This document shows positions 1-55,982 of a stretch of DNA of 55,982 nucleotides, piece after piece. Source of the stretch: Candidatus Saccharimonadota bacterium (GTDB taxonomy: Bacteria; Patescibacteriota; Saccharimonadia; Saccharimonadales; Saccharimonadaceae); the NCBI GenBank assembly GCA_017510985.1, contig JAFWLR010000010.1:1-55982 (forward strand). The letters are read 5' to 3'. The notes under the pieces were generated by a model, which saw only the letters and a list, made by a program, of their open reading frames with translations, did not search any database and was not told the origin of the DNA. Each line of letters begins with the position of its first letter. Position 1 is the stretch's first letter. The position numbers and the translations under genes were made by a program.

Positions 1-1125
1 AGCAAAGTACGTACCATCTTCATAGTATAGACCCGTATCCCAAGATTTTGGCGTTTTCTGTTGGATGCCATCTGTATTGTCCCAATCGCTAAAGTTGTTT
101 CTATTGCTTCCTTCCCAAGAATTAGTCGTTGCCATACTTGGAGTATAAGTAATTACTCCCCCACTTTCACTATAACCAGTGCTGTAGCCATTACCGCTAG
201 CTACTTTGAGGTTAGTATCCTCTGACGTCAACGCCGTGCTAGTACTTAGGTTTAAGTCTAGGTTCTGCGTCATCCAGCAATGCCCATCCGCCAATTTTGT
301 AATCCAATACACATTATCATCTCGCACATCTATCACTTGCAACTCTGATGGCACCACATCTACCGCACCACATATCGCCGTACTCATATCTTGCATTTTA
401 TAGTAGCCATTATGCATTGTTTTGCCCGCACTAGCATACGCATCAGCCAATCCCACCGGCGCGTCATACGCCACCGCATAAAAATTCACCGTATTATTAT
501 ATGTCCCCGACGCCTGCACATTACTTGCTTTTGCCCCAATTTTAAACTTTACTGTTCTGCTGTCTGCTGTCGTGCTAGTATCTATTAAAGTTACTCCCGT
601 TGCCCCCTCATCATTATTATCCAATGGTAAACCATTATAACCAGCAGACGCACTATCTGCATCACCACTCACCCAAGTACTACCACTATCCGTCGAATAT
701 GCATACCCCCAAGTATTATCATTAAACCCCGCCAACGTACTCACATTACCCGATAAATTACCAAAATAATAATTACTATCATCCGCATTTGTCAAACGCG
801 TATTAGTAGACGCAGTCCCCGCCGTAGCCGAAAGATGATACCCCGCCATTGTATTAGTCGCCACACCTACCGTAATGATATTGCTATCACTATAATTTCC
901 CGGCGCCAATTCATCTATCAACAAATCGCCCGACACTGTTACCGTAATTGATGGACTAATCGTAAAATTAACTCCTGCCGCACTAGAATATTCCAGCACC
1001 GCACTCGCCTCATTGACCGCGCCTAAACCTCCCATACCAGCGGCTACTAGCACCCCACACGCCCCCAAGTACCACATTTTACTTTTTATATTTAAAACTC
1101 CGCCTTTTCGTATACGCCTTTTCAT
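1..1125 (-). CDS. FISUMP-like secreted surface protein (C-terminus cut by window edge)
   Basis: The 375 visible codons are open to the window edge. They begin with a basic stretch, a hydrophobic core and an AxA cleavage site (NEASA/VLEYS, near residue 42), so the protein is exported. Residues about 50-100 are a beta-rich segment (TISPSITVTVSG, LAPGNYSDSN). A Ser/Thr/Asn-rich region follows, then a block NGYYKMQDMS and DGHCWMTQNLDLNL typical of FISUMP-type surface proteins. The same blocks occur in the partial gene at 54724-55982. I prefer the ATG at 1125 over one at 1134, because the latter overlaps the -10 box (1133-1138), which sits 7 nt before 1125. The biochemical role is unknown; adhesion or display is a guess. 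Confidence 0.85.
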   Translation of the reverse strand, partial: MKRRIRKGGVLNIKSKMWYLGACGVLVAAGMGGLGAVNEASAVLEYSSAAGVNFTISPSITVTVSGDLLIDELAPGNYSDSNIITVGVATNTMAGYHLSATAGTASTNTRLTNADDSNYYFGNLSGNVSTLAGFNDNTWGYAYSTDSGSTWVSGDADSASAGYNGLPLDNNDEGATGVTLIDTSTTADSRTVKFKIGAKASNVQASGTYNNTVNFYAVAYDAPVGLADAYASAGKTMHNGYYKMQDMSTAICGAVDVVPSELQVIDVRDDNVYWITKLADGHCWMTQNLDLNLSTSTALTSEDTNLKVASGNGYSTGYSESGGVITYTPSMATTNSWEGSNRNNFSDWDNTDGIQQKTPKSWDTGLYYEDGTYFA

Positions 1126-1132
1126 GTCTACC

Positions 1133-1161
1133 ATTATACACGAGCTTTTTCACTTCCGCAA
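1133..1161 (-). promoter_or_regulatory. Leaderless promoter of the surface protein gene
   Basis: TATAAT lies at 1133-1138 and TTGCGG at 1156-1161 on the minus strand, 17 nt apart. The -10 ends 7 nt before the ATG, so the transcript should start at or next to the start codon. No Shine-Dalgarno site is possible. Confidence 0.7.
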
Positions 1162-1250
1162 GAGTTTTTTCTATTTTTTATCACTTTTCCTACCACCCCA
1201 TACCAATATCACTACATTATCAAACTAAAATTATCGCTATTCGCTATTTA

Positions 1251-1973
1251 TTATTCGCTATTCGCTTTTACTGTATCATAATCTATCCCATAATAAGCAT
1301 ATTGTAGTCTCATATAAGCTTCGTCTAGTTCCGCCGCCATATTCGCTAACGTATCCGTCTTTTCTTTTGCATAAATCATAAATTTGAGCGGTTTATTATA
1401 GCCTCCACAAATTTCCATTTTGTCCCCATAAGCCAGCTCCCCTGGCACCGTAATTACTCGAATTCCATCTAACCTCATCCCTTCTACTCCCAAAGTCCAC
1501 CCCTCTATCATCCCAAGCGAGGGATCCAAAATCTTGGCAAAACCCGTCGGGTTATCATTGTTATCAAAAGAAGAATCAAACACCGATTCGTCCGCACACC
1601 ACCCTACGTAATAAGCCAAATAATTACTATCTGTCACCTCTACCCCACTACCTTCTTGCAAATCTTCTACCTTCACACCATTCTCGTTTGCTGTATTTTC
1701 ATTATACGCCGTTACCGTACCACTCTTATACCCGATGAATTTGTTAAAATCATCTTTGGTTGCCTCAGTAAACTTCGCTTGTATTTCACTATAAACCTCG
1801 CTATATTCCGCGATCTTTGCCTCATCCACCTTGCTATCGGTGGCATTACTACTCTGACTCCCCGAAATCACAATTGCTGCATAACTCGCTACAATCGACC
1901 CCACCATAAACACTGCAATTAAAATAATAAACAATCTTTGTTTCGGACTAGTCCTTAATTCTTTTTCATCCAT
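1251..1973 (-). CDS. Membrane-anchored FKBP-type peptidyl-prolyl isomerase
   Basis: The 240-residue protein has one N-terminal membrane segment (about 14-37, LFIILIAVFMVGSIV) and an outward domain. Residues about 95-210 resemble FKBP: the YVGWCADESVFDSSF strand, IEGWTLGVEGMRLDGIR and ITVPGELAYG are the usual FKBP core. The family catalyses proline cis-trans isomerisation in folding of exported proteins. The middle loop is divergent, so activity is not certain. It has its own extended -10 (1992-2000) and a Shine-Dalgarno AGGAG, and starts just after the rplO terminator. A short repeat of GCGAATA surrounds the stop codon. Confidence 0.8.
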   Translation of the reverse strand: MDEKELRTSPKQRLFIILIAVFMVGSIVASYAAIVISGSQSSNATDSKVDEAKIAEYSEVYSEIQAKFTEATKDDFNKFIGYKSGTVTAYNENTANENGVKVEDLQEGSGVEVTDSNYLAYYVGWCADESVFDSSFDNNDNPTGFAKILDPSLGMIEGWTLGVEGMRLDGIRVITVPGELAYGDKMEICGGYNKPLKFMIYAKEKTDTLANMAAELDEAYMRLQYAYYGIDYDTVKANSE

Positions 1974-1991
1974 ATAACTCCTATTTTCTTT

Positions 1992-2000
1992 ATTATATCA
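1992..2000 (-). promoter_or_regulatory. Extended -10 promoter of the FKBP gene
   Basis: TGATATAAT on the minus strand, 18 nt before the ATG at 1973, followed by an AGGAG ribosome binding site. Its upstream part overlaps the terminator hairpin of the ribosomal operon. Confidence 0.65.
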
Positions 2001-2001
2001 C

Positions 2002-2032
2002 AAAAATAACTCCCATTACGAGAGTTATTTTT
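2002..2032 (-). terminator. Terminator after rplO
   Basis: Arms AAAAATAACTC (2002-2012) and its complement (2022-2032) with a 9-nt loop. Read on the minus strand the hairpin is followed by a U-run. It ends the short rplF-rplR-rpsE-rplO operon, so secY does not follow. Confidence 0.75.
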
Positions 2033-2048
2033 ATTTTTTAAGTTTTAC

Positions 2049-2516
2049 TTAAGCTTCTTTTTTACTAGCAGGCCTTTGCGGAATCGGCACTTGCTTAAAT
2101 AAACCGCCAGCTTTTTCAATCGCTTCTTTTGCGGTTTTTGAAGCAAATTGGGTCTCTAGCTCAATTTTAGATTTTAACTCCCCCCGCGTAATCACTTTCA
2201 CTTTCACAAACGGTGCAGAAATCATCTGTGCTTCCGCCAATTTATAGTTATCCACCTTACCGGATAATTCATTCAAACGATCTGTATATACCACCTCCGC
2301 CTTTGGATGAATTGACTTAAATCCTTTGAGTTTTGGTACAGCTTGCATAATCGCCCTCTGTCCACCCATAAACCCAGCCGGCATTTTATTATGTCCAGCT
2401 CGAGACTTTTGCCCTTTAGTCCCTCGCCCAGCCGTTTTACCCTGCCCCGCCGCAATCCCCCGTCCCTTACGACCAGGCCTTGTATTTTTCTCTACCTTAA
2501 GATCATTGTATTTCAT
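2049..2516 (-). CDS. rplO: Ribosomal protein uL15
   Basis: 155 residues with the Gly/Arg/Lys-rich N-terminus typical of uL15 (GRKGRGIAAGQGKTAGRGTK) and the conserved GFMGGQ segment. It binds 23S rRNA in the large subunit. Its ATG overlaps the rpsE stop by one base (TAATG), which implies coupled translation. The gene for uL30 that normally sits between rpsE and rplO is absent, as known for CPR bacteria. It is the last gene before a terminator; secY is not downstream. Confidence 0.97.
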   Translation of the reverse strand: MKYNDLKVEKNTRPGRKGRGIAAGQGKTAGRGTKGQKSRAGHNKMPAGFMGGQRAIMQAVPKLKGFKSIHPKAEVVYTDRLNELSGKVDNYKLAEAQMISAPFVKVKVITRGELKSKIELETQFASKTAKEAIEKAGGLFKQVPIPQRPASKKEA

Positions 2517-3313
2517 TACTTGTCCTCCTTCTTAGCGGACTTCTTTGCTTCTGCTTTCTTCTTTGCCTCAGTTTTCTTAATTTCCACTTCTTTTTTTACC
2601 TCAGCTTTCTTTGCCTCAGTTTTCTTAGTTTCCACTTTTTCCTTTGCCTCAGCCTTTTTTGTCGCTACCTTCTTATCCGCATTTTTCTCTGCTTTCTTTC
2701 CATTTACCGTCGTAGTCCACTCCGCTCGCGGTACCTGCGCACGCAAACCTTCAATCACTGCATAAGCAATGTTCACCTTATTAGTTGAGCCGAGCGACTT
2801 AGAAATCAAATTCTTCACGCCAGTTAAGCCCATGATCGCCCGCACTGTACCACCAGCAATAATCCCCGTACCCGGAGCCGCCGGCTTCATCAGCACATCT
2901 GCACCTGTACACTTAGTACGTGTCTCATGACAAATCGTCTCGCCATCCATATTGAAGGTAACCATAGATTTTTTGGCCTTAGATGTAGCCTTCGCCACTG
3001 CTGTGGTTACATCATTACCTTTAGCCACTCCTATACCAACTTTATTTTTCCGGTTACCAATCGCCACTAGCGCCTTGAATCGCATCCGACGCCCACCAGC
3101 CACCGTCCTAGACACACGATCTACTGCAATGGTAATCTCATCAAATTCTTTTGGCCCCGCTTCCGCCCGATTCCGATTCCGACGATTCCCCCGGCGCTCC
3201 ATCTTGCGACCCGCAATATCTCGGACCTGCTTGGTGGCAGCCACCCTATCGTCCATTTTCAAAGTACCGGACTTGTTAATTACTCTTGGGGCTTTTTTCT
3301 CATTTTCAGCCAT
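2516..3313 (-). CDS. rpsE: Ribosomal protein uS5 with a long charged C-terminal tail
   Basis: 265 residues from the ATG at 3313. This start follows GGAG and comes directly after the rplR stop; an upstream in-frame start at 3346 would overlap rplR. Residues about 45-200 are the uS5 core (FDEITIAVDRVSRTVAGGRR, KNKVGIGVAKGNDV), active in decoding fidelity on the small subunit. The last 60 residues are Lys/Glu/Ala repeats with KKTEAKK and KKAEAK units, absent from ordinary uS5 of about 165 residues. The tail is probably disordered. Confidence 0.95.
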   Translation of the reverse strand: MAENEKKAPRVINKSGTLKMDDRVAATKQVRDIAGRKMERRGNRRNRNRAEAGPKEFDEITIAVDRVSRTVAGGRRMRFKALVAIGNRKNKVGIGVAKGNDVTTAVAKATSKAKKSMVTFNMDGETICHETRTKCTGADVLMKPAAPGTGIIAGGTVRAIMGLTGVKNLISKSLGSTNKVNIAYAVIEGLRAQVPRAEWTTTVNGKKAEKNADKKVATKKAEAKEKVETKKTEAKKAEVKKEVEIKKTEAKKKAEAKKSAKKEDK

Positions 3314-3314
3314 A

Positions 3315-3644
3315 TTAAAACTCCAATCCTTCTTTGCGGGCGGCATCAGCTAATGCACTCATTCGCCCCGCATATAATTTAGACCCCCGGTCAAACACCA
3401 CTTTTTTGATTTTTGCAGCTTTGGCTTTTTTGGCAATTTCCGTACCAATCGCCGCTGCCTTTTCCTTCATTGTGCCTTTCAAATCACTACCTACTGTCGT
3501 AGCGTAAGCAATCGTCACACCTTTATCATCATTTACTATCTGAGCCACCAAATGCCGATTTGAAATAAACACCGTCAACCTCGGCTGTTCAGCCGTACCA
3601 TGAATTTTGGCGCGTGTTCTTTTAGCTCTATCTGCTTTATTCAT
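3315..3644 (-). CDS. rplR: Ribosomal protein uL18
   Basis: 109 residues, the usual length. It has the basic N-terminus (DRAKRTRAKIHG), RLTVFISNRHLVAQIV and the C-terminal FDRGSKLYAGRMSALADAAR that define uL18, a 5S rRNA-binding protein of the large subunit. It is two bases downstream of rplF and directly upstream of rpsE in standard spc order. Confidence 0.96.
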   Translation of the reverse strand: MNKADRAKRTRAKIHGTAEQPRLTVFISNRHLVAQIVNDDKGVTIAYATTVGSDLKGTMKEKAAAIGTEIAKKAKAAKIKKVVFDRGSKLYAGRMSALADAARKEGLEF

Positions 3645-3646
3645 AA

Positions 3647-4180
3647 TTACTTACCCGCCTTTCCTGCCTTGCGAAGAATTACTTCGTCAACATATTTAAT
3701 ACCTTTACCCTTGTAAGGTTCTGGCTTCTTCAAAGCACGGATTTCTGCCGCCACCTGGCCCACTTTTTGCTTATCAATGCCAGACACGGTAATTTCCATT
3801 TTATTAGTAGTGAGCTGAACACCCTCTGGTGCGTGATATTTCACCGGGTGTGAAAACCCAAGTGCCATTTCAATATCTTGCCCCCCACCAGATAGGCGAA
3901 AACCTACTCCGTTTACCTCTAGTTTCTTCTCGAACCCTTTAGTCACACCTACCACGGCATTATTTAGTAATGCGCGTTGTAAGCCGTGCCAAGCTCGAGA
4001 TTTCGGCTCGTCATCCTCACGGGTGACTGTCGCCACATTACCCTCAACCGCAACTTTCGTCTTCGGTTGCACCGGTACTACGAGTGAACCCTTCGGGCCC
4101 GCAACAGTAATTTCGCTGTCGCCGACCGTAATTGTCACTCCCGCCGGAATTTCGATGGGTTGTTTTCCGATACGACTCAT
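3647..4180 (-). CDS. rplF: Ribosomal protein uL6
   Basis: 177 residues, standard length, with SRIGKQPIEIPAGVTI at the N-terminus and the C-terminal signature PEPYKGKGIKY. It contacts 23S rRNA near the GTPase centre. It is the first gene of a separate four-gene spc block with its own promoter (4210-4218) and an AAGGAG site. In most bacteria rpsH is directly upstream; here rpsH lies about 18.5 kb away at 22659-23060. Confidence 0.97.
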   Translation of the reverse strand: MSRIGKQPIEIPAGVTITVGDSEITVAGPKGSLVVPVQPKTKVAVEGNVATVTREDDEPKSRAWHGLQRALLNNAVVGVTKGFEKKLEVNGVGFRLSGGGQDIEMALGFSHPVKYHAPEGVQLTTNKMEITVSGIDKQKVGQVAAEIRALKKPEPYKGKGIKYVDEVILRKAGKAGK

Positions 4181-4209
4181 ATCTCTCCTTAAATTAATAT
4201 ATCCCTCCC

Positions 4210-4218
4210 ATTATACCA
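4210..4218 (-). promoter_or_regulatory. Promoter of the rplF-rplO block
   Basis: Extended -10 TGGTATAAT on the minus strand, about 30 nt before the rplF ATG, followed by a Shine-Dalgarno AAGGAG. It allows the distal spc block to be transcribed apart from the proximal block. Confidence 0.7.
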
Positions 4219-4287
4219 CACTTTGCTCTCAAAATCAACCCCAACCCCACCCCAGTTAAGCAAAACAGCCACCCCAGTCAAACTCAT

Positions 4288-5325
4288 TTAGAAATAATTA
4301 ATCCCCATTGCGTTCTTCACCTCTTCTAAAGTTGCATCCGCCACCTGGTTCGCTTTTTTAGTCCCCTCCTCTAAAATTCGCATCAACTCATCAGCCTTAC
4401 CGGCCAATTTTTCTCGTCGCTCGCGAATTGGCGTAAGTTCCGCATCTAAGACTTCAAACAAGAACTTTTTCACCCGTCCATCGCCGATTCCACCCTTAAC
4501 ATAAGCTTCCTTAAGTTTCGTCAAATTCTTAAATTCCGGATAAAACTTCGCAAAATCCTCATCCTTTGCAAACGCCTCTAAATACGTAAACAGCACATTT
4601 CCTTCCAAAATCCCCGGCGCCTCTATCTCGCGCGGAAATGTTACAATACTATTCACTTTTTTCTTAATTGTCGCCGCGTCATCCGACAAATAGATACAAT
4701 TCCCGATTGATTTACTCATTTTTTCATCCCCATCCGTCCCCGGCAACCTCAAACACGCCTGATTTTCTGGCAAAATCGCTTTGCACTCTACCAGTACCTG
4801 AGAACGATAAATCCGATTAAACGCTCGCACAATTTCTCTTGTCTGCTCTAGCATTGGTTCTTGATCTTCACCCGCTGGCACCAAATTTGCCTTAAACGCC
4901 GTAATATCTGCCGCTTGACTAATCGGATAATTCACAAACCCCATCGGCACTGACCGCCCAAAATTCTTCGTCTTGATTTCGTTTTTCACAGTCGGATTCC
5001 TTACTACTCGGCTATACGGCACAAAATTCATATAATACGCCGTTAGTTCTGGCAACGCTCTCACCTCAGACTGAATAAAAAACGTCACTTTGGTCGGATC
5101 CAGCCCCACCGCCAGATAATCCATCATTACTTCTAGCACACTATTTCTGATCTTTTCCGGATTTTCTGCATTATCTGTCAAAGCCTGCGCGTCTGCAATC
5201 ATAATATAAAAAGCATCATAATCGCCTTCATCCTGCAACTTAACTCTTTCTTTCAGACTCCCCACATAATGCCCAATATGCAATTTGCCCGTCGGCCTAT
5301 CTCCAGTTAAAATTATCTTACTCAT
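4288..5325 (-). CDS. trpS: Tryptophanyl-tRNA synthetase
   Basis: 345 residues, normal for bacterial TrpRS. Class I motifs are clear: GKLHIGHYVGS near the N-terminus (HIGH) and DEKMSKSIGN (KMSKS) near residue 200. It charges tRNA-Trp using ATP in the cytosol. It has its own extended -10 (TGGTACAAT, 5363-5371) and a Shine-Dalgarno site, and stands between the envelope operon and rplF. That position inside an interrupted ribosomal operon is unusual. Confidence 0.96.
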   Translation of the reverse strand: MSKIILTGDRPTGKLHIGHYVGSLKERVKLQDEGDYDAFYIMIADAQALTDNAENPEKIRNSVLEVMMDYLAVGLDPTKVTFFIQSEVRALPELTAYYMNFVPYSRVVRNPTVKNEIKTKNFGRSVPMGFVNYPISQAADITAFKANLVPAGEDQEPMLEQTREIVRAFNRIYRSQVLVECKAILPENQACLRLPGTDGDEKMSKSIGNCIYLSDDAATIKKKVNSIVTFPREIEAPGILEGNVLFTYLEAFAKDEDFAKFYPEFKNLTKLKEAYVKGGIGDGRVKKFLFEVLDAELTPIRERREKLAGKADELMRILEEGTKKANQVADATLEEVKNAMGINYF

Positions 5326-5362
5326 TTATTTCCTTCCTCAATTCAGCACTTTACTTTCTTTA

Positions 5363-5371
5363 ATTGTACCA
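5363..5371 (-). promoter_or_regulatory. Promoter of trpS
   Basis: TGGTACAAT on the minus strand, followed by a GAGGAAGGA ribosome binding region before the ATG at 5325. Confidence 0.6.
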
Positions 5372-5390
5372 TATTTTTCAAATCTAAATC

Positions 5391-5999
5391 TTACTGTTCA
5401 TTATTCTGTATATACACATATTTATAATCGTCCAAATCATACCCTTTTTCAGCTAACTTATCTCGCACCGCCATCAGCACCTCGTCCGTCAATTCTGCTC
5501 TGCGCCCACTAATTATCAAACACTCTCCACCACACTCTACGTTACGCTCATAATCCACAGCCACCGCATCACAATTCGTCCGCTTCGCCGGCGCCCCACA
5601 AATAGACAACCTTAAAGGCATCACCTCACCAATTGCATTTTTATGTTCCAATTCTTCTACCGTATAATATTGCCACCCTCCACTCTTGGTCCAATTCATA
5701 TATAGCCCCGTGGTCTCATTCTGCACCAAATTAAATTCCACCACCTCCGGCTCTACCCCATCTAATCGTACTGTGGCCGTATACGTCCCAGGTTCCATTT
5801 CATACACTGCATTCCGATATTCTTTACCTCCAATTTCTACCGTAGCCTCCACTGGCGTCACTAACACATCCAAATACGCCGGTTTACCCAAATATTCCCC
5901 CAGTGGTATCAATACCCAAAAAATCAACGCCGCAAGCAGCAACATTGTTCCAAATACAATTCCTCCTCCCAAATAAATTTTTTTCAAATCTTTATCCAT
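5391..5999 (-). CDS. Unknown single-pass membrane protein with PEGA-like segment
   Basis: 202 residues. One membrane segment (about 8-33) is followed by an outward region. Residues about 42-100 (LDVLVTPVEATVEIGGKEY, YEMEPGTYTATVRLDG) resemble a PEGA-type beta-sandwich, which is common in surface proteins. The rest has four cysteines (ICGAPAKRTNC, VECGGEC) that could form disulfides. The start overlaps the stop of the upstream gene by one base, so it is translated with that gene and the multidomain hydrolase. Function is unknown; support for cell-wall binding is an inference from context. Confidence 0.8.
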   Translation of the reverse strand: MDKDLKKIYLGGGIVFGTMLLLAALIFWVLIPLGEYLGKPAYLDVLVTPVEATVEIGGKEYRNAVYEMEPGTYTATVRLDGVEPEVVEFNLVQNETTGLYMNWTKSGGWQYYTVEELEHKNAIGEVMPLRLSICGAPAKRTNCDAVAVDYERNVECGGECLIISGRRAELTDEVLMAVRDKLAEKGYDLDDYKYVYIQNNEQ

Positions 6000-6697
6000 T
6001 ATATCCCTCCATCACAAAAATCCGGCACTTCCACCGTATAATTAATTACCTTATAACCTAATGCATCAATCCATTTTTCCACCGCCGTTTTTGCATTTAC
6101 TTTTACTTCCTCATCCCCGCAACTGCTTACTCTTACATTTAAATATTCCGCCCCTACTTCATTTGTTTTTCGCGTCACCGTCACGATTTCACCACTATCC
6201 AAGCTAAACGTATATGGCAAATACCGTCCCACCGTCACGCTCATCGCTGAGGTTTTATCACTTTTGCAATCAGTTCCAGCGTATTTCATTTGTTCCGGCA
6301 AAGGACAATCCAGCACCGGCGATTCATAAAACCCTTCACTACCCATCAGTGCAAACGACACCCGATATGTCGCCTGATACTTATCCACGTCTACCAAAAA
6401 ACTATAATTCCGTACCCCATCTTTATCCGTCACCACGAACGAACTTGGTCGCACCAAAGCCACCACCCCACCAACATCCTCACTCGCCCCTTGCGTTCTC
6501 TGCAAACTTTCCCAAATAAACTTTTCCAAATCCCGCACTTCACTACTAGTTAACCCACTATTCACCTGATCTATATTATATAAGTCCAACTTTTTACTCG
6601 CCGTCAACACACTCACTACCGCCACTACTATAATCAATCCAAACGCCAAAAGTGCCGCTATGATACCAATTTTAATTTTTTTATTCGTCTCTTTCAT
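5999..6697 (-). CDS. Unknown membrane-anchored extracytoplasmic protein
   Basis: 232 residues with one N-terminal membrane helix (about 8-32, IGIIAALLAFGLIIVVAVV) and an outward soluble part. The soluble part contains a cysteine pair (LDCPLPEQMKYAGTDC) and another pair near the C-terminus. I do not recognise a family. It starts 16 nt after the large peptidoglycan hydrolase and overlaps the next gene by one base, so the three are probably co-transcribed and may act together at the cell wall. Confidence 0.8.
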   Translation of the reverse strand: MKETNKKIKIGIIAALLAFGLIIVVAVVSVLTASKKLDLYNIDQVNSGLTSSEVRDLEKFIWESLQRTQGASEDVGGVVALVRPSSFVVTDKDGVRNYSFLVDVDKYQATYRVSFALMGSEGFYESPVLDCPLPEQMKYAGTDCKSDKTSAMSVTVGRYLPYTFSLDSGEIVTVTRKTNEVGAEYLNVRVSSCGDEEVKVNAKTAVEKWIDALGYKVINYTVEVPDFCDGGI

Positions 6698-6713
6698 TTG
6701 CCCATCCTATATC

Positions 6714-9185
6714 CTATTTTTTAAATCTAAACACCCTAAAGTCATTATCATAATAATTACCAATATCCCCACTTCGCTCACAGTGTGAAGCCGCCGCAAT
6801 ATGCGGCTCACCATCAATCTCTACATATAATTCAATATGGTTTGGACCAATCCGAATATCTCCTGGCTGTAAATTACCTAATCCACCAGACACTTCCTGA
6901 TATTTACCAGATGACAAAATGTAATTCAGCGTCGCTCCACCCGTAATCCCACAGCAATAGAAATCCGGATCCACTCCCGAATATCGCATTACCGTCGTCA
7001 CAAACGCATCACAACTCCCACCCGCCATCGAACAAGCATCCCCCAAGTGATTCACGCCTGTGTCCACCAACGCCTGCGCGTAAACCGGATTTGGGTCATC
7101 CCAACCATGCTGTCCATATTCATTTGCTGGCCACGCTAACTCAATTGCTGTCGCATTAATATCACCATTGCCGCCAGTAGAACAAGCCGCATTATATCCC
7201 CCACTTCTATCAAGCGCCGCCTCAATATACTGCCAAATATCCCCCGGATCTTTGTGGTCATTGCCCGGCGCGTGCATATGTCCTAGCACCCCCTCGTATT
7301 CAGTAAATTCATTCGCACTCATCCTTGCCGTATGTGGCCCCCACAACACACTAGAAGTTAGCGGTATCCCTGTTTGCTCTGAAATCGCCCGTAGCAGCTT
7401 CACCAAATAATCCCAATCTTCATCCGCAAAGTTCCCCACGTCATAATTCGCATCATATCCCGCACTCGAAGAATCACTAAAGCCCACAATCTCAATTTGC
7501 ACCGGCCCTGCCAAGTCATAATCTTTAATCGCCAACGCCGGCTGGTCAATGGCAAAATTTTGATACCCTGCCTTTTTCTTCAAATCTACAATAAAATGCG
7601 CTGGATATTTATTGCTAGCCGGGTACGCCTCATAGCCATTAGTTGTCCCCTCCGTCGTATGTAGCAAAATCTTATTCGGCTTACCATTTTCTGTCGTATA
7701 ACTCCCCTTAGCATTCGCTGGCTCTTTCAAATCCGTTGCTGTATTTACATCCTGCCGCTTAATCCCTGCAATTGAATCATCCACTAGCCATCCATCCTCC
7801 CATTTACCACCCGATTTTTCTACACTTCCACAATCACATAAAGCATTTAATTTCCCTCGATAATTGCCAAATTTGCTTACAATCTCTTGTCCTTCAGCCG
7901 ATTCCACAAAAGCTGTCAAAGCATCCACCGAAGCCTTCATTGCTTCAATCGAACCATATCCTGCTCCGTTCGGGTCACCCTGCACCCACGTCGGGCCAAT
8001 CGCCATTAAATACTCCTTTGCATCAGCAATCCCTAACGCCTGATCGTGAAAACCATTTGTCAAAGTTTCTGCATACATAACAAACCCTTCGCCCAAATTA
8101 TTTCCTTGCTTTGATGCCCCTCCTACACCTGTTCCCGCCGGGCAGCCATTTCCCCAAAAATTATTCCGCCCACATACCGAATCCGGATCTTCATACCGCA
8201 TTTGCACTAGTATTGCAATCCAAGGCGCTCCCACCGCGTCGCCCAATTGATATGCCAAATCCCCATAAGTTTCTAGTAGTTGCTTCATCGACTCCGTATC
8301 ACCATCCGACCATCTCGCGCTCGGCACATCACCTGACCCATTAAAGAAACTTTTATCCGCATTTTTTGCTGATAAAACTTTGGCAAAATTCCCCGTCCCC
8401 GCCAAGCTCCCACTCGTACTCGTAGTTTTGGGCATCGCCTCATAAATCACATCCACCCATTTCTCATAACCTCCATTTGCATCTGGATGAGTACTATTAT
8501 TCACAAAATACGCATCGTCATAAGCCACCGCCCAATCTGCCAAATAATAATTATCGTTACTATTCACCAGCGCCCTCAAACGTTCATTAGTGCCATTATC
8601 ATCCGACATCAAATGAGCTTTCGCTTTAGCAGTCACAAATACTACTTTGGTGTCTGGATTAGCCGCCAAAATATTTTCAAATTCGCTCACTTCATCATCC
8701 GTCCAGCCCGCATTGGTCCCCACCGCCATCACAAGATAAGGTTTCAGCTCGCCAGCCTCTACAATACGCTTTAGTATCGTTAAAGCTGGCGGATTCGCGT
8801 CACCACCTCCATATCTATCACTCACTCCCTTGTTAGACTGAATATAGGAGTTAGCATTCTCCACACCACTCCCAAACGAAATTCCCTCAAACTTTTCCTC
8901 AATAATCGCTTTTGCAGCTACCGAATACGAATCCCCAATCCAAGTAATATTATCCCCTGTCGGCGCAGCATAAGATATACCATTCACCGAACATTCCGTT
9001 GGATCATAATACAAAATATTATTTTGCGAAAATTGTCGCATTTGCCCAGCAGTCAGCCCACTAGTCGTCAAATTTTTCTTCGCTGCCATTACGCTGGGCA
9101 TCATTATTACCGAAACTAGACCCGTCAACATTAAAGCCACCCCGCCCACTAGCCAAATTTTTCTCTTTAAGCTAGTTCTTTTCAT
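6714..9185 (-). CDS. Four-domain secreted peptidoglycan-acting enzyme (SGNH, glucosaminidase-like, amidase, CHAP/NlpC-like)
   Basis: 823 residues with an N-terminal signal or anchor (about 10-35). Residues about 78-250 look like an SGNH/GDSL domain: GDS at 84-86, GTN at 156-158, and THPD with His233. The Asp usually three residues before that His appears as Asn230. Residues about 300-445 resemble a lysozyme-like glucosaminidase (APWIAILVQMRYEDP, NFWG). Residues about 495-660 match Amidase_2/AmpD-type: LLHTTEG (His509), His636 and DPG (Asp646), a plausible zinc site. Residues about 700-823 look like a cysteine peptidase of CHAP/NlpC type (SCDAF, Cys725; GPNHIELYV, His783). The protein should cleave or modify cell wall, its own or a host's. 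It is first gene of a three-gene operon and appears leaderless. Confidence 0.85.
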   Translation of the reverse strand: MKRTSLKRKIWLVGGVALMLTGLVSVIMMPSVMAAKKNLTTSGLTAGQMRQFSQNNILYYDPTECSVNGISYAAPTGDNITWIGDSYSVAAKAIIEEKFEGISFGSGVENANSYIQSNKGVSDRYGGGDANPPALTILKRIVEAGELKPYLVMAVGTNAGWTDDEVSEFENILAANPDTKVVFVTAKAKAHLMSDDNGTNERLRALVNSNDNYYLADWAVAYDDAYFVNNSTHPDANGGYEKWVDVIYEAMPKTTSTSGSLAGTGNFAKVLSAKNADKSFFNGSGDVPSARWSDGDTESMKQLLETYGDLAYQLGDAVGAPWIAILVQMRYEDPDSVCGRNNFWGNGCPAGTGVGGASKQGNNLGEGFVMYAETLTNGFHDQALGIADAKEYLMAIGPTWVQGDPNGAGYGSIEAMKASVDALTAFVESAEGQEIVSKFGNYRGKLNALCDCGSVEKSGGKWEDGWLVDDSIAGIKRQDVNTATDLKEPANAKGSYTTENGKPNKILLHTTEGTTNGYEAYPASNKYPAHFIVDLKKKAGYQNFAIDQPALAIKDYDLAGPVQIEIVGFSDSSSAGYDANYDVGNFADEDWDYLVKLLRAISEQTGIPLTSSVLWGPHTARMSANEFTEYEGVLGHMHAPGNDHKDPGDIWQYIEAALDRSGGYNAACSTGGNGDINATAIELAWPANEYGQHGWDDPNPVYAQALVDTGVNHLGDACSMAGGSCDAFVTTVMRYSGVDPDFYCCGITGGATLNYILSSGKYQEVSGGLGNLQPGDIRIGPNHIELYVEIDGEPHIAAASHCERSGDIGNYYDNDFRVFRFKK

Positions 9186-9191
9186 ACTATT

Positions 9192-9200
9192 ATTCTACCA
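9192..9200 (-). promoter_or_regulatory. Leaderless promoter of the multidomain hydrolase
   Basis: TGGTAGAAT on the minus strand ends exactly 6 nt before the ATG at 9185. There is no room for a ribosome binding site. It faces the galE promoter in a 91-bp divergent region. Confidence 0.65.
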
Positions 9201-9254
9201 TATTTTCGCATTCTTTGCAATTTTTCGACAACTCTAGACATTTAATACATTTTA

Positions 9255-9263
9255 TGATATAAT
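9255..9263 (+). promoter_or_regulatory. Promoter of galE
   Basis: Extended -10 TGATATAAT ends 13 nt before the ATG at 9277, giving a predicted 5' leader of only about 7 nt without a Shine-Dalgarno site. Confidence 0.65.
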
Positions 9264-9276
9264 TACAAAATAACCT

Positions 9277-10278
9277 ATGAAAATACTATTAACCGGCGGT
9301 ACAGGATATATTGGCTCCCACACAGCAGTGGAGTTAATTAACCGTGGTTATACCGTAGAAATCCTGGACAACTTATTCAATAGTAAAATTACCACTCTCG
9401 ACAATATTGAAGAAATCACCCACACTAAACCCATTTTCCACCAAATAGATCTACTTGACATTACTAGCCTAGACCGCCTTTTCAAAGAAAATAAATACGA
9501 CCTTGTTATCCATTTTGCTGGCCTCAAAGCTGTCGCCGAATCTATCGAAAAACCTCTCAAATACTATCATAACAACATTACCGGCACTCTAAATTTGCTC
9601 CACGTCATGCAAAAATATTCCGTTGCAAAACTCATTTTTTCCTCCTCAGCCACAGTTTATGGCGACCAAGATGGCGTCAAGCTCACCGAAACTAATCAAA
9701 CCGGTCTCGGTATCACCAACCCTTACGGCCAAACCAAATATATGATCGAACAAATCTTAAAAGATTTCAGCCTGGCTAATCCCGACTTCTCTATTACTAT
9801 TCTTAGATATTTCAACCCAGTTGGCGCCCATAGCTCCGGCCTCATCGGTGAAAATCCCAACGACATTCCTAATAATCTTATGCCTATTATTATGAAAGTT
9901 TCTACCGGCGAAATCCCTGAACTTTCCATTTATGGCGACGATTACGACACTCCAGACGGCACTGGCATGCGTGATTTTATTCACGTCGTTGATTTAGCCA
10001 AAGGTCATGTCGCCGCTATCAATCACATGCAAAAAGGCGTTTCAACCTACAATCTTGGCACCGGCAAGACCACTTCAGTTATGACTATGGTTAAAACCTT
10101 CGAAAAAGCTAGTGGCCAAAGTCTGCCCTACAAAATCGTTCCTCGCCGCCCTGGCGACCTTGCCAAAGTTTATGCCGATCCCAGTAAAGCCGAACGCGAA
10201 CTCAATTGGCACGCCGATCTTACTATCGAAGATGCCATACAAGACACTTTGAGATACTTATCCCACCAGGCCCATTAA
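9277..10278 (+). CDS. galE: UDP-glucose 4-epimerase
   Basis: 333 residues, normal for GalE. It has the NAD-binding GGTGYIGSHT at the N-terminus, the Ser-Tyr-Lys triad (SSSATVYG and YGQTK) and RYFNPVGAH, a GalE signature. It interconverts UDP-glucose and UDP-galactose (or the N-acetyl forms) and supplies sugars for the adjacent surface polysaccharide. It is the only plus-strand gene of the locus, and its stop overlaps that of the convergent phosphatase gene. Confidence 0.95.
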   Translation: MKILLTGGTGYIGSHTAVELINRGYTVEILDNLFNSKITTLDNIEEITHTKPIFHQIDLLDITSLDRLFKENKYDLVIHFAGLKAVAESIEKPLKYYHNNITGTLNLLHVMQKYSVAKLIFSSSATVYGDQDGVKLTETNQTGLGITNPYGQTKYMIEQILKDFSLANPDFSITILRYFNPVGAHSSGLIGENPNDIPNNLMPIIMKVSTGEIPELSIYGDDYDTPDGTGMRDFIHVVDLAKGHVAAINHMQKGVSTYNLGTGKTTSVMTMVKTFEKASGQSLPYKIVPRRPGDLAKVYADPSKAERELNWHADLTIEDAIQDTLRYLSHQAH

Positions 10279-10985
10279 ATCAGCTTCAAAATCTTACCTG
10301 GATTATCAACTAGCAGTATGGCCAGCTCAGTGTCATTATAATATTTTTTCAATCTATCCTGTGCTACAAGCAAATCCCGCCGATCGTGACAATGATGAAT
10401 ATCACTGCCAAAGGCAAAAATCATTTTATTTTTAGCCAATTTTTGAATCGTTTTCTTAGCACTTTTACCATATTGTCCTATTATACTTCCCATATTACAT
10501 TGCAGTAATATTCCCGCATCACATAGCTCCCGCACTATTTCAAAATCTTCCTGTATTGCCACATATCTTTCCGGATGCGCTAAAATCACCTTATAACCAT
10601 CCTCCATCAGCTCAACCAAAACATCTTTATAGCCCGGATACTCCCCGCTCATCGGCAATTCTACTAATATATATTTACTATCAGCCAACGTCGCAATCTC
10701 GCCCTTTTCTATCAAATCACCAATCTTTTCATTGATATAAATCTCATTCCCTAAATACACTTCCACGCCCACCTTCTCATCTACTAACTTTTGCCGCAAC
10801 TTCAGCAAAAGTTCCAAATTTGTCTCTTTAGAAGACATGTAAATCGTCTCATCTACATAATGAGGTGTCGCAATTATTTTAGTTACACCTTGTTCCCATA
10901 ATTCACGTATCATATTCGCGCTGACATCAAAAGTCCTCGCCCCATCATCTACCCCAGGCAAAATGTGTGCATGAATATCAATCAT
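10275..10985 (-). CDS. CpsB/YwqE-type PHP tyrosine-protein phosphatase
   Basis: 236 residues of the PHP fold: MIDIHAHILPGVDDGA (metal-binding HxH), IATPHYV, LAHPERY and FGSDIHH. These are the motifs of CpsB/CapC/YwqE, manganese-dependent phosphatases that remove phosphate from the tyrosine cluster of the capsule kinase. The kinase gene is directly upstream with a two-base gap, so the pair forms the usual phosphoregulatory switch for polysaccharide length. The 3' end overlaps the galE stop convergently. Confidence 0.93.
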   Translation of the reverse strand: MIDIHAHILPGVDDGARTFDVSANMIRELWEQGVTKIIATPHYVDETIYMSSKETNLELLLKLRQKLVDEKVGVEVYLGNEIYINEKIGDLIEKGEIATLADSKYILVELPMSGEYPGYKDVLVELMEDGYKVILAHPERYVAIQEDFEIVRELCDAGILLQCNMGSIIGQYGKSAKKTIQKLAKNKMIFAFGSDIHHCHDRRDLLVAQDRLKKYYNDTELAILLVDNPGKILKLI

Positions 10986-10987
10986 TG

Positions 10988-12343
10988 CTATTTCGATTCA
11001 CCGTAATAGTAATAATTATAATATTTTGAAGATTTCCGATTTACCACGTTAAACACCACCCCCGCAATCCTCGCCCCCACTTTTTCCAATACGTCTTTTG
11101 CCGCCGCAAAATCACTTTTCGCCGTACTAGCGTCTCTCGTTACAATTAAAGCTTCATCCACCAAACTAGCCAAAATCACTGAATCCGCTAATCCTCCTAC
11201 TGGCGCCCCATCCAAAATGACAATATCGTATTTTGTTCGCAAACTGCTAATCAGCCTCTTATTTTTCTTCGATGCCAAAAGTTCACTCGGATTTGGCGGA
11301 TATGTCCCACACGTAATTATACTAAGATTCTTCACGCTAGTATTAGTAATATAATCATTCATATTTTTCAAATCATCAGTTAAAAGATTTGACAAACCCT
11401 TTCTGTTCAAAACCTTAAACAATTTATGCACTCGTCCTTTGCGCAAATCACAGTCAATTAGTAGTACCTTCTTATCCGCCTGCGCAAAAGAAATTGCCAA
11501 ATTCGCCGCCACAAAACTCTTCCCCTCACCCGCATTAGTACTTGTTATCAAAATCGTCTTAATATCTTTATCAACCGCCGTAAACTGCAAATTTGTCCTT
11601 AAGCTCTTAATGTTCTCACTCACAATTGCTTTCGGCATCTTCTCTACAATCAACTCTTCGCCGTTCTTCTTAGCATCACTCTTACAAACTCGCCCAGCCA
11701 CCGGCAAGCCAAAAGTTTTTTCTATATCATCACCACTTTTTACTGTATCATCAAGATAAAACCTCACAAAAGCAAACCCTGCTACAACTAGCGTTGCTAT
11801 CGCTACAGCCAAAATCAAATCCCGATTTAGTGTATTATTGGCCGGCGCTTCTGGCACTTCTGGCACACTCAACTGGCTTACATTGTCCAGTTTATAAATT
11901 CCTGCCACTTCTTTCATAAATACTTGAGCTATCTCGTTGGCAATCACTGCAGCCTGCTTCGCATCCAAATCTTTCACCTGTATTTTCAAAATCGAGGTAT
12001 CCTCTATCGGTTTCACTGTTATATTTTGGTTCAAATCCTTTACGCTAGTCGACGACAACTCTAAATTTTCTACTACTTGATTCAATACTAATTCGCTCTT
12101 CGCAATTTCACTATAAGTAGCCGTCAATTTTTGGCTAGCATTCACATCATTTAATGTTGCCGCCGAGCTATCAGCACTATCTGATTTGGCAATCACCACA
12201 GTCGTACTCGCCTGATAAACTGGCTTTTTGAAATTCAAATCATACACTAATACACCAGTAACAGCCAAAGCTATCACCACTACAAAACCTAAAATATAGC
12301 GTTTTAGATAACTAAAAAAGTCTTTAATATTGATTTCTTCCAT
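10988..12343 (-). CDS. Wzc-like polysaccharide co-polymerase and BY-kinase fusion
   Basis: 451 residues. Residues about 1-185 are a Wzz-type chain-length domain between two membrane helices. Residues about 220-430 are a bacterial tyrosine kinase with Walker A (TSTNAGEGKSFVAANLA), Walker A' (VLLIDCDLRKGRVHKLF) and Walker B (IVILDGAPVG). The C-terminus has six tyrosines (YYNYYYY), the autophosphorylation cluster. It controls chain length and export with the phosphatase downstream. Having both parts in one chain resembles proteobacterial Wzc rather than the split CpsC/CpsD of Firmicutes. It has its own promoter (12362-12370). Confidence 0.94.
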   Translation of the reverse strand: MEEINIKDFFSYLKRYILGFVVVIALAVTGVLVYDLNFKKPVYQASTTVVIAKSDSADSSAATLNDVNASQKLTATYSEIAKSELVLNQVVENLELSSTSVKDLNQNITVKPIEDTSILKIQVKDLDAKQAAVIANEIAQVFMKEVAGIYKLDNVSQLSVPEVPEAPANNTLNRDLILAVAIATLVVAGFAFVRFYLDDTVKSGDDIEKTFGLPVAGRVCKSDAKKNGEELIVEKMPKAIVSENIKSLRTNLQFTAVDKDIKTILITSTNAGEGKSFVAANLAISFAQADKKVLLIDCDLRKGRVHKLFKVLNRKGLSNLLTDDLKNMNDYITNTSVKNLSIITCGTYPPNPSELLASKKNKRLISSLRTKYDIVILDGAPVGGLADSVILASLVDEALIVTRDASTAKSDFAAAKDVLEKVGARIAGVVFNVVNRKSSKYYNYYYYGESK

Positions 12344-12361
12344 AAAACCCTTCTTTATTAC

Positions 12362-12370
12362 ATTATATCA
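12362..12370 (-). promoter_or_regulatory. Promoter of the Wzc-like kinase gene
   Basis: TGATATAAT on the minus strand; a short leader with GAAGGG precedes the ATG at 12343. It suggests that the kinase and phosphatase can be transcribed apart from the upstream genes. Confidence 0.6.
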
Positions 12371-12403
12371 CAAAAACCACAAAAAGTAAATAGTTTTAAC
12401 ATA

Positions 12404-13714
12404 TTATTGCGCTAAATACTCATTTATTTTATTAGTTGCATTTATCACTGTATCTTCTGCTGGTATCATCACATATAACGGCAAATTTGCCCCCATACTA
12501 TACGTCGGCTCATAAGTGCCAGCCCCGTTCACCGCAATCGACTCCACTTGCCAATCTATTTTTTGCCCTAGCTGCATCCTAATAAACGCCATAATTGCCT
12601 CTCGGCTTAAATCCGTCTCAAATGAATCCGCCGCAATGTCTAAAATCGTCGGGATTTTCAACAAATAATTCTTCGAACTACCCAATTTGCCAATAATGCT
12701 CGTAATCACTTGCTGTTGATTCTCACCCCGATGCCGATCACCAGTTTCGTAAGATTTTCGTTCTCGTGCAAATCTTAAGGCACAATCGCCATCGACCTTT
12801 TGTTTACCTACCACAAAGTCACATCTTTTGTCTTTACCTTCCGCTTTAAGATGCATCTCTTGGTCAGAATCAATTTCAATTCCATCTAGCTGATCCACTA
12901 CTTTTACCACCGTTTCAAAACTCACTTTCAATGTATTATCAATTTTAATCCCCAAAAAATCTTCAATTGTGTTTTTACTCATATCAATACCATATACACC
13001 GGCATGCGTCAATTTGTCTTTGAGGCCCGTAGTCCCGTGCAATTGTACATAAGTGTCCCGCGGAATTGAAACTAATAATATCTTCCCAGCCTTCGGGTTC
13101 ACTACTGCTACAATATTTACATCCGAACGCGCCATCGCTCTTACTCCAGCCCGAGAATCACTTCCAGATATGTAAACCACGGACGGTTCTTCAGTGATTT
13201 CTTTTTCCGTTACCTCAGTCGTATCGCTTTCTATTTCAATCTTAAACGTATCAATCACTCGCATCTCTTTTACCAAATCTGTTGCATCTTCTTTTAGTAT
13301 TTCTAGACGATCATTTTCCATCACTATCGCCGTCACAATCCCATTGTTAAGTACCACAGTCAATGTATCTATATCATCGTAAAAATCCGACTCAATTTTC
13401 ACTTGCCTTTGCAGGTATTGTTCCGCCGTCGCCACATTTGGATCGATTTTCAAAAATCCTACACTTTGATTTTCTATACCCCGCAAATCATTTATCTCGC
13501 TACTATCTTTTACTAGCACACTATATTCTTTTGTCTCACGCCCCCAATTAGTAATTCTATCAAGAAAACCATTAAACGCCGCAGTATAACGCAAAATAAT
13601 TCCTAACGCCACAATACAAATTACCACTGCCGCCACCGCCGCCACCTTCCCAATTAGTGGCCACTTTTTAATCGAATCAATCATTCCACCATCTCTCTTA
13701 TCTTTTTTAGACAT
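12404..13714 (-). CDS. LytR-CpsA-Psr (LCP) family glycopolymer ligase
   Basis: 436 residues. One membrane helix (about 22-45) is followed by an extra domain (about 58-150; DLRGIENQSVGFLKID, DDIDTLTVVLNNGIVTAIV) resembling half of a periplasmic solute-binding fold. Residues about 170-330 are the LCP catalytic core: SGSDSRAG, SIPRDTYV, KLTHAGVYG and ALRFARERKSYETGDRHRG. LCP enzymes move lipid-linked glycopolymers onto peptidoglycan outside the membrane. It lies in the polysaccharide operon, 18 nt after tagD, so it probably attaches the product of this locus to the wall. Confidence 0.92.
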   Translation of the reverse strand: MSKKDKRDGGMIDSIKKWPLIGKVAAVAAVVICIVALGIILRYTAAFNGFLDRITNWGRETKEYSVLVKDSSEINDLRGIENQSVGFLKIDPNVATAEQYLQRQVKIESDFYDDIDTLTVVLNNGIVTAIVMENDRLEILKEDATDLVKEMRVIDTFKIEIESDTTEVTEKEITEEPSVVYISGSDSRAGVRAMARSDVNIVAVVNPKAGKILLVSIPRDTYVQLHGTTGLKDKLTHAGVYGIDMSKNTIEDFLGIKIDNTLKVSFETVVKVVDQLDGIEIDSDQEMHLKAEGKDKRCDFVVGKQKVDGDCALRFARERKSYETGDRHRGENQQQVITSIIGKLGSSKNYLLKIPTILDIAADSFETDLSREAIMAFIRMQLGQKIDWQVESIAVNGAGTYEPTYSMGANLPLYVMIPAEDTVINATNKINEYLAQ

Positions 13715-13732
13715 TTTTTCTTCCTTATTAGT

Positions 13733-14164
13733 TTAATTGTTCGGTATTTGGTCCACCCCATTTACCGGTTCCTGTAGTCCCAGATCTTTCTTAATTTTTG
13801 TCGTAGATATTCCTTCAGTTCTCGGTAGATACACTACCTCACAAATATCCCTCAAACACTCAAAATTTTTATCGCCCTCCCAATCGGATCCCATCACCAC
13901 AGTATCTATTTTATACTCTAAAACATCATTCCGTTTCTGCTCCCAAGTATTTTCTGGTATAACCAAGTCAACATATCTTACCGCTTCCAACATTTTCTTT
14001 CTAGTTTCATAATTGTGATAGGCCTTTTTATTTTTTATGGCATTAAATTCGTCAGACGATACCGCCACCACCAAATAATCGCCCAACGCTTTCGCTCTTC
14101 TCAAAATTTCAATATGTCCATGGTGCAATAAATCAAACGTACCATAAGTTAATATTCTTTTCAT
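13733..14164 (-). CDS. tagD: TagD-like glycerol-3-phosphate cytidylyltransferase
   Basis: 143 residues, normal for TagD. It has the nucleotidyltransferase motif GTFDLLHHGHIEIL (HxGH) and RTEGISTTKI near the C-terminus, both typical of glycerol-phosphate cytidylyltransferases. It should make CDP-glycerol from CTP and glycerol 3-phosphate. No TagB/TagF-type transferase is nearby, but a LicD-family transferase is two genes upstream and could use the CDP-activated group. Another CDP-alcohol or sugar is possible. Confidence 0.88.
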   Translation of the reverse strand: MKRILTYGTFDLLHHGHIEILRRAKALGDYLVVAVSSDEFNAIKNKKAYHNYETRKKMLEAVRYVDLVIPENTWEQKRNDVLEYKIDTVVMGSDWEGDKNFECLRDICEVVYLPRTEGISTTKIKKDLGLQEPVNGVDQIPNN

Positions 14165-14195
14165 TTCAACTTCCTACAAACTCTAATATATCCAT

Positions 14196-14204
14196 ATATT
14201 AGCA
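14196..14204 (-). promoter_or_regulatory. Possible internal promoter before tagD
   Basis: TGCTAATAT on the minus strand in the 77-bp gap between the flippase and tagD, with AGGAAG before the ATG. Weaker than other -10 boxes in the window. Confidence 0.4.
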
Positions 14205-14241
14205 TACATTTATCTTTTCGTCAATTTTATTATATAATTTA

Positions 14242-15741
14242 TTATTTCCTCTTCAGATATTTCTTAAAAAACTTTAATTCATCGCGGAAAAACACCAAAC
14301 TTACCCCTACTAACAATATTCCAATTATCACAGAATACAATATTGCATGCCAAATCCAACTTATAATCGTATTATCCGAATATGGAATCAATAAACACAA
14401 AGCGATGCCAACCATAGTAGCGAACAAAAATATCAACAATTTACGGTAGAAAAACCACTGTCGCCATCGTGGCACGATCCTAGATGTATAGTAAACGTGA
14501 AACACCATTCTATACAACATCGCCACAATCGTGCCAATCGCCACACCGACAATCCCTAAAAACGGCACCAATACCACGGAAATCACAATATTGAGCCCCG
14601 CCTCCACAAACGCCGGTTTCGAAATTTCCTTAAATTTATCCGCCGAATATGCCAGATTAAGGTGCGGGAACTTCAACAAATATAGCGCTTCCGCAATTAT
14701 TATCAACACACCAAATAACGGCTGATAATAATCCGCATCCGTCAACCCCTCAGTATAAAACATCACAAACGGCGTGATTAATAGTATCGCCACGCCAAAA
14801 ATAAAAAATACCAACATAAATATAATATATTCGTACATATCAAGCTTATGTTTCAAATCCTTAAAATCATTCCTCGCATAAGCATGACCTAGTGTCGGGT
14901 TCAAACTGGAAGTCAATGCATTTATCACATTTTTTATCCCCATCGTAATCAACGAATACACACTATAAACCGATACTGTTGCCAAGTTAGTAAAAATAGT
15001 CAGTACTGCTATGTCAGTACTATTATGTATAAAAGCTGCAGTATTAATCGCAAACCCATCCCATCGCCCTTTTATCAGGGCGTTGTCAGCCTTGACATTT
15101 CGATCAATTTTATAGTGTTTTTTCACATACCATACATACACAATCGGTTGCAATACGAACACTACCCCGGTCAAAAATTTCAAAAAATGTATATCAGGAT
15201 AAACTTTTATTGCTAGCACCGCCAATGCAATTTCCGCAATTCGAATAAACGCTTGGGTAAACGACACCACATATATTTTCTTATCAGCATTTAGCAGAGT
15301 CCGATATGTTATTGAAAACATATATTGGATAATATTCACAATCGACAAAATCAAAGTCAGCGATAAAATATAAACAAAATCAAATCCCGTGTTAAATATG
15401 ATCGGATAAACTACGCCCAATATAATCGCATAAACAATAAATATGTAACTAATTCTTCTATAAAATCTCTTCGCCGAGGCTAAAATGGCACTCACTTTCT
15501 CATCATCATGATCCGTCAATGGCTTATAAAGTTTCGCCATTATCACACCCGTAATACCACCCTCTACCAATGCAATGTAACCCAAAAACTGCGTGAGCGA
15601 CGACACCAACCCATTCACATCCGACCCAAACGCATCTAAAATTAACTTCGGGATAATAAACCCATTCAAAACTAAAACTATCTGCAAAAACAAAGTCGAA
15701 ATAGTATTCAGAAGCGTAACTCTGTTTTTTAGTTTATTCAT
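14242..15741 (-). CDS. Wzx-like polysaccharide flippase
   Basis: About 499 residues with 12 or more hydrophobic helices and few charged loops, in the MVF/MATE-like polysaccharide transporter family. Such proteins flip lipid-linked repeat units across the membrane for a Wzy polymerase. The ATG at 15741 overlaps the LicD stop (TGATG); a GTG one codon earlier is an alternative. Flanking LicD, glycosyltransferases and a Wzy-like protein support the Wzx assignment. Codon use is AT-richer than in the outer genes of the locus. Confidence 0.88.
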   Translation of the reverse strand: MNKLKNRVTLLNTISTLFLQIVLVLNGFIIPKLILDAFGSDVNGLVSSLTQFLGYIALVEGGITGVIMAKLYKPLTDHDDEKVSAILASAKRFYRRISYIFIVYAIILGVVYPIIFNTGFDFVYILSLTLILSIVNIIQYMFSITYRTLLNADKKIYVVSFTQAFIRIAEIALAVLAIKVYPDIHFLKFLTGVVFVLQPIVYVWYVKKHYKIDRNVKADNALIKGRWDGFAINTAAFIHNSTDIAVLTIFTNLATVSVYSVYSLITMGIKNVINALTSSLNPTLGHAYARNDFKDLKHKLDMYEYIIFMLVFFIFGVAILLITPFVMFYTEGLTDADYYQPLFGVLIIIAEALYLLKFPHLNLAYSADKFKEISKPAFVEAGLNIVISVVLVPFLGIVGVAIGTIVAMLYRMVFHVYYTSRIVPRWRQWFFYRKLLIFLFATMVGIALCLLIPYSDNTIISWIWHAILYSVIIGILLVGVSLVFFRDELKFFKKYLKRK

Positions 15742-16601
15742 CACTCAACTTTCTCTTTACTATCATTCTTACGTTCCAATTTCTCCGCCTCTCCTTCATA
15801 TCCTTCTTTCCACCAAGCTTTCGTATTATGTTTAGGCACTCTATCCTCTTCCGGCGGCAATTTCATATAATCCCCAAAAATAGTCCTGAGAATCTCGTCG
15901 TAATTCTTAAATATCATCACATCCAAACCCTCAAATTTTACATCAATATACTCTTCAGTATTCTTTTTCAACTGAATCTCGTGTTCAAAACCATATGCTG
16001 GCCAATTCAACATAACAAAATCAGTAGAGACTTTACTATCACAAGACCTCATATAAATACGTTTTAAACAATAGGGAGTAATCAAATTTGCAAAAGGATA
16101 TAGCAATATTTTACCGATATTTTTCGCACTCTTTAATCCTGTTTTATCAAGCATACTTAACCCAAACATTTTCTTTATCATATTCACATATAAATAATGT
16201 ATATATCGTTTCATTCTGTTATTTGGCACAAAGTGATATTTAAAAATATCGACATAAACTCCGTAATTTTCAATTTCTTTGGTATGATTCTCAACCAACA
16301 CCGTACGCACGTCAACCAACTTTGCACAAGGATAAGGATATTTACCATTACTCTTTGGGTTAAGCAACAAATAACGATCATTATCTTCCGACAAAGCCAT
16401 CATCAACTTTTTATAATCCTCCGGCACCAAAGCAATATCAATATCATCATCCCACGGTATAATACCACCATGTCTAATTGCGCCAATCAGAGATCCACCG
16501 ATTAAAGAATATTTAATATCGTGTTCTCTGCAGGTCTTATCTATATACCTCAACAATTCTACTAAAATTTTTTTATGAACCTCTAAATCTATTTTCTTCA
16601 T
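15741..16601 (-). CDS. LicD-family phosphotransferase
   Basis: 286 residues with the LicD core: YSLIGGSLIGAIRHGG followed by IIPWDDDIDIAL, the metal- and nucleotide-binding Asp cluster. LicD enzymes transfer a phospho-alcohol from a CDP donor onto sugars (phosphocholine in pneumococcus; related fukutin-family enzymes use CDP-ribitol or CDP-glycerol). With tagD nearby and no choline genes seen, transfer of glycerol phosphate to the surface polysaccharide is a reasonable inference. It overlaps the flippase start by one base and is one base from the GT2 gene. Confidence 0.87.
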   Translation of the reverse strand: MKKIDLEVHKKILVELLRYIDKTCREHDIKYSLIGGSLIGAIRHGGIIPWDDDIDIALVPEDYKKLMMALSEDNDRYLLLNPKSNGKYPYPCAKLVDVRTVLVENHTKEIENYGVYVDIFKYHFVPNNRMKRYIHYLYVNMIKKMFGLSMLDKTGLKSAKNIGKILLYPFANLITPYCLKRIYMRSCDSKVSTDFVMLNWPAYGFEHEIQLKKNTEEYIDVKFEGLDVMIFKNYDEILRTIFGDYMKLPPEEDRVPKHNTKAWWKEGYEGEAEKLERKNDSKEKVE

Positions 16602-16602
16602 A

Positions 16603-17514
16603 CTAAATCCTTTTCAAAATCTTAATAATTATACTTCTCGGTAATAAATACCACATCGCATATATGGTAGTTTCTTCAAACGAATTCAAAAGTACGAACC
16701 TTCTTGGGTTATCGCGTCGTAATTTATTATAATACTCACCCATATTACCACCCTTATGTGTTCTTAAGCACGAAATACAATTTTTAATTCTAATATATTC
16801 TAATGCTTTGAGCATTTTTTTATCGTTTCCGTATTCATCAACCACAATCTTTTTACAAGCATCATTTAAGGCCATCAAAGTTTCATACTTATTCTCTCTA
16901 TATTTATTGGTAAGTGAAGAATCGCTGAATCTATAAACATAAATATCTGCTCGTAACATCTTCACGTCACGACATTTCGCGATATACCGCAAATTAAAAA
17001 TCAAATCTTCACCAAGATCAACACCCAGTGGGAATAGTACTCCACTCGCCTTAAGTTGATTCACTCTGTAAAACTTACAGCAAGGCGAATTAATTACTTC
17101 TTTCGAAATTAAATAAGGCACAAGAAACTTCGAGCTATCCGCTTTTCTCTTTGAGCATATCACAAAATCATAGTTGCAATTCATTACGTCCATAATTATT
17201 TTTTCATATCCCCCAAAGTCAATCAAATCATCAGAATCCACAAAGGTCAACCATGTTCCAGATGATAAAGATATAATCTCATTCCTTGCACTAGAAACGC
17301 CATTATTAGATGTACTATATATTTTCACATTTAGACCAGATTTTTTCTTAAAGTCTTTACAAAGATTCACCGTATTATCAGACGAACCATCATCCAATAT
17401 TATAATTTCATAATTAAAATACTGCGATAATCTAAAGCATTTTAATAATTCTATTATCGTCTTACCCGAGTTGTAACACGGTATCCCAAACGTCACGTCA
17501 ACTTTCTTTTTCAT
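16603..17514 (-). CDS. Family 2 glycosyltransferase
   Basis: 303 residues. The GT-A fold is clear: TFGIPCYNSGKTI, IIILDDGSSDNT and TWLTFVDSDDLID (DxD metal site near residue 95). A second region (VDLGEDLIFNLRY) matches the ED acceptor motif. It adds a sugar to the lipid-linked repeat unit at the cytoplasmic face. The donor and acceptor cannot be read from the sequence. Its first 17 nt overlap the polymerase gene, so it is translationally coupled. Confidence 0.92.
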   Translation of the reverse strand: MKKKVDVTFGIPCYNSGKTIIELLKCFRLSQYFNYEIIILDDGSSDNTVNLCKDFKKKSGLNVKIYSTSNNGVSSARNEIISLSSGTWLTFVDSDDLIDFGGYEKIIMDVMNCNYDFVICSKRKADSSKFLVPYLISKEVINSPCCKFYRVNQLKASGVLFPLGVDLGEDLIFNLRYIAKCRDVKMLRADIYVYRFSDSSLTNKYRENKYETLMALNDACKKIVVDEYGNDKKMLKALEYIRIKNCISCLRTHKGGNMGEYYNKLRRDNPRRFVLLNSFEETTIYAMWYLLPRSIIIKILKRI

Positions 17515-18658
17515 TTTTATCTCCGATTAAAATTATTTGCGGCAACAAGAAAATAACCCAAAATAAAACTTGTCTACTGTTAATCAAGGTAAAGCTCTCT
17601 ATCAACAAAGCCAAATATACGCACAATACTTCCAACTTGGTTCCTTTTATTTTATTGAAAATCCATATTAAGATAAAAACTAACGGCATCAAGCCATAAG
17701 AGAATAATATGCTCGGCAAAGTAGCATGTAGCTCGCCTTGATGATAAGCCAATTCAAATCTAGAATACATCCCTTCACCTGCACCAAATAAATTATATTG
17801 CGGATAAAAAATCATCCTATCGTATCCCCTCTCTTGCCATAATGAAACATCACTATTCCCTTGTGCTCTGTCAATCTTTTCTTCAATACGGCTTAACAAT
17901 GGGGTATTTGAAACATTCAGTACGCCATTACCGCCAGCCCATAAAAAACCGCCTACAACAATAGACACAGCAATCAACGAATAACAGGACATCATCAAAA
18001 CGAATCTACCTTTGACTGTTTTTAGTGCTTTTTTCACTAATGCTATCAAATAAATGATTACGAAGACTATCATCCCTACGAGCATACCGGTAGACATGGA
18101 TTGAAAAATCAAGAAGAGAGAAATAATTAAAAAAATCCAGCTGCTTTTATCTTTATTCTTCAAAGAGAAAAGATATATAAAACTGAAAGACAAAAATACA
18201 TAATACGCAAACTGGTTCGGGTCATTAAAGGTTCCCATATACCTAACGGCCCCATAATATCGCCCCAAATCAAGTAAGTAAAGAGCGAGCTGCACTAGCA
18301 AACTAATTTTAAAACTATTACTCAAAATACGCCTAGAGTCCTCCATTTGCTTCATTGTTATCGAAAAAATAATGATACCAAGCGCATCAAAAATATAATA
18401 AATAGTGTGTAACAAAAAGTCACTATTAGTATAATAAACCGAATATAGCAAGTTAATAACTACGACAAAAAACAAAAAAAGAAAGAAAAACTTATTATCC
18501 ACAATAGTTTGCCTCAGTTTGTCCCTGTGAACAGAAAATAGCATAATCACAAAGCTTAATAATAAAACAAAATCGCTAATTTGCGGCAAACCAGAACTCC
18601 ACAAATAAAATGGCTTAGTAATAACATATACGGCCAAAAGATATGGTACAAGTTTCAT
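17498..18658 (-). CDS. Wzy-like O-antigen/capsule polymerase
   Basis: 386 residues with about 10-12 membrane helices and a large outer loop. Three features fit O-antigen polymerase/ligase (Wzy/WaaL) proteins: GTFNDPNQFAYYVF, YNLFGAGEGMYSRFEL, and HATLPSILFSYGL, corresponding to the usual NPN, GxG and HNxYL-E-G positions. It would polymerise flipped repeat units outside the membrane. It sits two bases from the upstream glycosyltransferase gene. The sequence is AT-rich, as often seen in variable polysaccharide cores. Confidence 0.87.
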   Translation of the reverse strand: MKLVPYLLAVYVITKPFYLWSSGLPQISDFVLLLSFVIMLFSVHRDKLRQTIVDNKFFFLFLFFVVVINLLYSVYYTNSDFLLHTIYYIFDALGIIIFSITMKQMEDSRRILSNSFKISLLVQLALYLLDLGRYYGAVRYMGTFNDPNQFAYYVFLSFSFIYLFSLKNKDKSSWIFLIISLFLIFQSMSTGMLVGMIVFVIIYLIALVKKALKTVKGRFVLMMSCYSLIAVSIVVGGFLWAGGNGVLNVSNTPLLSRIEEKIDRAQGNSDVSLWQERGYDRMIFYPQYNLFGAGEGMYSRFELAYHQGELHATLPSILFSYGLMPLVFILIWIFNKIKGTKLEVLCVYLALLIESFTLINSRQVLFWVIFLLPQIILIGDKNEKES

Positions 18659-18660
18659 TA

Positions 18661-19749
18661 TTAAACCCCGTAAACCTCTTTCATTGCTCTCTCGACATGC
18701 GTGAAACTAAAAAACCCAACATCAGCTTTGTTCATAATTCTTGCTACATTATTCATAAACATCTCTACGTCATTACGGTCAACCGTAACATCCCCGGTAC
18801 CCATTTTTTCGCACACATCCCTATTCCCCCTACAATCCGTCGCCACAATCGGCAGTCCCAAAAAAGCTGCCTCAATCAAATTCACAGGCAACCCCTCCCT
18901 CTTACTCGCCGACACCACCACATCAGAAATCTGTAACAACTCCGCAATATCTCTACGAAATCCCAAAAAATGTACATTCCTCTCTACACCCAACTTCGAC
19001 GCCAATTTCTGATATTTACCATTATATTCATCCGGCCCCACTAAAAGCAATTGATACTTACCATCCTTGTTGATCAATTCTTTCATCGCCCGAATCAAAA
19101 ACCCTTGATTTTTATTTTTATCCAACCTCCCAATACAAATCAAAACTTTATCATCCTCTTCTAGCCCCAACGACTCCCGCAATTTCCTCTTCTCACTAAC
19201 ACTCATTTTCTTCGCAAACTTCTTTTCGTCCACCCCCACCCCAGGCACATATTGAATATCACGACAACGCTTACCAAACTTTCGCCTTGCCCTCTCATAG
19301 TCCTCACTATTTATCGTAATCAATGTATCCGTACATTTTGCCAAATACCACTCCACAGGATAAAACATCAACCAATAGTGTAAAGGCGCACCCTTATAAA
19401 AATGAAAACCATGCGCCGTATAAATCACTCGCATACCAGTTTGTCGCATCTTCCGTGCCGCCAATCTTGCTACTACGCTGCCCACTGGCGTATGACAATG
19501 CACAATCTCATATTTTTCATTTTGCATTATTCGTTTTAATTCTCGTACCGCTTTTAAATTACTCCAAAATTTAAACGGACTTCGTTTCATTGGCAACTTG
19601 ACTTTTTTATCACAATATTTTATAGGTTTGTCAGAATTCGTCGCCACATGCACTTCCCATCCACGTTCTTTAAACATTTTCAAAAACGGCAAATGAAAAA
19701 GCTCAATATGCGAATCAACCGTAGCCACAAATAGAACCTTCTTCTTCAC
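18661..19749 (-). CDS. Family 4 glycosyltransferase
   Basis: 362 residues in GT-B form. The N-terminal half (KVLFVATVDSHIELFHLPFL; HCHTPVGSVVARLAARK; YTAHGFHFYKGAP) and the C-terminal half (ICIGRLDKNKNQGFLIRAM; VVVSASKREGLPVNLIEAA with the E-x7-E donor site) match EpsD/CapM-like GT4 enzymes. It adds an early sugar to the lipid-linked intermediate. The start is GTG at 19749 with an upstream GAGGA. An extended -10 (19801-19809) lies in the 125-bp gap behind it. Confidence 0.92.
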   Translation of the reverse strand: MKKKVLFVATVDSHIELFHLPFLKMFKERGWEVHVATNSDKPIKYCDKKVKLPMKRSPFKFWSNLKAVRELKRIMQNEKYEIVHCHTPVGSVVARLAARKMRQTGMRVIYTAHGFHFYKGAPLHYWLMFYPVEWYLAKCTDTLITINSEDYERARRKFGKRCRDIQYVPGVGVDEKKFAKKMSVSEKRKLRESLGLEEDDKVLICIGRLDKNKNQGFLIRAMKELINKDGKYQLLLVGPDEYNGKYQKLASKLGVERNVHFLGFRRDIAELLQISDVVVSASKREGLPVNLIEAAFLGLPIVATDCRGNRDVCEKMGTGDVTVDRNDVEMFMNNVARIMNKADVGFFSFTHVERAMKEVYGV

Positions 19750-19800
19750 TCTTCATCCTCATGCCCACCATTCACCATATTTCTATTATTGTATCTATAA

Positions 19801-19809
19801 TTATATCAT
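19801..19809 (-). promoter_or_regulatory. Promoter of the GT4-Wzy-GT2-LicD-Wzx genes
   Basis: TGATATAAT on the minus strand, about 50 nt before the GTG start at 19749. It would drive the tightly packed polysaccharide assembly genes. Confidence 0.6.
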
Positions 19810-19874
19810 ACTTTGCATATTTATACAACTATTACACCCTAAAATCACCCAAAACTAAAATTTGTAGTTCAGCC

Positions 19875-20942
19875 TCACTCCCTCGCCCCCAACTTTTCCA
19901 ACATTTGCCCTAATCGTAACGCATCGCCCGCATCCGTATCTACGAAACACGGAAATACCCCCTCCGCCTGGTCTATTTTTATATCCTTCACATCCTCACC
20001 TACTCGCGCTCTTGTCATTTTTACTCCTTCAGCTGTCAATTTTTCAATAACTTCCTTTACTTCATCAGTAAAGCTATCATTCACCATGACTAGCTCCAAA
20101 TCTTCATAATCCCGCCCCACTGCCGCACTCACTTTATTCTTAATATATCGTTTACTATTATACGCTGAAACCATAACGCTCACCAAAGGGTCCAAGCTTA
20201 ACACTATTCTCGCTTTCGGTCCTCTATTCTTCGCCTTCAATTCCCCAATATCATCATACACTCCACTTTTCCCTGCTTCTGCGCCCTCGTGCGTCAATAC
20301 CGTCCGTACCGTCATCAAAATCACTTTTACATCCTGCCACAGTGAATAATTCCGCACATATTCCAAATCATAATCAATTTTCTCAAAAATTGTCAAATCA
20401 TTCCGCCCCTTTGCCGCCGCCAATCCCGTAATTCCTGGCCGCACCTTACATCGTTCACGTTCCTCTTTGTTCATATTCGTCCAATAATCCGCAATCCACG
20501 GCCGCGGCCCAATAAACGACATTTGCCCCATCAGTACATTAAACAATTGAGGCAGTTCATCTAATGAAGTCCTACGCAATACTTTTCCCCATTTGGTATA
20601 TTGATCATCGCAAGAATTATCATTTATATCATTATCTGCCACCATACTTCGAAATTTCAAAATCTTAAAAATTCGCCCGTTTCTTCCTACCCGTTCTTGC
20701 TTAAACAATACCGGTCCCGGACTATCTATCTTTACTAATATTGCGATTATTACAAAAACTGGCGTCAATATCGCTAGAAGCCCCACCGACAATAATAGAT
20801 CCAACACTCGCTTCAACACTCCATAGGCCACAAATCTCACCGCCCGCAATTTTTTGCGAACGTCAACCGACAAAAATCCATACCCAGTTTGTAGCTGCAA
20901 AGTATCCTGTACAGCAAGCTCCATTTTGGTGTTATCCGGCAT
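19875..20942 (-). CDS. Initiating bacterial sugar transferase fused to a short GT2-like domain
   Basis: 355 residues from the ATG at 20942, which has GGAG seven bases upstream; a TTG ten codons earlier is less likely. Residues about 38-225 form the polyprenyl-phosphate sugar-1-phosphate transferase: membrane hairpin, SPGPVLFKQERVGRNG, FKILKFRSM, LDELPQLFNVLMGQMSFIGP and RPGITGLAA. It starts repeat-unit synthesis on undecaprenyl phosphate. Residues about 250-355 are extra. They resemble the first half of a family 2 glycosyltransferase (DPLVSVMVSAYNSKRYI, LELVMVNDS, FVDTDAGD), but only about 105 residues long. Whether that module is catalytic, regulatory or decayed is unknown. Confidence 0.9.
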   Translation of the reverse strand: MPDNTKMELAVQDTLQLQTGYGFLSVDVRKKLRAVRFVAYGVLKRVLDLLLSVGLLAILTPVFVIIAILVKIDSPGPVLFKQERVGRNGRIFKILKFRSMVADNDINDNSCDDQYTKWGKVLRRTSLDELPQLFNVLMGQMSFIGPRPWIADYWTNMNKEERERCKVRPGITGLAAAKGRNDLTIFEKIDYDLEYVRNYSLWQDVKVILMTVRTVLTHEGAEAGKSGVYDDIGELKAKNRGPKARIVLSLDPLVSVMVSAYNSKRYIKNKVSAAVGRDYEDLELVMVNDSFTDEVKEVIEKLTAEGVKMTRARVGEDVKDIKIDQAEGVFPCFVDTDAGDALRLGQMLEKLGARE

Positions 20943-21050
20943 CAGTTTTCTCCGACTCTGACGCCCACCCAATTATTTAATTACCCCAATCTTACCATAC
21001 TTTCACCCCTAATGCAAGCATAACCGTCTCTATTAGATTTATCGGAAACT

Positions 21051-21081
21051 AAAAAATCACCCCTGTCAAACAGGGGTGATT
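21051..21081 (-). terminator. Terminator after the acidic surface protein gene
   Basis: Strong hairpin with 11-bp arms (AATCACCCCTG at 21055-21065 and its complement at 21071-21081) and a 5-nt loop. On the minus strand it is followed by six U. It separates the surface protein gene from the sugar transferase gene. Confidence 0.85.
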
Positions 21082-21098
21082 CATCATATACAATATAA

Positions 21099-22538
21099 CT
21101 ACCTACGAATCCTAGCGAATTTCACCGCGCCAAAGGCAAGCACAACCGCCGCACCAATATACATCATACCCCACAAATCGTTGCTCACGCTTCCACTTTC
21201 ACTAGTCATCACGCCAGTCTGAGGAGCTCCTATAATCTGATTAGGAATATCCTCATACACAATAGTAAAGCTCGAAAATCGATCATTCTCAAAAATCCAC
21301 ACATCCCCATCTTGAGCCAAAGCAATCCTCTTCGCCGTATTAACACCATTTATATCCTCGTGCCCCCGGATCACATAAAACGCCCGCGTAAAGCCGGCCG
21401 ACGCCTGAGCTATCTCAGGAGGCAACGCCATACGCATCGTCACCGGCGCACCTAATTCATACACCAAGCCAACATAATTTTCTTCCCCCACATATAGTGC
21501 CATCAACACCTCATCCATGTTGAATATAGTCTCGTTCTCGCCAATTTCTGCAAACACTTCATTTCCCGCCTCAATATTATCCGCACTCCAATACTCCTCC
21601 GGCACATTTTCGTTCTCAATCACAATCCTCAGCAACGGATTAGCTATTAGTGCCGACCTGATCTCATCTAAATCGTCTAGTTCCAAATACCCATTACTTC
21701 GCTCACCCGCATTCATCAAATCAACAAACTGGCCAGCCACAAAAGTCCGTACACTCTCAGTATCCTCAGGGCTCAAACCATAAATTCCCGGGTTAACCTC
21801 TACGTTAAAAGCCAAAATGTTAGCCGTATACGTCCTTGGCATCCAAAAATAACCTACTCGCACCATATAAGAATAAGTAACACTGTATCGACCAGCTTTA
21901 TTAACCGTAACCACACCAGTTTTTCTATCACAAGTCCCACTAGCTGTTATATGATAATTTCGCATAATAGTGCAACTCCTATTGTGCGCTTCACTAATCC
22001 CATCAATCCCTAAATCCACCTCATCACCCACCATTGCGTAAAAATTGTGCGAATATAATCTAGTATTCAAATAATCTGTATCACCTATCAAAACCGCATC
22101 ACTGATCGCTCGTACACCAGCCGTAGCATTGTCCTCATTTTCATTGTTTGCAACTCGCATCAATCCCTGCTCACCACTAAGCTCATTGCCCTGCGTTGCT
22201 TCCACTTCAGACTGTATTTCATCATTAGCGCTCGCCTCTTCCCCATTCAAAGCAGCTCCTTCTTCACCCCCAACAGAACCTAGTACATTTTCCTCACCCG
22301 CTACCGCTACATTAACTTCCGCCCCTCCAGCCTCTTCGCCGGCTCCAATATTACCACCACTAACTTCGCCCACCTCAAGACTTTCGCCCACCTCAAGACT
22401 TTCGCCCGCCAAGACGCCACTGCTCACTTCGCTATTGCCAATCTCATCCGCAAAAACTTGCACTGTTCCACCCATACTTGCGCCCACCAAGACTAGCGCC
22501 GAAAAGAAATAGCCTAGTCGCTTTATGGTTTTACCCAT
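21099..22538 (-). CDS. Acidic wall-anchored surface protein with LPxTG-like signal
   Basis: 479 residues. A signal peptide (about 8-30, ending VQVFADE) is followed by a long acidic Gly/Glu/Ala/Val region (about 35-140) with a tandem repeat of GESLEVGE. Residues about 150-250 look beta-rich with two cysteines (RSCTIMRN, GTCDRK). The C-terminus has APQTG, a spacer, a hydrophobic helix (MMYIGAAVVLAFGAVKFA) and RIRR, which resembles a sortase sorting signal. The spacer between APQTG and the helix is longer than usual. I see no sortase gene here. The gene has an AAAGGAG site and its own terminator, and borders the polysaccharide locus. Confidence 0.85.
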   Translation of the reverse strand: MGKTIKRLGYFFSALVLVGASMGGTVQVFADEIGNSEVSSGVLAGESLEVGESLEVGEVSGGNIGAGEEAGGAEVNVAVAGEENVLGSVGGEEGAALNGEEASANDEIQSEVEATQGNELSGEQGLMRVANNENEDNATAGVRAISDAVLIGDTDYLNTRLYSHNFYAMVGDEVDLGIDGISEAHNRSCTIMRNYHITASGTCDRKTGVVTVNKAGRYSVTYSYMVRVGYFWMPRTYTANILAFNVEVNPGIYGLSPEDTESVRTFVAGQFVDLMNAGERSNGYLELDDLDEIRSALIANPLLRIVIENENVPEEYWSADNIEAGNEVFAEIGENETIFNMDEVLMALYVGEENYVGLVYELGAPVTMRMALPPEIAQASAGFTRAFYVIRGHEDINGVNTAKRIALAQDGDVWIFENDRFSSFTIVYEDIPNQIIGAPQTGVMTSESGSVSNDLWGMMYIGAAVVLAFGAVKFARIRR

Positions 22539-22626
22539 ATAACACTCCTTTCACTCTTATATGCCTCCATTCTATCGCACTCACTTTTCAAACGCAAGCA
22601 TAGCCATTTACCAATTTCAAACCACC

Positions 22627-22658
22627 AAAAAAAGACCCGATTGGGTCTTTTTTTTGGT
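22627..22658 (-). terminator. Terminator of the rplC-rpsH operon
   Basis: AAAGACCC, loop GATT and GGGTCTTT flanked by an A-run and a T-run, directly after the rpsH stop. It marks the end of the proximal ribosomal block and can act in both directions. Confidence 0.88.
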
Positions 22659-23060
22659 CTACCATACCTTAACAAGAATCTCGCCACCAAGGCGTTGTTT
22701 CTTGGCCTCTTTACCAGTCATCAAACCTTTAGAAGTTGATACAATAATCATACCTCGTCCAGACTTAACTGCTGGCAAATCATCAGCACTCGAATACACT
22801 CGTCGCCCCGGTTTCGAAACTTTACTAATCTCATTAATCTTGGCTACCGCGCCCGGCTCAAAGATAGTCACCTTCAAAGTTCCCCGCGGTTCACCCGGCA
22901 CTACTTCATAACCCGCCAAATAGCCATTTTTAGCCAAAACTTCCGTCACGCCTACTTTTAGTTTTGAGGTAGGCACGAGAATTTCGTTTTTACCAACTTG
23001 TACCGCATTACGAATACGCGTAAGTAAATCGGCAACCTGATCTGTAGATTGTAATGACAT
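22659..23060 (-). CDS. rpsH: Ribosomal protein uS8
   Basis: 133 residues, standard. It starts MSLQSTDQVADLLTRIRNAV and ends with the signature STSKGLMTGKEAKKQRLGGE. It binds 16S rRNA in the central domain. It is the last gene of the proximal block and is closed by a strong terminator, whereas rplF normally follows. Confidence 0.97.
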   Translation of the reverse strand: MSLQSTDQVADLLTRIRNAVQVGKNEILVPTSKLKVGVTEVLAKNGYLAGYEVVPGEPRGTLKVTIFEPGAVAKINEISKVSKPGRRVYSSADDLPAVKSGRGMIIVSTSKGLMTGKEAKKQRLGGEILVKVW

Positions 23061-23076
23061 ATTTCTCTCCTTTCTC

Positions 23077-23346
23077 CTACCAACTACTCTTTATTACACC
23101 AGGAATTTCGCCCTTCGACGCTTTTTCCCGGAAATTAATACGACTTAAACCAAACCGACGCATATACCCCCGTGGTCGCCCATCTAACATATCACGGTTT
23201 TTAAGCCGCGTTGGGCTAGAATTGCGTGGTAACTTTTGTAACCCCTCAAGGTCACCCGCCGCCTTCAGTTTAGCTCTTTTAGCTTGATATTTTTCGTACA
23301 TTTCACGTCGCTTCTTATCGCGATAAACTGCAGATTTTTTCGCCAT
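23077..23346 (-). CDS. rpsN: Ribosomal protein uS14 (zinc-independent long form)
   Basis: 89 residues with the uS14 C-terminus [18 protein letters not shown]. It lacks the CxxC-CxxC pairs of the short zinc form, so it is the long zinc-independent type. It sits one base after rplE and 16 bases before rpsH in standard order. Confidence 0.97.
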
Positions 23347-23997
23347 TTACTTACCCTCCCTTTCAAACGGCATTCCGAAAAGTTCTAACAACTTTAGACT
23401 TCCTTCCTTTGAACCATTTTTAATAATAAACGTAATCTCAAGGCCATGCAAAACACTCGCGTCCTCAAAAGTAATCTCTGGGAACACTGTCTGTTCCTTT
23501 AGCCCCAAATTATAATTACCTTGCTTATCAAAATTTCGTGCCACCCCATGAAAATCCCGCACGTGCGGCAAGGCCACATTGATTAGTCGATCTACAAACT
23601 CGTACATTTTATCATTTCGTAAAGTCACTAGGTATCCTACCGGCGCACCCATCCCTTTCCGAATTTTGAAAGTCGCGATTGACTTTTTGGCGAGTCTACT
23701 AGTCGGTGCCTGCCCAGTAATTTTAGCGAGAGTCAATGTCACCGTTTCAGTGAATCGCTTATCTTCGCGTTTCTTACCCACACCCGAAGACACCACTACT
23801 TTTACGAGCTCTGGCACCTGCGAAATATTCTTAAGGCCGAGTTCTTTCATTAGTTTCGCCTTCAGCTCACTATTATAGAGAGCTTTCAGGCGTGGTTGTG
23901 CTTTGGCTTCAACTTTTTTTGCTGATTTCGCGTCGGTTTTCGTGGATCTAGCATCAGCTTTCGTTGTAGTCTTGGCAGCCGTTTTCTTTTCCGCCAT
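23347..23997 (-). CDS. rplE: Ribosomal protein uL5 with a Lys/Ala-rich N-terminal extension
   Basis: 216 residues. About 35 N-terminal residues (AAKTTTKADARSTKTDAKSA) are low complexity, and the uL5 core begins near LKALYNSELKAKLMKELG. Core signatures GVGKKREDKRFTETVTLTLAKITGQ, split over residues about 80-105, and FPEITFEDAS are present. It binds 5S rRNA. The ATG overlaps the rplX stop by one base. Confidence 0.95.
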   Translation of the reverse strand: MAEKKTAAKTTTKADARSTKTDAKSAKKVEAKAQPRLKALYNSELKAKLMKELGLKNISQVPELVKVVVSSGVGKKREDKRFTETVTLTLAKITGQAPTSRLAKKSIATFKIRKGMGAPVGYLVTLRNDKMYEFVDRLINVALPHVRDFHGVARNFDKQGNYNLGLKEQTVFPEITFEDASVLHGLEITFIIKNGSKEGSLKLLELFGMPFEREGK

Positions 23998-24281
23998 TAC
24001 TTAGCTCCTTTCTTAGCTTTTTTATTCGTTTTAGTGGCAGCTTTCTTTTCGAACTTAGCCGCTTCCACTAGTTTCAAATTTGATAAATCAATCCCTACAT
24101 GAATTGTCTTTTTACCGCCAGCTGGATTAAACTGAGTTTTTTTCATATGACGCTCTACTAACCCAACTCCTTCTAACATAGCCTTACCATTTGCACGGTC
24201 AATTTTGACGATTTTAGCCTCAGTGCCTTTATGGCTGCCCGAGATAATTCGTACTTTGTCGTTAATTTTCAAACTTTTCAT
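23997..24281 (-). CDS. rplX: Ribosomal protein uL24
   Basis: 94 residues with the KOW motif (INDKVRIISGSHKGTEAKIV) and a basic tail (KKAATKTNKKAKKGAK). It nucleates 50S assembly. It overlaps rplN and rplE by one base each (TAATG), implying coupled translation. Confidence 0.96.
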   Translation of the reverse strand: MKSLKINDKVRIISGSHKGTEAKIVKIDRANGKAMLEGVGLVERHMKKTQFNPAGGKKTIHVGIDLSNLKLVEAAKFEKKAATKTNKKAKKGAK

Positions 24282-24649
24282 TATAGTACCTCCGGTGCCA
24301 AGCTAATAATCTTCATAAATCCAAGGTCACGCAGTTCTCGTGGAATCGGACCAAACACCCGCGTACCCTTTGGTGTCTTATCGTCGTTTACTAGTACTGC
24401 TGCATTCTCGTCAAACCGAATGGTTGAGCCATCTGGCCGCCGAATCGGTTGCCGTGTTCGCACAATCACCGCACGTACAATGGCTTTCTTCTTAACATTG
24501 CCAGTCGGCGAAGCTTCCTTCACCGAACAAGTCACGATATCACCTACCCGCGCATAACGTGCCCGTGTGCCACCTAACACCCGAATCACTCCAAGCTCTT
24601 TAGCGCCACTATTATCGGCTACTTTTAATCTAGTTTCTTGTTGTATCAT
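24281..24649 (-). CDS. rplN: Ribosomal protein uL14
   Basis: 122 residues, exactly the usual length. It starts [19 protein letters not shown] and contains [16 protein letters not shown], both uL14 signatures. It binds 23S rRNA at the subunit interface. Its start overlaps the rpsQ stop by one base. Confidence 0.98.
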
Positions 24650-25089
24650 TATGCGTCCTCCTCATCGTTCTTATCTGTTTTATCGGAACTTTTAGACGCG
24701 CTAGATTTTGTAGTTTTCTCAGCCTCTTTTTCAGCTTTTTTTGCCTCTTTCTCGGCTTTTTCAGCTTTCTTCACTCGTGCGATTTCGTCTGCACCAACCT
24801 TTTCTGCTTCGTAAGCCTTGTTCACATCTTCCTTTAATTCTACTGTGCCACGCGCCTTCTCAATTATCTTCACCAAAGTATAAGCCTTAGTCTTAGAAAT
24901 TGGTCGACTCATAGCAATTTGCACTCGGTCACCCACATGTGCCTCATTTTTAGCGTCATGCGCTGTATATTTCCGGGTCTTGGAGTATTGCTTACGATAA
25001 AGCGGATGCGTTTCCCTACTAATGATGGATACGGTAATGGTCTTATCACGCGAATCAGAAGTCACAGTTCCTATAAGTGTGTGTGCCAT
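24649..25089 (-). CDS. rpsQ: Ribosomal protein uS17 with a long charged tail
   Basis: 146 residues, of which about 80 form the uS17 core ([37 protein letters not shown]). The extra 60 residues are Lys/Ala/Glu-rich and end in [17 protein letters not shown] nearly identical coding stretch occurs in the rplV tail and in secA. The gene begins two bases after rplP, leaving no room for rpmC (uL29), which normally lies here. Confidence 0.95.
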
Positions 25090-25090
25090 C

Positions 25091-25510
25091 TTAAAACTCC
25101 TCTTTTTTAATTATTTTACATTTCACCGGCAATTTGTGTGAAGCAAGCCTGAGGGCTTCCCGCGCCTTTACTTCGTCCACGTCAGCGATTTCAAACATCA
25201 CCGTCCCGGCTTTCACCTTGGCTACATAAAATTGCGGCTCACCCTTACCCGAACCCATTTTCACATCTAATGGCTTCTTAGACACTGGGGTGTGCGGGAA
25301 AATTCGAATCCAAATTTTACCACCTCGCTTCACATACCGAGTAATCGCCTGTCGTGCCGCCTCAATCTGTCGTGAGGTAATCCGCTCATTGTCTAGTGAC
25401 ATTAGTCCGTACTCGCCAAACGCCACCGTATTGCAACGAGACGCAATGCCTTCGTTTTTACCCTTACGCACCTTACGATGCGGAGTTTTTCTTGGTACTA
25501 AAATTGCCAT
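25091..25510 (-). CDS. rplP: Ribosomal protein uL16
   Basis: 139 residues, standard length. It has [19 protein letters not shown] and [20 protein letters not shown], with [17 protein letters not shown] near the end. It helps place tRNA in the A and P sites. It is located between rpsC and rpsQ. Confidence 0.97.
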
Positions 25511-25511
25511 C

Positions 25512-26138
25512 TTACTTTTCCCCCTTATAAATCCAAACTTTTACGCCTACAATACCAGCAATCGTCGGAGCATGATGACAATAAAAATCAATATCTGCGC
25601 GTAGAGTATGTAGAGGCACTGACCCTTCAATAAACTTCTCGCGCCGACTCATTTCTGCTCCGTTGAGCCGTCCAGCTACCTCAATCCGAACGCCCTTTGC
25701 TCCAGCGTTCATTGAAGATTGCAAAGCCATCTTCACCGCTCGACGAAAGTTCATCCGTTTACCTAACTGGAATCCGATATTTTCGGCTACTAGTTTAGCA
25801 TTTAATTCCGGTTTCTTGACCTCTTCGACATTAATCCGAACCGGTCCTTCCACAATTTTTTCTAGTTGTTTCTTGAGCTCATTAATACCAGCACCCTGCT
25901 TACCAATTACCGCTCCCGCCTTAGCAGTCGCGATCGTAATGGTAGTTAGGTTAGCCGAACGCTCAATATCAATCCGCGCAATCGTCGGACGACTTTTGAA
26001 TCGCTCTTCAATTATTTTGCGGATTTTATCATCCTCCGCCAACCAATGACGAAAGTCGCTCTTCCGTGTAAACCACTTGGAAGACCAGTCCTTGCTGACT
26101 TGGAGGCGGTAAGAGATGGGATTAACCTTTTGACCCAT
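25512..26138 (-). CDS. rpsC: Ribosomal protein uS3
   Basis: 208 residues. It starts [20 protein letters not shown], has the KH-domain [17 protein letters not shown] and the C-terminal [20 protein letters not shown]. It lines the mRNA entry channel. It lies one base after rplV and one base before rplP. Confidence 0.97.
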
Positions 26139-26139
26139 A

Positions 26140-26586
26140 TTACTTTTTCTCCTTCTCTACCTCTGTTTTATCGGAACTTTTGGACGCACTCTTTTTTGCA
26201 TCCTTTTTGCCCTCAGAAGCAGTTTTCTTTACTTTCTCTTCGCCTGCGACCTCAACATAAATGTTGGACGAAATTTTCTCATACGGCAACGCTCGCCCTC
26301 GTGATGCCGGCTTATACCGCCGCATCCGTGAGCCACTTGTTACAAAAATCCTCGCAATTCGAATCGTCTTTGGATCAATTGATACCTTAGTATTATTTAG
26401 TAGATTCGCATTCGCCGATTCAACTGCTTTAAGTACCGGACGCGCCGCCTTTCTCGGGGTATGTTCCAAAATTACCACCGCATCCGCTACATAACGGTCA
26501 CGCACCAAGCTTGCCACCACATTAGTTTTGCGTGGCTGACTCTCTACGCCTTTAATATAGGCATGTGCAAAATAAGTATCTGCCAT
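26140..26586 (-). CDS. rplV: Ribosomal protein uL22 with a charged tail
   Basis: 148 residues; the core of about 110 ends with the uL22 hairpin and signature (RIFVTSGSRMRRYKPASRGR). The extra C-terminus (KKTASEGKKDAKKSASKSSD) is Lys/Ser-rich and carries the short cassette shared with rpsQ and secA. uL22 lines the exit tunnel. Confidence 0.95.
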   Translation of the reverse strand: MADTYFAHAYIKGVESQPRKTNVVASLVRDRYVADAVVILEHTPRKAARPVLKAVESANANLLNNTKVSIDPKTIRIARIFVTSGSRMRRYKPASRGRALPYEKISSNIYVEVAGEEKVKKTASEGKKDAKKSASKSSDKTEVEKEKK

Positions 26587-26589
26587 ATT

Positions 26590-26883
26590 CTACCCCTTTC
26601 CTTTCGCCGCTGCAGCTTCGGCAGCTTTTTTGCCACCATGTCGGCGGAATTTACGAGTTGGCGCAAACTCGCCTAGTTTATGACCGACCATATTTTCCGA
26701 AATATAAACTGGTACATGCACTTTACCATTATGCACGGCAATTGTTCGCCCCACCATTTCTGGCGAAATAGTAGAAGCACGTGCCCAAGTTTTAATTACG
26801 GTGCGGTCTTCGGCAGAGAGAGCAGCAACTTTTTTGGCTAGTTTATAGTCCACAAACGGACCTTTTTTCAAACTCCTAGACAT
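26590..26883 (-). CDS. rpsS: Ribosomal protein uS19
   Basis: 97 residues. [19 protein letters not shown] at the N-terminus and [19 protein letters not shown] at the C-terminus are uS19 signatures. It acts in the head of the small subunit. Its start overlaps the rplB stop by one base. Confidence 0.97.
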
Positions 26884-27719
26884 TATCTCCTCTTTCCTTC
26901 GTGGCGACTGCGCACGATCATTTTATTAGTTTTCTTATTTCTGCGGGTACGATAGCCCAAAGTGAGCTGACCCCACGGCGTCCGTGGTGCTTTGCCACTT
27001 CCGTGCCGACCACCATCACCACCACCATGCGGGTGATCTGCTGCATTCATTACTACACCTCGTACTGTTGGTCGAATGCCCTTGCGACGCTTCCGACCAG
27101 CCGAACCGATCTTTACATTCTGGTGTTGTACATTAGATACCGTACCAATCGAAGCTTCACACTTTACTAGCACTTTGCGCACCTCGCCCGATGGCATCTT
27201 AAGGGTAGCATAAGCCCCTTCTTTTGCCATGAGCTGTGCTGAAGCACCTGCCGCCCGTACCATTTGTGCACCCTTACCAGGTTGCAATTCAACCGCATAC
27301 ACAAATGTACCAACTGGGATGTTCTCTAGTGGCATCCGATTAGAAGTTTCCACCTCTACCTCTTCACCAGTTTTGAACTTAGTTCCCTTAGTCATTTTAG
27401 TATCGGCAATTACATAATAGTACACCCCATTTTCGTCTTTCACTCGCGCAATTCGCGCTGAACGATTCGGGTCATATTCAATTTCTTCTACCGTAAATGC
27501 CAAATTCTGCGGTAATTTATAGGTGATAATTCGATAGTGTCGCTTTACTCCGCCCCCACGGTGTCGCACTGTAATCCGACCTTGATTATTCCGCCCCGCC
27601 TGCTGCTTTTTACTCGCAATCAAAGACTTCATTGGTTTTTTGGTCGTAATCTGATCATAATCCTCTGTCGTCTTTTGACGCTGCGCCGGCGTAATCGGGC
27701 GATATGCTTGTAAACCCAT
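26883..27719 (-). CDS. rplB: Ribosomal protein uL2
   Basis: 278 residues, standard. It starts [17 protein letters not shown] and carries the signature [19 protein letters not shown] near residue 225, which contacts the peptidyl-transferase centre. It overlaps rplW and rpsS by one base each. Confidence 0.98.
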
Positions 27720-28117
27720 TATTTCTTCTCCTTACCTGCATTCTTGTCTGCCTTTTTGGCTTCCTTTGCGCTGGCTTTATTATTTTCTTTCTTTTCAGGC
27801 TCTTCGTCAAAAACTTTAATCGAATCACCCTTCTTCAATCTTACATAAGCAAATTTCTTATCCTGCCGATAAGTTGTGCCCGGATAAGCGTGTTTACCCT
27901 TGCTATAACGAGTCTTTTTACCCTTGCGAATCATTGTCCGCACATCCGTCACCGTCACATTGAACTCTTTCTCTACTAAATCAGCAATTGCCTGTTTACT
28001 CATATCTCGCTTTACTGGGAACACATAAATTTGATTGGTTTGCTCTAAATAGCTCTTTTCGGTTGCTCTCGGCTCCAGTAAGTGGAGTTGAATATTGGTC
28101 TTATCATCTTTTGCCAT
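27719..28117 (-). CDS. rplW: Ribosomal protein uL23 with a charged tail
   Basis: 132 residues. The core of about 95 has EPRATEKSYLEQTNQIYVF and VRTMIRKGKKTRYSKGK. The tail (about 100-132) is Lys/Glu/Ala-rich. uL23 sits at the tunnel exit and docks signal recognition particle and trigger factor. It is one base downstream of rplD. Confidence 0.96.
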   Translation of the reverse strand: MAKDDKTNIQLHLLEPRATEKSYLEQTNQIYVFPVKRDMSKQAIADLVEKEFNVTVTDVRTMIRKGKKTRYSKGKHAYPGTTYRQDKKFAYVRLKKGDSIKVFDEEPEKKENNKASAKEAKKADKNAGKEKK

Positions 28118-28118
28118 C

Positions 28119-28715
28119 TTACTTTTCCTCCTTTAGCCACTTTTCAACCGACTTCAGTGCTGCTTCGTTAAACACAATCGCATCTGCATTCATAATATCA
28201 AATACATTAAGATAAGTTGCTCGCACTAATTTCACATTCGACAAATTATTAGTCGAACGTAAAACTTCCGGCGTCTTTTCATCCACTACCATCAGTACAT
28301 TTTTACCGTCCAATTTCAAATCTTTCAACACTTTTACTACGTCCTTAGTCTTACCAGTAAATTTTGCATCCTTCTCTAATATAGCAATTGCCTTATCCGC
28401 ATTTTTCATTGACAAAGCTTGGCATACCGCCTGTCGTTTAGCTTGTTTGCTAATTTTCTTGGTAAAGTTCTCTTCACCCGTCCGGCCAAACGCCACACCA
28501 CCATGCCGCCAAATCGGATTCCGAGTCGAACCAAATCGTGCTCTGCCAGTACCTTTTTGCCGCCAAGGCTTCTTACCGCCCCCACGTACTTCACCTCGCT
28601 TCAAAGTCTTAGCGTGCGATGAACGAGAGTTGGCTAAATACGCATCATAAGCTAGTTTCACGAGCTCATGGTTTTCCACCTTCAGACCAAATATATCTTT
28701 ATCTAAAGTTGCCAT
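28119..28715 (-). CDS. rplD: Ribosomal protein uL4
   Basis: 198 residues. It has SSHAKTLKRGEVRGGGKKPW with RQKGTGRARFGSTRNPIWRH, the tunnel loop of uL4. In several bacteria uL4 represses its own operon by binding the leader. A long structured leader precedes rplC here, but whether uL4 binds it is unknown. Confidence 0.97.
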   Translation of the reverse strand: MATLDKDIFGLKVENHELVKLAYDAYLANSRSSHAKTLKRGEVRGGGKKPWRQKGTGRARFGSTRNPIWRHGGVAFGRTGEENFTKKISKQAKRQAVCQALSMKNADKAIAILEKDAKFTGKTKDVVKVLKDLKLDGKNVLMVVDEKTPEVLRSTNNLSNVKLVRATYLNVFDIMNADAIVFNEAALKSVEKWLKEEK

Positions 28716-28716
28716 A

Positions 28717-29337
28717 TTACTCCTTTCCCTCCAAGCTTACAATACCCTTACGTGGACCAGGTACTGCGCCCTTTAGCCCAATCAAATTTTTGTCCACATC
28801 GATATAGGCCACCACCAAGTTCTTCACGGTTACCTGTTCATGCCCCATTCGACCTGGCATTTTCTTACCTTTCCACACTTTTTGCGGATACATTGAACCG
28901 ATCGACCCTACACGCCGAATATTCCCCTTAAACCCGTGCGTATTACGTGATTCAATAAAATTATGTCGCTTCACTGTACCGGCAAACCCTTTCCCTTTAC
29001 TAGTACCAGTTGCCGCAACCTTATCCCCCAATTTGAAACTCTCAACGGTGATATTATCACCCAGTTTCATCCCTTCCGGAATTTCCGCCACCCGGAATTC
29101 TTTCAGGACTTTAGGATTTGTATTTTCGCTAGCCTTATGCGCATGACCAGCGACCGACTTGCTCAGATTCCGACTCGTACCATATCCCACTTGCACAGCG
29201 TTATAGCCGTCAGTTTCGACGGTTTTAATCTGAGTCACTGTACAAGGGCCAGCTTGTAGAATGGTCACAGGAGTAACCACTCCATCATCACCGATGATCT
29301 GAGTCATACCAACTTTGGTGCCGAGAATGACTTGCAT
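28717..29337 (-). CDS. rplC: Ribosomal protein uL3
   Basis: 206 residues. It begins MQVILGTKVGMTQI and has GTSKGKGFAGTVKRHNF and RVGSIGSMYPQKVWKGKKMP. It is the first gene of the operon; rpsJ (uS10), which normally precedes it, is not in the window, and prfB lies upstream instead. A 328-nt structured leader with two possible promoters is directly upstream. Confidence 0.98.
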   Translation of the reverse strand: MQVILGTKVGMTQIIGDDGVVTPVTILQAGPCTVTQIKTVETDGYNAVQVGYGTSRNLSKSVAGHAHKASENTNPKVLKEFRVAEIPEGMKLGDNITVESFKLGDKVAATGTSKGKGFAGTVKRHNFIESRNTHGFKGNIRRVGSIGSMYPQKVWKGKKMPGRMGHEQVTVKNLVVAYIDVDKNLIGLKGAVPGPRKGIVSLEGKE

Positions 29338-29626
29338 CCTATTCCTTTCCTTTATTACTTTTACTTTTTGCAGTTTTGCCTCTGATCAGTTAGGCAAAAC
29401 AGCTATTTACGCTTACCTCTAGTAAGCAATTTCGACCAGTTTTACTTCTGTACACCAAGCAAAACTTCTCTCTATTATAGTCTCGCCCTCCACAGGCAAA
29501 ACTACACTATTAAAACCAGACTTTTAGGTCGGTTTCCTCTGTTTGGTTCACGACTCACCCTACGGCTCACTTCCACCAAACGTCAGACCCTACCTTCTGT
29601 CTAGGTATAACTCTTTCATTATATCA
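29338..29626 (-). promoter_or_regulatory. Structured leader and promoters of the rplC-rpsH ribosomal operon
   Basis: A promoter with TTGGCA (29641-29646), a 17-nt spacer and TGATATAAT (29618-29626) starts a leader of about 275 nt. A second TATAAT lies at 29474-29479. On the minus strand I see hairpins with arms GTTTGGT/ACCAAAC (inner part near 29545-29580), AGTTTTGCTT/AAGTAAAACT (29437-29465), GCTTAC/GTAAGC (29411-29427) and GTTTTGCCT/AGGCAAAAC (29374-29400). GTTTTGCC recurs several times. This may be an autoregulatory r-protein leader; I cannot match it to a named RNA family. Confidence 0.6.
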
Positions 29627-29665
29627 CACTCCTTTCACCTTGCCAACCCCTATTTTTAGATTTTT

Positions 29666-30736
29666 TTATTTTTCCAAATACGCCTCTACAAATTCTTCAA
29701 TTGCTCCGTCTAAAACTTTGTCTGGCTCTTTAGATTCGTGGCCAGTACGAGTATCTTTAACCAATTTATATGGTTGCAAAACATAATTACGAATTTGCTG
29801 CCCCCAGCCAGCTGACTCACCAGCCCTCAAATCTGCCAAAGTTTCTGCTTGCTGTTCTAGTTGCATTTGCACTAATTTTCCTCGTAAAACTTCCATAGCT
29901 TTTTCGCGATTTTGAATTTGTGAACGCTCATTTTGAATCGTCACCACCGTGTTTGTCGGCAAATGTGTAATGCGTACTGCCGAATCAGTAGTGTTAACCC
30001 CCTGCCCTCCGTGCCCACCAGAGCGATAGACGTCTATACGTAAATCCTTTTCATCAATCTCTACGGAATTATCTGCTTTAATCACGGGCAATATTTCCAC
30101 CAATGCAAAGGAAGTTTGACGCAAATTATTGGCGTTAAACGGCGACAAACGCACCAGCCGATGCACTCCGTGTTCAGACTTAAGCCACCCATAAGCGTTA
30201 ACACCCGTTATTTCGTACACCACCGTTTTAATACCCGCTTCTTCACCAGCTACTCGTTCTAGGCAAGTGGTCTTAAACTTATGTTTTTCACAAAAACGCA
30301 AATACATTCGCTCCAGCATCGCCGCCCAGTCCATCGCCTCCGTACCCCCCGCTCCAGAAGTAATCCTAAGAATCGCGTCCCCACCATCATATTTTCCTTG
30401 AAATTTTAGCACCTGTTTTAATTCCGCTAGCTGGTTTTCCATACCCGCAATTTGCCCACCAATTTCCTCTAGTAAATCAGCATCTGCCAATTCCAACATC
30501 TCTCTCATGTCAAAAATTTGTGTTTTTAGCAATTCATATGGTTGTACTTCATCTGTCAACCGAGCTAATTCTTGGTTCAAAGCAGTCGCTCGCTCTATAT
30601 TTTGCCAAATTTCTGGTTCCGCCACCTCTTGCTCCAACTCTGCCACCCGTGCTATTTTTTCACTCATCCCTAATCTCTCATACACCTGCAAAAACTCCCT
30701 ATCCAAACTGTCCAATCTCTTCTCTAGTTCCTGCAT
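29666..30736 (-). CDS. prfB: Peptide chain release factor 2
   Basis: 356 residues from the ATG at 30736. An in-frame GTG at 30754 would overlap the -10 box (30743-30751), so it is rejected. The SPF tripeptide (RLSPFNANN) gives UGA specificity and GGHGGQGVNTTDSAVR contains the catalytic GGQ. It terminates translation at UAA and UGA. The frame is continuous, so the programmed frameshift common in prfB is absent. The -10 ends 6 nt before ATG, so the mRNA is probably leaderless. Confidence 0.95.
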   Translation of the reverse strand: MQELEKRLDSLDREFLQVYERLGMSEKIARVAELEQEVAEPEIWQNIERATALNQELARLTDEVQPYELLKTQIFDMREMLELADADLLEEIGGQIAGMENQLAELKQVLKFQGKYDGGDAILRITSGAGGTEAMDWAAMLERMYLRFCEKHKFKTTCLERVAGEEAGIKTVVYEITGVNAYGWLKSEHGVHRLVRLSPFNANNLRQTSFALVEILPVIKADNSVEIDEKDLRIDVYRSGGHGGQGVNTTDSAVRITHLPTNTVVTIQNERSQIQNREKAMEVLRGKLVQMQLEQQAETLADLRAGESAGWGQQIRNYVLQPYKLVKDTRTGHESKEPDKVLDGAIEEFVEAYLEK

Positions 30737-30742
30737 ACCCCC

Positions 30743-30751
30743 ATTATACCA
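30743..30751 (-). promoter_or_regulatory. Leaderless promoter of prfB
   Basis: TGGTATAAT on the minus strand ends 6 nt before the ATG at 30736. It faces the promoter at 30783-30811. Confidence 0.7.
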
Positions 30752-30782
30752 CACGCTAAAACAAGAAAATATTATACTCTAA

Positions 30783-30811
30783 TTGACATTTTAGATAAAG
30801 TATGCTATAAT
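30783..30811 (+). promoter_or_regulatory. Consensus promoter of the small membrane protein gene
   Basis: TTGACA (30783-30788), a 17-nt spacer and TGCTATAAT ending at 30811. One of the best sigma-70-type promoters in the window. The spacer start (TTTTAG) and AAAGT also occur in the promoter at 34251-34279. Confidence 0.8.
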
Positions 30812-30817
30812 TAAACT

Positions 30818-30924
30818 AGTAGTTTTGCCTGGTTTATCGCCGGGTCGCACTCCAACAAGTCGGGATACGGAGAGAAAAACCGCAAGCCTCGATAGGGTAA
30901 GTATGCCTAAGAGAAAGGATAATT
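30818..30924 (+). promoter_or_regulatory. Structured 5' leader of the small membrane protein gene
   Basis: About 107 nt lie between the predicted transcription start and the ATG. Possible stems include CCTGG/CCGGG (near 30828-30844), CTCC/GGAG (near 30850-30875) and CCT/AGG pairs further on, with purine-rich loops. It ends in AGAAAGGAT before the ATG. The length and pairing suggest a regulatory RNA, but it matches no riboswitch consensus I know. Confidence 0.45.
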
Positions 30925-31224
30925 ATGGAAGAAATGTTAGGCACTCTAATGCTGATCTACGAGATACTGAGCGGAGTGGGAGGAATAATACAGATAACAC
31001 TGGTACTATTACGGCGCACCAACAACATCCTGCTAGTACTCGCAATGATTCTAGACGCGGTCAGCTTATCTGGACTAAGTTGCGGACATATCCTCAATGG
31101 TGAACCATTTTATGCGTTTCTAGGCCTTTTTACCATTGCTATAGACGTCGCATTCATCCTATATATCTTCTATAGAGAAGAGCATCCGAAAGAGGCAAAA
31201 GAAACGAAAAACACCACAAAATAA
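30925..31224 (+). CDS. Unknown small three-helix membrane protein
   Basis: 99 residues with three hydrophobic helices (about 5-28, 33-55, 62-84) and a charged Lys/Glu tail. The three-helix layout recalls SemiSWEET or other small transporters, but I see no PQ-loop motif. It has a consensus promoter, a long leader and a terminator of its own. An overlapping hydrophilic frame starting in the leader is less likely, because the terminator fits the end of this one. Confidence 0.7.
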   Translation: MEEMLGTLMLIYEILSGVGGIIQITLVLLRRTNNILLVLAMILDAVSLSGLSCGHILNGEPFYAFLGLFTIAIDVAFILYIFYREEHPKEAKETKNTTK

Positions 31225-31247
31225 CCCTCAAACCACCATTCCGACAC

Positions 31248-31280
31248 AAGGCCGCCCTTCACTGGGCGGCCTTCCCCATA
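31248..31280 (+). terminator. Terminator of the small membrane protein gene
   Basis: Ten-bp arms AAGGCCGCCC (31248-31257) and GGGCGGCCTT (31264-31273) with a 6-nt loop. A second short hairpin (ATGGCCC/GGGCCAT, about 31283-31300) follows. U-runs are weak. Confidence 0.65.
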
Positions 31281-31305
31281 GAAAATGGCCCCGCAGGGCC
31301 ATCCT

Positions 31306-31554
31306 CTAGGTGAGGTACCAAGACAAATCACGCGAGTTAAACTCTAGCCGTGCCTTGTCCCGGCCAATCAGCACGTCGAAAATGTGCAACGCAACCCCAC
31401 CCACAAAACGAATTTGTGTACGCAAGAGTTCCGTTACCTCGGTTTCGTTTTCGCCCCGCCGCCGAAATGAAAGTGGCTGGCAAGGTGTCATTTCGTAACC
31501 GAAGAGGGCCATTACCTCGACTTGCTCTTTTTGGTTTTTGTTAAAGTTTTTCAT
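31306..31554 (-). CDS. Unknown small protein with long structured leader
   Basis: 82 residues: MKNFNKNQKEQVEVMALFGY, then an Arg-rich turn (FRRRGENETEVTELLR) and a beta-like end (LEFNSRDLSWYL). I do not recognise the family. It has a clear AAGGAG seven bases before ATG and an extended -10 at 31699-31707, so it is probably real. The leader is about 138 nt long and foldable. Confidence 0.6.
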   Translation of the reverse strand: MKNFNKNQKEQVEVMALFGYEMTPCQPLSFRRRGENETEVTELLRTQIRFVGGVALHIFDVLIGRDKARLEFNSRDLSWYLT

Positions 31555-31707
31555 AAAAGACTCCTTAAATTAAATTTAATAGAGTCATTTATGCGAGCCC
31601 CAATTTATAGGCTCATAGCACACCGCGCAAATGACAAACACGTGAGTGCCTCGAAACTTTTCTCATATCAGTGACCGAAGTTTAACATGAGTACTTTAAT
31701 TATAACA
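31555..31707 (-). promoter_or_regulatory. Promoter and structured leader of the 82-residue protein gene
   Basis: TGTTATAAT at 31699-31707, then about 138 nt to the ATG. The leader contains a nested inverted repeat: outer arms GTCATTT/AAATGAC (near 31578-31632) and inner arms GAGCC/GGCTC with a 9-10 nt loop near 31592-31612. It ends with AAGGAG. Possibly a regulatory RNA. Confidence 0.5.
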
Positions 31708-31725
31708 CAAATTAAAACACAAGAA

Positions 31726-31749
31726 AAAGCCATGAAAACTCATGGCTTT
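31726..31749 (-). terminator. Terminator of the coiled-coil protein gene
   Basis: Arms AAAGCCATGA (31726-31735) and TCATGGCTTT (31740-31749) with a 4-nt loop. On the minus strand it ends in a U-rich run. The stop codon of the gene lies inside the hairpin. Confidence 0.75.
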
Positions 31750-32701
31750 AAGTAGTTGGTGGTACTTTATGATTATGGCTTCCGTGACTTTCAAAAATTC
31801 CTCGTTTGTAGATTACTTGGCCTAATTCATTAAGCACAATATGCCCATGGCCAAAACCATCACCGCCACCAATTCCGCCATAATAAATATGTGTGGTTCC
31901 ATCATCTTTCACAACAATTTTTGCATCTTCCTTTAGATCATCACCCATTCCAGTCCAATTTAGGATTTGGTTACATTTATCTAAAGAATCCGTCCTGATT
32001 CTTTCTTGCTCCTTTAGCAATGCCTCCTCTGCTTCTTTTAGCTCTTCTCGTCGTTGACAGAATTCTTTTTCCGAACGGATTTTTTCTTGCTTCGAAAGCT
32101 GATAACTATCGTTTAGCTCCCGACAATTTTTTAAAGCTTGTTTATAACCTCTTCTCGCCTCCTCAAATAAAGTAAAATCTGCCTCGGGCATCGACAGGGC
32201 TTGTTGCATCGCCTCTTGTATTTCGTCAATCAAAATGCCAATCTGAGCGTTCAACTTGCTTCGCTCTATCTGATGCTCTTCTTTTTTCAGGCTTAATTCC
32301 ACCGCCTCAAGTTGCCTACCGCATTTATAAGCCTTGCCTATCCGACTATGCAGTTTTTTGATAATACGGTATTCTTTGTCAGATTTACGCCGTAAAGCCT
32401 TAATTTGCGTATTATTCCGCTCTTTGAGCTCGTCAAACTCCGCCCAGGCTAAAGCACGCTGATCAGAAACTCCCTTCTGGATCATAAACTCTCTATTCAT
32501 TTTCTTTTTTGCTTGTCTTAATACCCTACGTGCTTCTCGCATCTCTCTATAAGCCTGGCCCGCCCTTTTACTGGCCTCGTTGAAAGCAAAATAGGCTGCG
32601 TCCTTGCGTTTCCGCGCTTCTAGCCTTGCCGCTTTCAGCCCTCCTAATCTCGTACGTTTTTTCACATATCTCACCAACCTTTCAAGGTACTCATCCGCCA
32701 C
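31748..32701 (-). CDS. Unknown long coiled-coil protein with Gly/His-rich C-terminal domain
   Basis: About 317 residues. Residues 1-240 are almost entirely charged helix (Lys/Arg/Glu with heptad-like leucines), i.e. coiled coil. Residues about 262-305 form a different small domain (IVVKDDGTTHIYYGGIGGGD, GHGHIVLNELGQVIYKR) with many Gly and His. No signal peptide or membrane helix. The start is GTG at 32701 or TTG at 32704; both follow an extended -10 (32723-32731) with a leader of about 15 nt. The C-terminal block looks like a small beta domain found with other partners, but I cannot name it. Confidence 0.75.
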   Translation of the reverse strand: MADEYLERLVRYVKKRTRLGGLKAARLEARKRKDAAYFAFNEASKRAGQAYREMREARRVLRQAKKKMNREFMIQKGVSDQRALAWAEFDELKERNNTQIKALRRKSDKEYRIIKKLHSRIGKAYKCGRQLEAVELSLKKEEHQIERSKLNAQIGILIDEIQEAMQQALSMPEADFTLFEEARRGYKQALKNCRELNDSYQLSKQEKIRSEKEFCQRREELKEAEEALLKEQERIRTDSLDKCNQILNWTGMGDDLKEDAKIVVKDDGTTHIYYGGIGGGDGFGHGHIVLNELGQVIYKRGIFESHGSHNHKVPPTT

Positions 32702-32722
32702 CAAAACCGTCTGCTATTTCAA

Positions 32723-32731
32723 ATTATAACA
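32723..32731 (-). promoter_or_regulatory. Promoter of the coiled-coil protein gene
   Basis: TGTTATAAT on the minus strand, about 19-21 nt before the GTG/TTG start. Confidence 0.6.
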
Positions 32732-32773
32732 TTTTTTCAAAATTTTACAAATTTTGCGCTACATATTAAAATA

Positions 32774-32782
32774 TGTTAAAAT
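32774..32782 (+). promoter_or_regulatory. Leaderless promoter of the dus gene
   Basis: TGTTAAAAT ends 6 nt before the ATG at 32789, so the mRNA is probably leaderless. Confidence 0.65.
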
Positions 32783-32788
32783 ATCAAA

Positions 32789-33733
32789 ATGAATATTTGG
32801 CAAGAACTACCAAAACCTTTTCTCATTTTAGCACCAATGGAGGGTGTAACCGACATTATATTCCGCCAAGTTATTGCTCACGCTGGCCGACCAGACCTCT
32901 TTTTTACAGAATTTACCAACGTTTCTAGTTACGCCTCTGAAAAAGGCCGCGCTAATGCCCTGGAAAGACTAGAAATTACCCTCACCGACAAACCCATTAT
33001 CGCTCAAATCTGGGGTAAAAATCCCGAACATTTTGCGGAACTTACACACGCGCTTGAACCTCTTGGTTTTTCTGGGGTAGATCTCAACTTTGGCTGTCCT
33101 GATAAGCACGTCAACAAGGCTGGAGGTGGCGCAGCTATGATTCAGAATCCCAACCTAGCAGTGCAATGTTTTCAAAATGCCGTCAAATCTACTCGTCTTC
33201 CTGTTTCTATTAAAACTCGACTTGGCTGGAGTCAACTTACAGAATACACAGAATGGCTATCCACGCTCTTACGACAACATCCCGCCACCCTTACCGTTCA
33301 TCTTCGTACTAAAAAAGAAATGAGCAAAGTCCCCGCCCACTACGAACTCATCCCTGACATTATCAAATTACGCGCCCAAATCAGCCCTGAGACTAAACTC
33401 ATTATCAACGGCGATATTAAAGGTAAAACCCACGCTCTAAAACTACATCAGCAGCATCCCGAAGTAGACGGCTTTATGATTGGTCGCGGCGTTTTTCAAA
33501 ACCCCTACTGCTTCACCGACCACCAACCCACCCGCAAGGAATTGATGAATCTATTAAAACTCCATCTTAATCTCTACGAAAAGCAATCTCAAAAATACTA
33601 TATTTCTTATGAAACCTTAAAACATTTTTTCAAAATCTACATCAATAACTTCCCGGGCGCGAAGGAGCTCCGTACTCAACTTATGGACACCCACTCCCTC
33701 GAAGAAGCCTATCAAGTCCTCCAGCGACTATAA
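32789..33733 (+). CDS. dus: tRNA-dihydrouridine synthase
   Basis: 314 residues of the Dus family. An FMN TIM barrel starts with FLILAPMEGVTDIIFRQV; the catalytic Cys103 is in NFGCPDKHVNKAGGGAAM; GDIKGKTHAL and GFMIGRGVFQNPY close the phosphate site. It reduces uridines in the tRNA D-loop with NADPH. The three tRNAs in this window have D-loops with suitable uridines. It is monocistronic with a GC-rich terminator. Confidence 0.95.
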   Translation: MNIWQELPKPFLILAPMEGVTDIIFRQVIAHAGRPDLFFTEFTNVSSYASEKGRANALERLEITLTDKPIIAQIWGKNPEHFAELTHALEPLGFSGVDLNFGCPDKHVNKAGGGAAMIQNPNLAVQCFQNAVKSTRLPVSIKTRLGWSQLTEYTEWLSTLLRQHPATLTVHLRTKKEMSKVPAHYELIPDIIKLRAQISPETKLIINGDIKGKTHALKLHQQHPEVDGFMIGRGVFQNPYCFTDHQPTRKELMNLLKLHLNLYEKQSQKYYISYETLKHFFKIYINNFPGAKELRTQLMDTHSLEEAYQVLQRL

Positions 33734-33747
33734 ACCAAACCAAAAAC

Positions 33748-33780
33748 GCCCCGGCCACTTACCCGCCGGGGCATCCCTTT
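33748..33780. terminator. Bidirectional terminator between dus and the Cys-rich protein gene
   Basis: Arms GCCCCGGC and GCCGGGGC (33748-33772) with a 9-nt loop; an A-run on one side and a T-run on the other let it serve both convergent genes. Confidence 0.7.
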
Positions 33781-33799
33781 AATCAAGACGAAATCCATT

Positions 33800-34156
33800 T
33801 TATGCCCGAAACAAGCAATTCGACCTTATCGGTCGACGTTCGGTCACTTCGGCGACCATTTCTTCATATTCGTCGTATTTGTGTTCCAGCTTTTCTGCTT
33901 CCAAATCCAAATATTCTTTAAGAAAAACTTGATACTCATAAAAGGAACACTCGCGCTGAGCCTCTTCTAGTGAAGTAGCGAAGCGACACGAAAAGCTGGC
34001 AACACAATCAATGACTATGCCATCGTCAAACAAACCAGGCACTCCTTTGAAGGGGTAGGGACCGACATCGACCCACTCATCGTAATATTCCCGATAATAC
34101 GTACAAAAACTACAGTAAGCACGTAAATCAGTCCGTTCTACTACAACTTTAGCCAT
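33800..34156 (-). CDS. Unknown small Cys- and Tyr-rich protein
   Basis: 118 residues from the ATG at 34156, which has AAAGG at proper spacing; an ATG two codons earlier is possible but too close to that site. The N-terminal half has YCSFCTYYREYYDEW (CxxC) and later cysteines (DCVASFSC, RECSFYEY), which could bind zinc. The C-terminal third is an acidic helix (YLDLEAEKLEHKYDEYEEM). No signal peptide. I do not recognise a family. The promoter is a near-consensus one at 34251-34279. Confidence 0.65.
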   Translation of the reverse strand: MAKVVVERTDLRAYCSFCTYYREYYDEWVDVGPYPFKGVPGLFDDGIVIDCVASFSCRFATSLEEAQRECSFYEYQVFLKEYLDLEAEKLEHKYDEYEEMVAEVTERRPIRSNCLFRA

Positions 34157-34250
34157 CTTCATGCCTTTCTACTCTAAACTCCTTGATTTTTGCAACCTCA
34201 ATGTCCTATCATCGCACACCGCTAACGGCATAAAAAACAATCTGCCTCAG

Positions 34251-34279
34251 ATTATATCACACTTTCCCTAAAATGTCAA
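34251..34279 (-). promoter_or_regulatory. Consensus promoter of the Cys-rich protein gene
   Basis: TTGACA (34274-34279), a 17-nt spacer and TGATATAAT ending at 34251 on the minus strand. It is very close in sequence to the promoter at 30783-30811. A leader of about 85 nt follows. Confidence 0.8.
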
Positions 34280-34341
34280 TGTTTATAAAACCATACGGCC
34301 CCCGAATTGCCAAGTTCGTTATCCCAGTACCATCATTTATG

Positions 34342-34350
34342 TGGTATAAT
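34342..34350 (+). promoter_or_regulatory. Promoter of the phage-type small gene
   Basis: TGGTATAAT; the leader of about 36 nt ends with AGGAGGT, seven bases before the ATG at 34393. Confidence 0.7.
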
Positions 34351-34392
34351 TAATCCAAACAGGGGGCGAACCTTAATTAGGAGGTGAAATAT

Positions 34393-34728
34393 ATGTCTGA
34401 AACAACAAGTTTAACCAAAAACATCAGCGACGGTCACCACACTTTTGGTGAACTTTACCAGCAACGCACCGCTCTGTTCTGTGCTTTATGTAATTTACTC
34501 CCAGACATCTCTTGGAAATCAAAGCAACATTTCGATGAGAAAAATGACCCTATGTTTAATGGCGATTTTATTGCTGGCATAAACACGCCTGACGGCGTCG
34601 TTACTTTCCACATCAAACTGGAATACTGGGATTCTTTCAAAATACCAGAACTGGAACGCGCCCCGCAATATGATGGCTATTCCGGCGAAAATGCACTCAC
34701 TAGAATTTTTTCCATCAGCTGTCACTAA
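34393..34728 (+). CDS. Small protein of a phage-associated conserved family
   Basis: 111 residues from the ATG at 34393, chosen because AGGAGGT lies seven bases upstream; a GTG at 34384 overlaps that site. The pattern SWKSKQHFDEKNDPMFNGDF, IAGINTPDGVVTFHIKLEYW and APQYDG resembles small hypothetical proteins I know mainly from tailed-phage genomes (FIVGI-TP-G---TYH---W with AP-WDGH). Its role is unknown. It stands alone with its own promoter and terminator, so it may be a domesticated phage gene. Confidence 0.65.
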   Translation: MSETTSLTKNISDGHHTFGELYQQRTALFCALCNLLPDISWKSKQHFDEKNDPMFNGDFIAGINTPDGVVTFHIKLEYWDSFKIPELERAPQYDGYSGENALTRIFSISCH

Positions 34729-34737
34729 CCCCCTATC

Positions 34738-34765
34738 AAATGCCACGATCAAATTCGTGGCATTT
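34738..34765 (+). terminator. Terminator of the phage-type small gene
   Basis: Arms AAATGCCACGA and TCGTGGCATTT with a 6-nt loop, nine bases after the stop. The U-run is interrupted (TTTCTCTT). Confidence 0.7.
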
Positions 34766-34814
34766 CTCTTATCGTTTTGCTCAAACCTCCTCACTTGAAT
34801 CGCTCTTCAAACTG

Positions 34815-34823
34815 TGTTATAGT
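34815..34823 (+). promoter_or_regulatory. Promoter of murD
   Basis: TGTTATAGT, followed by a very short leader holding AAGGAG before the ATG at 34841. Confidence 0.6.
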
Positions 34824-34840
34824 TAGTTCAAGGAGTTTTT

Positions 34841-36094
34841 ATGAAAATCGCATTATTAGGCTACGGCAAAGAGGGGCAAGCCGCCGAAAAATATTTCAAA
34901 ACCAAATACAAAGATGCCACTTTTGACATTTTTGAAAACCAAACTCCAGAAGAGCTACAACAAAAAGATTATTCATCCTATGATATAATTCTCCGCAGCC
35001 CCAGCGTTCCACCCCTAAGCCTCCCAAACGAATCCAGTCTCACCCGTTATTTCTTCGACCACTGCCCTTGCCCCATCATCGGCGTCACCGCCACCAAGGG
35101 CAAAGGCACCACTTGTTCGTTTATCAGGTCAATTCTCAATGCTGAACACAGCCAGGACCCTAGTAACCCCAAACCTTACCTCGTCGGCAACATCGGCACC
35201 CCTGCCATCGAAGTCCTAGACGACCTCAAGCCCACCGATGTCGTCGTTTACGAAATGTCCAGTTTTCAGCTCTGGGATCTCAAAAAATCCCCCCATGTCG
35301 CCGTTATCGGCCACCTAGAGCCGGACCATCTCAACGTCCACCAGGACTATCAAGATTACTTGAGCGCCAAAGCCAATATTACCAAACATCAAACTCAAAC
35401 AGATTACCTAATTTATAACCAAAATAATCAAGAGGCCACCAAAATCGCCGCTACCTCTAAAGCCCAAAAAATCCCCTATCCCTTTGACATCCCAGACGAC
35501 ATCAAGGCAGCCATCAAGCTTCCCGGTAAACACAATCAAGACGACGCCATCGCCGCTATTGCTGCCGTTACCGCCTCTAAAAATATATCACCAGATGAAT
35601 ATTTAGCCACGAGCGCCACCAGCATCATCCAGGGGCTCAGTAATTTCAAAGGCCTCCCTCACCGCCTCGAATTTGTCCGTGAGCTAGACCATGTCAAATA
35701 TTACAATGACAGTTTTGCCACCAACGCTTCTTCCACTCGCGTCGCCATCGAAGCTTTCCCAGACGACAATTTAATTCTCATCGTCGGCGGCCGCGATAAA
35801 ACCAATTACGAAGATTTACCAGAAATCTACGAATCCCTCAAGTCAAAAAACGTTAAAAAAATCATCCTCATCGGCGAATCCGGTCACGAACTCGCCAAAA
35901 GATACCAAGACAACCGTTTCAAAGTTGCAGAATCCTTAGAAGAAGCCGTCAAAGACGCAGTCAAAGCTGCTCAAGAATTCAAAACCGCCATCGTCGCTTT
36001 GTCCCCTGGCGCCGCCTCTTTTGACATGTTCAAAGATGCTTATAGTCGTGGCGACCAATTTAGAAATTTAATCGATTCTCTAACCCAGAAATAA
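34841..36094 (+). CDS. murD: UDP-N-acetylmuramoyl-L-alanine:D-glutamate ligase
   Basis: 417 residues, slightly short for MurD (about 440). The N-terminal domain starts with LLGYGKEGQAAEKYF. The ATP loop is GVTATKGKGTT (81-91), followed by GNIGTPAIEVL, YEMSSFQL and LEPDHLNVH, all MurD signatures. The C-terminal Rossmann domain has NDSFATNASSTRVAIEAF and LIVGGRDKTNYEDL. It adds D-Glu to the peptidoglycan precursor in the cytosol. Its 3' end overlaps the convergent M16 peptidase gene by 35 nt. Confidence 0.93.
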   Translation: MKIALLGYGKEGQAAEKYFKTKYKDATFDIFENQTPEELQQKDYSSYDIILRSPSVPPLSLPNESSLTRYFFDHCPCPIIGVTATKGKGTTCSFIRSILNAEHSQDPSNPKPYLVGNIGTPAIEVLDDLKPTDVVVYEMSSFQLWDLKKSPHVAVIGHLEPDHLNVHQDYQDYLSAKANITKHQTQTDYLIYNQNNQEATKIAATSKAQKIPYPFDIPDDIKAAIKLPGKHNQDDAIAAIAAVTASKNISPDEYLATSATSIIQGLSNFKGLPHRLEFVRELDHVKYYNDSFATNASSTRVAIEAFPDDNLILIVGGRDKTNYEDLPEIYESLKSKNVKKIILIGESGHELAKRYQDNRFKVAESLEEAVKDAVKAAQEFKTAIVALSPGAASFDMFKDAYSRGDQFRNLIDSLTQK

Positions 36095-37331
36095 ACGCTT
36101 TTTCAACTGACGACACCGCTGCAAACCCCCTAATCCCTGAATCCGCGAACTCGCGTGCCAATTCAATCATCTTAAATTTATCAATTGCTTTGATCAAATT
36201 CGGCATATTATCATACCTCTGCACCGCACCATTAGTAAAATATCCCTCCGCATAGTAATCTGCAATTTGCCCTACCGTTTGAGCCCCCATCTGGAATCGC
36301 CCCAAAGCATACGATTTTGCCGCCAAAAAATCCATATCCATAATTTCCCCATTCAAAGTCTTCATTAGCTCCGTCTGAATCAATTCAAACAACTCTTCCG
36401 CATTTTCCACGTTCACTTCTCCGTCAAAATCCCAATAAGAACTATTCGCATTAGAAGCCACTGAAGACCCCATTCCATACACTAACCCTCGTTTGCGCGC
36501 TGCCCCAAAAATCTTTGAATTAGTCGTCCCATTCAAAATATGATTGAGACAACTCATAGCAAACACCTCCTCCGGTTCCAAATGTCGCGGTGTCACCATC
36601 GAAAACCCAAAAGTAATATTCGAAGCATCCTTCCGCCTAATCGCCACCGCCTCCGAAGAATGCAAATCTGTCACCGGAATCTCAAACTCTCGTCCCTCCT
36701 TTAAATTCCACCCTTCGAGCATCCGAATCAGCTGTTTCCTCCGCCCCTTGATTTTCCCAGCAATAATAAACCGCATATTCTTAGCTGTATGCGTCCGCCG
36801 ATAATGTTCTCGAATATCTTTAAGTTCAATATTCGGGATCGTTTTTATTCTCTCTGGCAAATCCAAAATATCCTCCCCCACTGCCTGTTGTACCCGTGGC
36901 CAAAGCAACCGATAATAGTCATTCATGTAACCCGTCAACTCCGAACGCACATTTGCCTTCTCTGATTTTAATTCCTCTTCATTAAACCGCGGCTCGCAAA
37001 TTGAGACCTGTTGCAACTCCATGATTCGCTCCCACTCAAAATCCGCACATTCAGTCTCATAACACACCGAAATATCTGACGTCCACGCATTATGATATGC
37101 TCCATTCTTCGTGAATTCCGCTTCAAAAGCCTGTTCATCCCTAAATTCAACATTCGCGCCAAAAGCCAAATGCTCAACCACGTGCGGAATTTCATATACA
37201 TCTTTACTTTTAGCATACATCATCCCCGCTCGAAACTGCACCCGAGTAGACATTACACTCGCCCCCGGCACGTCTATAAACAGTCCTCTCGCCCCATTCT
37301 TCAACTTCACCTCTTCAACTAAATGCTTCAT
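36060..37331 (-). CDS. M16-family zinc metallopeptidase
   Basis: 423 residues. The inverted zinc motif HxxEH is HVVEH (50-54), with Glu residues in EELKSEKANVRSE as the likely third ligand. The C-terminal half has the M16 inactive-type domain with RKRGLVYGMGSSV. No signal peptide, so a cytosolic processing or degrading role is likely; substrates cannot be read. It starts 36 nt after secA with a GGAGGT site and is probably co-transcribed with it. M16B enzymes often occur as active/inactive gene pairs; no partner is next to it. Confidence 0.9.
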   Translation of the reverse strand: MKHLVEEVKLKNGARGLFIDVPGASVMSTRVQFRAGMMYAKSKDVYEIPHVVEHLAFGANVEFRDEQAFEAEFTKNGAYHNAWTSDISVCYETECADFEWERIMELQQVSICEPRFNEEELKSEKANVRSELTGYMNDYYRLLWPRVQQAVGEDILDLPERIKTIPNIELKDIREHYRRTHTAKNMRFIIAGKIKGRRKQLIRMLEGWNLKEGREFEIPVTDLHSSEAVAIRRKDASNITFGFSMVTPRHLEPEEVFAMSCLNHILNGTTNSKIFGAARKRGLVYGMGSSVASNANSSYWDFDGEVNVENAEELFELIQTELMKTLNGEIMDMDFLAAKSYALGRFQMGAQTVGQIADYYAEGYFTNGAVQRYDNMPNLIKAIDKFKMIELAREFADSGIRGFAAVSSVEKAFISGLENRLNF

Positions 37332-37367
37332 CTTACCTCCATTTTCCGAAATTTCAGATTACTTTAA

Positions 37368-40214
37368 CTATTTTCGTTTACTTTTAGTCTTTTTCCGCTT
37401 TGTTTTAGATGATTTACTCGATTTAGACCCCGCTTTTTTTCGTTTTAAGCTAGCCCTCTTCGCCGCACTTACTCCACCCTTACTTGTCGCTCTAAACTCA
37501 TCATCCATATTTTTCTCACCTTTACTAATTTCATTCACCCCCCGTTCCGTCTGCGACTCTGCCATCTTAGTGAGCTCACTCTCATATTCCTCCCCATCTA
37601 TTGCATTATCCTCTGCCGCCTCTGCCGGTGTCACAGTTAGCAAAATTTTCAATACTTCCTCTCGCAAATTCCTCTGCAACCCATCAAACAGCTTCTGCGA
37701 CTCCGAACGATATTCCACCAACGGATCTCTCTGCCCTACGCTTCGCCAATGAATCCCCTCACGCAGATGTTGCATATTCTCAAGATGTTGCATCCACAAA
37801 GTATCCAGCACTTTGAGATACACCTCCCGCTCCACCTTGCGCATAATATCAGGAGTAAATTTTTCTTCTTGCCTCTTATAAGCCTCTTCTACCGCTTCTA
37901 ACGCCACTTTTTCACGATCTTTTTCTTTCCGCTTCAAACCAATCTCATGAATCAAATCGCTTTCAAGAGTTGGAAACACCGCCTTAAACTCCTCGTCAAA
38001 TTTTTTATTCACCCTAGACGAGAACATCGTCAGCATCTTTACCTCTTCACGGATCAACCGTTTAATCTCCGGTGTAATATCATCGCCCTCCAAAATCTTC
38101 CGCCGAATCATATATACCACTTTCCGGTGCCGGTTGATTACATTATCGTACTGCACCACATTTTTCCGTGAATCAAAATTAAACCCTTCAATTCGCTTTT
38201 GTGCCGCCTCTAAAGTCCGCGAGATCGACCGCGTCTGAATTGGCATATCCTCTGCCACTCCTAACCGCGTCATTAAAGTCTTTACTCTATCTCCTTGAAA
38301 GATCCGCATCAAATCGTCTTCACATGACACAAAAAACTGCGTAGTCCCAGGATCGCCTTGCCGACCACCCCGCCCCCTTAACTGATTATCTACCCGTCTT
38401 GAGTCGTGTCTTTCCGATCCAATCACCACTAAACCCCCGAGGTCAGCCACTCCTTCACCTAGCTTAATATCCGTCCCCCGCCCCGCCATATTAGTCGCCA
38501 AAGTAATCGCGCCCTTTTCCCCCGCCTTAGCAATAATCGCCGCCTCTCGCTCATTATTTTTAGCGTTCAAAATCTCATATGGCAAACCAAACTGATCCAA
38601 ATATCGCGCAATTTCTTCGTTATTAGCAATCGAACCAGACCCCACCAGTACCGGCTGCCCCTTTTCGTGGTATTTTTTAATCTCCTCTGCAATTGCCTTT
38701 AACTTCCCCGCTTTGGTCTTGTAAATCAAATCATCCTTATCCACCCTAGCAATCGGTTTATTGGGCGGGATCTGAATCACATCCAATGCATAAATTTGTT
38801 GAAATTCTTCCGCCTCGGTAAAGGCAGTACCCGTCATTCCAGACAATTTTTTATACAAACGAAAGAAATTTTGAAACGAAATCGTCGCTAACGTCATCGA
38901 TTCTTGTTTTACCACCACTCCCTCCTTAGCCTCAATTGCCTGGTGCAAGCCTTCATTATATCGCCGCCCCTGCATCAACCGCCCAGTATGTTCATCCACA
39001 ATCATCACCTCACCCGAATTTGTTACCACATAATCCTTGTCCCTCTTAAACACAATCTCCGCCCTTATAGCCTGTTCCAAATGATATACTAGTCGTGTAT
39101 TTTTCGTTGAATATAACGTTTCCACCCCTAAAATCTTCTGCACTTTATCAATGCCTTTATCTGTCAACGTCACAGAACGCCTTTTTTCATCAAATACATA
39201 ATCTTCTGGCGTGAGTCTCGCCGCCACCTTGGCAAATTGATAATAACTCTCTGGATTATCCCCCGCCGGCGCCGAAATTATAAGAGGCGTTCGCGCCTCA
39301 TCAATCAAAATCGAATCCACCTCATCTACAATCGCAAAATTCAACTCTCGTTGTCTCAAATACTGTACTTCACTCGTCATATTATCCCTTAAATAATCAA
39401 ACCCAAACTCATTATTCGTTCCATAAGTAATATCTGCGTTATATGCTTCTTTCCGCGTGCAAGGCTTAAGATGCCGAAATCGCTCATCCGCATGATCTTC
39501 ATTTTCATATTCCGCATCATAAATAAACGAAGCCTCATTAATAATTACCGCCACAGACAAACCTAGAAAATCATAAATTGGCCCGTTCCATCCCGCATCC
39601 CGTTGCGCCAAATAATCATTTACCGTTACTACATGCACCCCTCGCCCAGTTAGACCATTCAGATATGCTGGCAACATTGCTACTAAAGTCTTACCTTCAC
39701 CGGTCTTCATTTCTGCTACCGCTCCCTCATTTAATACCATCCCTCCAATCAGCTGCACATCATAAGGACGCAGGCCCATTACCCGCTTAGTCGCCTCCCT
39801 TGCCACTGCAAAAACCTCCGGCAATAGCTCGTTCAAAATCTTCGTATCGTCTAGCGGCTTCCGTTTTTTACCTCGCTTGGCCCTTCTTCCCTTTTTATCG
39901 GAACTTTGGGACGCGCTTTCTTCCTCTTTTACCTCCTTAAGAGCCTTTCGGATCCGCTCCCGAAATATTTCTGACTGTTCCTTCAACTCTTCGTCACTCA
40001 TTTTTTCATATTTCGGCTCTAACTTACTAATCTCTTGCGCCCGTTTCCATAGCCGTTTTAAAATCTTCTTCTGCGCATCACCAAACACCCCCTGCAAAAA
40101 CTTAGTCAGCGCAGTTCTATCCGCCAGCTTGTCACTCGGTTTCTTCTCTTTGTGTACTTTTTGCTTAACAACCTTCTCGGCAGGTTTTTTACTGCTTATC
40201 TCTTTTTTCGCCAT
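37368..40214 (-). CDS. secA: Preprotein translocase ATPase SecA
   Basis: 948 residues. Walker A MKTGEGKT, DEVDSILIDEARTPLIIS, NMAGRGTDIKLG and the helical wing with the two-helix finger are present. It drives secretion through SecYEG. Extra Lys/Arg-rich insertions occur at about 5-30 and 95-120; the second (SASQSSDKKGRRAKRGKKRK) carries the cassette shared with rpsQ and rplV. The usual C-terminal zinc tail (CxCxxxxxxxCH) is missing and replaced by a Ser/Lys/Arg tail. It has its own promoter at 40236-40244 and an AGGAG site. Confidence 0.96.
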   Translation of the reverse strand: MAKKEISSKKPAEKVVKQKVHKEKKPSDKLADRTALTKFLQGVFGDAQKKILKRLWKRAQEISKLEPKYEKMSDEELKEQSEIFRERIRKALKEVKEEESASQSSDKKGRRAKRGKKRKPLDDTKILNELLPEVFAVAREATKRVMGLRPYDVQLIGGMVLNEGAVAEMKTGEGKTLVAMLPAYLNGLTGRGVHVVTVNDYLAQRDAGWNGPIYDFLGLSVAVIINEASFIYDAEYENEDHADERFRHLKPCTRKEAYNADITYGTNNEFGFDYLRDNMTSEVQYLRQRELNFAIVDEVDSILIDEARTPLIISAPAGDNPESYYQFAKVAARLTPEDYVFDEKRRSVTLTDKGIDKVQKILGVETLYSTKNTRLVYHLEQAIRAEIVFKRDKDYVVTNSGEVMIVDEHTGRLMQGRRYNEGLHQAIEAKEGVVVKQESMTLATISFQNFFRLYKKLSGMTGTAFTEAEEFQQIYALDVIQIPPNKPIARVDKDDLIYKTKAGKLKAIAEEIKKYHEKGQPVLVGSGSIANNEEIARYLDQFGLPYEILNAKNNEREAAIIAKAGEKGAITLATNMAGRGTDIKLGEGVADLGGLVVIGSERHDSRRVDNQLRGRGGRQGDPGTTQFFVSCEDDLMRIFQGDRVKTLMTRLGVAEDMPIQTRSISRTLEAAQKRIEGFNFDSRKNVVQYDNVINRHRKVVYMIRRKILEGDDITPEIKRLIREEVKMLTMFSSRVNKKFDEEFKAVFPTLESDLIHEIGLKRKEKDREKVALEAVEEAYKRQEEKFTPDIMRKVEREVYLKVLDTLWMQHLENMQHLREGIHWRSVGQRDPLVEYRSESQKLFDGLQRNLREEVLKILLTVTPAEAAEDNAIDGEEYESELTKMAESQTERGVNEISKGEKNMDDEFRATSKGGVSAAKRASLKRKKAGSKSSKSSKTKRKKTKSKRK

Positions 40215-40235
40215 ATAACTCCTAATCTACCCCCT

Positions 40236-40244
40236 ATTGTACCA
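40236..40244 (-). promoter_or_regulatory. Promoter of secA
   Basis: TGGTACAAT on the minus strand, followed by AGGAG before the ATG at 40214. Confidence 0.65.
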
Positions 40245-40246
40245 CA

Positions 40247-40609
40247 TTATTGCCCACGGTGAAAGATGTTTTTCCAATTCTTCTTCTGCCGATGTGGCTG
40301 CATCTCTAATTTATATCGCCGAATCTGCCCCAAAAGCTTTGCTTCTACTAGATCAATTCCAGCGAATACATTACTACACTCATCTTTTGCTGTCATTACC
40401 TTACCCCCAGTTGTTTCCATCGTCACAGAAATATCGTATTTTTCACTCTTATTTTTACCTACTTCTGTTACTGACACCTTCATCACTACATCTTTCTTTG
40501 TTCCTCTCGGTAAATACTTATCTAATTTCCCTAGGCGCTTCTCTACATACTTCTTAAGCGGTACATCAATCTTATACCCATTTCCACTCATTTCAATCTT
40601 TTCAATCAT
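40247..40609 (-). CDS. hpf: Ribosome hibernation-promoting factor (short form)
   Basis: 120 residues of the HPF/RaiA (YfiA) fold: MIEKIEMSGNGYKIDVPLKK, YVEKRLGKLDKYLP, VEAKLLGQIRRYK. It binds the small subunit in starvation and blocks or dimerises ribosomes. It lacks the C-terminal dimerisation domain of long HPF. It begins directly after the serS stop, with no intergenic base, so it is co-expressed with serS. It lies just upstream of secA, as in many bacteria. Confidence 0.92.
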   Translation of the reverse strand: MIEKIEMSGNGYKIDVPLKKYVEKRLGKLDKYLPRGTKKDVVMKVSVTEVGKNKSEKYDISVTMETTGGKVMTAKDECSNVFAGIDLVEAKLLGQIRRYKLEMQPHRQKKNWKNIFHRGQ

Positions 40610-41854
40610 TTAAATTTCCTCCTCATTATTTAAATACGGTTTCAAAACCTCTGGTACTTTCAATTTACCACCCAGCTTGGCATAATTTTCAATCACCGCC
40701 ACCATAGTCCGTGCTAATGACACTGCAGTTCCATTCAAGGTGTGCAACGTTTCCACAGATCCATCCTCCCGTCGCACTCGAATATTCAAATTCCGCGCCT
40801 GAAAACTTGTACAGTTAGAACAGCTCGTCAGCTCTCGATAGCACTGATCCACCGGCGACCAATATTCCACATCATATTTCTTAGCTGCTGGCGCACCTAG
40901 ATCCCCCGCTGCAATATTAATCACCCGATATGGCAAGCCTAACTCCTGCCAGATTTCTTCCTCTGTCGCTAATATCATTTCATGCATCTCTTTTGACTTC
41001 TCCGGCAAACAAAACACATACATTTCCAATTTATTAAATTGATGTACTCGGAATAACCCCCGCGTATGCTTACCCGCCGACCCTGCTTCCTTCCGAAAAC
41101 ACGCTGAATACCCCGCATAAAGCAAAGGCAAATCTTTCTCGTCGATGATTTCATTCATATGGTAACCCGTCAGCGCAATCTCAGCCGTGGCAATCAGTGC
41201 CAAATCCTCCCCCTCAATAAAATATTCATCACTCTGGTCGCTAGTTCGCGGGTTAAATCCCGTTCCTTCTAATACCTTAGACGACACCAAATCCGGCACC
41301 GTAATAAAAGTAAATCCTTTTTCTAGCACCTTCTTCAAACCAAACTGCAAAAGAGCATTTTCTAGTAACGCCAATTCATTCTTAAGATAATAAAACTTCG
41401 CCCCAGCTACCTTGGCTCCTCGCTCAAAATCCACCCAATCCCGGCTCAAAGCATAATCCAAATGGTCCACACCACCCTTTGGCTTGCCGCCCCACGCTTT
41501 GATTTCTACCGAATCTTCCTCACCACCAAGCGGCACATCTTCAAAAATAATATTCGGTACCGCCTTAAGAGCTACTGTATATTCTGCCTCAACCCGACCC
41601 AAATCCTCTTCTAAGCCGGCCAATTCTTCTTTTACTGCTTTACCTCGCTCAATCAGTGCCTTTTCCGGCTTACCACCCTTCATTTTCGCCGCAATTTCAT
41701 TTCGTTCTCGTCGGAGTTCTTCTACGCGCTGAAGTTCTTGTTTCCTCTTATCATCTAACGCCAATACCTCCTTTACATTAATTTGGTATCCTTTCTCACG
41801 AGCGGACTTTTCCACCAGTTCCAAATTCTCTCGTATAAACTTCACATCTAACAT
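40610..41854 (-). CDS. serS: Seryl-tRNA synthetase
   Basis: 414 residues, normal for SerRS. The N-terminal coiled-coil arm (about 27-100) that reads tRNA-Ser is present. Class II motifs include FRKEAGSAGKHTRGLFRVHQF (split) and SNCTSFQARNLNIRVRR, with LNGTAVSLARTMVAVIEN at the end. It charges tRNA-Ser. The -10 TGATACAAT ends 6 nt before ATG, so the mRNA is probably leaderless. Confidence 0.97.
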   Translation of the reverse strand: MLDVKFIRENLELVEKSAREKGYQINVKEVLALDDKRKQELQRVEELRRERNEIAAKMKGGKPEKALIERGKAVKEELAGLEEDLGRVEAEYTVALKAVPNIIFEDVPLGGEEDSVEIKAWGGKPKGGVDHLDYALSRDWVDFERGAKVAGAKFYYLKNELALLENALLQFGLKKVLEKGFTFITVPDLVSSKVLEGTGFNPRTSDQSDEYFIEGEDLALIATAEIALTGYHMNEIIDEKDLPLLYAGYSACFRKEAGSAGKHTRGLFRVHQFNKLEMYVFCLPEKSKEMHEMILATEEEIWQELGLPYRVINIAAGDLGAPAAKKYDVEYWSPVDQCYRELTSCSNCTSFQARNLNIRVRREDGSVETLHTLNGTAVSLARTMVAVIENYAKLGGKLKVPEVLKPYLNNEEEI

Positions 41855-41860
41855 GTTCCC

Positions 41861-41869
41861 ATTGTATCA
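41861..41869 (-). promoter_or_regulatory. Leaderless promoter of serS
   Basis: TGATACAAT on the minus strand ends 6 nt before the ATG at 41854. Confidence 0.7.
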
Positions 41870-41914
41870 CAAAATTCATCAAAATTACATTCTAGTTTTC
41901 CTAACAAAACTTTA

Positions 41915-42673
41915 TTAAACTTTTTCGCTCAACTTTGCCCAATCTGCTAGTTTTAAATCCCCTGGCCTTGCATCTACACTAATTCTCAATTCACCAAAAA
42001 TCTCATCCAATTCGTCCTTTGATTTAAATCCTGCCAAATTGTGTACTAACTTCTTCCGCGGCGCTTTAAAACCCTGCTGAATCAGCCAAAACACCTTATC
42101 CGAAACCTCTGGTGTATGCGGTTTTAGTATTATCACTTGCGAATCCACCTTCGGCGGTGGCGTAAATTCGACCTTAGACACTACTGGCCCTGCCGTCACC
42201 TCAGCTCGATTCTTTACGAACAAAGACAACATGGTCTCTTTTTTACTCAATATTCGTTCTGCCACTTCTTTTTGCACTAACAATACCGCTCTTTCTGGCA
42301 AAGGCTCCACCGTCAACACCTTCTCAATAATTGGACTTGTAATATAATAAGGAATATTACCTGCTATAACATATTTTTGCGTTTTTGTCATATCACTGGG
42401 GATTATACTGCTGAAATCAAATTTGAGAATATCCTTATTCACTACCTTTAGATTCTTTCCCGGAAACGATTTGGGCAAATTTTCCGCTAGCCTCCTATCA
42501 TATTCTATCGCAATCACCTTCTCAAACCGCCTCAAGAGTGAAGACGTTAAAGTACCTAGCCCCGGTCCAATCTCTACACATAGCTCGCCTTCACCCGCCA
42601 ACCGAGCAATCTCATCCAAAATTTCTCGATTTTTCAGCCAATGCTGACCCAACATCTTGTTAGTACCAACCAT
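41915..42673 (-). CDS. rsmA: 16S rRNA dimethyladenosine transferase
   Basis: About 252 residues. KMLGQHWLKNREIL at the start, SAM loop EIGPGLGTLT, and NIPYYITSP (NxPY catalytic motif) define RsmA/KsgA, which dimethylates two adenines in helix 45 of 16S rRNA. The start is uncertain: I use the ATG at 42673 (MVGTNKMLGQHWL), which overlaps the upstream gene by 14 nt; ATGs at 42712, 42679 and 42655 are alternatives and none has a strong ribosome site. Coupling to the rpf-like gene upstream is likely. Confidence 0.93.
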   Translation of the reverse strand: MVGTNKMLGQHWLKNREILDEIARLAGEGELCVEIGPGLGTLTSSLLRRFEKVIAIEYDRRLAENLPKSFPGKNLKVVNKDILKFDFSSIIPSDMTKTQKYVIAGNIPYYITSPIIEKVLTVEPLPERAVLLVQKEVAERILSKKETMLSLFVKNRAEVTAGPVVSKVEFTPPPKVDSQVIILKPHTPEVSDKVFWLIQQGFKAPRKKLVHNLAGFKSKDELDEIFGELRISVDARPGDLKLADWAKLSEKV

Positions 42674-43682
42674 GTGCATACCAGAAATTAATTGCTCCCT
42701 GCCAACCACCATAACGGCTCACATATCCCGCCATCCATTTAATCTGTGTCACTGGATTAGTCTCCCAATCCGCCCCCGCCGATGCCATCTTAGAACCCGG
42801 CAAAGCTTGCGGTATCCCATACGCTCCTGAGGGATTCGCTGCATCTACCCTACAGCCACTCTCATGATAAATCAAATCTATTGCCGCCGCAAGATCCGCC
42901 TCGCTCACTCCCGCTTGCCTTGCCCACTCCGCACAAGTCTCTTGATCTGGTCGCACCGAAGCTTTTGCCCCTACCGCTGTTACTCGCGCCACCGGCTGCC
43001 GCACTACTTCCTCCCCTACTACCTCGCGCGCCACCTCCACGTTATCCACATACAGTATATTATATGTTACTTTTTTCGTCCCCACCTCTCCCAACTGTCG
43101 CACCTCAGACTTACCTTTGTCCAAATTGGCATCCTTTACTGTTTCCTCCGCAAACGGAATTTCTTCCTCTATTGTCACAGTTCTCCCCCCATTTCGGCTA
43201 ATCGTATATACATTTGCTACTCCATTTTCTAGAAAATTCTCATTTGGCGCTATCTCTACCTCGTCCCCATCGTACACCGTAATCCCTGCTTCCGTCAGAA
43301 TAGTTTTTTTGTCATAACTCGCTGTCATTAAATATTTTTCCACCACTCCATCTTTTACCACTACCGGTCGCGCCCGATAAATATTGATAAAGAAATTCTC
43401 TGCATTTATTTCCGTTTCTAAACCTGGCTCCACTCTGTCCCCCTCGCTAATCAATACTCCAGCCCTTTCTAGTGCCTCACCTACCGTCACCGCATCTGTT
43501 TTTACAATTAATTTCTCTCCGTTATCATAAAAAGTCACGAATTTCGCCCCCACCGTTTCATAGCTATCCCCCTCCGCATAAGTATTTACCGAATACATTT
43601 TTATCAGACACGCCGAAAATACCACTATTACTAGCGTCATCAATCCATACAAAATCTTATCGAACTTCCTAGGAAGATTCAT
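42660..43682 (-). CDS. RpfB-like secreted muralytic protein (DUF348, G5, lysozyme-like)
   Basis: 340 residues. A membrane anchor or signal (about 10-33) is followed by DUF348-type repeats (FVTFYDNGEKLIVKTDAVTV; KTILTEAGITVYDGDEV). A G5 domain comes next (about 165-235, TVTIEEEIPFAEETVKDANL, GEVGTKKVTYNILYVDNVEV). The C-terminal lysozyme-like module has IYHESGC with a likely catalytic Glu and NPSGAYGIPQALPGSKMA. This is the architecture of actinobacterial RpfB and Firmicute YabE, which cleave peptidoglycan. The gene precedes rsmA, the same order as rpfB-ksgA in Mycobacterium. The transcript is probably leaderless. Confidence 0.92.
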   Translation of the reverse strand: MNLPRKFDKILYGLMTLVIVVFSACLIKMYSVNTYAEGDSYETVGAKFVTFYDNGEKLIVKTDAVTVGEALERAGVLISEGDRVEPGLETEINAENFFINIYRARPVVVKDGVVEKYLMTASYDKKTILTEAGITVYDGDEVEIAPNENFLENGVANVYTISRNGGRTVTIEEEIPFAEETVKDANLDKGKSEVRQLGEVGTKKVTYNILYVDNVEVAREVVGEEVVRQPVARVTAVGAKASVRPDQETCAEWARQAGVSEADLAAAIDLIYHESGCRVDAANPSGAYGIPQALPGSKMASAGADWETNPVTQIKWMAGYVSRYGGWQGAINFWYAHGWY

Positions 43683-43688
43683 GCATCT

Positions 43689-43697
43689 ATTATATCA
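43689..43697 (-). promoter_or_regulatory. Leaderless promoter of the rpf-like gene
   Basis: TGATATAAT on the minus strand ends 6 nt before the ATG at 43682. Confidence 0.7.
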
Positions 43698-43705
43698 CAT
43701 ATGCT

Positions 43706-43754
43706 AAAAATCCGCCATCGATTCGCGCGCCTTTATAATCGATAGCGGATTTTT
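43706..43754. terminator. Long hairpin, probable terminator of a minus-strand RNA
   Basis: Arms AAAAATCCGC (43706-43715) and GCGGATTTTT (43745-43754), with inner ATCGAT on both sides. U-rich ends in both directions. It lies between the rpf-like promoter and the candidate RNA at 43755-43889. Confidence 0.65.
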
Positions 43755-43904
43755 ATTTTCTAATTTCTAGGTGGATTATAGAACCCGAATTTAGCCAAAA
43801 TAGCTCCACATTCTGCTTCCACCCTCTCGCCAATCACCTCCCAATGTACTGGCTCCAGCTCCGACTGCTCTCAACTGCAGCCCGAACCTAATCTTATTTT
43901 AGCA
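43706..43904 (-). ncRNA. Candidate small RNA or very short gene with consensus promoter
   Basis: On the minus strand TTGACA (43918-43923), a 16-nt spacer and TGCTAAAAT (43896-43904) would start an RNA near 43889 that ends at the hairpin 43706-43754, about 184 nt. It has short stems (CTGC/GCAG, GCC/GGC). It also holds an open frame of about 35 codons ending at 43760, with the protein-like end GAILAKFGFYNPPRN; a GTG could start a 25-codon version at 43837. I cannot decide between an ncRNA and a remnant or tiny gene. Confidence 0.45.
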
Positions 43905-44047
43905 TAGGCAAAATCATTGTCAATATTGTTTTTTTAGATTTTTTATGTTCTAATATTTTTTCCGCCAACAGGAGTAAACCGAACATTTAGCCTTGACAAT
44001 TTAAATATTTTGTTTTATGAACATTGAGAGAACCAAGTAGTTTTTAG

Positions 44048-44127
44048 CAATTTTTAGGAAATTTGAGTAGCGGGCCCGAAGCAGCCCGAAGCGGCGCGAA
44101 GCGCGAAAATTTCCGTTAAGAAAATTG
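44048..44127. repeat. Long hairpin enclosing a 10-bp tandem repeat
   Basis: Outer arms CAATTTT (44048-44054) with AAAATTG (44121-44127) and inner arms GGAAATTT (44057-44064) with AAATTTCC (44107-44114). The loop holds three tandem units GCCCGAAGCA, GCCCGAAGCG and GCGCGAAGCG (44074-44103). The GC-rich loop contrasts with the AT-rich surroundings. The rest of 43905-44184 shows no gene; a TTGACA at about 44013 lacks a good -10. Confidence 0.6.
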
Positions 44128-44184
44128 TTAGAAATCACATGACGCGAGTGAATCGCTAATAAAATAAGATATTTAAATTGTCTA

Positions 44185-44193
44185 TGCTATAAT
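44185..44193 (+). promoter_or_regulatory. Leaderless promoter of the CPTC membrane protein gene
   Basis: TGCTATAAT ends 7 nt before the ATG at 44201. Confidence 0.7.
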
Positions 44194-44200
44194 AGGTTAC

Positions 44201-44803
44201 ATGAACTGGAAGAAATGGCTCGACGAATTTGTTTTAGCTGGCAAAGGTATTTTACTGGCCGCTCGTGAAAAGCGTTTTTGGTACGGTTTTATCCCCAGTT
44301 TTTTCTTTTTTGGCTTGCTTATGAACCTTCTTGCCGGCGGCACTTCCAAATTTGAGCTAATGGGCATCTTAGGCTTTCCCCAGAGCCTCCGCATTATCGG
44401 CGAAAGTCTTCTTGCTATTTTTGGCGTCAATCAGCCCTTTTTAGACTGGCTACCAATTTTTGCTATTTCCATTTTGCAAGGTATTTTGATTGGCATCATC
44501 GTCCTCCTCTGGAACAAGAAAAAAGCCCAAAACGCCGCCAACCTCGAAAAAGCCGGCATCATCACTGGGCTAATCGCTCTCGGCGCCGGCTGCCCCACTT
44601 GCGGTGCCACCCTAATCACACCTCTACTTGGTGCTATTTTTTCTACCGGCGGCCTCGCTATCGCTGGCACTATTTCCACTATCGTCACCATCCTTGCTAT
44701 TATTATTGCTATCCTCGCCTTAAAGCGCCTTGGCGTCGAAACTTATGTTATAATTGTAAATGAAAAATACCTAGCACGAAAATCTGAAAAGGAGCAACTA
44801 TGA
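44201..44803 (+). CDS. Unknown membrane protein with CPTC motif, probable redox partner of DsbA
   Basis: 200 residues with about five hydrophobic helices. Between the third and last helices lies GAGCPTCGATLITPLLGAIF, with Cys131 and Cys134 in a CxxC at a membrane edge. No VKOR or DsbB signature is visible. The stop overlaps the ATG of a DsbA-like protein by four bases (ATGA), so the two are made together. A role as a DsbB-like oxidant or CcdA-like reductant of that protein is an inference from the CxxC and coupling. Confidence 0.75.
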   Translation: MNWKKWLDEFVLAGKGILLAAREKRFWYGFIPSFFFFGLLMNLLAGGTSKFELMGILGFPQSLRIIGESLLAIFGVNQPFLDWLPIFAISILQGILIGIIVLLWNKKKAQNAANLEKAGIITGLIALGAGCPTCGATLITPLLGAIFSTGGLAIAGTISTIVTILAIIIAILALKRLGVETYVIIVNEKYLARKSEKEQL

Positions 44804-45492
44804 AAAATTTTCTTCGCATCTTTGGTGTTATTGCCGTTATTGCCATAATTGTTGCCGCCATCATAGCCAGTATGAACAACAAACCGTCCAACTCCGAAAT
44901 GGTCTGGGACCAAGAAATGACTATCGGCAACCCCGAAGCCAAAAACTATTTCATTATTTACTCCGACTTAGTTTGTCCCTATTGTATCGCTTTTGAAAAC
45001 GCCATTGTCGAACACGAAGACGATTTCAGGCAATATATCAAAGATAACGACATCCTCCTCGAAGTCCGCCTCTCTGACTTTCTTTACGAATACGGCGAAA
45101 CCAACCCTATCAACTCCCGTCATTCTGCCGTTGCCACCTACTGTGCCAAGAAAGAAGGCAAATTCTGGGATTATTACAACAAAGCCGTTACCTCCGTATG
45201 GAACGATTATTTCAAAGCCTCTGGCAAATCCGCCGTAGCCAAAATGTCTAGCCTTGGCAAAGAATACTGGATTAACATTGGAAAATCTGTCGGTCTCAGC
45301 GACAACTTCAAAACTTGCGTCGAAAACGACGAAACTATTGAAGAGGTAAAAGCCAACGCCACCAAAACTGCCAAACTCGTCCACGGTATGCCCTACTTTA
45401 AATTTAATAGTTTCACTAGCTCTGGTTTTGATCTCTCTTGGGGCTATGACTACGTCCTGCAATATTTCCAAGCCGGCCTAGATTCCAAATAA
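44800..45492 (+). CDS. DsbA-like membrane-anchored thiol-disulfide oxidoreductase
   Basis: 230 residues. An N-terminal membrane anchor (about 5-25) is followed by a thioredoxin-fold DsbA-type domain: active site DLVCPYCIAF (Cys59, Cys62), an inserted helical domain and the cis-Pro loop HGMPYFKF (Pro198). Cys115 and Cys173 could form a second disulfide. It should introduce or isomerise disulfides in exported proteins, several of which in this window have paired cysteines. It is coupled to the CPTC membrane protein and overlaps the convergent rarA by 15 nt. Confidence 0.9.
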   Translation: MKNFLRIFGVIAVIAIIVAAIIASMNNKPSNSEMVWDQEMTIGNPEAKNYFIIYSDLVCPYCIAFENAIVEHEDDFRQYIKDNDILLEVRLSDFLYEYGETNPINSRHSAVATYCAKKEGKFWDYYNKAVTSVWNDYFKASGKSAVAKMSSLGKEYWINIGKSVGLSDNFKTCVENDETIEEVKANATKTAKLVHGMPYFKFNSFTSSGFDLSWGYDYVLQYFQAGLDSK

Positions 45493-46710
45493 TTTTTCAT
45501 TTTTAATACTGTCTGGCAAGTAATTTTTATCGAGGTGAAACCCCGCCTCCCACTTTTGCCCCTTCCCATATCCTAGATCCTTCATTAGCTTAGTCGGTGC
45601 ATTCCTTAGCCACACCGGCACTGGTTCCCCTCGCGACTTTCGTGCAACTTCTAATGCCTTATACCACGCATCCGTCGTCGCTCGCGATTTCTTTGACTTA
45701 GCTAGCGCCACTGTCGCGTGTGCCAAAATCAATCCCGACTCTGGCATTCCTACTCGTTCCACCGCCTGGAAACACGCCGTAGCAAGGCTCAAAGCTCCGT
45801 TACCCGCAAGCCCAATATCTTCACTCGCAAAAATCACCATTCGCCGCGCAATAAATTTCGGATCCTCTCCCGCTTCCACCATTCGCGCCAAATAATATAG
45901 CGCCGCGTCCACATCACTCCCCCGCATTGATTTAATAAACGCTGAAATCGTGTCATAATGCTTATCGCCCTTCTTATCATACCCCGGCATTTTCCGCCCC
46001 GCCGCCTCTAACACCACCCGTTCATCCACCGCATTCGTTAAAGACAACGCCAATTCTAAATCCCCGAGCGCGCTTCGCGCGTCTCCGCCCGACAGCTCCG
46101 CAATTAATTCCAGTGCTTTTTGGGTAATCTTTACACTCATCTCTGTATTTTTTGCAACATTTGTTTCATTTTTTAGTTTCTTTACAATTTTCACTTTTTC
46201 TACTTTACACGCTCGTTTCAAAACTTCCAATATTGCCAATTTTGCCAAAGGCGCCACCACTACCACTCGCGACCGACTAAGTAGCGGCGAAATCACCTCA
46301 AAACTCGGATTTTCCGTTGTTGCCCCAATCAAAGTAATTAGCCCACTTTCCACATGCGGAAGAAATGCATCCTGCTGTGCCTTATTAAAACGGTGAATTT
46401 CATCCACGAACAAAATCGTCCGTGTTTTGAGATTCCAATTCACTCTCGCTCTCGTCACTACCTCTTCCACGTCTTTTTTACCCGCCGTCACCGCCGAAAT
46501 TTCCACAAAATCCGCCTGAAATTCCTTTGCCAAAATTCGCGCTAAAGTCGTTTTGCCCGTCCCCGGTGGCCCCCAAAAAATCAAATTTACCGGCTCCTTT
46601 TGCCGCACAATCTCCGTCAAAATCTTCCCCTCGCCCACAATTTCTTCTTGCCCCAACACTTCCGACAACTTTTGTGGACGCATTCTCTCTGCCAATGGCA
46701 CTCTATTCAT
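45478..46710 (-). CDS. rarA: Replication-associated recombination AAA ATPase RarA/MgsA
   Basis: 410 residues from the ATG at 46710 (MNRVPLAERMRPQKLSEVLG). An in-frame ATG ten codons earlier is rejected because the -10 box (46718-46726) lies inside it. Walker A GPPGTGKTTLA, Walker B ILFVDEIHRFN, sensor 1 GATTENPSFEV and the C-terminal MgsA region (KSMRGSDVDAALYYLARM, ASEDIGLA) identify RarA, which acts at stalled forks. The -10 ends 7 nt before ATG, so it is probably leaderless. Confidence 0.95.
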   Translation of the reverse strand: MNRVPLAERMRPQKLSEVLGQEEIVGEGKILTEIVRQKEPVNLIFWGPPGTGKTTLARILAKEFQADFVEISAVTAGKKDVEEVVTRARVNWNLKTRTILFVDEIHRFNKAQQDAFLPHVESGLITLIGATTENPSFEVISPLLSRSRVVVVAPLAKLAILEVLKRACKVEKVKIVKKLKNETNVAKNTEMSVKITQKALELIAELSGGDARSALGDLELALSLTNAVDERVVLEAAGRKMPGYDKKGDKHYDTISAFIKSMRGSDVDAALYYLARMVEAGEDPKFIARRMVIFASEDIGLAGNGALSLATACFQAVERVGMPESGLILAHATVALAKSKKSRATTDAWYKALEVARKSRGEPVPVWLRNAPTKLMKDLGYGKGQKWEAGFHLDKNYLPDSIKNEKLFGI

Positions 46711-46717
46711 ATTTGGT

Positions 46718-46726
46718 ATTATACCA
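46718..46726 (-). promoter_or_regulatory. Leaderless promoter of rarA
   Basis: TGGTATAAT on the minus strand ends 7 nt before the ATG at 46710. Confidence 0.7.
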
Positions 46727-46872
46727 CGAAAACACCTCACAAAAAACTTTCTACCCTTCGCTGTTACTATTTAGTCTATACTTAAATTAAATATACTAAA
46801 AATAGCAATCTTCACCCCTATAACCAAATAGTGACTTTTTTCAAAAATTCCTTTACAAAATCAAATTTTTTA

Positions 46873-46881
46873 TGCTACAAT
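46873..46881 (+). promoter_or_regulatory. Promoter of the small DUF4282-like gene
   Basis: TGCTACAAT, followed by AAAGGAG before the ATG at 46912. Confidence 0.6.
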
Positions 46882-46911
46882 TAAGGTAACATTAATAAAA
46901 GGAGTTATTAA

Positions 46912-47358
46912 ATGTATACTACAACTTATGGCGGCTACAGTCAAGCAGACTATGACGCCCTCTACAACGCAATGGCTGGCGTACCAGAAGGATTTTATAT
47001 CTGGACTATAATCGCCTCAATCCTCGCCATCGTCGGTGGCGTCTTAGTTTACTGTCTCTTTGTTAGAAACAAAAACCAACCCAAGGGTAAATTCGCCAAA
47101 TGGCTCAAAGATTTCCTCAGCTTCAAGATCATGTGGCTCGAACCTATTCTAAAAATAATTTACTATATCGCCACTATTGCTATAGTTTTAATTTCTTTCG
47201 GATTCCTCGGTTATGGTGGTTCCGGCGTCATCATGTTCTTCATGACTCTCATCTTCGGCCCTATTCTTATCCGCATTGTATACGAAGCCACTATGATGTT
47301 CATCATGATCTGGCGCAATACTCGCGATATTGCCGAAAATACTGCCAAGAAGAAATAG
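46912..47358 (+). CDS. Small membrane protein, DUF4282-like
   Basis: 148 residues. Three or four helices (about 27-50, 80-100, 105-130), with a Tyr-rich N-terminus (MYTTTYGGYSQADYDALY). The end (RIVYEATMMFIMIWRNTRDI) resembles DUF4282 proteins of unknown function. It has an AAAGGAG site and a strong terminator, so it is monocistronic. The DUF call is from memory of the pattern and is tentative. Confidence 0.75.
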   Translation: MYTTTYGGYSQADYDALYNAMAGVPEGFYIWTIIASILAIVGGVLVYCLFVRNKNQPKGKFAKWLKDFLSFKIMWLEPILKIIYYIATIAIVLISFGFLGYGGSGVIMFFMTLIFGPILIRIVYEATMMFIMIWRNTRDIAENTAKKK

Positions 47359-47375
47359 TCCGCTTCTAGCTTACA

Positions 47376-47401
47376 AAATCCCCTCTTTGAGGGGATTTTT
47401 T
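47376..47401 (+). terminator. Terminator of the DUF4282-like gene
   Basis: Arms AAATCCCCTC and GAGGGGATTT with a 3-nt loop, then a run of T. It ends just before the tRNA promoter. Confidence 0.88.
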
Positions 47402-47421
47402 ACCCAAAAAATCAAAAACTA

Positions 47422-47430
47422 TGATATAAT
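47422..47430 (+). promoter_or_regulatory. Promoter of the tRNA operon
   Basis: TGATATAAT ends 8 nt before the first base of tRNA-Phe, so the primary transcript has almost no 5' leader. Confidence 0.7.
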
Positions 47431-47438
47431 GTATACAC

Positions 47439-47514
47439 GGCTCTGTAGCTCAGTTGGTAGAGCAGAGGCCTGAAGAGCCTTGTGTCACTGGTTCAAGTCC
47501 AGTCGGAGCCACCA
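47439..47514 (+). tRNA. tRNA-Phe (GAA)
   Basis: 76 nt with encoded CCA. Acceptor GGCTCTG/CGGAGCC, D-arm GCTC/GAGC, anticodon loop CTGAAGA (GAA), T-arm ACTGG TTCAAGT CCAGT. First of three tandem tRNAs. Confidence 0.96.
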
Positions 47515-47518
47515 TCAC

Positions 47519-47595
47519 GGGCGGTTAGCTCAGCTGGCTAGAGCGCGTCTTTGACGTAGACGAGGTCAGAGGTTCAACTCCTCTATCGCCCACCA
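47519..47595 (+). tRNA. tRNA-Val (GAC)
   Basis: 77 nt with encoded CCA. Acceptor GGGCGGT/ATCGCCC, D-arm GCTC/GAGC, anticodon stem CGTCT/AGACG with loop TTGACGT (GAC), T-arm AGAGG/CCTCT. It lies four bases after tRNA-Phe. Confidence 0.96.
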
Positions 47596-47608
47596 ACATT
47601 AACAATTT

Positions 47609-47685
47609 GGGTCGGTAGCTCAGCTGGTTAGAGCACGGGCCTTTTAAGCCCGGTGTCGAGGGTTCGAGCCCCTCCCGACTCACCA
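47609..47685 (+). tRNA. tRNA-Lys (TTT)
   Basis: 77 nt with encoded CCA. Acceptor GGGTCGG/CCGACTC, anticodon stem CGGGC/GCCCG with loop CTTTTAA (TTT), T-arm GAGGG TTCGAGC CCCTC. Last of the three tRNAs. A hairpin with arms GAAAAGAAAGC/GCTTTCTTTTC (47697-47720) follows. Confidence 0.96.
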
Positions 47686-47768
47686 AGCTTGCGAGTGAAA
47701 AGAAAGCTTGCTTTCTTTTCCGAGAAAGCGCAGGTAAGGCAACATATAGTACGTACTCACCAAACATT

Positions 47769-47788
47769 AGACCATTCGGTCTTTTTTT
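47769..47788 (+). terminator. Terminator of the tRNA operon
   Basis: AGACC, loop ATTC, GGTCT and a run of T. Its T-run abuts the hisS promoter. Confidence 0.65.
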
Positions 47789-47796
47789 GTTATAAT
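47788..47796 (+). promoter_or_regulatory. Leaderless promoter of hisS
   Basis: TGTTATAAT ends 6 nt before the ATG at 47803. Confidence 0.75.
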
Positions 47797-47802
47797 AAAA
47801 TC

Positions 47803-49179
47803 ATGAAAACTATCAATACCTCTCCCATCTCTGGCGCACAAGAGCTCCTGCCAGAACAGCAAACCATATTTGACACACTCAAGTCTAAAATCCACCATAT
47901 TTACAAACAACACGGCTATTACAATATCGAAACCCCCTGTATTGAACGCACCGAAATCTTATTAGCCAAAGCTGGTGGCGAAACTGAAAAACAAATTTAC
48001 GAAGTCACCAAAACCGACGAGAAAACCAAAGCCACCCAAGCTCTTCGTTTTGACCATACCGTCCCTCTGGCTCGTTATATCGTCGAATACGAGAACAGCC
48101 TCAATTTTCCTCTCAAAATCCAACAAATTGGCCTTAATTTCCGCGGTGAGCGTGCCCAAAAAGGCCGTTTCCGCGAATTTTACCAATGCGACATTGACAT
48201 CGTTGGTCGTGGTACTTTACCACTCACCTATGATGCCGATGTTGTCTCTACTCTACTTGACGCTTTTCAAGCTTTTGAATTAGATACTCCCATTCTTGCC
48301 CGCATTTCTAACCGCAAAATCCTTTCGGGTCTTTTAAACGCGCTCGAATTATCCGACCAAGCCATCGAAATCAGTCACATCATTGACCACGCTGAAAAAG
48401 TCACCCCCGAGCAAACCAAAGTTAGCCTCGAAGAGCTTAAACTCAATAAATCCCAAGTTAAGACCATTCTGGATTTCATTAATTTAAACGGCCCACGCTC
48501 CGAAGTCATCACCGCTCTCGAAAATCTCGAAATCAAAAACAATACTTTCGAAGCCGGTGTCACCGAATTAGACCAAGTCTTAGGCCTCCTCGAAACCATC
48601 GGTCTTTCTGACCAAATCACTGCTGATATGAAGATCATTCGTGGTCTCGATTACTACACCGGCACCGTTTTCGAATTTATCTTGCCCGAATACAAAAATA
48701 TCGGCTCCATTGCTGGTGGTGGTCGCTACGAAAATCTCACTAGTTATTTTTCAAACCAAGCCTTCCCCGGTGTAGGCGGTTCTATCGGTCTCACTCGCCT
48801 CTTTTACATTCTCACCGAAGCCAACCTCTTAGATTCTAATAATCAAGAGCTCACCGAATACGCACTTATTCCTATTTCTGAGGCTGAAACCGAATATGCT
48901 TTCAAACTCGCCGACGAACTTCGTCGCAAAAACCACAGCGCCACCATAATTCTCACCGACAAAAAACTAAATGACAAGCTATCTCACGCCAGCAAAATCT
49001 CCGCAAACGGTATCATAATTGGCGAAGCCGAAACCACCACCGGTCAACTCAAAGTCAAAGATTTTGCCACCGGCAAAACCCGCGATTTCAGTTTTGTTAC
49101 CGAAGGTATCATTGAACCCAGCGCCACAGATCCCACTGATTTCTGGACCGATCCATCCGAACCTTCTACCTTCCTCTAA
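47803..49179 (+). CDS. hisS: Histidyl-tRNA synthetase
   Basis: 458 residues from the ATG at 47803. A longer in-frame opening begins inside tRNA-Lys and runs through a terminator and the promoter, so it is not used. Class II motifs: ALRFDHTVPLARYI, RGERAQKGRFREFYQCDIDI (motif 2) and GLDYYTGTVFEF, then GGGRYENL. The C-terminal anticodon domain (YALIPISEAETEYAFKLADE) is present, with an extra Pro/Asp/Ser-rich tail. It charges tRNA-His. Probably leaderless. Confidence 0.96.
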   Translation: MKTINTSPISGAQELLPEQQTIFDTLKSKIHHIYKQHGYYNIETPCIERTEILLAKAGGETEKQIYEVTKTDEKTKATQALRFDHTVPLARYIVEYENSLNFPLKIQQIGLNFRGERAQKGRFREFYQCDIDIVGRGTLPLTYDADVVSTLLDAFQAFELDTPILARISNRKILSGLLNALELSDQAIEISHIIDHAEKVTPEQTKVSLEELKLNKSQVKTILDFINLNGPRSEVITALENLEIKNNTFEAGVTELDQVLGLLETIGLSDQITADMKIIRGLDYYTGTVFEFILPEYKNIGSIAGGGRYENLTSYFSNQAFPGVGGSIGLTRLFYILTEANLLDSNNQELTEYALIPISEAETEYAFKLADELRRKNHSATIILTDKKLNDKLSHASKISANGIIIGEAETTTGQLKVKDFATGKTRDFSFVTEGIIEPSATDPTDFWTDPSEPSTFL

Positions 49180-49201
49180 TTTACAAAGAACAATCAAAAT
49201 A

Positions 49202-49210
49202 TGTTATAAT
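49202..49210 (+). promoter_or_regulatory. Promoter of ppa
   Basis: TGTTATAAT, then a short leader with AAAGGAG before the ATG at 49233. Confidence 0.7.
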
Positions 49211-49232
49211 AGATAAAAATAAAGGAGTTATT

Positions 49233-49880
49233 ATGGCAGACTTTAATAAAGTTCTTACCCCAGGGGATTACGAAAAAGGCGAACTCAACGTCGTCATTGA
49301 AATCCCTACTGGGTCAAACCACAAAATTGAATGGGACCGCGAGCACGCTTGTTTTATGCTTGACCGCGTCGAGCCTATGGCTTTTGCTAAGCCTTGCAAC
49401 TATGGCTTTATCCCCCAAACTCTCGACGAAGACGGCGACGAGCTTGACGTTCTTATGATCACCGACCAACCTCTCACTACCGGCATCTGGATGCAAGCTC
49501 GTATCCTCGGCGTTATGAAGTTTGTCGATGGTGGCGAAGTTGATGATAAAATCATTTGCGTCCCCTTAGACGACCGCAACAACGGCGATAAATACCAAAA
49601 ACTAGAAGATTTACCAGCACAAACCTTAAAGCAAATCGAATTTCACTTCAACCATTACAAAGACCTTAAGAAACCCGGCACCACTGAAGTCAAAGCTTTT
49701 GAAGGTTTAAGCACAGCCAAAAAAGTTATTTCTGCATCTATTAAGCGTTATCTAGAACAACACCCAGATCTAGCGTTCAAGCAAGAAGCAGAAAAATTCG
49801 CTGAAAACATCAAAACTAGCACCGAAAAGTTTTTCAATAATCTCGATAATCCCGATACTTCCACCAAAAAAACCAAATAA
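49233..49880 (+). CDS. ppa: Inorganic pyrophosphatase (family I)
   Basis: 215 residues. The active-site signature DGDELDVLM (DxxxxD cluster) plus EIPTGSNHKIEWD and PCNYGFIPQT identify family I pyrophosphatase, which hydrolyses PPi with Mg. The C-terminus (about 180-215) is longer than usual (about 175 residues) and helix-forming. It has its own promoter and a strong bidirectional terminator. Confidence 0.95.
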   Translation: MADFNKVLTPGDYEKGELNVVIEIPTGSNHKIEWDREHACFMLDRVEPMAFAKPCNYGFIPQTLDEDGDELDVLMITDQPLTTGIWMQARILGVMKFVDGGEVDDKIICVPLDDRNNGDKYQKLEDLPAQTLKQIEFHFNHYKDLKKPGTTEVKAFEGLSTAKKVISASIKRYLEQHPDLAFKQEAEKFAENIKTSTEKFFNNLDNPDTSTKKTK

Positions 49881-49889
49881 CAGGCCAAG

Positions 49890-49926
49890 CTACAAAATAC
49901 CTCCCCACCGGGGAGGTATTTTGTAG
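49890..49926. terminator. Bidirectional terminator between ppa and the anchored acidic protein gene
   Basis: Perfect 17-bp arms around a 3-nt loop; the inner part is ACCTCCCC/GGGGAGGT. It lies between two convergent genes and serves both. Confidence 0.85.
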
Positions 49927-49939
49927 ATAGCCTTATCTT

Positions 49940-50458
49940 TTATTCATTATTTTCAACTACTTCTTCCACAGCCTCATCACTTCCCGAATCTGCATTTTCG
50001 AGCGATTCCTTCACCGAATCAATATAAGTTTTTACGTCCGAAGCCGACATATCCTCATATACTGATTCATTAGCCTCCAAAATCACATACTTACCTTCTA
50101 GCGCCACTGATTTATAGGCGCCATCATTATTTTCCGAATAAAAATCGTAGGCTTTCTTTGCCGTAGCTTCATCCGCAAACTCATAATAAGCCTTCACACC
50201 AGTGATCTCATCCCCAGAATAAGCATAAACCAAATGACTCTTAAGCGGTGCATAAGCATTATCCTCTTCTTCCGATCCATCATATTCCATCGTCAAAACA
50301 TACTTATTATTATCCGACACAAAATATGAATCACCCAATTTATTTGTATTTATTGCTACTACTGCCGCCACAATGATTATTGCAATTATCACCATCGCAA
50401 TGCAAATACCCCCAACAATCACACTCTTATTATCTTTTTTAGTCCTTTTTTCAACCAT
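49940..50458 (-). CDS. Unknown membrane-anchored acidic protein
   Basis: 172 residues. One helix near the N-terminus (about 13-37, IVGGICIAMVIIAIIIVAAVV), a folded outward part of about 100 residues (VSDNNKYVLTMEYDG, ATAKKAYDFYSENNDG) and an acidic tail (SGSDEAVEEVVENNE). No known family recognised. It has TGTTATAAT (50481-50489), AAGGAGA and the shared terminator. Confidence 0.75.
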   Translation of the reverse strand: MVEKRTKKDNKSVIVGGICIAMVIIAIIIVAAVVAINTNKLGDSYFVSDNNKYVLTMEYDGSEEEDNAYAPLKSHLVYAYSGDEITGVKAYYEFADEATAKKAYDFYSENNDGAYKSVALEGKYVILEANESVYEDMSASDVKTYIDSVKESLENADSGSDEAVEEVVENNE

Positions 50459-50480
50459 AATATTCTCCTTTTATACTTCT

Positions 50481-50489
50481 ATTATAACA
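50481..50489 (-). promoter_or_regulatory. Promoter of the anchored acidic protein gene
   Basis: TGTTATAAT on the minus strand, then AAGGAGA before the ATG at 50458. Confidence 0.65.
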
Positions 50490-50562
50490 CTTTCATTAAA
50501 AACCTTAAGCTTTTTTATCTTCTTTTTACTTTCTTTCATCTTTCCACCATACCCCCTTGCTC

Positions 50563-51882
50563 TTATAATTCAATGATTTTCACCCTATCTTGTTTAGTGG
50601 TATCTCGATCTCGCACCGTCACTGTATCATCTTCTAAAGTTTCAAAATCCACTACTACACACTTTGGTGTACCAATTTCATCTTGCTTACGATAACGCTT
50701 GCCAATATTACCACTATCATCCCACGTGACATTTCCATATTTCTTTCGCAAAATCGCATAAACTTCTCGCGCTTTTTCCATAAGCTCCAGCTTGTTCTTT
50801 AGTAGCGGTGACACACAAAACCTATACGGCGCCAAATTGTCCGGCAACTTCAACACCACCCGCGATGAACCATCCACCTCATCTTCACAATACGCCGTAG
50901 TCAATACCGCCATCACCAACCTCTCTACTCCAAAACTCGGCTCAATCACATGTGGGACAAATGTTTCATTGGTTTTTTTGTCGCGATACTCCATATTTTT
51001 ACCTGACTCTCGTTGAATATTAGAAAGATCAAAATCCGTCCGATACGCAATCCCCATTAGCTCTTCGCGTCCAATCGGGTAGTCAAATTCCATATCAATC
51101 GTCCGCTTACTATAATGCGCTCGATCCTCCTCCGGCACGTCTAGCTCATGAATACTATCTACAGGTAACATCATTACATTCTCTAAGAAATCATGCACAT
51201 CAACCAGCAACTTATCGAAATTTTCCTCCCAAGTATTCGGCTTTACGAAATATTCAATCTCCATTTGCTCAAATTCGCGTGAACGGAACACGAAATCCCG
51301 TGGGCTAATTTCATTCCGGAACGCCTTCCCCTGCTGCGCTAGTCCGAAAGGCATATCCGGATAAATCGTATCTACTACATTCTTGAAATTCGTAAAAATC
51401 CCTTGCGCCGTTTCGCCACGCAAATATGCCAAAGAACTATCATCCGATACCGACCCTACATGTGTCCTAAACAGCATATTAAACTGTTTTACTTCATCCC
51501 AATTCACTTTGCCACAATTCGGACATTTCGCATTAGCACTCGTTAGTTCTTCACGCGTTACTTTCTCCGAAAAATCGCCCAAATGATCTGCTCTGAAACG
51601 TTTATGACACTCTTTACACTCCACCAACGGATCCGCAAAAGTCGCCGTGTGTCCACTAGCTACCCACGTACGTGGATTCATCAAAATTGCTGCATCCACC
51701 CCATACATATCATCTCGGTCTTCCACAAAATACTTCCACCAGGCGTTCATTATTTTTCGTTTTAGCTCCACTCCTAGTGGTCCATAATCCCAAGTCCCAG
51801 CCATCCCACCGTAGACTTCCGACCCCTGAAAGATAAATCCCCGCCTTTTACATAAACTTACTATATCCTCTAATCTACTCAT
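50563..51882 (-). CDS. glyS: Glycyl-tRNA synthetase (single-chain type)
   Basis: 439 residues of the alpha2 (GlyQS) type. The N-terminus has CKRRGFIFQGSEVYGGMAGT and WDYGPLGVELK. A zinc-like site is made by CKECHKRF and CPNCGKVNW. Class II motifs include LAQQGKAFRNEISPRDFVFR and PHVIEPSFGVERL. It charges tRNA-Gly. The -10 TGATATAAT ends 6 nt before ATG. Confidence 0.96.
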   Translation of the reverse strand: MSRLEDIVSLCKRRGFIFQGSEVYGGMAGTWDYGPLGVELKRKIMNAWWKYFVEDRDDMYGVDAAILMNPRTWVASGHTATFADPLVECKECHKRFRADHLGDFSEKVTREELTSANAKCPNCGKVNWDEVKQFNMLFRTHVGSVSDDSSLAYLRGETAQGIFTNFKNVVDTIYPDMPFGLAQQGKAFRNEISPRDFVFRSREFEQMEIEYFVKPNTWEENFDKLLVDVHDFLENVMMLPVDSIHELDVPEEDRAHYSKRTIDMEFDYPIGREELMGIAYRTDFDLSNIQRESGKNMEYRDKKTNETFVPHVIEPSFGVERLVMAVLTTAYCEDEVDGSSRVVLKLPDNLAPYRFCVSPLLKNKLELMEKAREVYAILRKKYGNVTWDDSGNIGKRYRKQDEIGTPKCVVVDFETLEDDTVTVRDRDTTKQDRVKIIEL

Positions 51883-51888
51883 AACCCC

Positions 51889-51897
51889 ATTATATCA
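51889..51897 (-). promoter_or_regulatory. Leaderless promoter of glyS
   Basis: TGATATAAT on the minus strand ends 6 nt before the ATG at 51882. The surrounding 21 nt are identical to those before the gene starting at 54680. Confidence 0.75.
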
Positions 51898-51937
51898 CAC
51901 ATATTATATATGGTGCACTTATAGAGTTCCACCCCTG

Positions 51938-52639
51938 TTAATTTTTTGCCACAATTTTCGCTAAATTTAATACCTTCCCCATTAATCCCAATTTCACTTT
52001 TACTCTCTTTACCGTAGCCAAATTCGCCGTCACCATCAGCCTTAATATTTTAATTTCATTCACCCCATATTCGCCTTGTTCATTTTCTGAAAAAGCCTCC
52101 TCTTGCACATTCCAATCGTAATATTTTTCCGCGTCTAACCTCACGCCCATAACATCTCGATACAAATTTACCTCTTCTCCACTCACTCGCGCCAAATTCA
52201 ATAAGAACCACGCCTCAATCATCGCCGCATCCGTATCCCCATTAATTTCTTCTAATACTTGCCGCGTTATTTCGAACCACTCTCTGCTATCCGTATGTTC
52301 CGCCACCATCGCAATTTTTTTCAAAACCAAAGCCATAAGCTCCATCCGCTCATAATCTTGCAAAATTTCCCCATAATGTTTTACCATCCGCGCGCTCGTC
52401 ACTACCCCCAGTTCAGATTTGCCCAAGTGAATTTGTAACTCACTTAGGCAAAACATTTCCACCCCACCCGCCAATTTAGATTTCGGTCGTCGTACCCCCT
52501 TAGCAATTGCCACTATTTTTCCATTCGGTGTAATCAAATTCAAAATTCGATCCGCTTCTCCATAATTCGTTCGTCTTAACACGATCGCCAAAGTTTTTAA
52601 ATCTTTTCCCGCACTACGCATCATTTTTGTTCTCATCAT
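51938..52639 (-). CDS. recO: DNA repair protein RecO
   Basis: 233 residues. The N-terminal OB fold (AIVLRRTNYGEADRILNLIT, GKIVAIAKGVRRPKSKLAGG) and the helical rest match RecO, which loads RecA with RecR. The usual zinc cysteines of RecO are not visible. The start is uncertain: ATGs at 52639, 52636, 52624 and 52621 are in frame, overlapping the receiver gene by 26 nt or less. It is the third gene of an operon with a kinase and a receiver. Confidence 0.9.
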   Translation of the reverse strand: MMRTKMMRSAGKDLKTLAIVLRRTNYGEADRILNLITPNGKIVAIAKGVRRPKSKLAGGVEMFCLSELQIHLGKSELGVVTSARMVKHYGEILQDYERMELMALVLKKIAMVAEHTDSREWFEITRQVLEEINGDTDAAMIEAWFLLNLARVSGEEVNLYRDVMGVRLDAEKYYDWNVQEEAFSENEQGEYGVNEIKILRLMVTANLATVKRVKVKLGLMGKVLNLAKIVAKN

Positions 52640-52982
52640 ATTGCACTACATAATTTTTAATTTCCTCTGGCAACATGGTATTTTTATCTAACACTCCCAC
52701 CACATTATATACACTCAAATCTCGTCCCGCCAAATCTAATGACGACACCACCACCACCGGCACTACCGCCGTATCCGCATAAGACGCTAATTCATTCAAA
52801 AAAGTAAACCCATCCGGTCCATCTAACAAAATATCCAGAAAAATCAAATCCGGCACTCCCGTTTGATCTAGCGCTTGCGCTGCTTCTATTCCATTAGTAA
52901 AAATTTTTACTTCTCTCAGCTCCCCACACGCCCGTTCTATACACCCTGCCATTATTTCATCGTCATCTATTACATATATCAT
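52614..52982 (-). CDS. Single-domain response regulator receiver
   Basis: 122 residues, receiver only: acidic pocket DDDE (6-9), phosphoacceptor Asp50 (LIFLDILLDGPDG), the Ser80-81 switch (VVVVSS) and Lys100 (VLDKN). No DNA-binding output. It should be phosphorylated by the kinase encoded nine bases upstream and act by protein contact. It has GAGGA before its ATG and overlaps recO. Confidence 0.92.
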   Translation of the reverse strand: MIYVIDDDEIMAGCIERACGELREVKIFTNGIEAAQALDQTGVPDLIFLDILLDGPDGFTFLNELASYADTAVVPVVVVSSLDLAGRDLSVYNVVGVLDKNTMLPEEIKNYVVQYDENKNDA

Positions 52983-52991
52983 CTCAAATCC

Positions 52992-53675
52992 TCATGCGAA
53001 TAAACTCGTTTGCTTAGACACCGGCATTTCCACATAAAAACTCGTCCCATCTCGATGCCTTACCGCCCCTACTTTAGCATTCATATATCGCGAAAATTTC
53101 GACGCAATATACAATCCTAATCCTGAAGACCCCGGCCGCATCGCAATCGAAGTTGGTTTTTCAATCCATCCCCGTTTCATTTCTCGCCATACGTCCATCG
53201 GTAATGCTGGACCATAATCCCGCACCATTATTTTTACTTTACCTTGAAAATCTTTTACATTCAGTTCCGCTCTTGTCCCCTCTCCCGAATAATGCATCGC
53301 GTTTAACAAGAAATTATATACCACGCTATGCAACAAATCCCGATTTGCCGTCACTAGCCTCGCCCGATTGCTGTACTTGATAAATAATTCTCGCCGATTG
53401 TAATCAAACAAATACATAAGTTCTCTCGCCACTTCATCACATACTACCCTTACCGCCACTGGTTCCATTTCGAACAATCCATCTTCAAGCCGCCGAATTT
53501 TTATTAAATCGTTCACTTGTTTAATCGCCCGTTCACTCACGCTCACCATTTCATTTCTTGTGTGTTCACCCTCTGCATCCATCCCAGGCAAAGTGAGTGC
53601 CAATTGCCTTAGTACAGCCAGTGGTGCTTTTAGCTCGTGCGCCGCTACCAAAATCCCATCTACCTCCGCTTCCAT
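52992..53675 (-). CDS. Minimal soluble histidine kinase
   Basis: 227 residues without membrane helix or sensor domain. The H-box AAHELKAPLAVL (His13) is at the very N-terminus. The HATPase part has NFLLNAMHYS (N-box, Asn125), DYGP (G1) and GSSGLGLYIASKF (G2). A sensing partner or cytosolic signal must be supplied elsewhere. The promoter TGTTATAAT (53682-53690) ends 6 nt before ATG, so the operon starts leaderless. Confidence 0.92.
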   Translation of the reverse strand: MEAEVDGILVAAHELKAPLAVLRQLALTLPGMDAEGEHTRNEMVSVSERAIKQVNDLIKIRRLEDGLFEMEPVAVRVVCDEVARELMYLFDYNRRELFIKYSNRARLVTANRDLLHSVVYNFLLNAMHYSGEGTRAELNVKDFQGKVKIMVRDYGPALPMDVWREMKRGWIEKPTSIAMRPGSSGLGLYIASKFSRYMNAKVGAVRHRDGTSFYVEMPVSKQTSLFA

Positions 53676-53681
53676 ACCACT

Positions 53682-53690
53682 ATTATAACA
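53682..53690 (-). promoter_or_regulatory. Leaderless promoter of the HK-RR-recO operon
   Basis: TGTTATAAT on the minus strand ends 6 nt before the ATG at 53675. Confidence 0.72.
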
Positions 53691-53849
53691 CCGAGCCCCC
53701 TAAATCAAAACCATAGGCTTCTTAGCCTCTTGAATAAATCCGCTAGTTTGGTATTTTATCCGTATCAAATGCTATTGTTGATAAAATAAGCATAGAAAAA
53801 TGATAAAGTAATCACAGAAAAATACCGAAATAGCAAATTTAGCAAGAAA

Positions 53850-54680
53850 TTACTCGTTGAAAGTGACAGTCTTAAGCAACTCATTAAAATCTTTTTCAAA
53901 TAGCACTGAATCCGTCTGCAAAATTGCAGTTTTATCTCTTATCTTGAATGTTACAATAAAACCATTCAATTCTGTATTTGGTATTGTACCAGTATAACGA
54001 TTAGCCGTAATATTGTTATTTGGGCCAATCGTCACCGACTCCATCGTCAGCCCAGAATCCCTTCTATCCATATCTCGTTGATATTTCTCAGTCACACTAT
54101 CAAAACTCTCATTAAGAATAGTTACTCTCAGTGCATTAATCGTGTCATTACTCACCGTATCTACTTGCCCCGGATTAAAATAGGCATTGAAATTTCCACC
54201 CGTATTTGCCGCTTCCGCCACATAAACACTCCAAGTTTTAGGATAATTAAAAGTTAATTGCCCATAATCTAACGGCCCTGCAAAAGTTTTGTACGGATTC
54301 TTTTCCCTTTCTGCATACTCCTTCTCATCCTCTTCCCGTTGTTCAACCTTAGCATTCGCCACCGCCTTAGATATTTTTCCATCCACATCTGTCTGTGCCT
54401 CATTCCATTGCATCGTCATCCAAATAAACAATCCAATAAACGTCACTGCTATTAATGACAACAAAATAATCACTATTGTCTTAATTAAACCCGAGTTATC
54501 TTTTCGTGACTTCACCGGCGCTTGCATCTGTTGCACCATCGGCATCCCATTCGGTCCCATCGCTTGATACTGTGGCCCTGCCGGCTGCATTGGTCGCATA
54601 TCCGGCACCCCACTCGTCCGTGGACCCATATTATTTGCACTACTCATACCGCTCATGCCAGGCATCTGATAATTATCCAT
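53850..54680 (-). CDS. Membrane protein with Met/Pro/Gly-rich cytosolic N-terminus and PsbP-like outer domain
   Basis: 276 residues. Residues 1-58 are Met/Pro/Gly/Gln-rich and disordered-looking (MPGMSGMSSANNMGP). A helix (about 65-88) and a short charged coil (about 95-125) follow. The outer part (PYKTFAGPLDYGQLTFNYPK, split, and KTWSVYV) resembles the PsbP/DUF1795-type fold seen in lipoproteins of many bacteria. Function unknown. Its promoter block is identical to that of glyS and places the -10 6 nt before ATG. Confidence 0.78.
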   Translation of the reverse strand: MDNYQMPGMSGMSSANNMGPRTSGVPDMRPMQPAGPQYQAMGPNGMPMVQQMQAPVKSRKDNSGLIKTIVIILLSLIAVTFIGLFIWMTMQWNEAQTDVDGKISKAVANAKVEQREEDEKEYAEREKNPYKTFAGPLDYGQLTFNYPKTWSVYVAEAANTGGNFNAYFNPGQVDTVSNDTINALRVTILNESFDSVTEKYQRDMDRRDSGLTMESVTIGPNNNITANRYTGTIPNTELNGFIVTFKIRDKTAILQTDSVLFEKDFNELLKTVTFNE

Positions 54681-54686
54681 AACCCC

Positions 54687-54695
54687 ATTATATCA
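54687..54695 (-). promoter_or_regulatory. Leaderless promoter of the PsbP-like protein gene
   Basis: TGATATAAT on the minus strand ends 6 nt before the ATG at 54680; identical context to the glyS promoter. Confidence 0.75.
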
Positions 54696-54723
54696 CACTC
54701 CCCGCTAAAATTGATATTTTTAT

Positions 54724-55982
54724 CTACCGCGCCAAACACCGCACCGAAACAGCATCTAACCTATTATATTTTGCAGCTACATTAAGCCCACCATCGACTT
54801 CATCAATTAGATCATAAATATATGATTTAGTATCCGACGATACAGTACTAGTCCAAAACCTCCCAGTATAACCAGCTGACGCCAAATAGCCATTCCCACT
54901 GCTCCCCCAAACAGTCCCAGAACGCACTAAATATAAAGGAGCGACAATTAAATTTGCACCTGAACCACCATAATAATAAACCAGATTATAAATTTCATTG
55001 GAGCCAATAACCCCACTTTCATAAGAAGCAATCCTCGAAAGTCTCCAACCCAAAGGACACACTGAGTTTTCCGGATTATTAGAAATACTACTATAAGTAG
55101 AATCGATATAAACAGAAGAATCATTCGAAGCAATAGAAGCTGACCAATTATAATAATTGCCTACGCTACCATGTTCGCCATTTTTGCTAGTATCTACTCC
55201 CGTATAAGATCTATTCGAAAAATAATTAGCATAAACATTATCCTTTTTCCACATATAACTGCAAGCAATAGCATCACCACCCGGCCAACAAAGCTTAGAG
55301 TTATAATCAGTGCCAACCCAATACCAATTACCCGAATCTACCGAATATGGATGAATAGGACTGCCTCCCCAACTAGCAAGCCAAGTAATTTTTGCAATTT
55401 CATCCGTCACCGCATTTATCGTACTTCTCTCCGGTATCCAGCTAATCACGCCACCATCGCAATCAACTTCATCATTAGAACAACTATAGCCGTCCACATA
55501 GCCATTTATACCATATTCTACAAGATCCGTATCATTAGAAGTTAAAGCTACGTCCTTATCCAGATTTAAGTCCAAGTTCTGCGTCATCCAACAATGCCCA
55601 TCTTTTAGCTTTGCTACCCAATAAACATTATTGTCTCTAATGTCTATTAACTGTGCCTCCATAGTATCAGAGTTATCAGTAAGTTGTGAAGTATAGACAT
55701 TATTACATATGGTATTACTCATATCTTGCATTTTATAATAACCATTAAGCATAGTGATAGAAGGGTCAGATGTTGCTGCTTCTTTGAAGGCATCATAGAA
55801 AGATACTGGAGTAGCTTTTCCTACCGCAGTAAAGTTAACTGTATTAGTATATTCCCCTGCTGCTTGAGTATTACTAGCTTTAGCTCCTATTTTAAACTTG
55901 ATAGTATTAGTACCAATAGCAGTAGTATCTACTAGCTTAATACCAGTACTAGAGTAGATGGGTAGACCATTATAACCATTGG
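54724..55982 (-). CDS. FISUMP-like surface protein (N-terminus cut by window edge)
   Basis: The frame is open from 54724 to the window edge, about 419 codons, so an ATG at 55752 is internal and not the start. It shares ordered blocks with the gene at 1-1125: NGYNGLP, KFKIGAKASN, NGYYKMQDMS, VYWVAKLKDG and HCWMTQNLDLNL. The C-terminal part, missing in the other copy, has CSYMW, GSVGNYYNWSAS, SVCPLGWRLSRIASYESG, GRFWTSTV and the final VRCLAR, as in FISUMP/fibrobacter-type surface domains. Conserved cysteines suggest disulfides. It is probably exported and displayed; the ligand is unknown. Confidence 0.88.
   Translation of the reverse strand, partial: NGYNGLPIYSSTGIKLVDTTAIGTNTIKFKIGAKASNTQAAGEYTNTVNFTAVGKATPVSFYDAFKEAATSDPSITMLNGYYKMQDMSNTICNNVYTSQLTDNSDTMEAQLIDIRDNNVYWVAKLKDGHCWMTQNLDLNLDKDVALTSNDTDLVEYGINGYVDGYSCSNDEVDCDGGVISWIPERSTINAVTDEIAKITWLASWGGSPIHPYSVDSGNWYWVGTDYNSKLCWPGGDAIACSYMWKKDNVYANYFSNRSYTGVDTSKNGEHGSVGNYYNWSASIASNDSSVYIDSTYSSISNNPENSVCPLGWRLSRIASYESGVIGSNEIYNLVYYYGGSGANLIVAPLYLVRSGTVWGSSGNGYLASAGYTGRFWTSTVSSDTKSYIYDLIDEVDGGLNVAAKYNRLDAVSVRCLAR

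What the first reader, a model, noticed from the sequence alone, without database searches (positions are those of the whole stretch)
6714..9185. Four catalytic-type wall domains in one exported protein
SGNH-like, glucosaminidase-like, AmpD-like amidase and CHAP/NlpC-like modules are in one 823-residue chain. Together they could deacetylate, cut glycan, strip the peptide stem and cut peptides. In an epibiont this could serve attachment to or feeding on a host wall. The SGNH part has Asn230 where the catalytic Asp is expected.
Basis: partly seen in the sequence, partly recalled or inferred. Interest (0 to 1): 0.68.

Follow-up and report, generated by a model that had tools for sequence, protein, structure and literature searches.

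The report
Four-module exported wall-cutting enzyme, T4SS-derived
A tiny Saccharibacterium (these cells live attached to other bacteria) exports one protein carrying four cell-wall enzyme modules; it belongs to the enzyme family that normally sits in this group's type IV secretion gene cluster, and one module is of the kind that phages use to burst actinobacteria, which points to opening the wall where two cells touch.

Summary
In detail: the 823-aa ORF (minus strand) is an exported chain of four folded wall-enzyme modules: SGNH, glucosaminidase-like, AmpD-type amidase and NlpC/P60-type (C40) peptidase. Zinc-site and Cys-His motif residues are conserved. Asn230 does replace the catalytic Asp. 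Corrections: the SGNH module is of the OatA (peptidoglycan O-acetyltransferase) C-terminal type; Asp-to-Asn in OatA abolishes transfer and leaves 13% hydrolysis, and a close relative has lost the module outright, so it is probably decaying. The enzyme is followed by two membrane-anchored proteins, one of a PEGA family. That family lies directly downstream of a C40 enzyme in 20/20 distant loci, beside recF at the end of the type IV secretion (T4SS) cluster, where the enzyme is a glycan-cutter plus C40 (VirB1/CwlT-like). Six genomes carrying the four- or three-module cassette have an empty slot after virB4. Among phages the amidase module matches essentially only actinophage endolysins. Best reading: a relocated, enlarged T4SS-type wall-opening enzyme acting at the epibiont-host contact. 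The family link is strong; T4SS service and host-wall target are inferred. New variant of a known kind.

The parts
6714..9185 (-). 823-aa exported four-module wall enzyme (whole ORF, stop included)
9084..9185 (-). signal-peptide-like N-terminus (residues 1-34)
   Evidence: hydrophobicity
8424..8960 (-). SGNH module, OatA-C type (residues 76-254)
   Evidence: profile vs OatA-C E 5e-18; fold Z 19.4
8496..8498 (-). Asn230 codon, in place of the catalytic Asp
7845..8396 (-). glucosaminidase-like (GH73/FlgJ-like) module, Glu332 (residues 264-447)
7191..7799 (-). AmpD-type zinc amidase module of the actinophage-endolysin subfamily (residues 463-665)
6717..7166 (-). C40 (NlpC/P60-CHAP superfamily) peptidase module, Cys725-His783 (residues 674-823)
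5999..6697 (-). P1: 232-aa single-pass membrane protein, partner gene of all full-length homologues
5391..5999 (-). P2: 202-aa single-pass membrane protein of a PEGA family; partner of T4SS-linked C40 enzymes across the class

Best explanation
The protein is an enlarged and relocated member of the wall-opening enzyme family that belongs to the Saccharibacterial type IV secretion (T4SS) cluster. The family core is an exported glycan-cutter plus C40 peptidase, encoded with a membrane-anchored PEGA-family protein, as in VirB1/CwlT/PrgK hydrolases of monoderm conjugation systems. Here an AmpD-type amidase lies between the two core modules, an OatA-type SGNH module lies in front, and a second membrane partner (P1) has joined. 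Most likely the enzyme is exported by Sec and held near the membrane by P1/P2 (inferred, compare PrgK-PrgL). At the contact site it cuts the glycan backbone, removes stem peptides and cuts stem peptides, opening a local hole for the T4SS or attachment apparatus. The amidase points to the actinobacterial host's wall as a target. The SGNH module is probably a decaying or regulatory remnant with little or no catalysis. Shown: modules, conserved residues, cassette, family link to the T4SS locus, empty T4SS slot in six relatives. Inferred: activity, tethering, T4SS service, host-wall target.
For: Modules and folds. Conserved residues: 19-22, 119. Three-gene cassette beside every full-length homologue while other flanking genes differ: 40, 45. 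P2 directly downstream of a C40 gene in 20/20 distant loci chosen from the P2 search alone: 52, 55, 57. All 20 lie beside recF, 19 show dnaN; VirB4 was found in 4 of 5 extended loci (the fifth is masked): 111, 112, 118. PrgI and VirB4 confirmed by Pfam: 113. The T4SS-linked enzymes are glycan-cutter plus C40 (PF18013, PF01832, SLT): 108. The slot after virB4 holds the C40+P2 pair in G233 and G394 but lacks it in G100, G239, G319, G221, G431, G435, which carry the four- or three-module cassette elsewhere: 58, 61, 112, 117. The T4SS is essential in S. epibionticum (PMC10633639) and peptidase/lysozyme genes downstream of virB4 are reported essential (PMC12102498): 105, 123. Amidase module hits in phages: 99 of 100 are Streptomyces/Brevibacterium phages (one unlabelled), while an AmpD control finds other hosts: 80, 90; profile 58-112 bits for actinophage lysins versus 16 or less for others: 102. 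Accessory, not housekeeping: two separate CHAP proteins of 365-406 aa in each of six near-complete genomes, one in the incomplete own genome: 67.
Against: The window gene is not in the T4SS cluster; the own genome's contig ends just after virB4, so its slot cannot be seen. Three genus genomes with virB4 (G134, G161, G127) have no C40 enzyme of this family, and 22 of 94 good genus genomes lack one, so an empty slot does not prove replacement. Most empty slots go with the same VirB4 lineage, so the loss may be inherited rather than compensated. G394 has both a three-module enzyme and a filled slot. Kinship to actinophage lysins does not prove substrate. In PrgK only one of three predicted hydrolase domains is active (PMC11323569), so conserved residues do not guarantee activity. 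The glucosaminidase fold match is weak (Z 9.9, rmsd 5.5).
Confidence: 0.55

Rival explanations
1. Secreted host-wall degrading exoenzyme independent of the T4SS: the epibiont lyses or grazes the host wall for nutrients or a foothold, and P1/P2 protect or tether it.
For: Sporadic, module-shuffled family; actinophage-type amidase; not encoded at the T4SS; separate CHAP housekeeping enzymes exist.
Against: The P2 partner and C40 core are those of the T4SS-linked enzyme; nothing links it to nutrient uptake.
Confidence: 0.25
2. Own-wall remodelling enzyme (division, growth, passage of the cell's own T4SS or pilus) with no host target.
For: The family core is T4SS-linked, and VirB1-type enzymes open the producer's own wall; EPS genes and a LytR-CpsA-Psr gene lie nearby.
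Against: Other CHAP hydrolases in every genome tested; patchy occurrence; amidase of actinophage lysin type.
Confidence: 0.15
3. Contact-dependent antibacterial enzyme against rival bacteria, with P1/P2 as immunity proteins.
For: Enzyme plus adjacent membrane proteins of variable sequence; module shuffling as in polymorphic toxins; the C40 module resembles Tae1 among fold matches.
Against: P2 accompanies even the conserved T4SS-linked enzyme class-wide, which fits a tether or assembly partner better than immunity.
Confidence: 0.05

Closest known systems
VirB1/CwlT/TraG/PrgK-type hydrolases of monoderm T4SS
   Same: Exported glycan-cutter plus C-terminal C40/CHAP module; family members encoded beside PrgI/VirB4; PrgK has three hydrolase domains, one degenerate, and a membrane partner (PMC11323569, PMC12102498).
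   Different: Four modules including Amidase_2 and an OatA-type SGNH; gene relocated away from the T4SS; PEGA-family and P1 partners.
OatA C-terminal SGNH domain
   Same: Sequence profile (E 5e-18) and fold (Z 19.4); Ser and His kept.
   Different: No acyltransferase-3 membrane domain, Asp replaced by Asn, the Val460 equivalent is Ser117.
Actinophage endolysin amidases (Brevibacterium AGM phages, Streptomyces phages)
   Same: 36% identity over 86% of the module; shared GHxHxPxNxHxDP motif.
   Different: The two lysins read here have no C40 module; their C-terminal parts differ from this protein.
AmpD / Amidase_2
   Same: Fold Z 14.7, zinc ligand pattern.
   Different: Below the Pfam gathering score; exported, multi-module.
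FlgJ/GH73 glucosaminidases
   Same: Q-x-x-x-E motif with invariant Glu; weak fold match.
   Different: Pfam PF01832 found in only 1 of 22 relatives of this module.

Membership tests
Saccharibacterial T4SS-linked glycan-cutter+C40 / PEGA-partner family | C40 module of the family profile | tested here: met
Saccharibacterial T4SS-linked glycan-cutter+C40 / PEGA-partner family | P2 membrane partner encoded just downstream | tested here: met
   P2 is the second gene downstream, after P1
VirB1/CwlT-type T4SS hydrolase | glycan-cutting module plus C40/CHAP module in one exported chain | tested here: met
   the glycan-cutter assignment of the window module is by motif and a weak fold match
VirB1/CwlT-type T4SS hydrolase | encoded within or next to the T4SS cluster | tested here: not met
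   window gene lies by ribosomal and EPS genes; own VirB4 is on another contig
VirB1/CwlT-type T4SS hydrolase | needed for T4SS function | not testable with these tools
   needs genetics
OatA | SGNH domain of OatA-C type | tested here: met
OatA | Ser-His-Asp triad | tested here: not met
   Asn230
OatA | N-terminal acyltransferase-3 membrane domain | tested here: not met
   no multi-span region in the chain; also no AT3 gene found in G319 and G221 and no MBOAT in seven genomes
Amidase_2 / AmpD fold | fold and zinc ligands His-His-Asp | tested here: met
   His509, His636, Asp646 plus Glu565; Z 14.7
Amidase_2 / AmpD fold | Pfam PF01510 gathering score | tested here: not met
   21.6 bits against 26
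GH73 glucosaminidase (PF01832) | profile match and fold | tested here: inconclusive
   1 of 22 relatives at E 4e-4; FlgJ Z 9.9, rmsd 5.5
NlpC/P60 (C40) superfamily | Cys-His pair in a papain-like fold | tested here: met
   Cys725 invariant, His783 in at least 90%; NLPC_P60 in 14 of 37 relatives; Tae1 Z 9.8
PcsB-like CHAP housekeeping hydrolase | strong CHAP PF05257 match in a 365-406 aa protein | tested here: not met
   the window C40 does not match CHAP; separate CHAP proteins exist, one in the own genome

The most novel reading that the evidence does not exclude
Saccharibacteria have turned the wall-opening enzyme of their T4SS into a freely shuffled, relocatable family of multi-module enzymes, and armed it with an amidase shared with actinophage endolysins, so that the epibiont drills the host's wall from outside while the PEGA-family and P1 partners hold the enzyme at the contact site.
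Probability: 0.35. Interest if true: 0.8.

Novelty: new variant of a known kind. Interest (0 to 1): 0.62.

Why it matters
How Saccharibacteria breach their actinobacterial hosts is an open question; their T4SS is essential for epibiotic growth in one species, but its wall-opening step is barely described. This work names a concrete enzyme plus membrane-partner pair at that T4SS, shows that a subgroup carries an enlarged relocated version, and links one module to enzymes selected to cut actinobacterial walls, so host-wall drilling becomes directly testable. The natural Asp-to-Asn change followed by loss of the SGNH module looks like a catalytic module being retired.

Tried and rejected
Whole-protein NCBIfam, PHROGs and PDB sequence searches: no hits. 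SGNH, glucosaminidase and C40 modules against phages: nothing (82-84); glucosaminidase profile against viral contigs: nothing. First full-length alignment A5 misaligned the SGNH pieces and was dropped. Partial glucosaminidase-profile hits in ~420-aa proteins first looked like helix noise; sequence and Pfam showed that two hold real GH73 domains, so the 'C40only' label in the tree means 'without the window's SGNH, glucosaminidase or amidase module at full length'. The idea that the four-module enzyme replaces the housekeeping hydrolases was rejected because separate CHAP proteins exist. A 5946-aa 'giant' ORF in L155 is an artefact of masked N. Literature searches in the held library found no description of this protein or of PEGA proteins in Saccharibacteria; absence there is weak evidence.

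Full report
OBSERVATION. The ORF at 6714-9185 is on the minus strand and codes for 823 aa. It starts with a signal-peptide-like stretch and has no other membrane span. The window protein alone gives one sub-threshold Pfam hit, Amidase_2 (E 2.9e-4), and nothing in NCBIfam, PHROGs or PDB sequences. Relatives were collected from genomes of the same class and the modules were profiled separately. SGNH: GDSL_2 in 18 of 29 relatives, and the profile's best PDB matches are the C-terminal domains of OatA (E 5e-18 to 2e-17). Glucosaminidase-like: PF01832 in 1 of 22. Amidase: XlyA, PlyG and AmpDh2. C40: NLPC_P60 in 14 of 37. AlphaFold2 gives four folded domains and a very confident SGNH domain. Fold matches: OatA-C Z 19.4 with the next family at 14.5; AmpD Z 14.7, FlgJ Z 9.9, Tae1 Z 9.8. 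The three hydrolase modules keep their expected residues.

THE SGNH MODULE. Asn230 is real. In the alignment of 29 modules most have Asp there; L002, a close homologue, shares the Asn, while L003 has Asp. In OatA from S. pneumoniae D568N leaves 13% hydrolysis and no transfer (PMC5697884), and the Val that promotes transfer is Ser117 here by the profile alignment. On the C40 tree L004, which lacks the SGNH module exactly (its chain jumps from about residue 71 to 245), is sister to L002 inside the window's clade. So Asp-to-Asn and then loss is the simplest order. The SGNH module is also the least conserved: window versus L003 57%, against 77-91% in the other modules. Other members have lost the His or Ser as well. 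'Deacetylates' is therefore unlikely for this copy.

MODULE SHUFFLING. The same modules recur in many orders: S-G-A-C, G-A-C, S-A-C, G-S-C, A-G-C, S-C, C-S-A and others. On the C40 tree the presence of extra modules changes at least five times by well-supported branches. L049 and L038 have closely similar C40 modules but only one carries an SGNH module.

THE CASSETTE. Two genes follow the enzyme on the same strand: P1 (232 aa, start about 16 bases after the enzyme's stop) and P2 (202 aa, start overlapping P1's stop). Each has one N-terminal membrane span. Both are present beside every full-length homologue, including those where other flanking genes differ. P2 belongs to a PEGA family (20 of 30 members match PF08308) found in 239 of 392 class genomes. 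I took 20 distant P2 hits chosen from that search only: all 20 lie directly downstream of a gene ending in a C40 module, on the same strand.

LINK TO THE T4SS. These 20 loci all lie beside recF, 19 with dnaN in view and most with dnaA. In longer pieces the genes upstream include PrgI (VirB3) and VirB4, confirmed by Pfam. The partner enzymes there are a glycan-cutter (phage tail lysozyme, SLT or GH73) plus C40, the plan of VirB1/CwlT/PrgK hydrolases. In S. epibionticum the T4SS is essential for epibiotic growth (PMC10633639), and peptidase and lysozyme genes just downstream of virB4 are reported essential (PMC12102498). In the window's genus, G233 and G394 have VirB4-C40 enzyme-P2-DnaJ, while G100, G239, G319, G221, G431 and G435, which carry the four- or three-module cassette elsewhere, have no C40 enzyme or P2 between VirB4 and DnaJ. 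In G100 and G239 the four-module protein is the only enzyme of this C40 family. By coordinates, eight further genus genomes have a C40 gene within about 6 kb of virB4 (G234, G296, G255, G215, G073, G137, G110, G123), while five with multi-module enzymes elsewhere do not (G099, G301, G068, G189, G136). The caution: G134, G161 and G127 have virB4 but no C40 enzyme of this family, so an empty slot is not proof of replacement.

TARGET. The amidase module matches 100 phage records at E 1e-3 or better: 67 Streptomyces, 32 Brevibacterium, 1 unlabelled, nearly all listed ones annotated endolysin; the only plasmid hit is from Streptomyces. A divergent Saccharibacterial amidase module gives only Brevibacterium phages. 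As a control, E. coli AmpD finds 54 phage records with Rhizobium, Agrobacterium, Salmonella, Paenibacillus and other hosts, and no actinophage among those listed. The module profile scores actinophage lysins at 58-112 bits and four other phage amidases and AmpD at 16 or less; a GHxHxPxNxHxDP motif is shared. Four related viral contigs are 62-66% G+C against 42% for the window. Known Saccharibacterial hosts are Actinobacteria (PMC10633639), so the match is suggestive, not proof.

HOUSEKEEPING. Two CHAP proteins of 365-406 aa occur in each of six near-complete genomes and one in the incomplete own genome. The four-module enzyme is thus an addition, not the only wall hydrolase.

MECHANISM. Most likely the enzyme is exported, kept near the membrane by P1/P2, and opens the wall locally at the contact site, as PrgK does with its membrane partner PrgL (PMC11323569). 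That paper also warns: of PrgK's three predicted hydrolase domains only one is active and the others regulate it, so a silent SGNH module could be regulatory. Whether the enzyme acts on the epibiont's wall, the host's, or both is open.

VERDICT. Observation confirmed; interpretation partly supported; new variant of a known kind. The scores reflect strong comparative evidence for the family link and only inference for function.

Noticed in passing
L156, L157 (G121, G123): Next to the C40+P2 pair lies a 674-697 aa protein; in G123 it has phage tail lysozyme and M23 domains, a second wall enzyme in the same cluster.
   Followed up: partly
window 13733-14164 and 15741-16601, minus strand: Genes that look like glycerol-3-phosphate cytidylyltransferase (TagD) and LicD sit in the EPS cluster near the enzyme, hinting at teichoic-acid-like or phosphocholine decoration (by eye from the translation, not tested).
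   Followed up: no
L065, L015, L048, L010 SGNH modules: Several SGNH modules have lost the catalytic His (and L065 the Ser), so SGNH pseudo-enzymes seem to have arisen more than once.
   Followed up: partly
window 5391-6697: P1 and P2 families resemble each other in their C-terminal ~80 residues; P1 has no significant Pfam match in 26 members.
   Followed up: partly
L018: A contig labelled Coriobacteriia carries a Saccharibacterial-type glucosaminidase-like module (62% identity) with a P1-like gene upstream: mis-binning or transfer into an actinobacterium.
   Followed up: no
L155: Apparent 5946-aa ORF ending in C40 is caused by masked bases, not a giant protein.
   Followed up: yes
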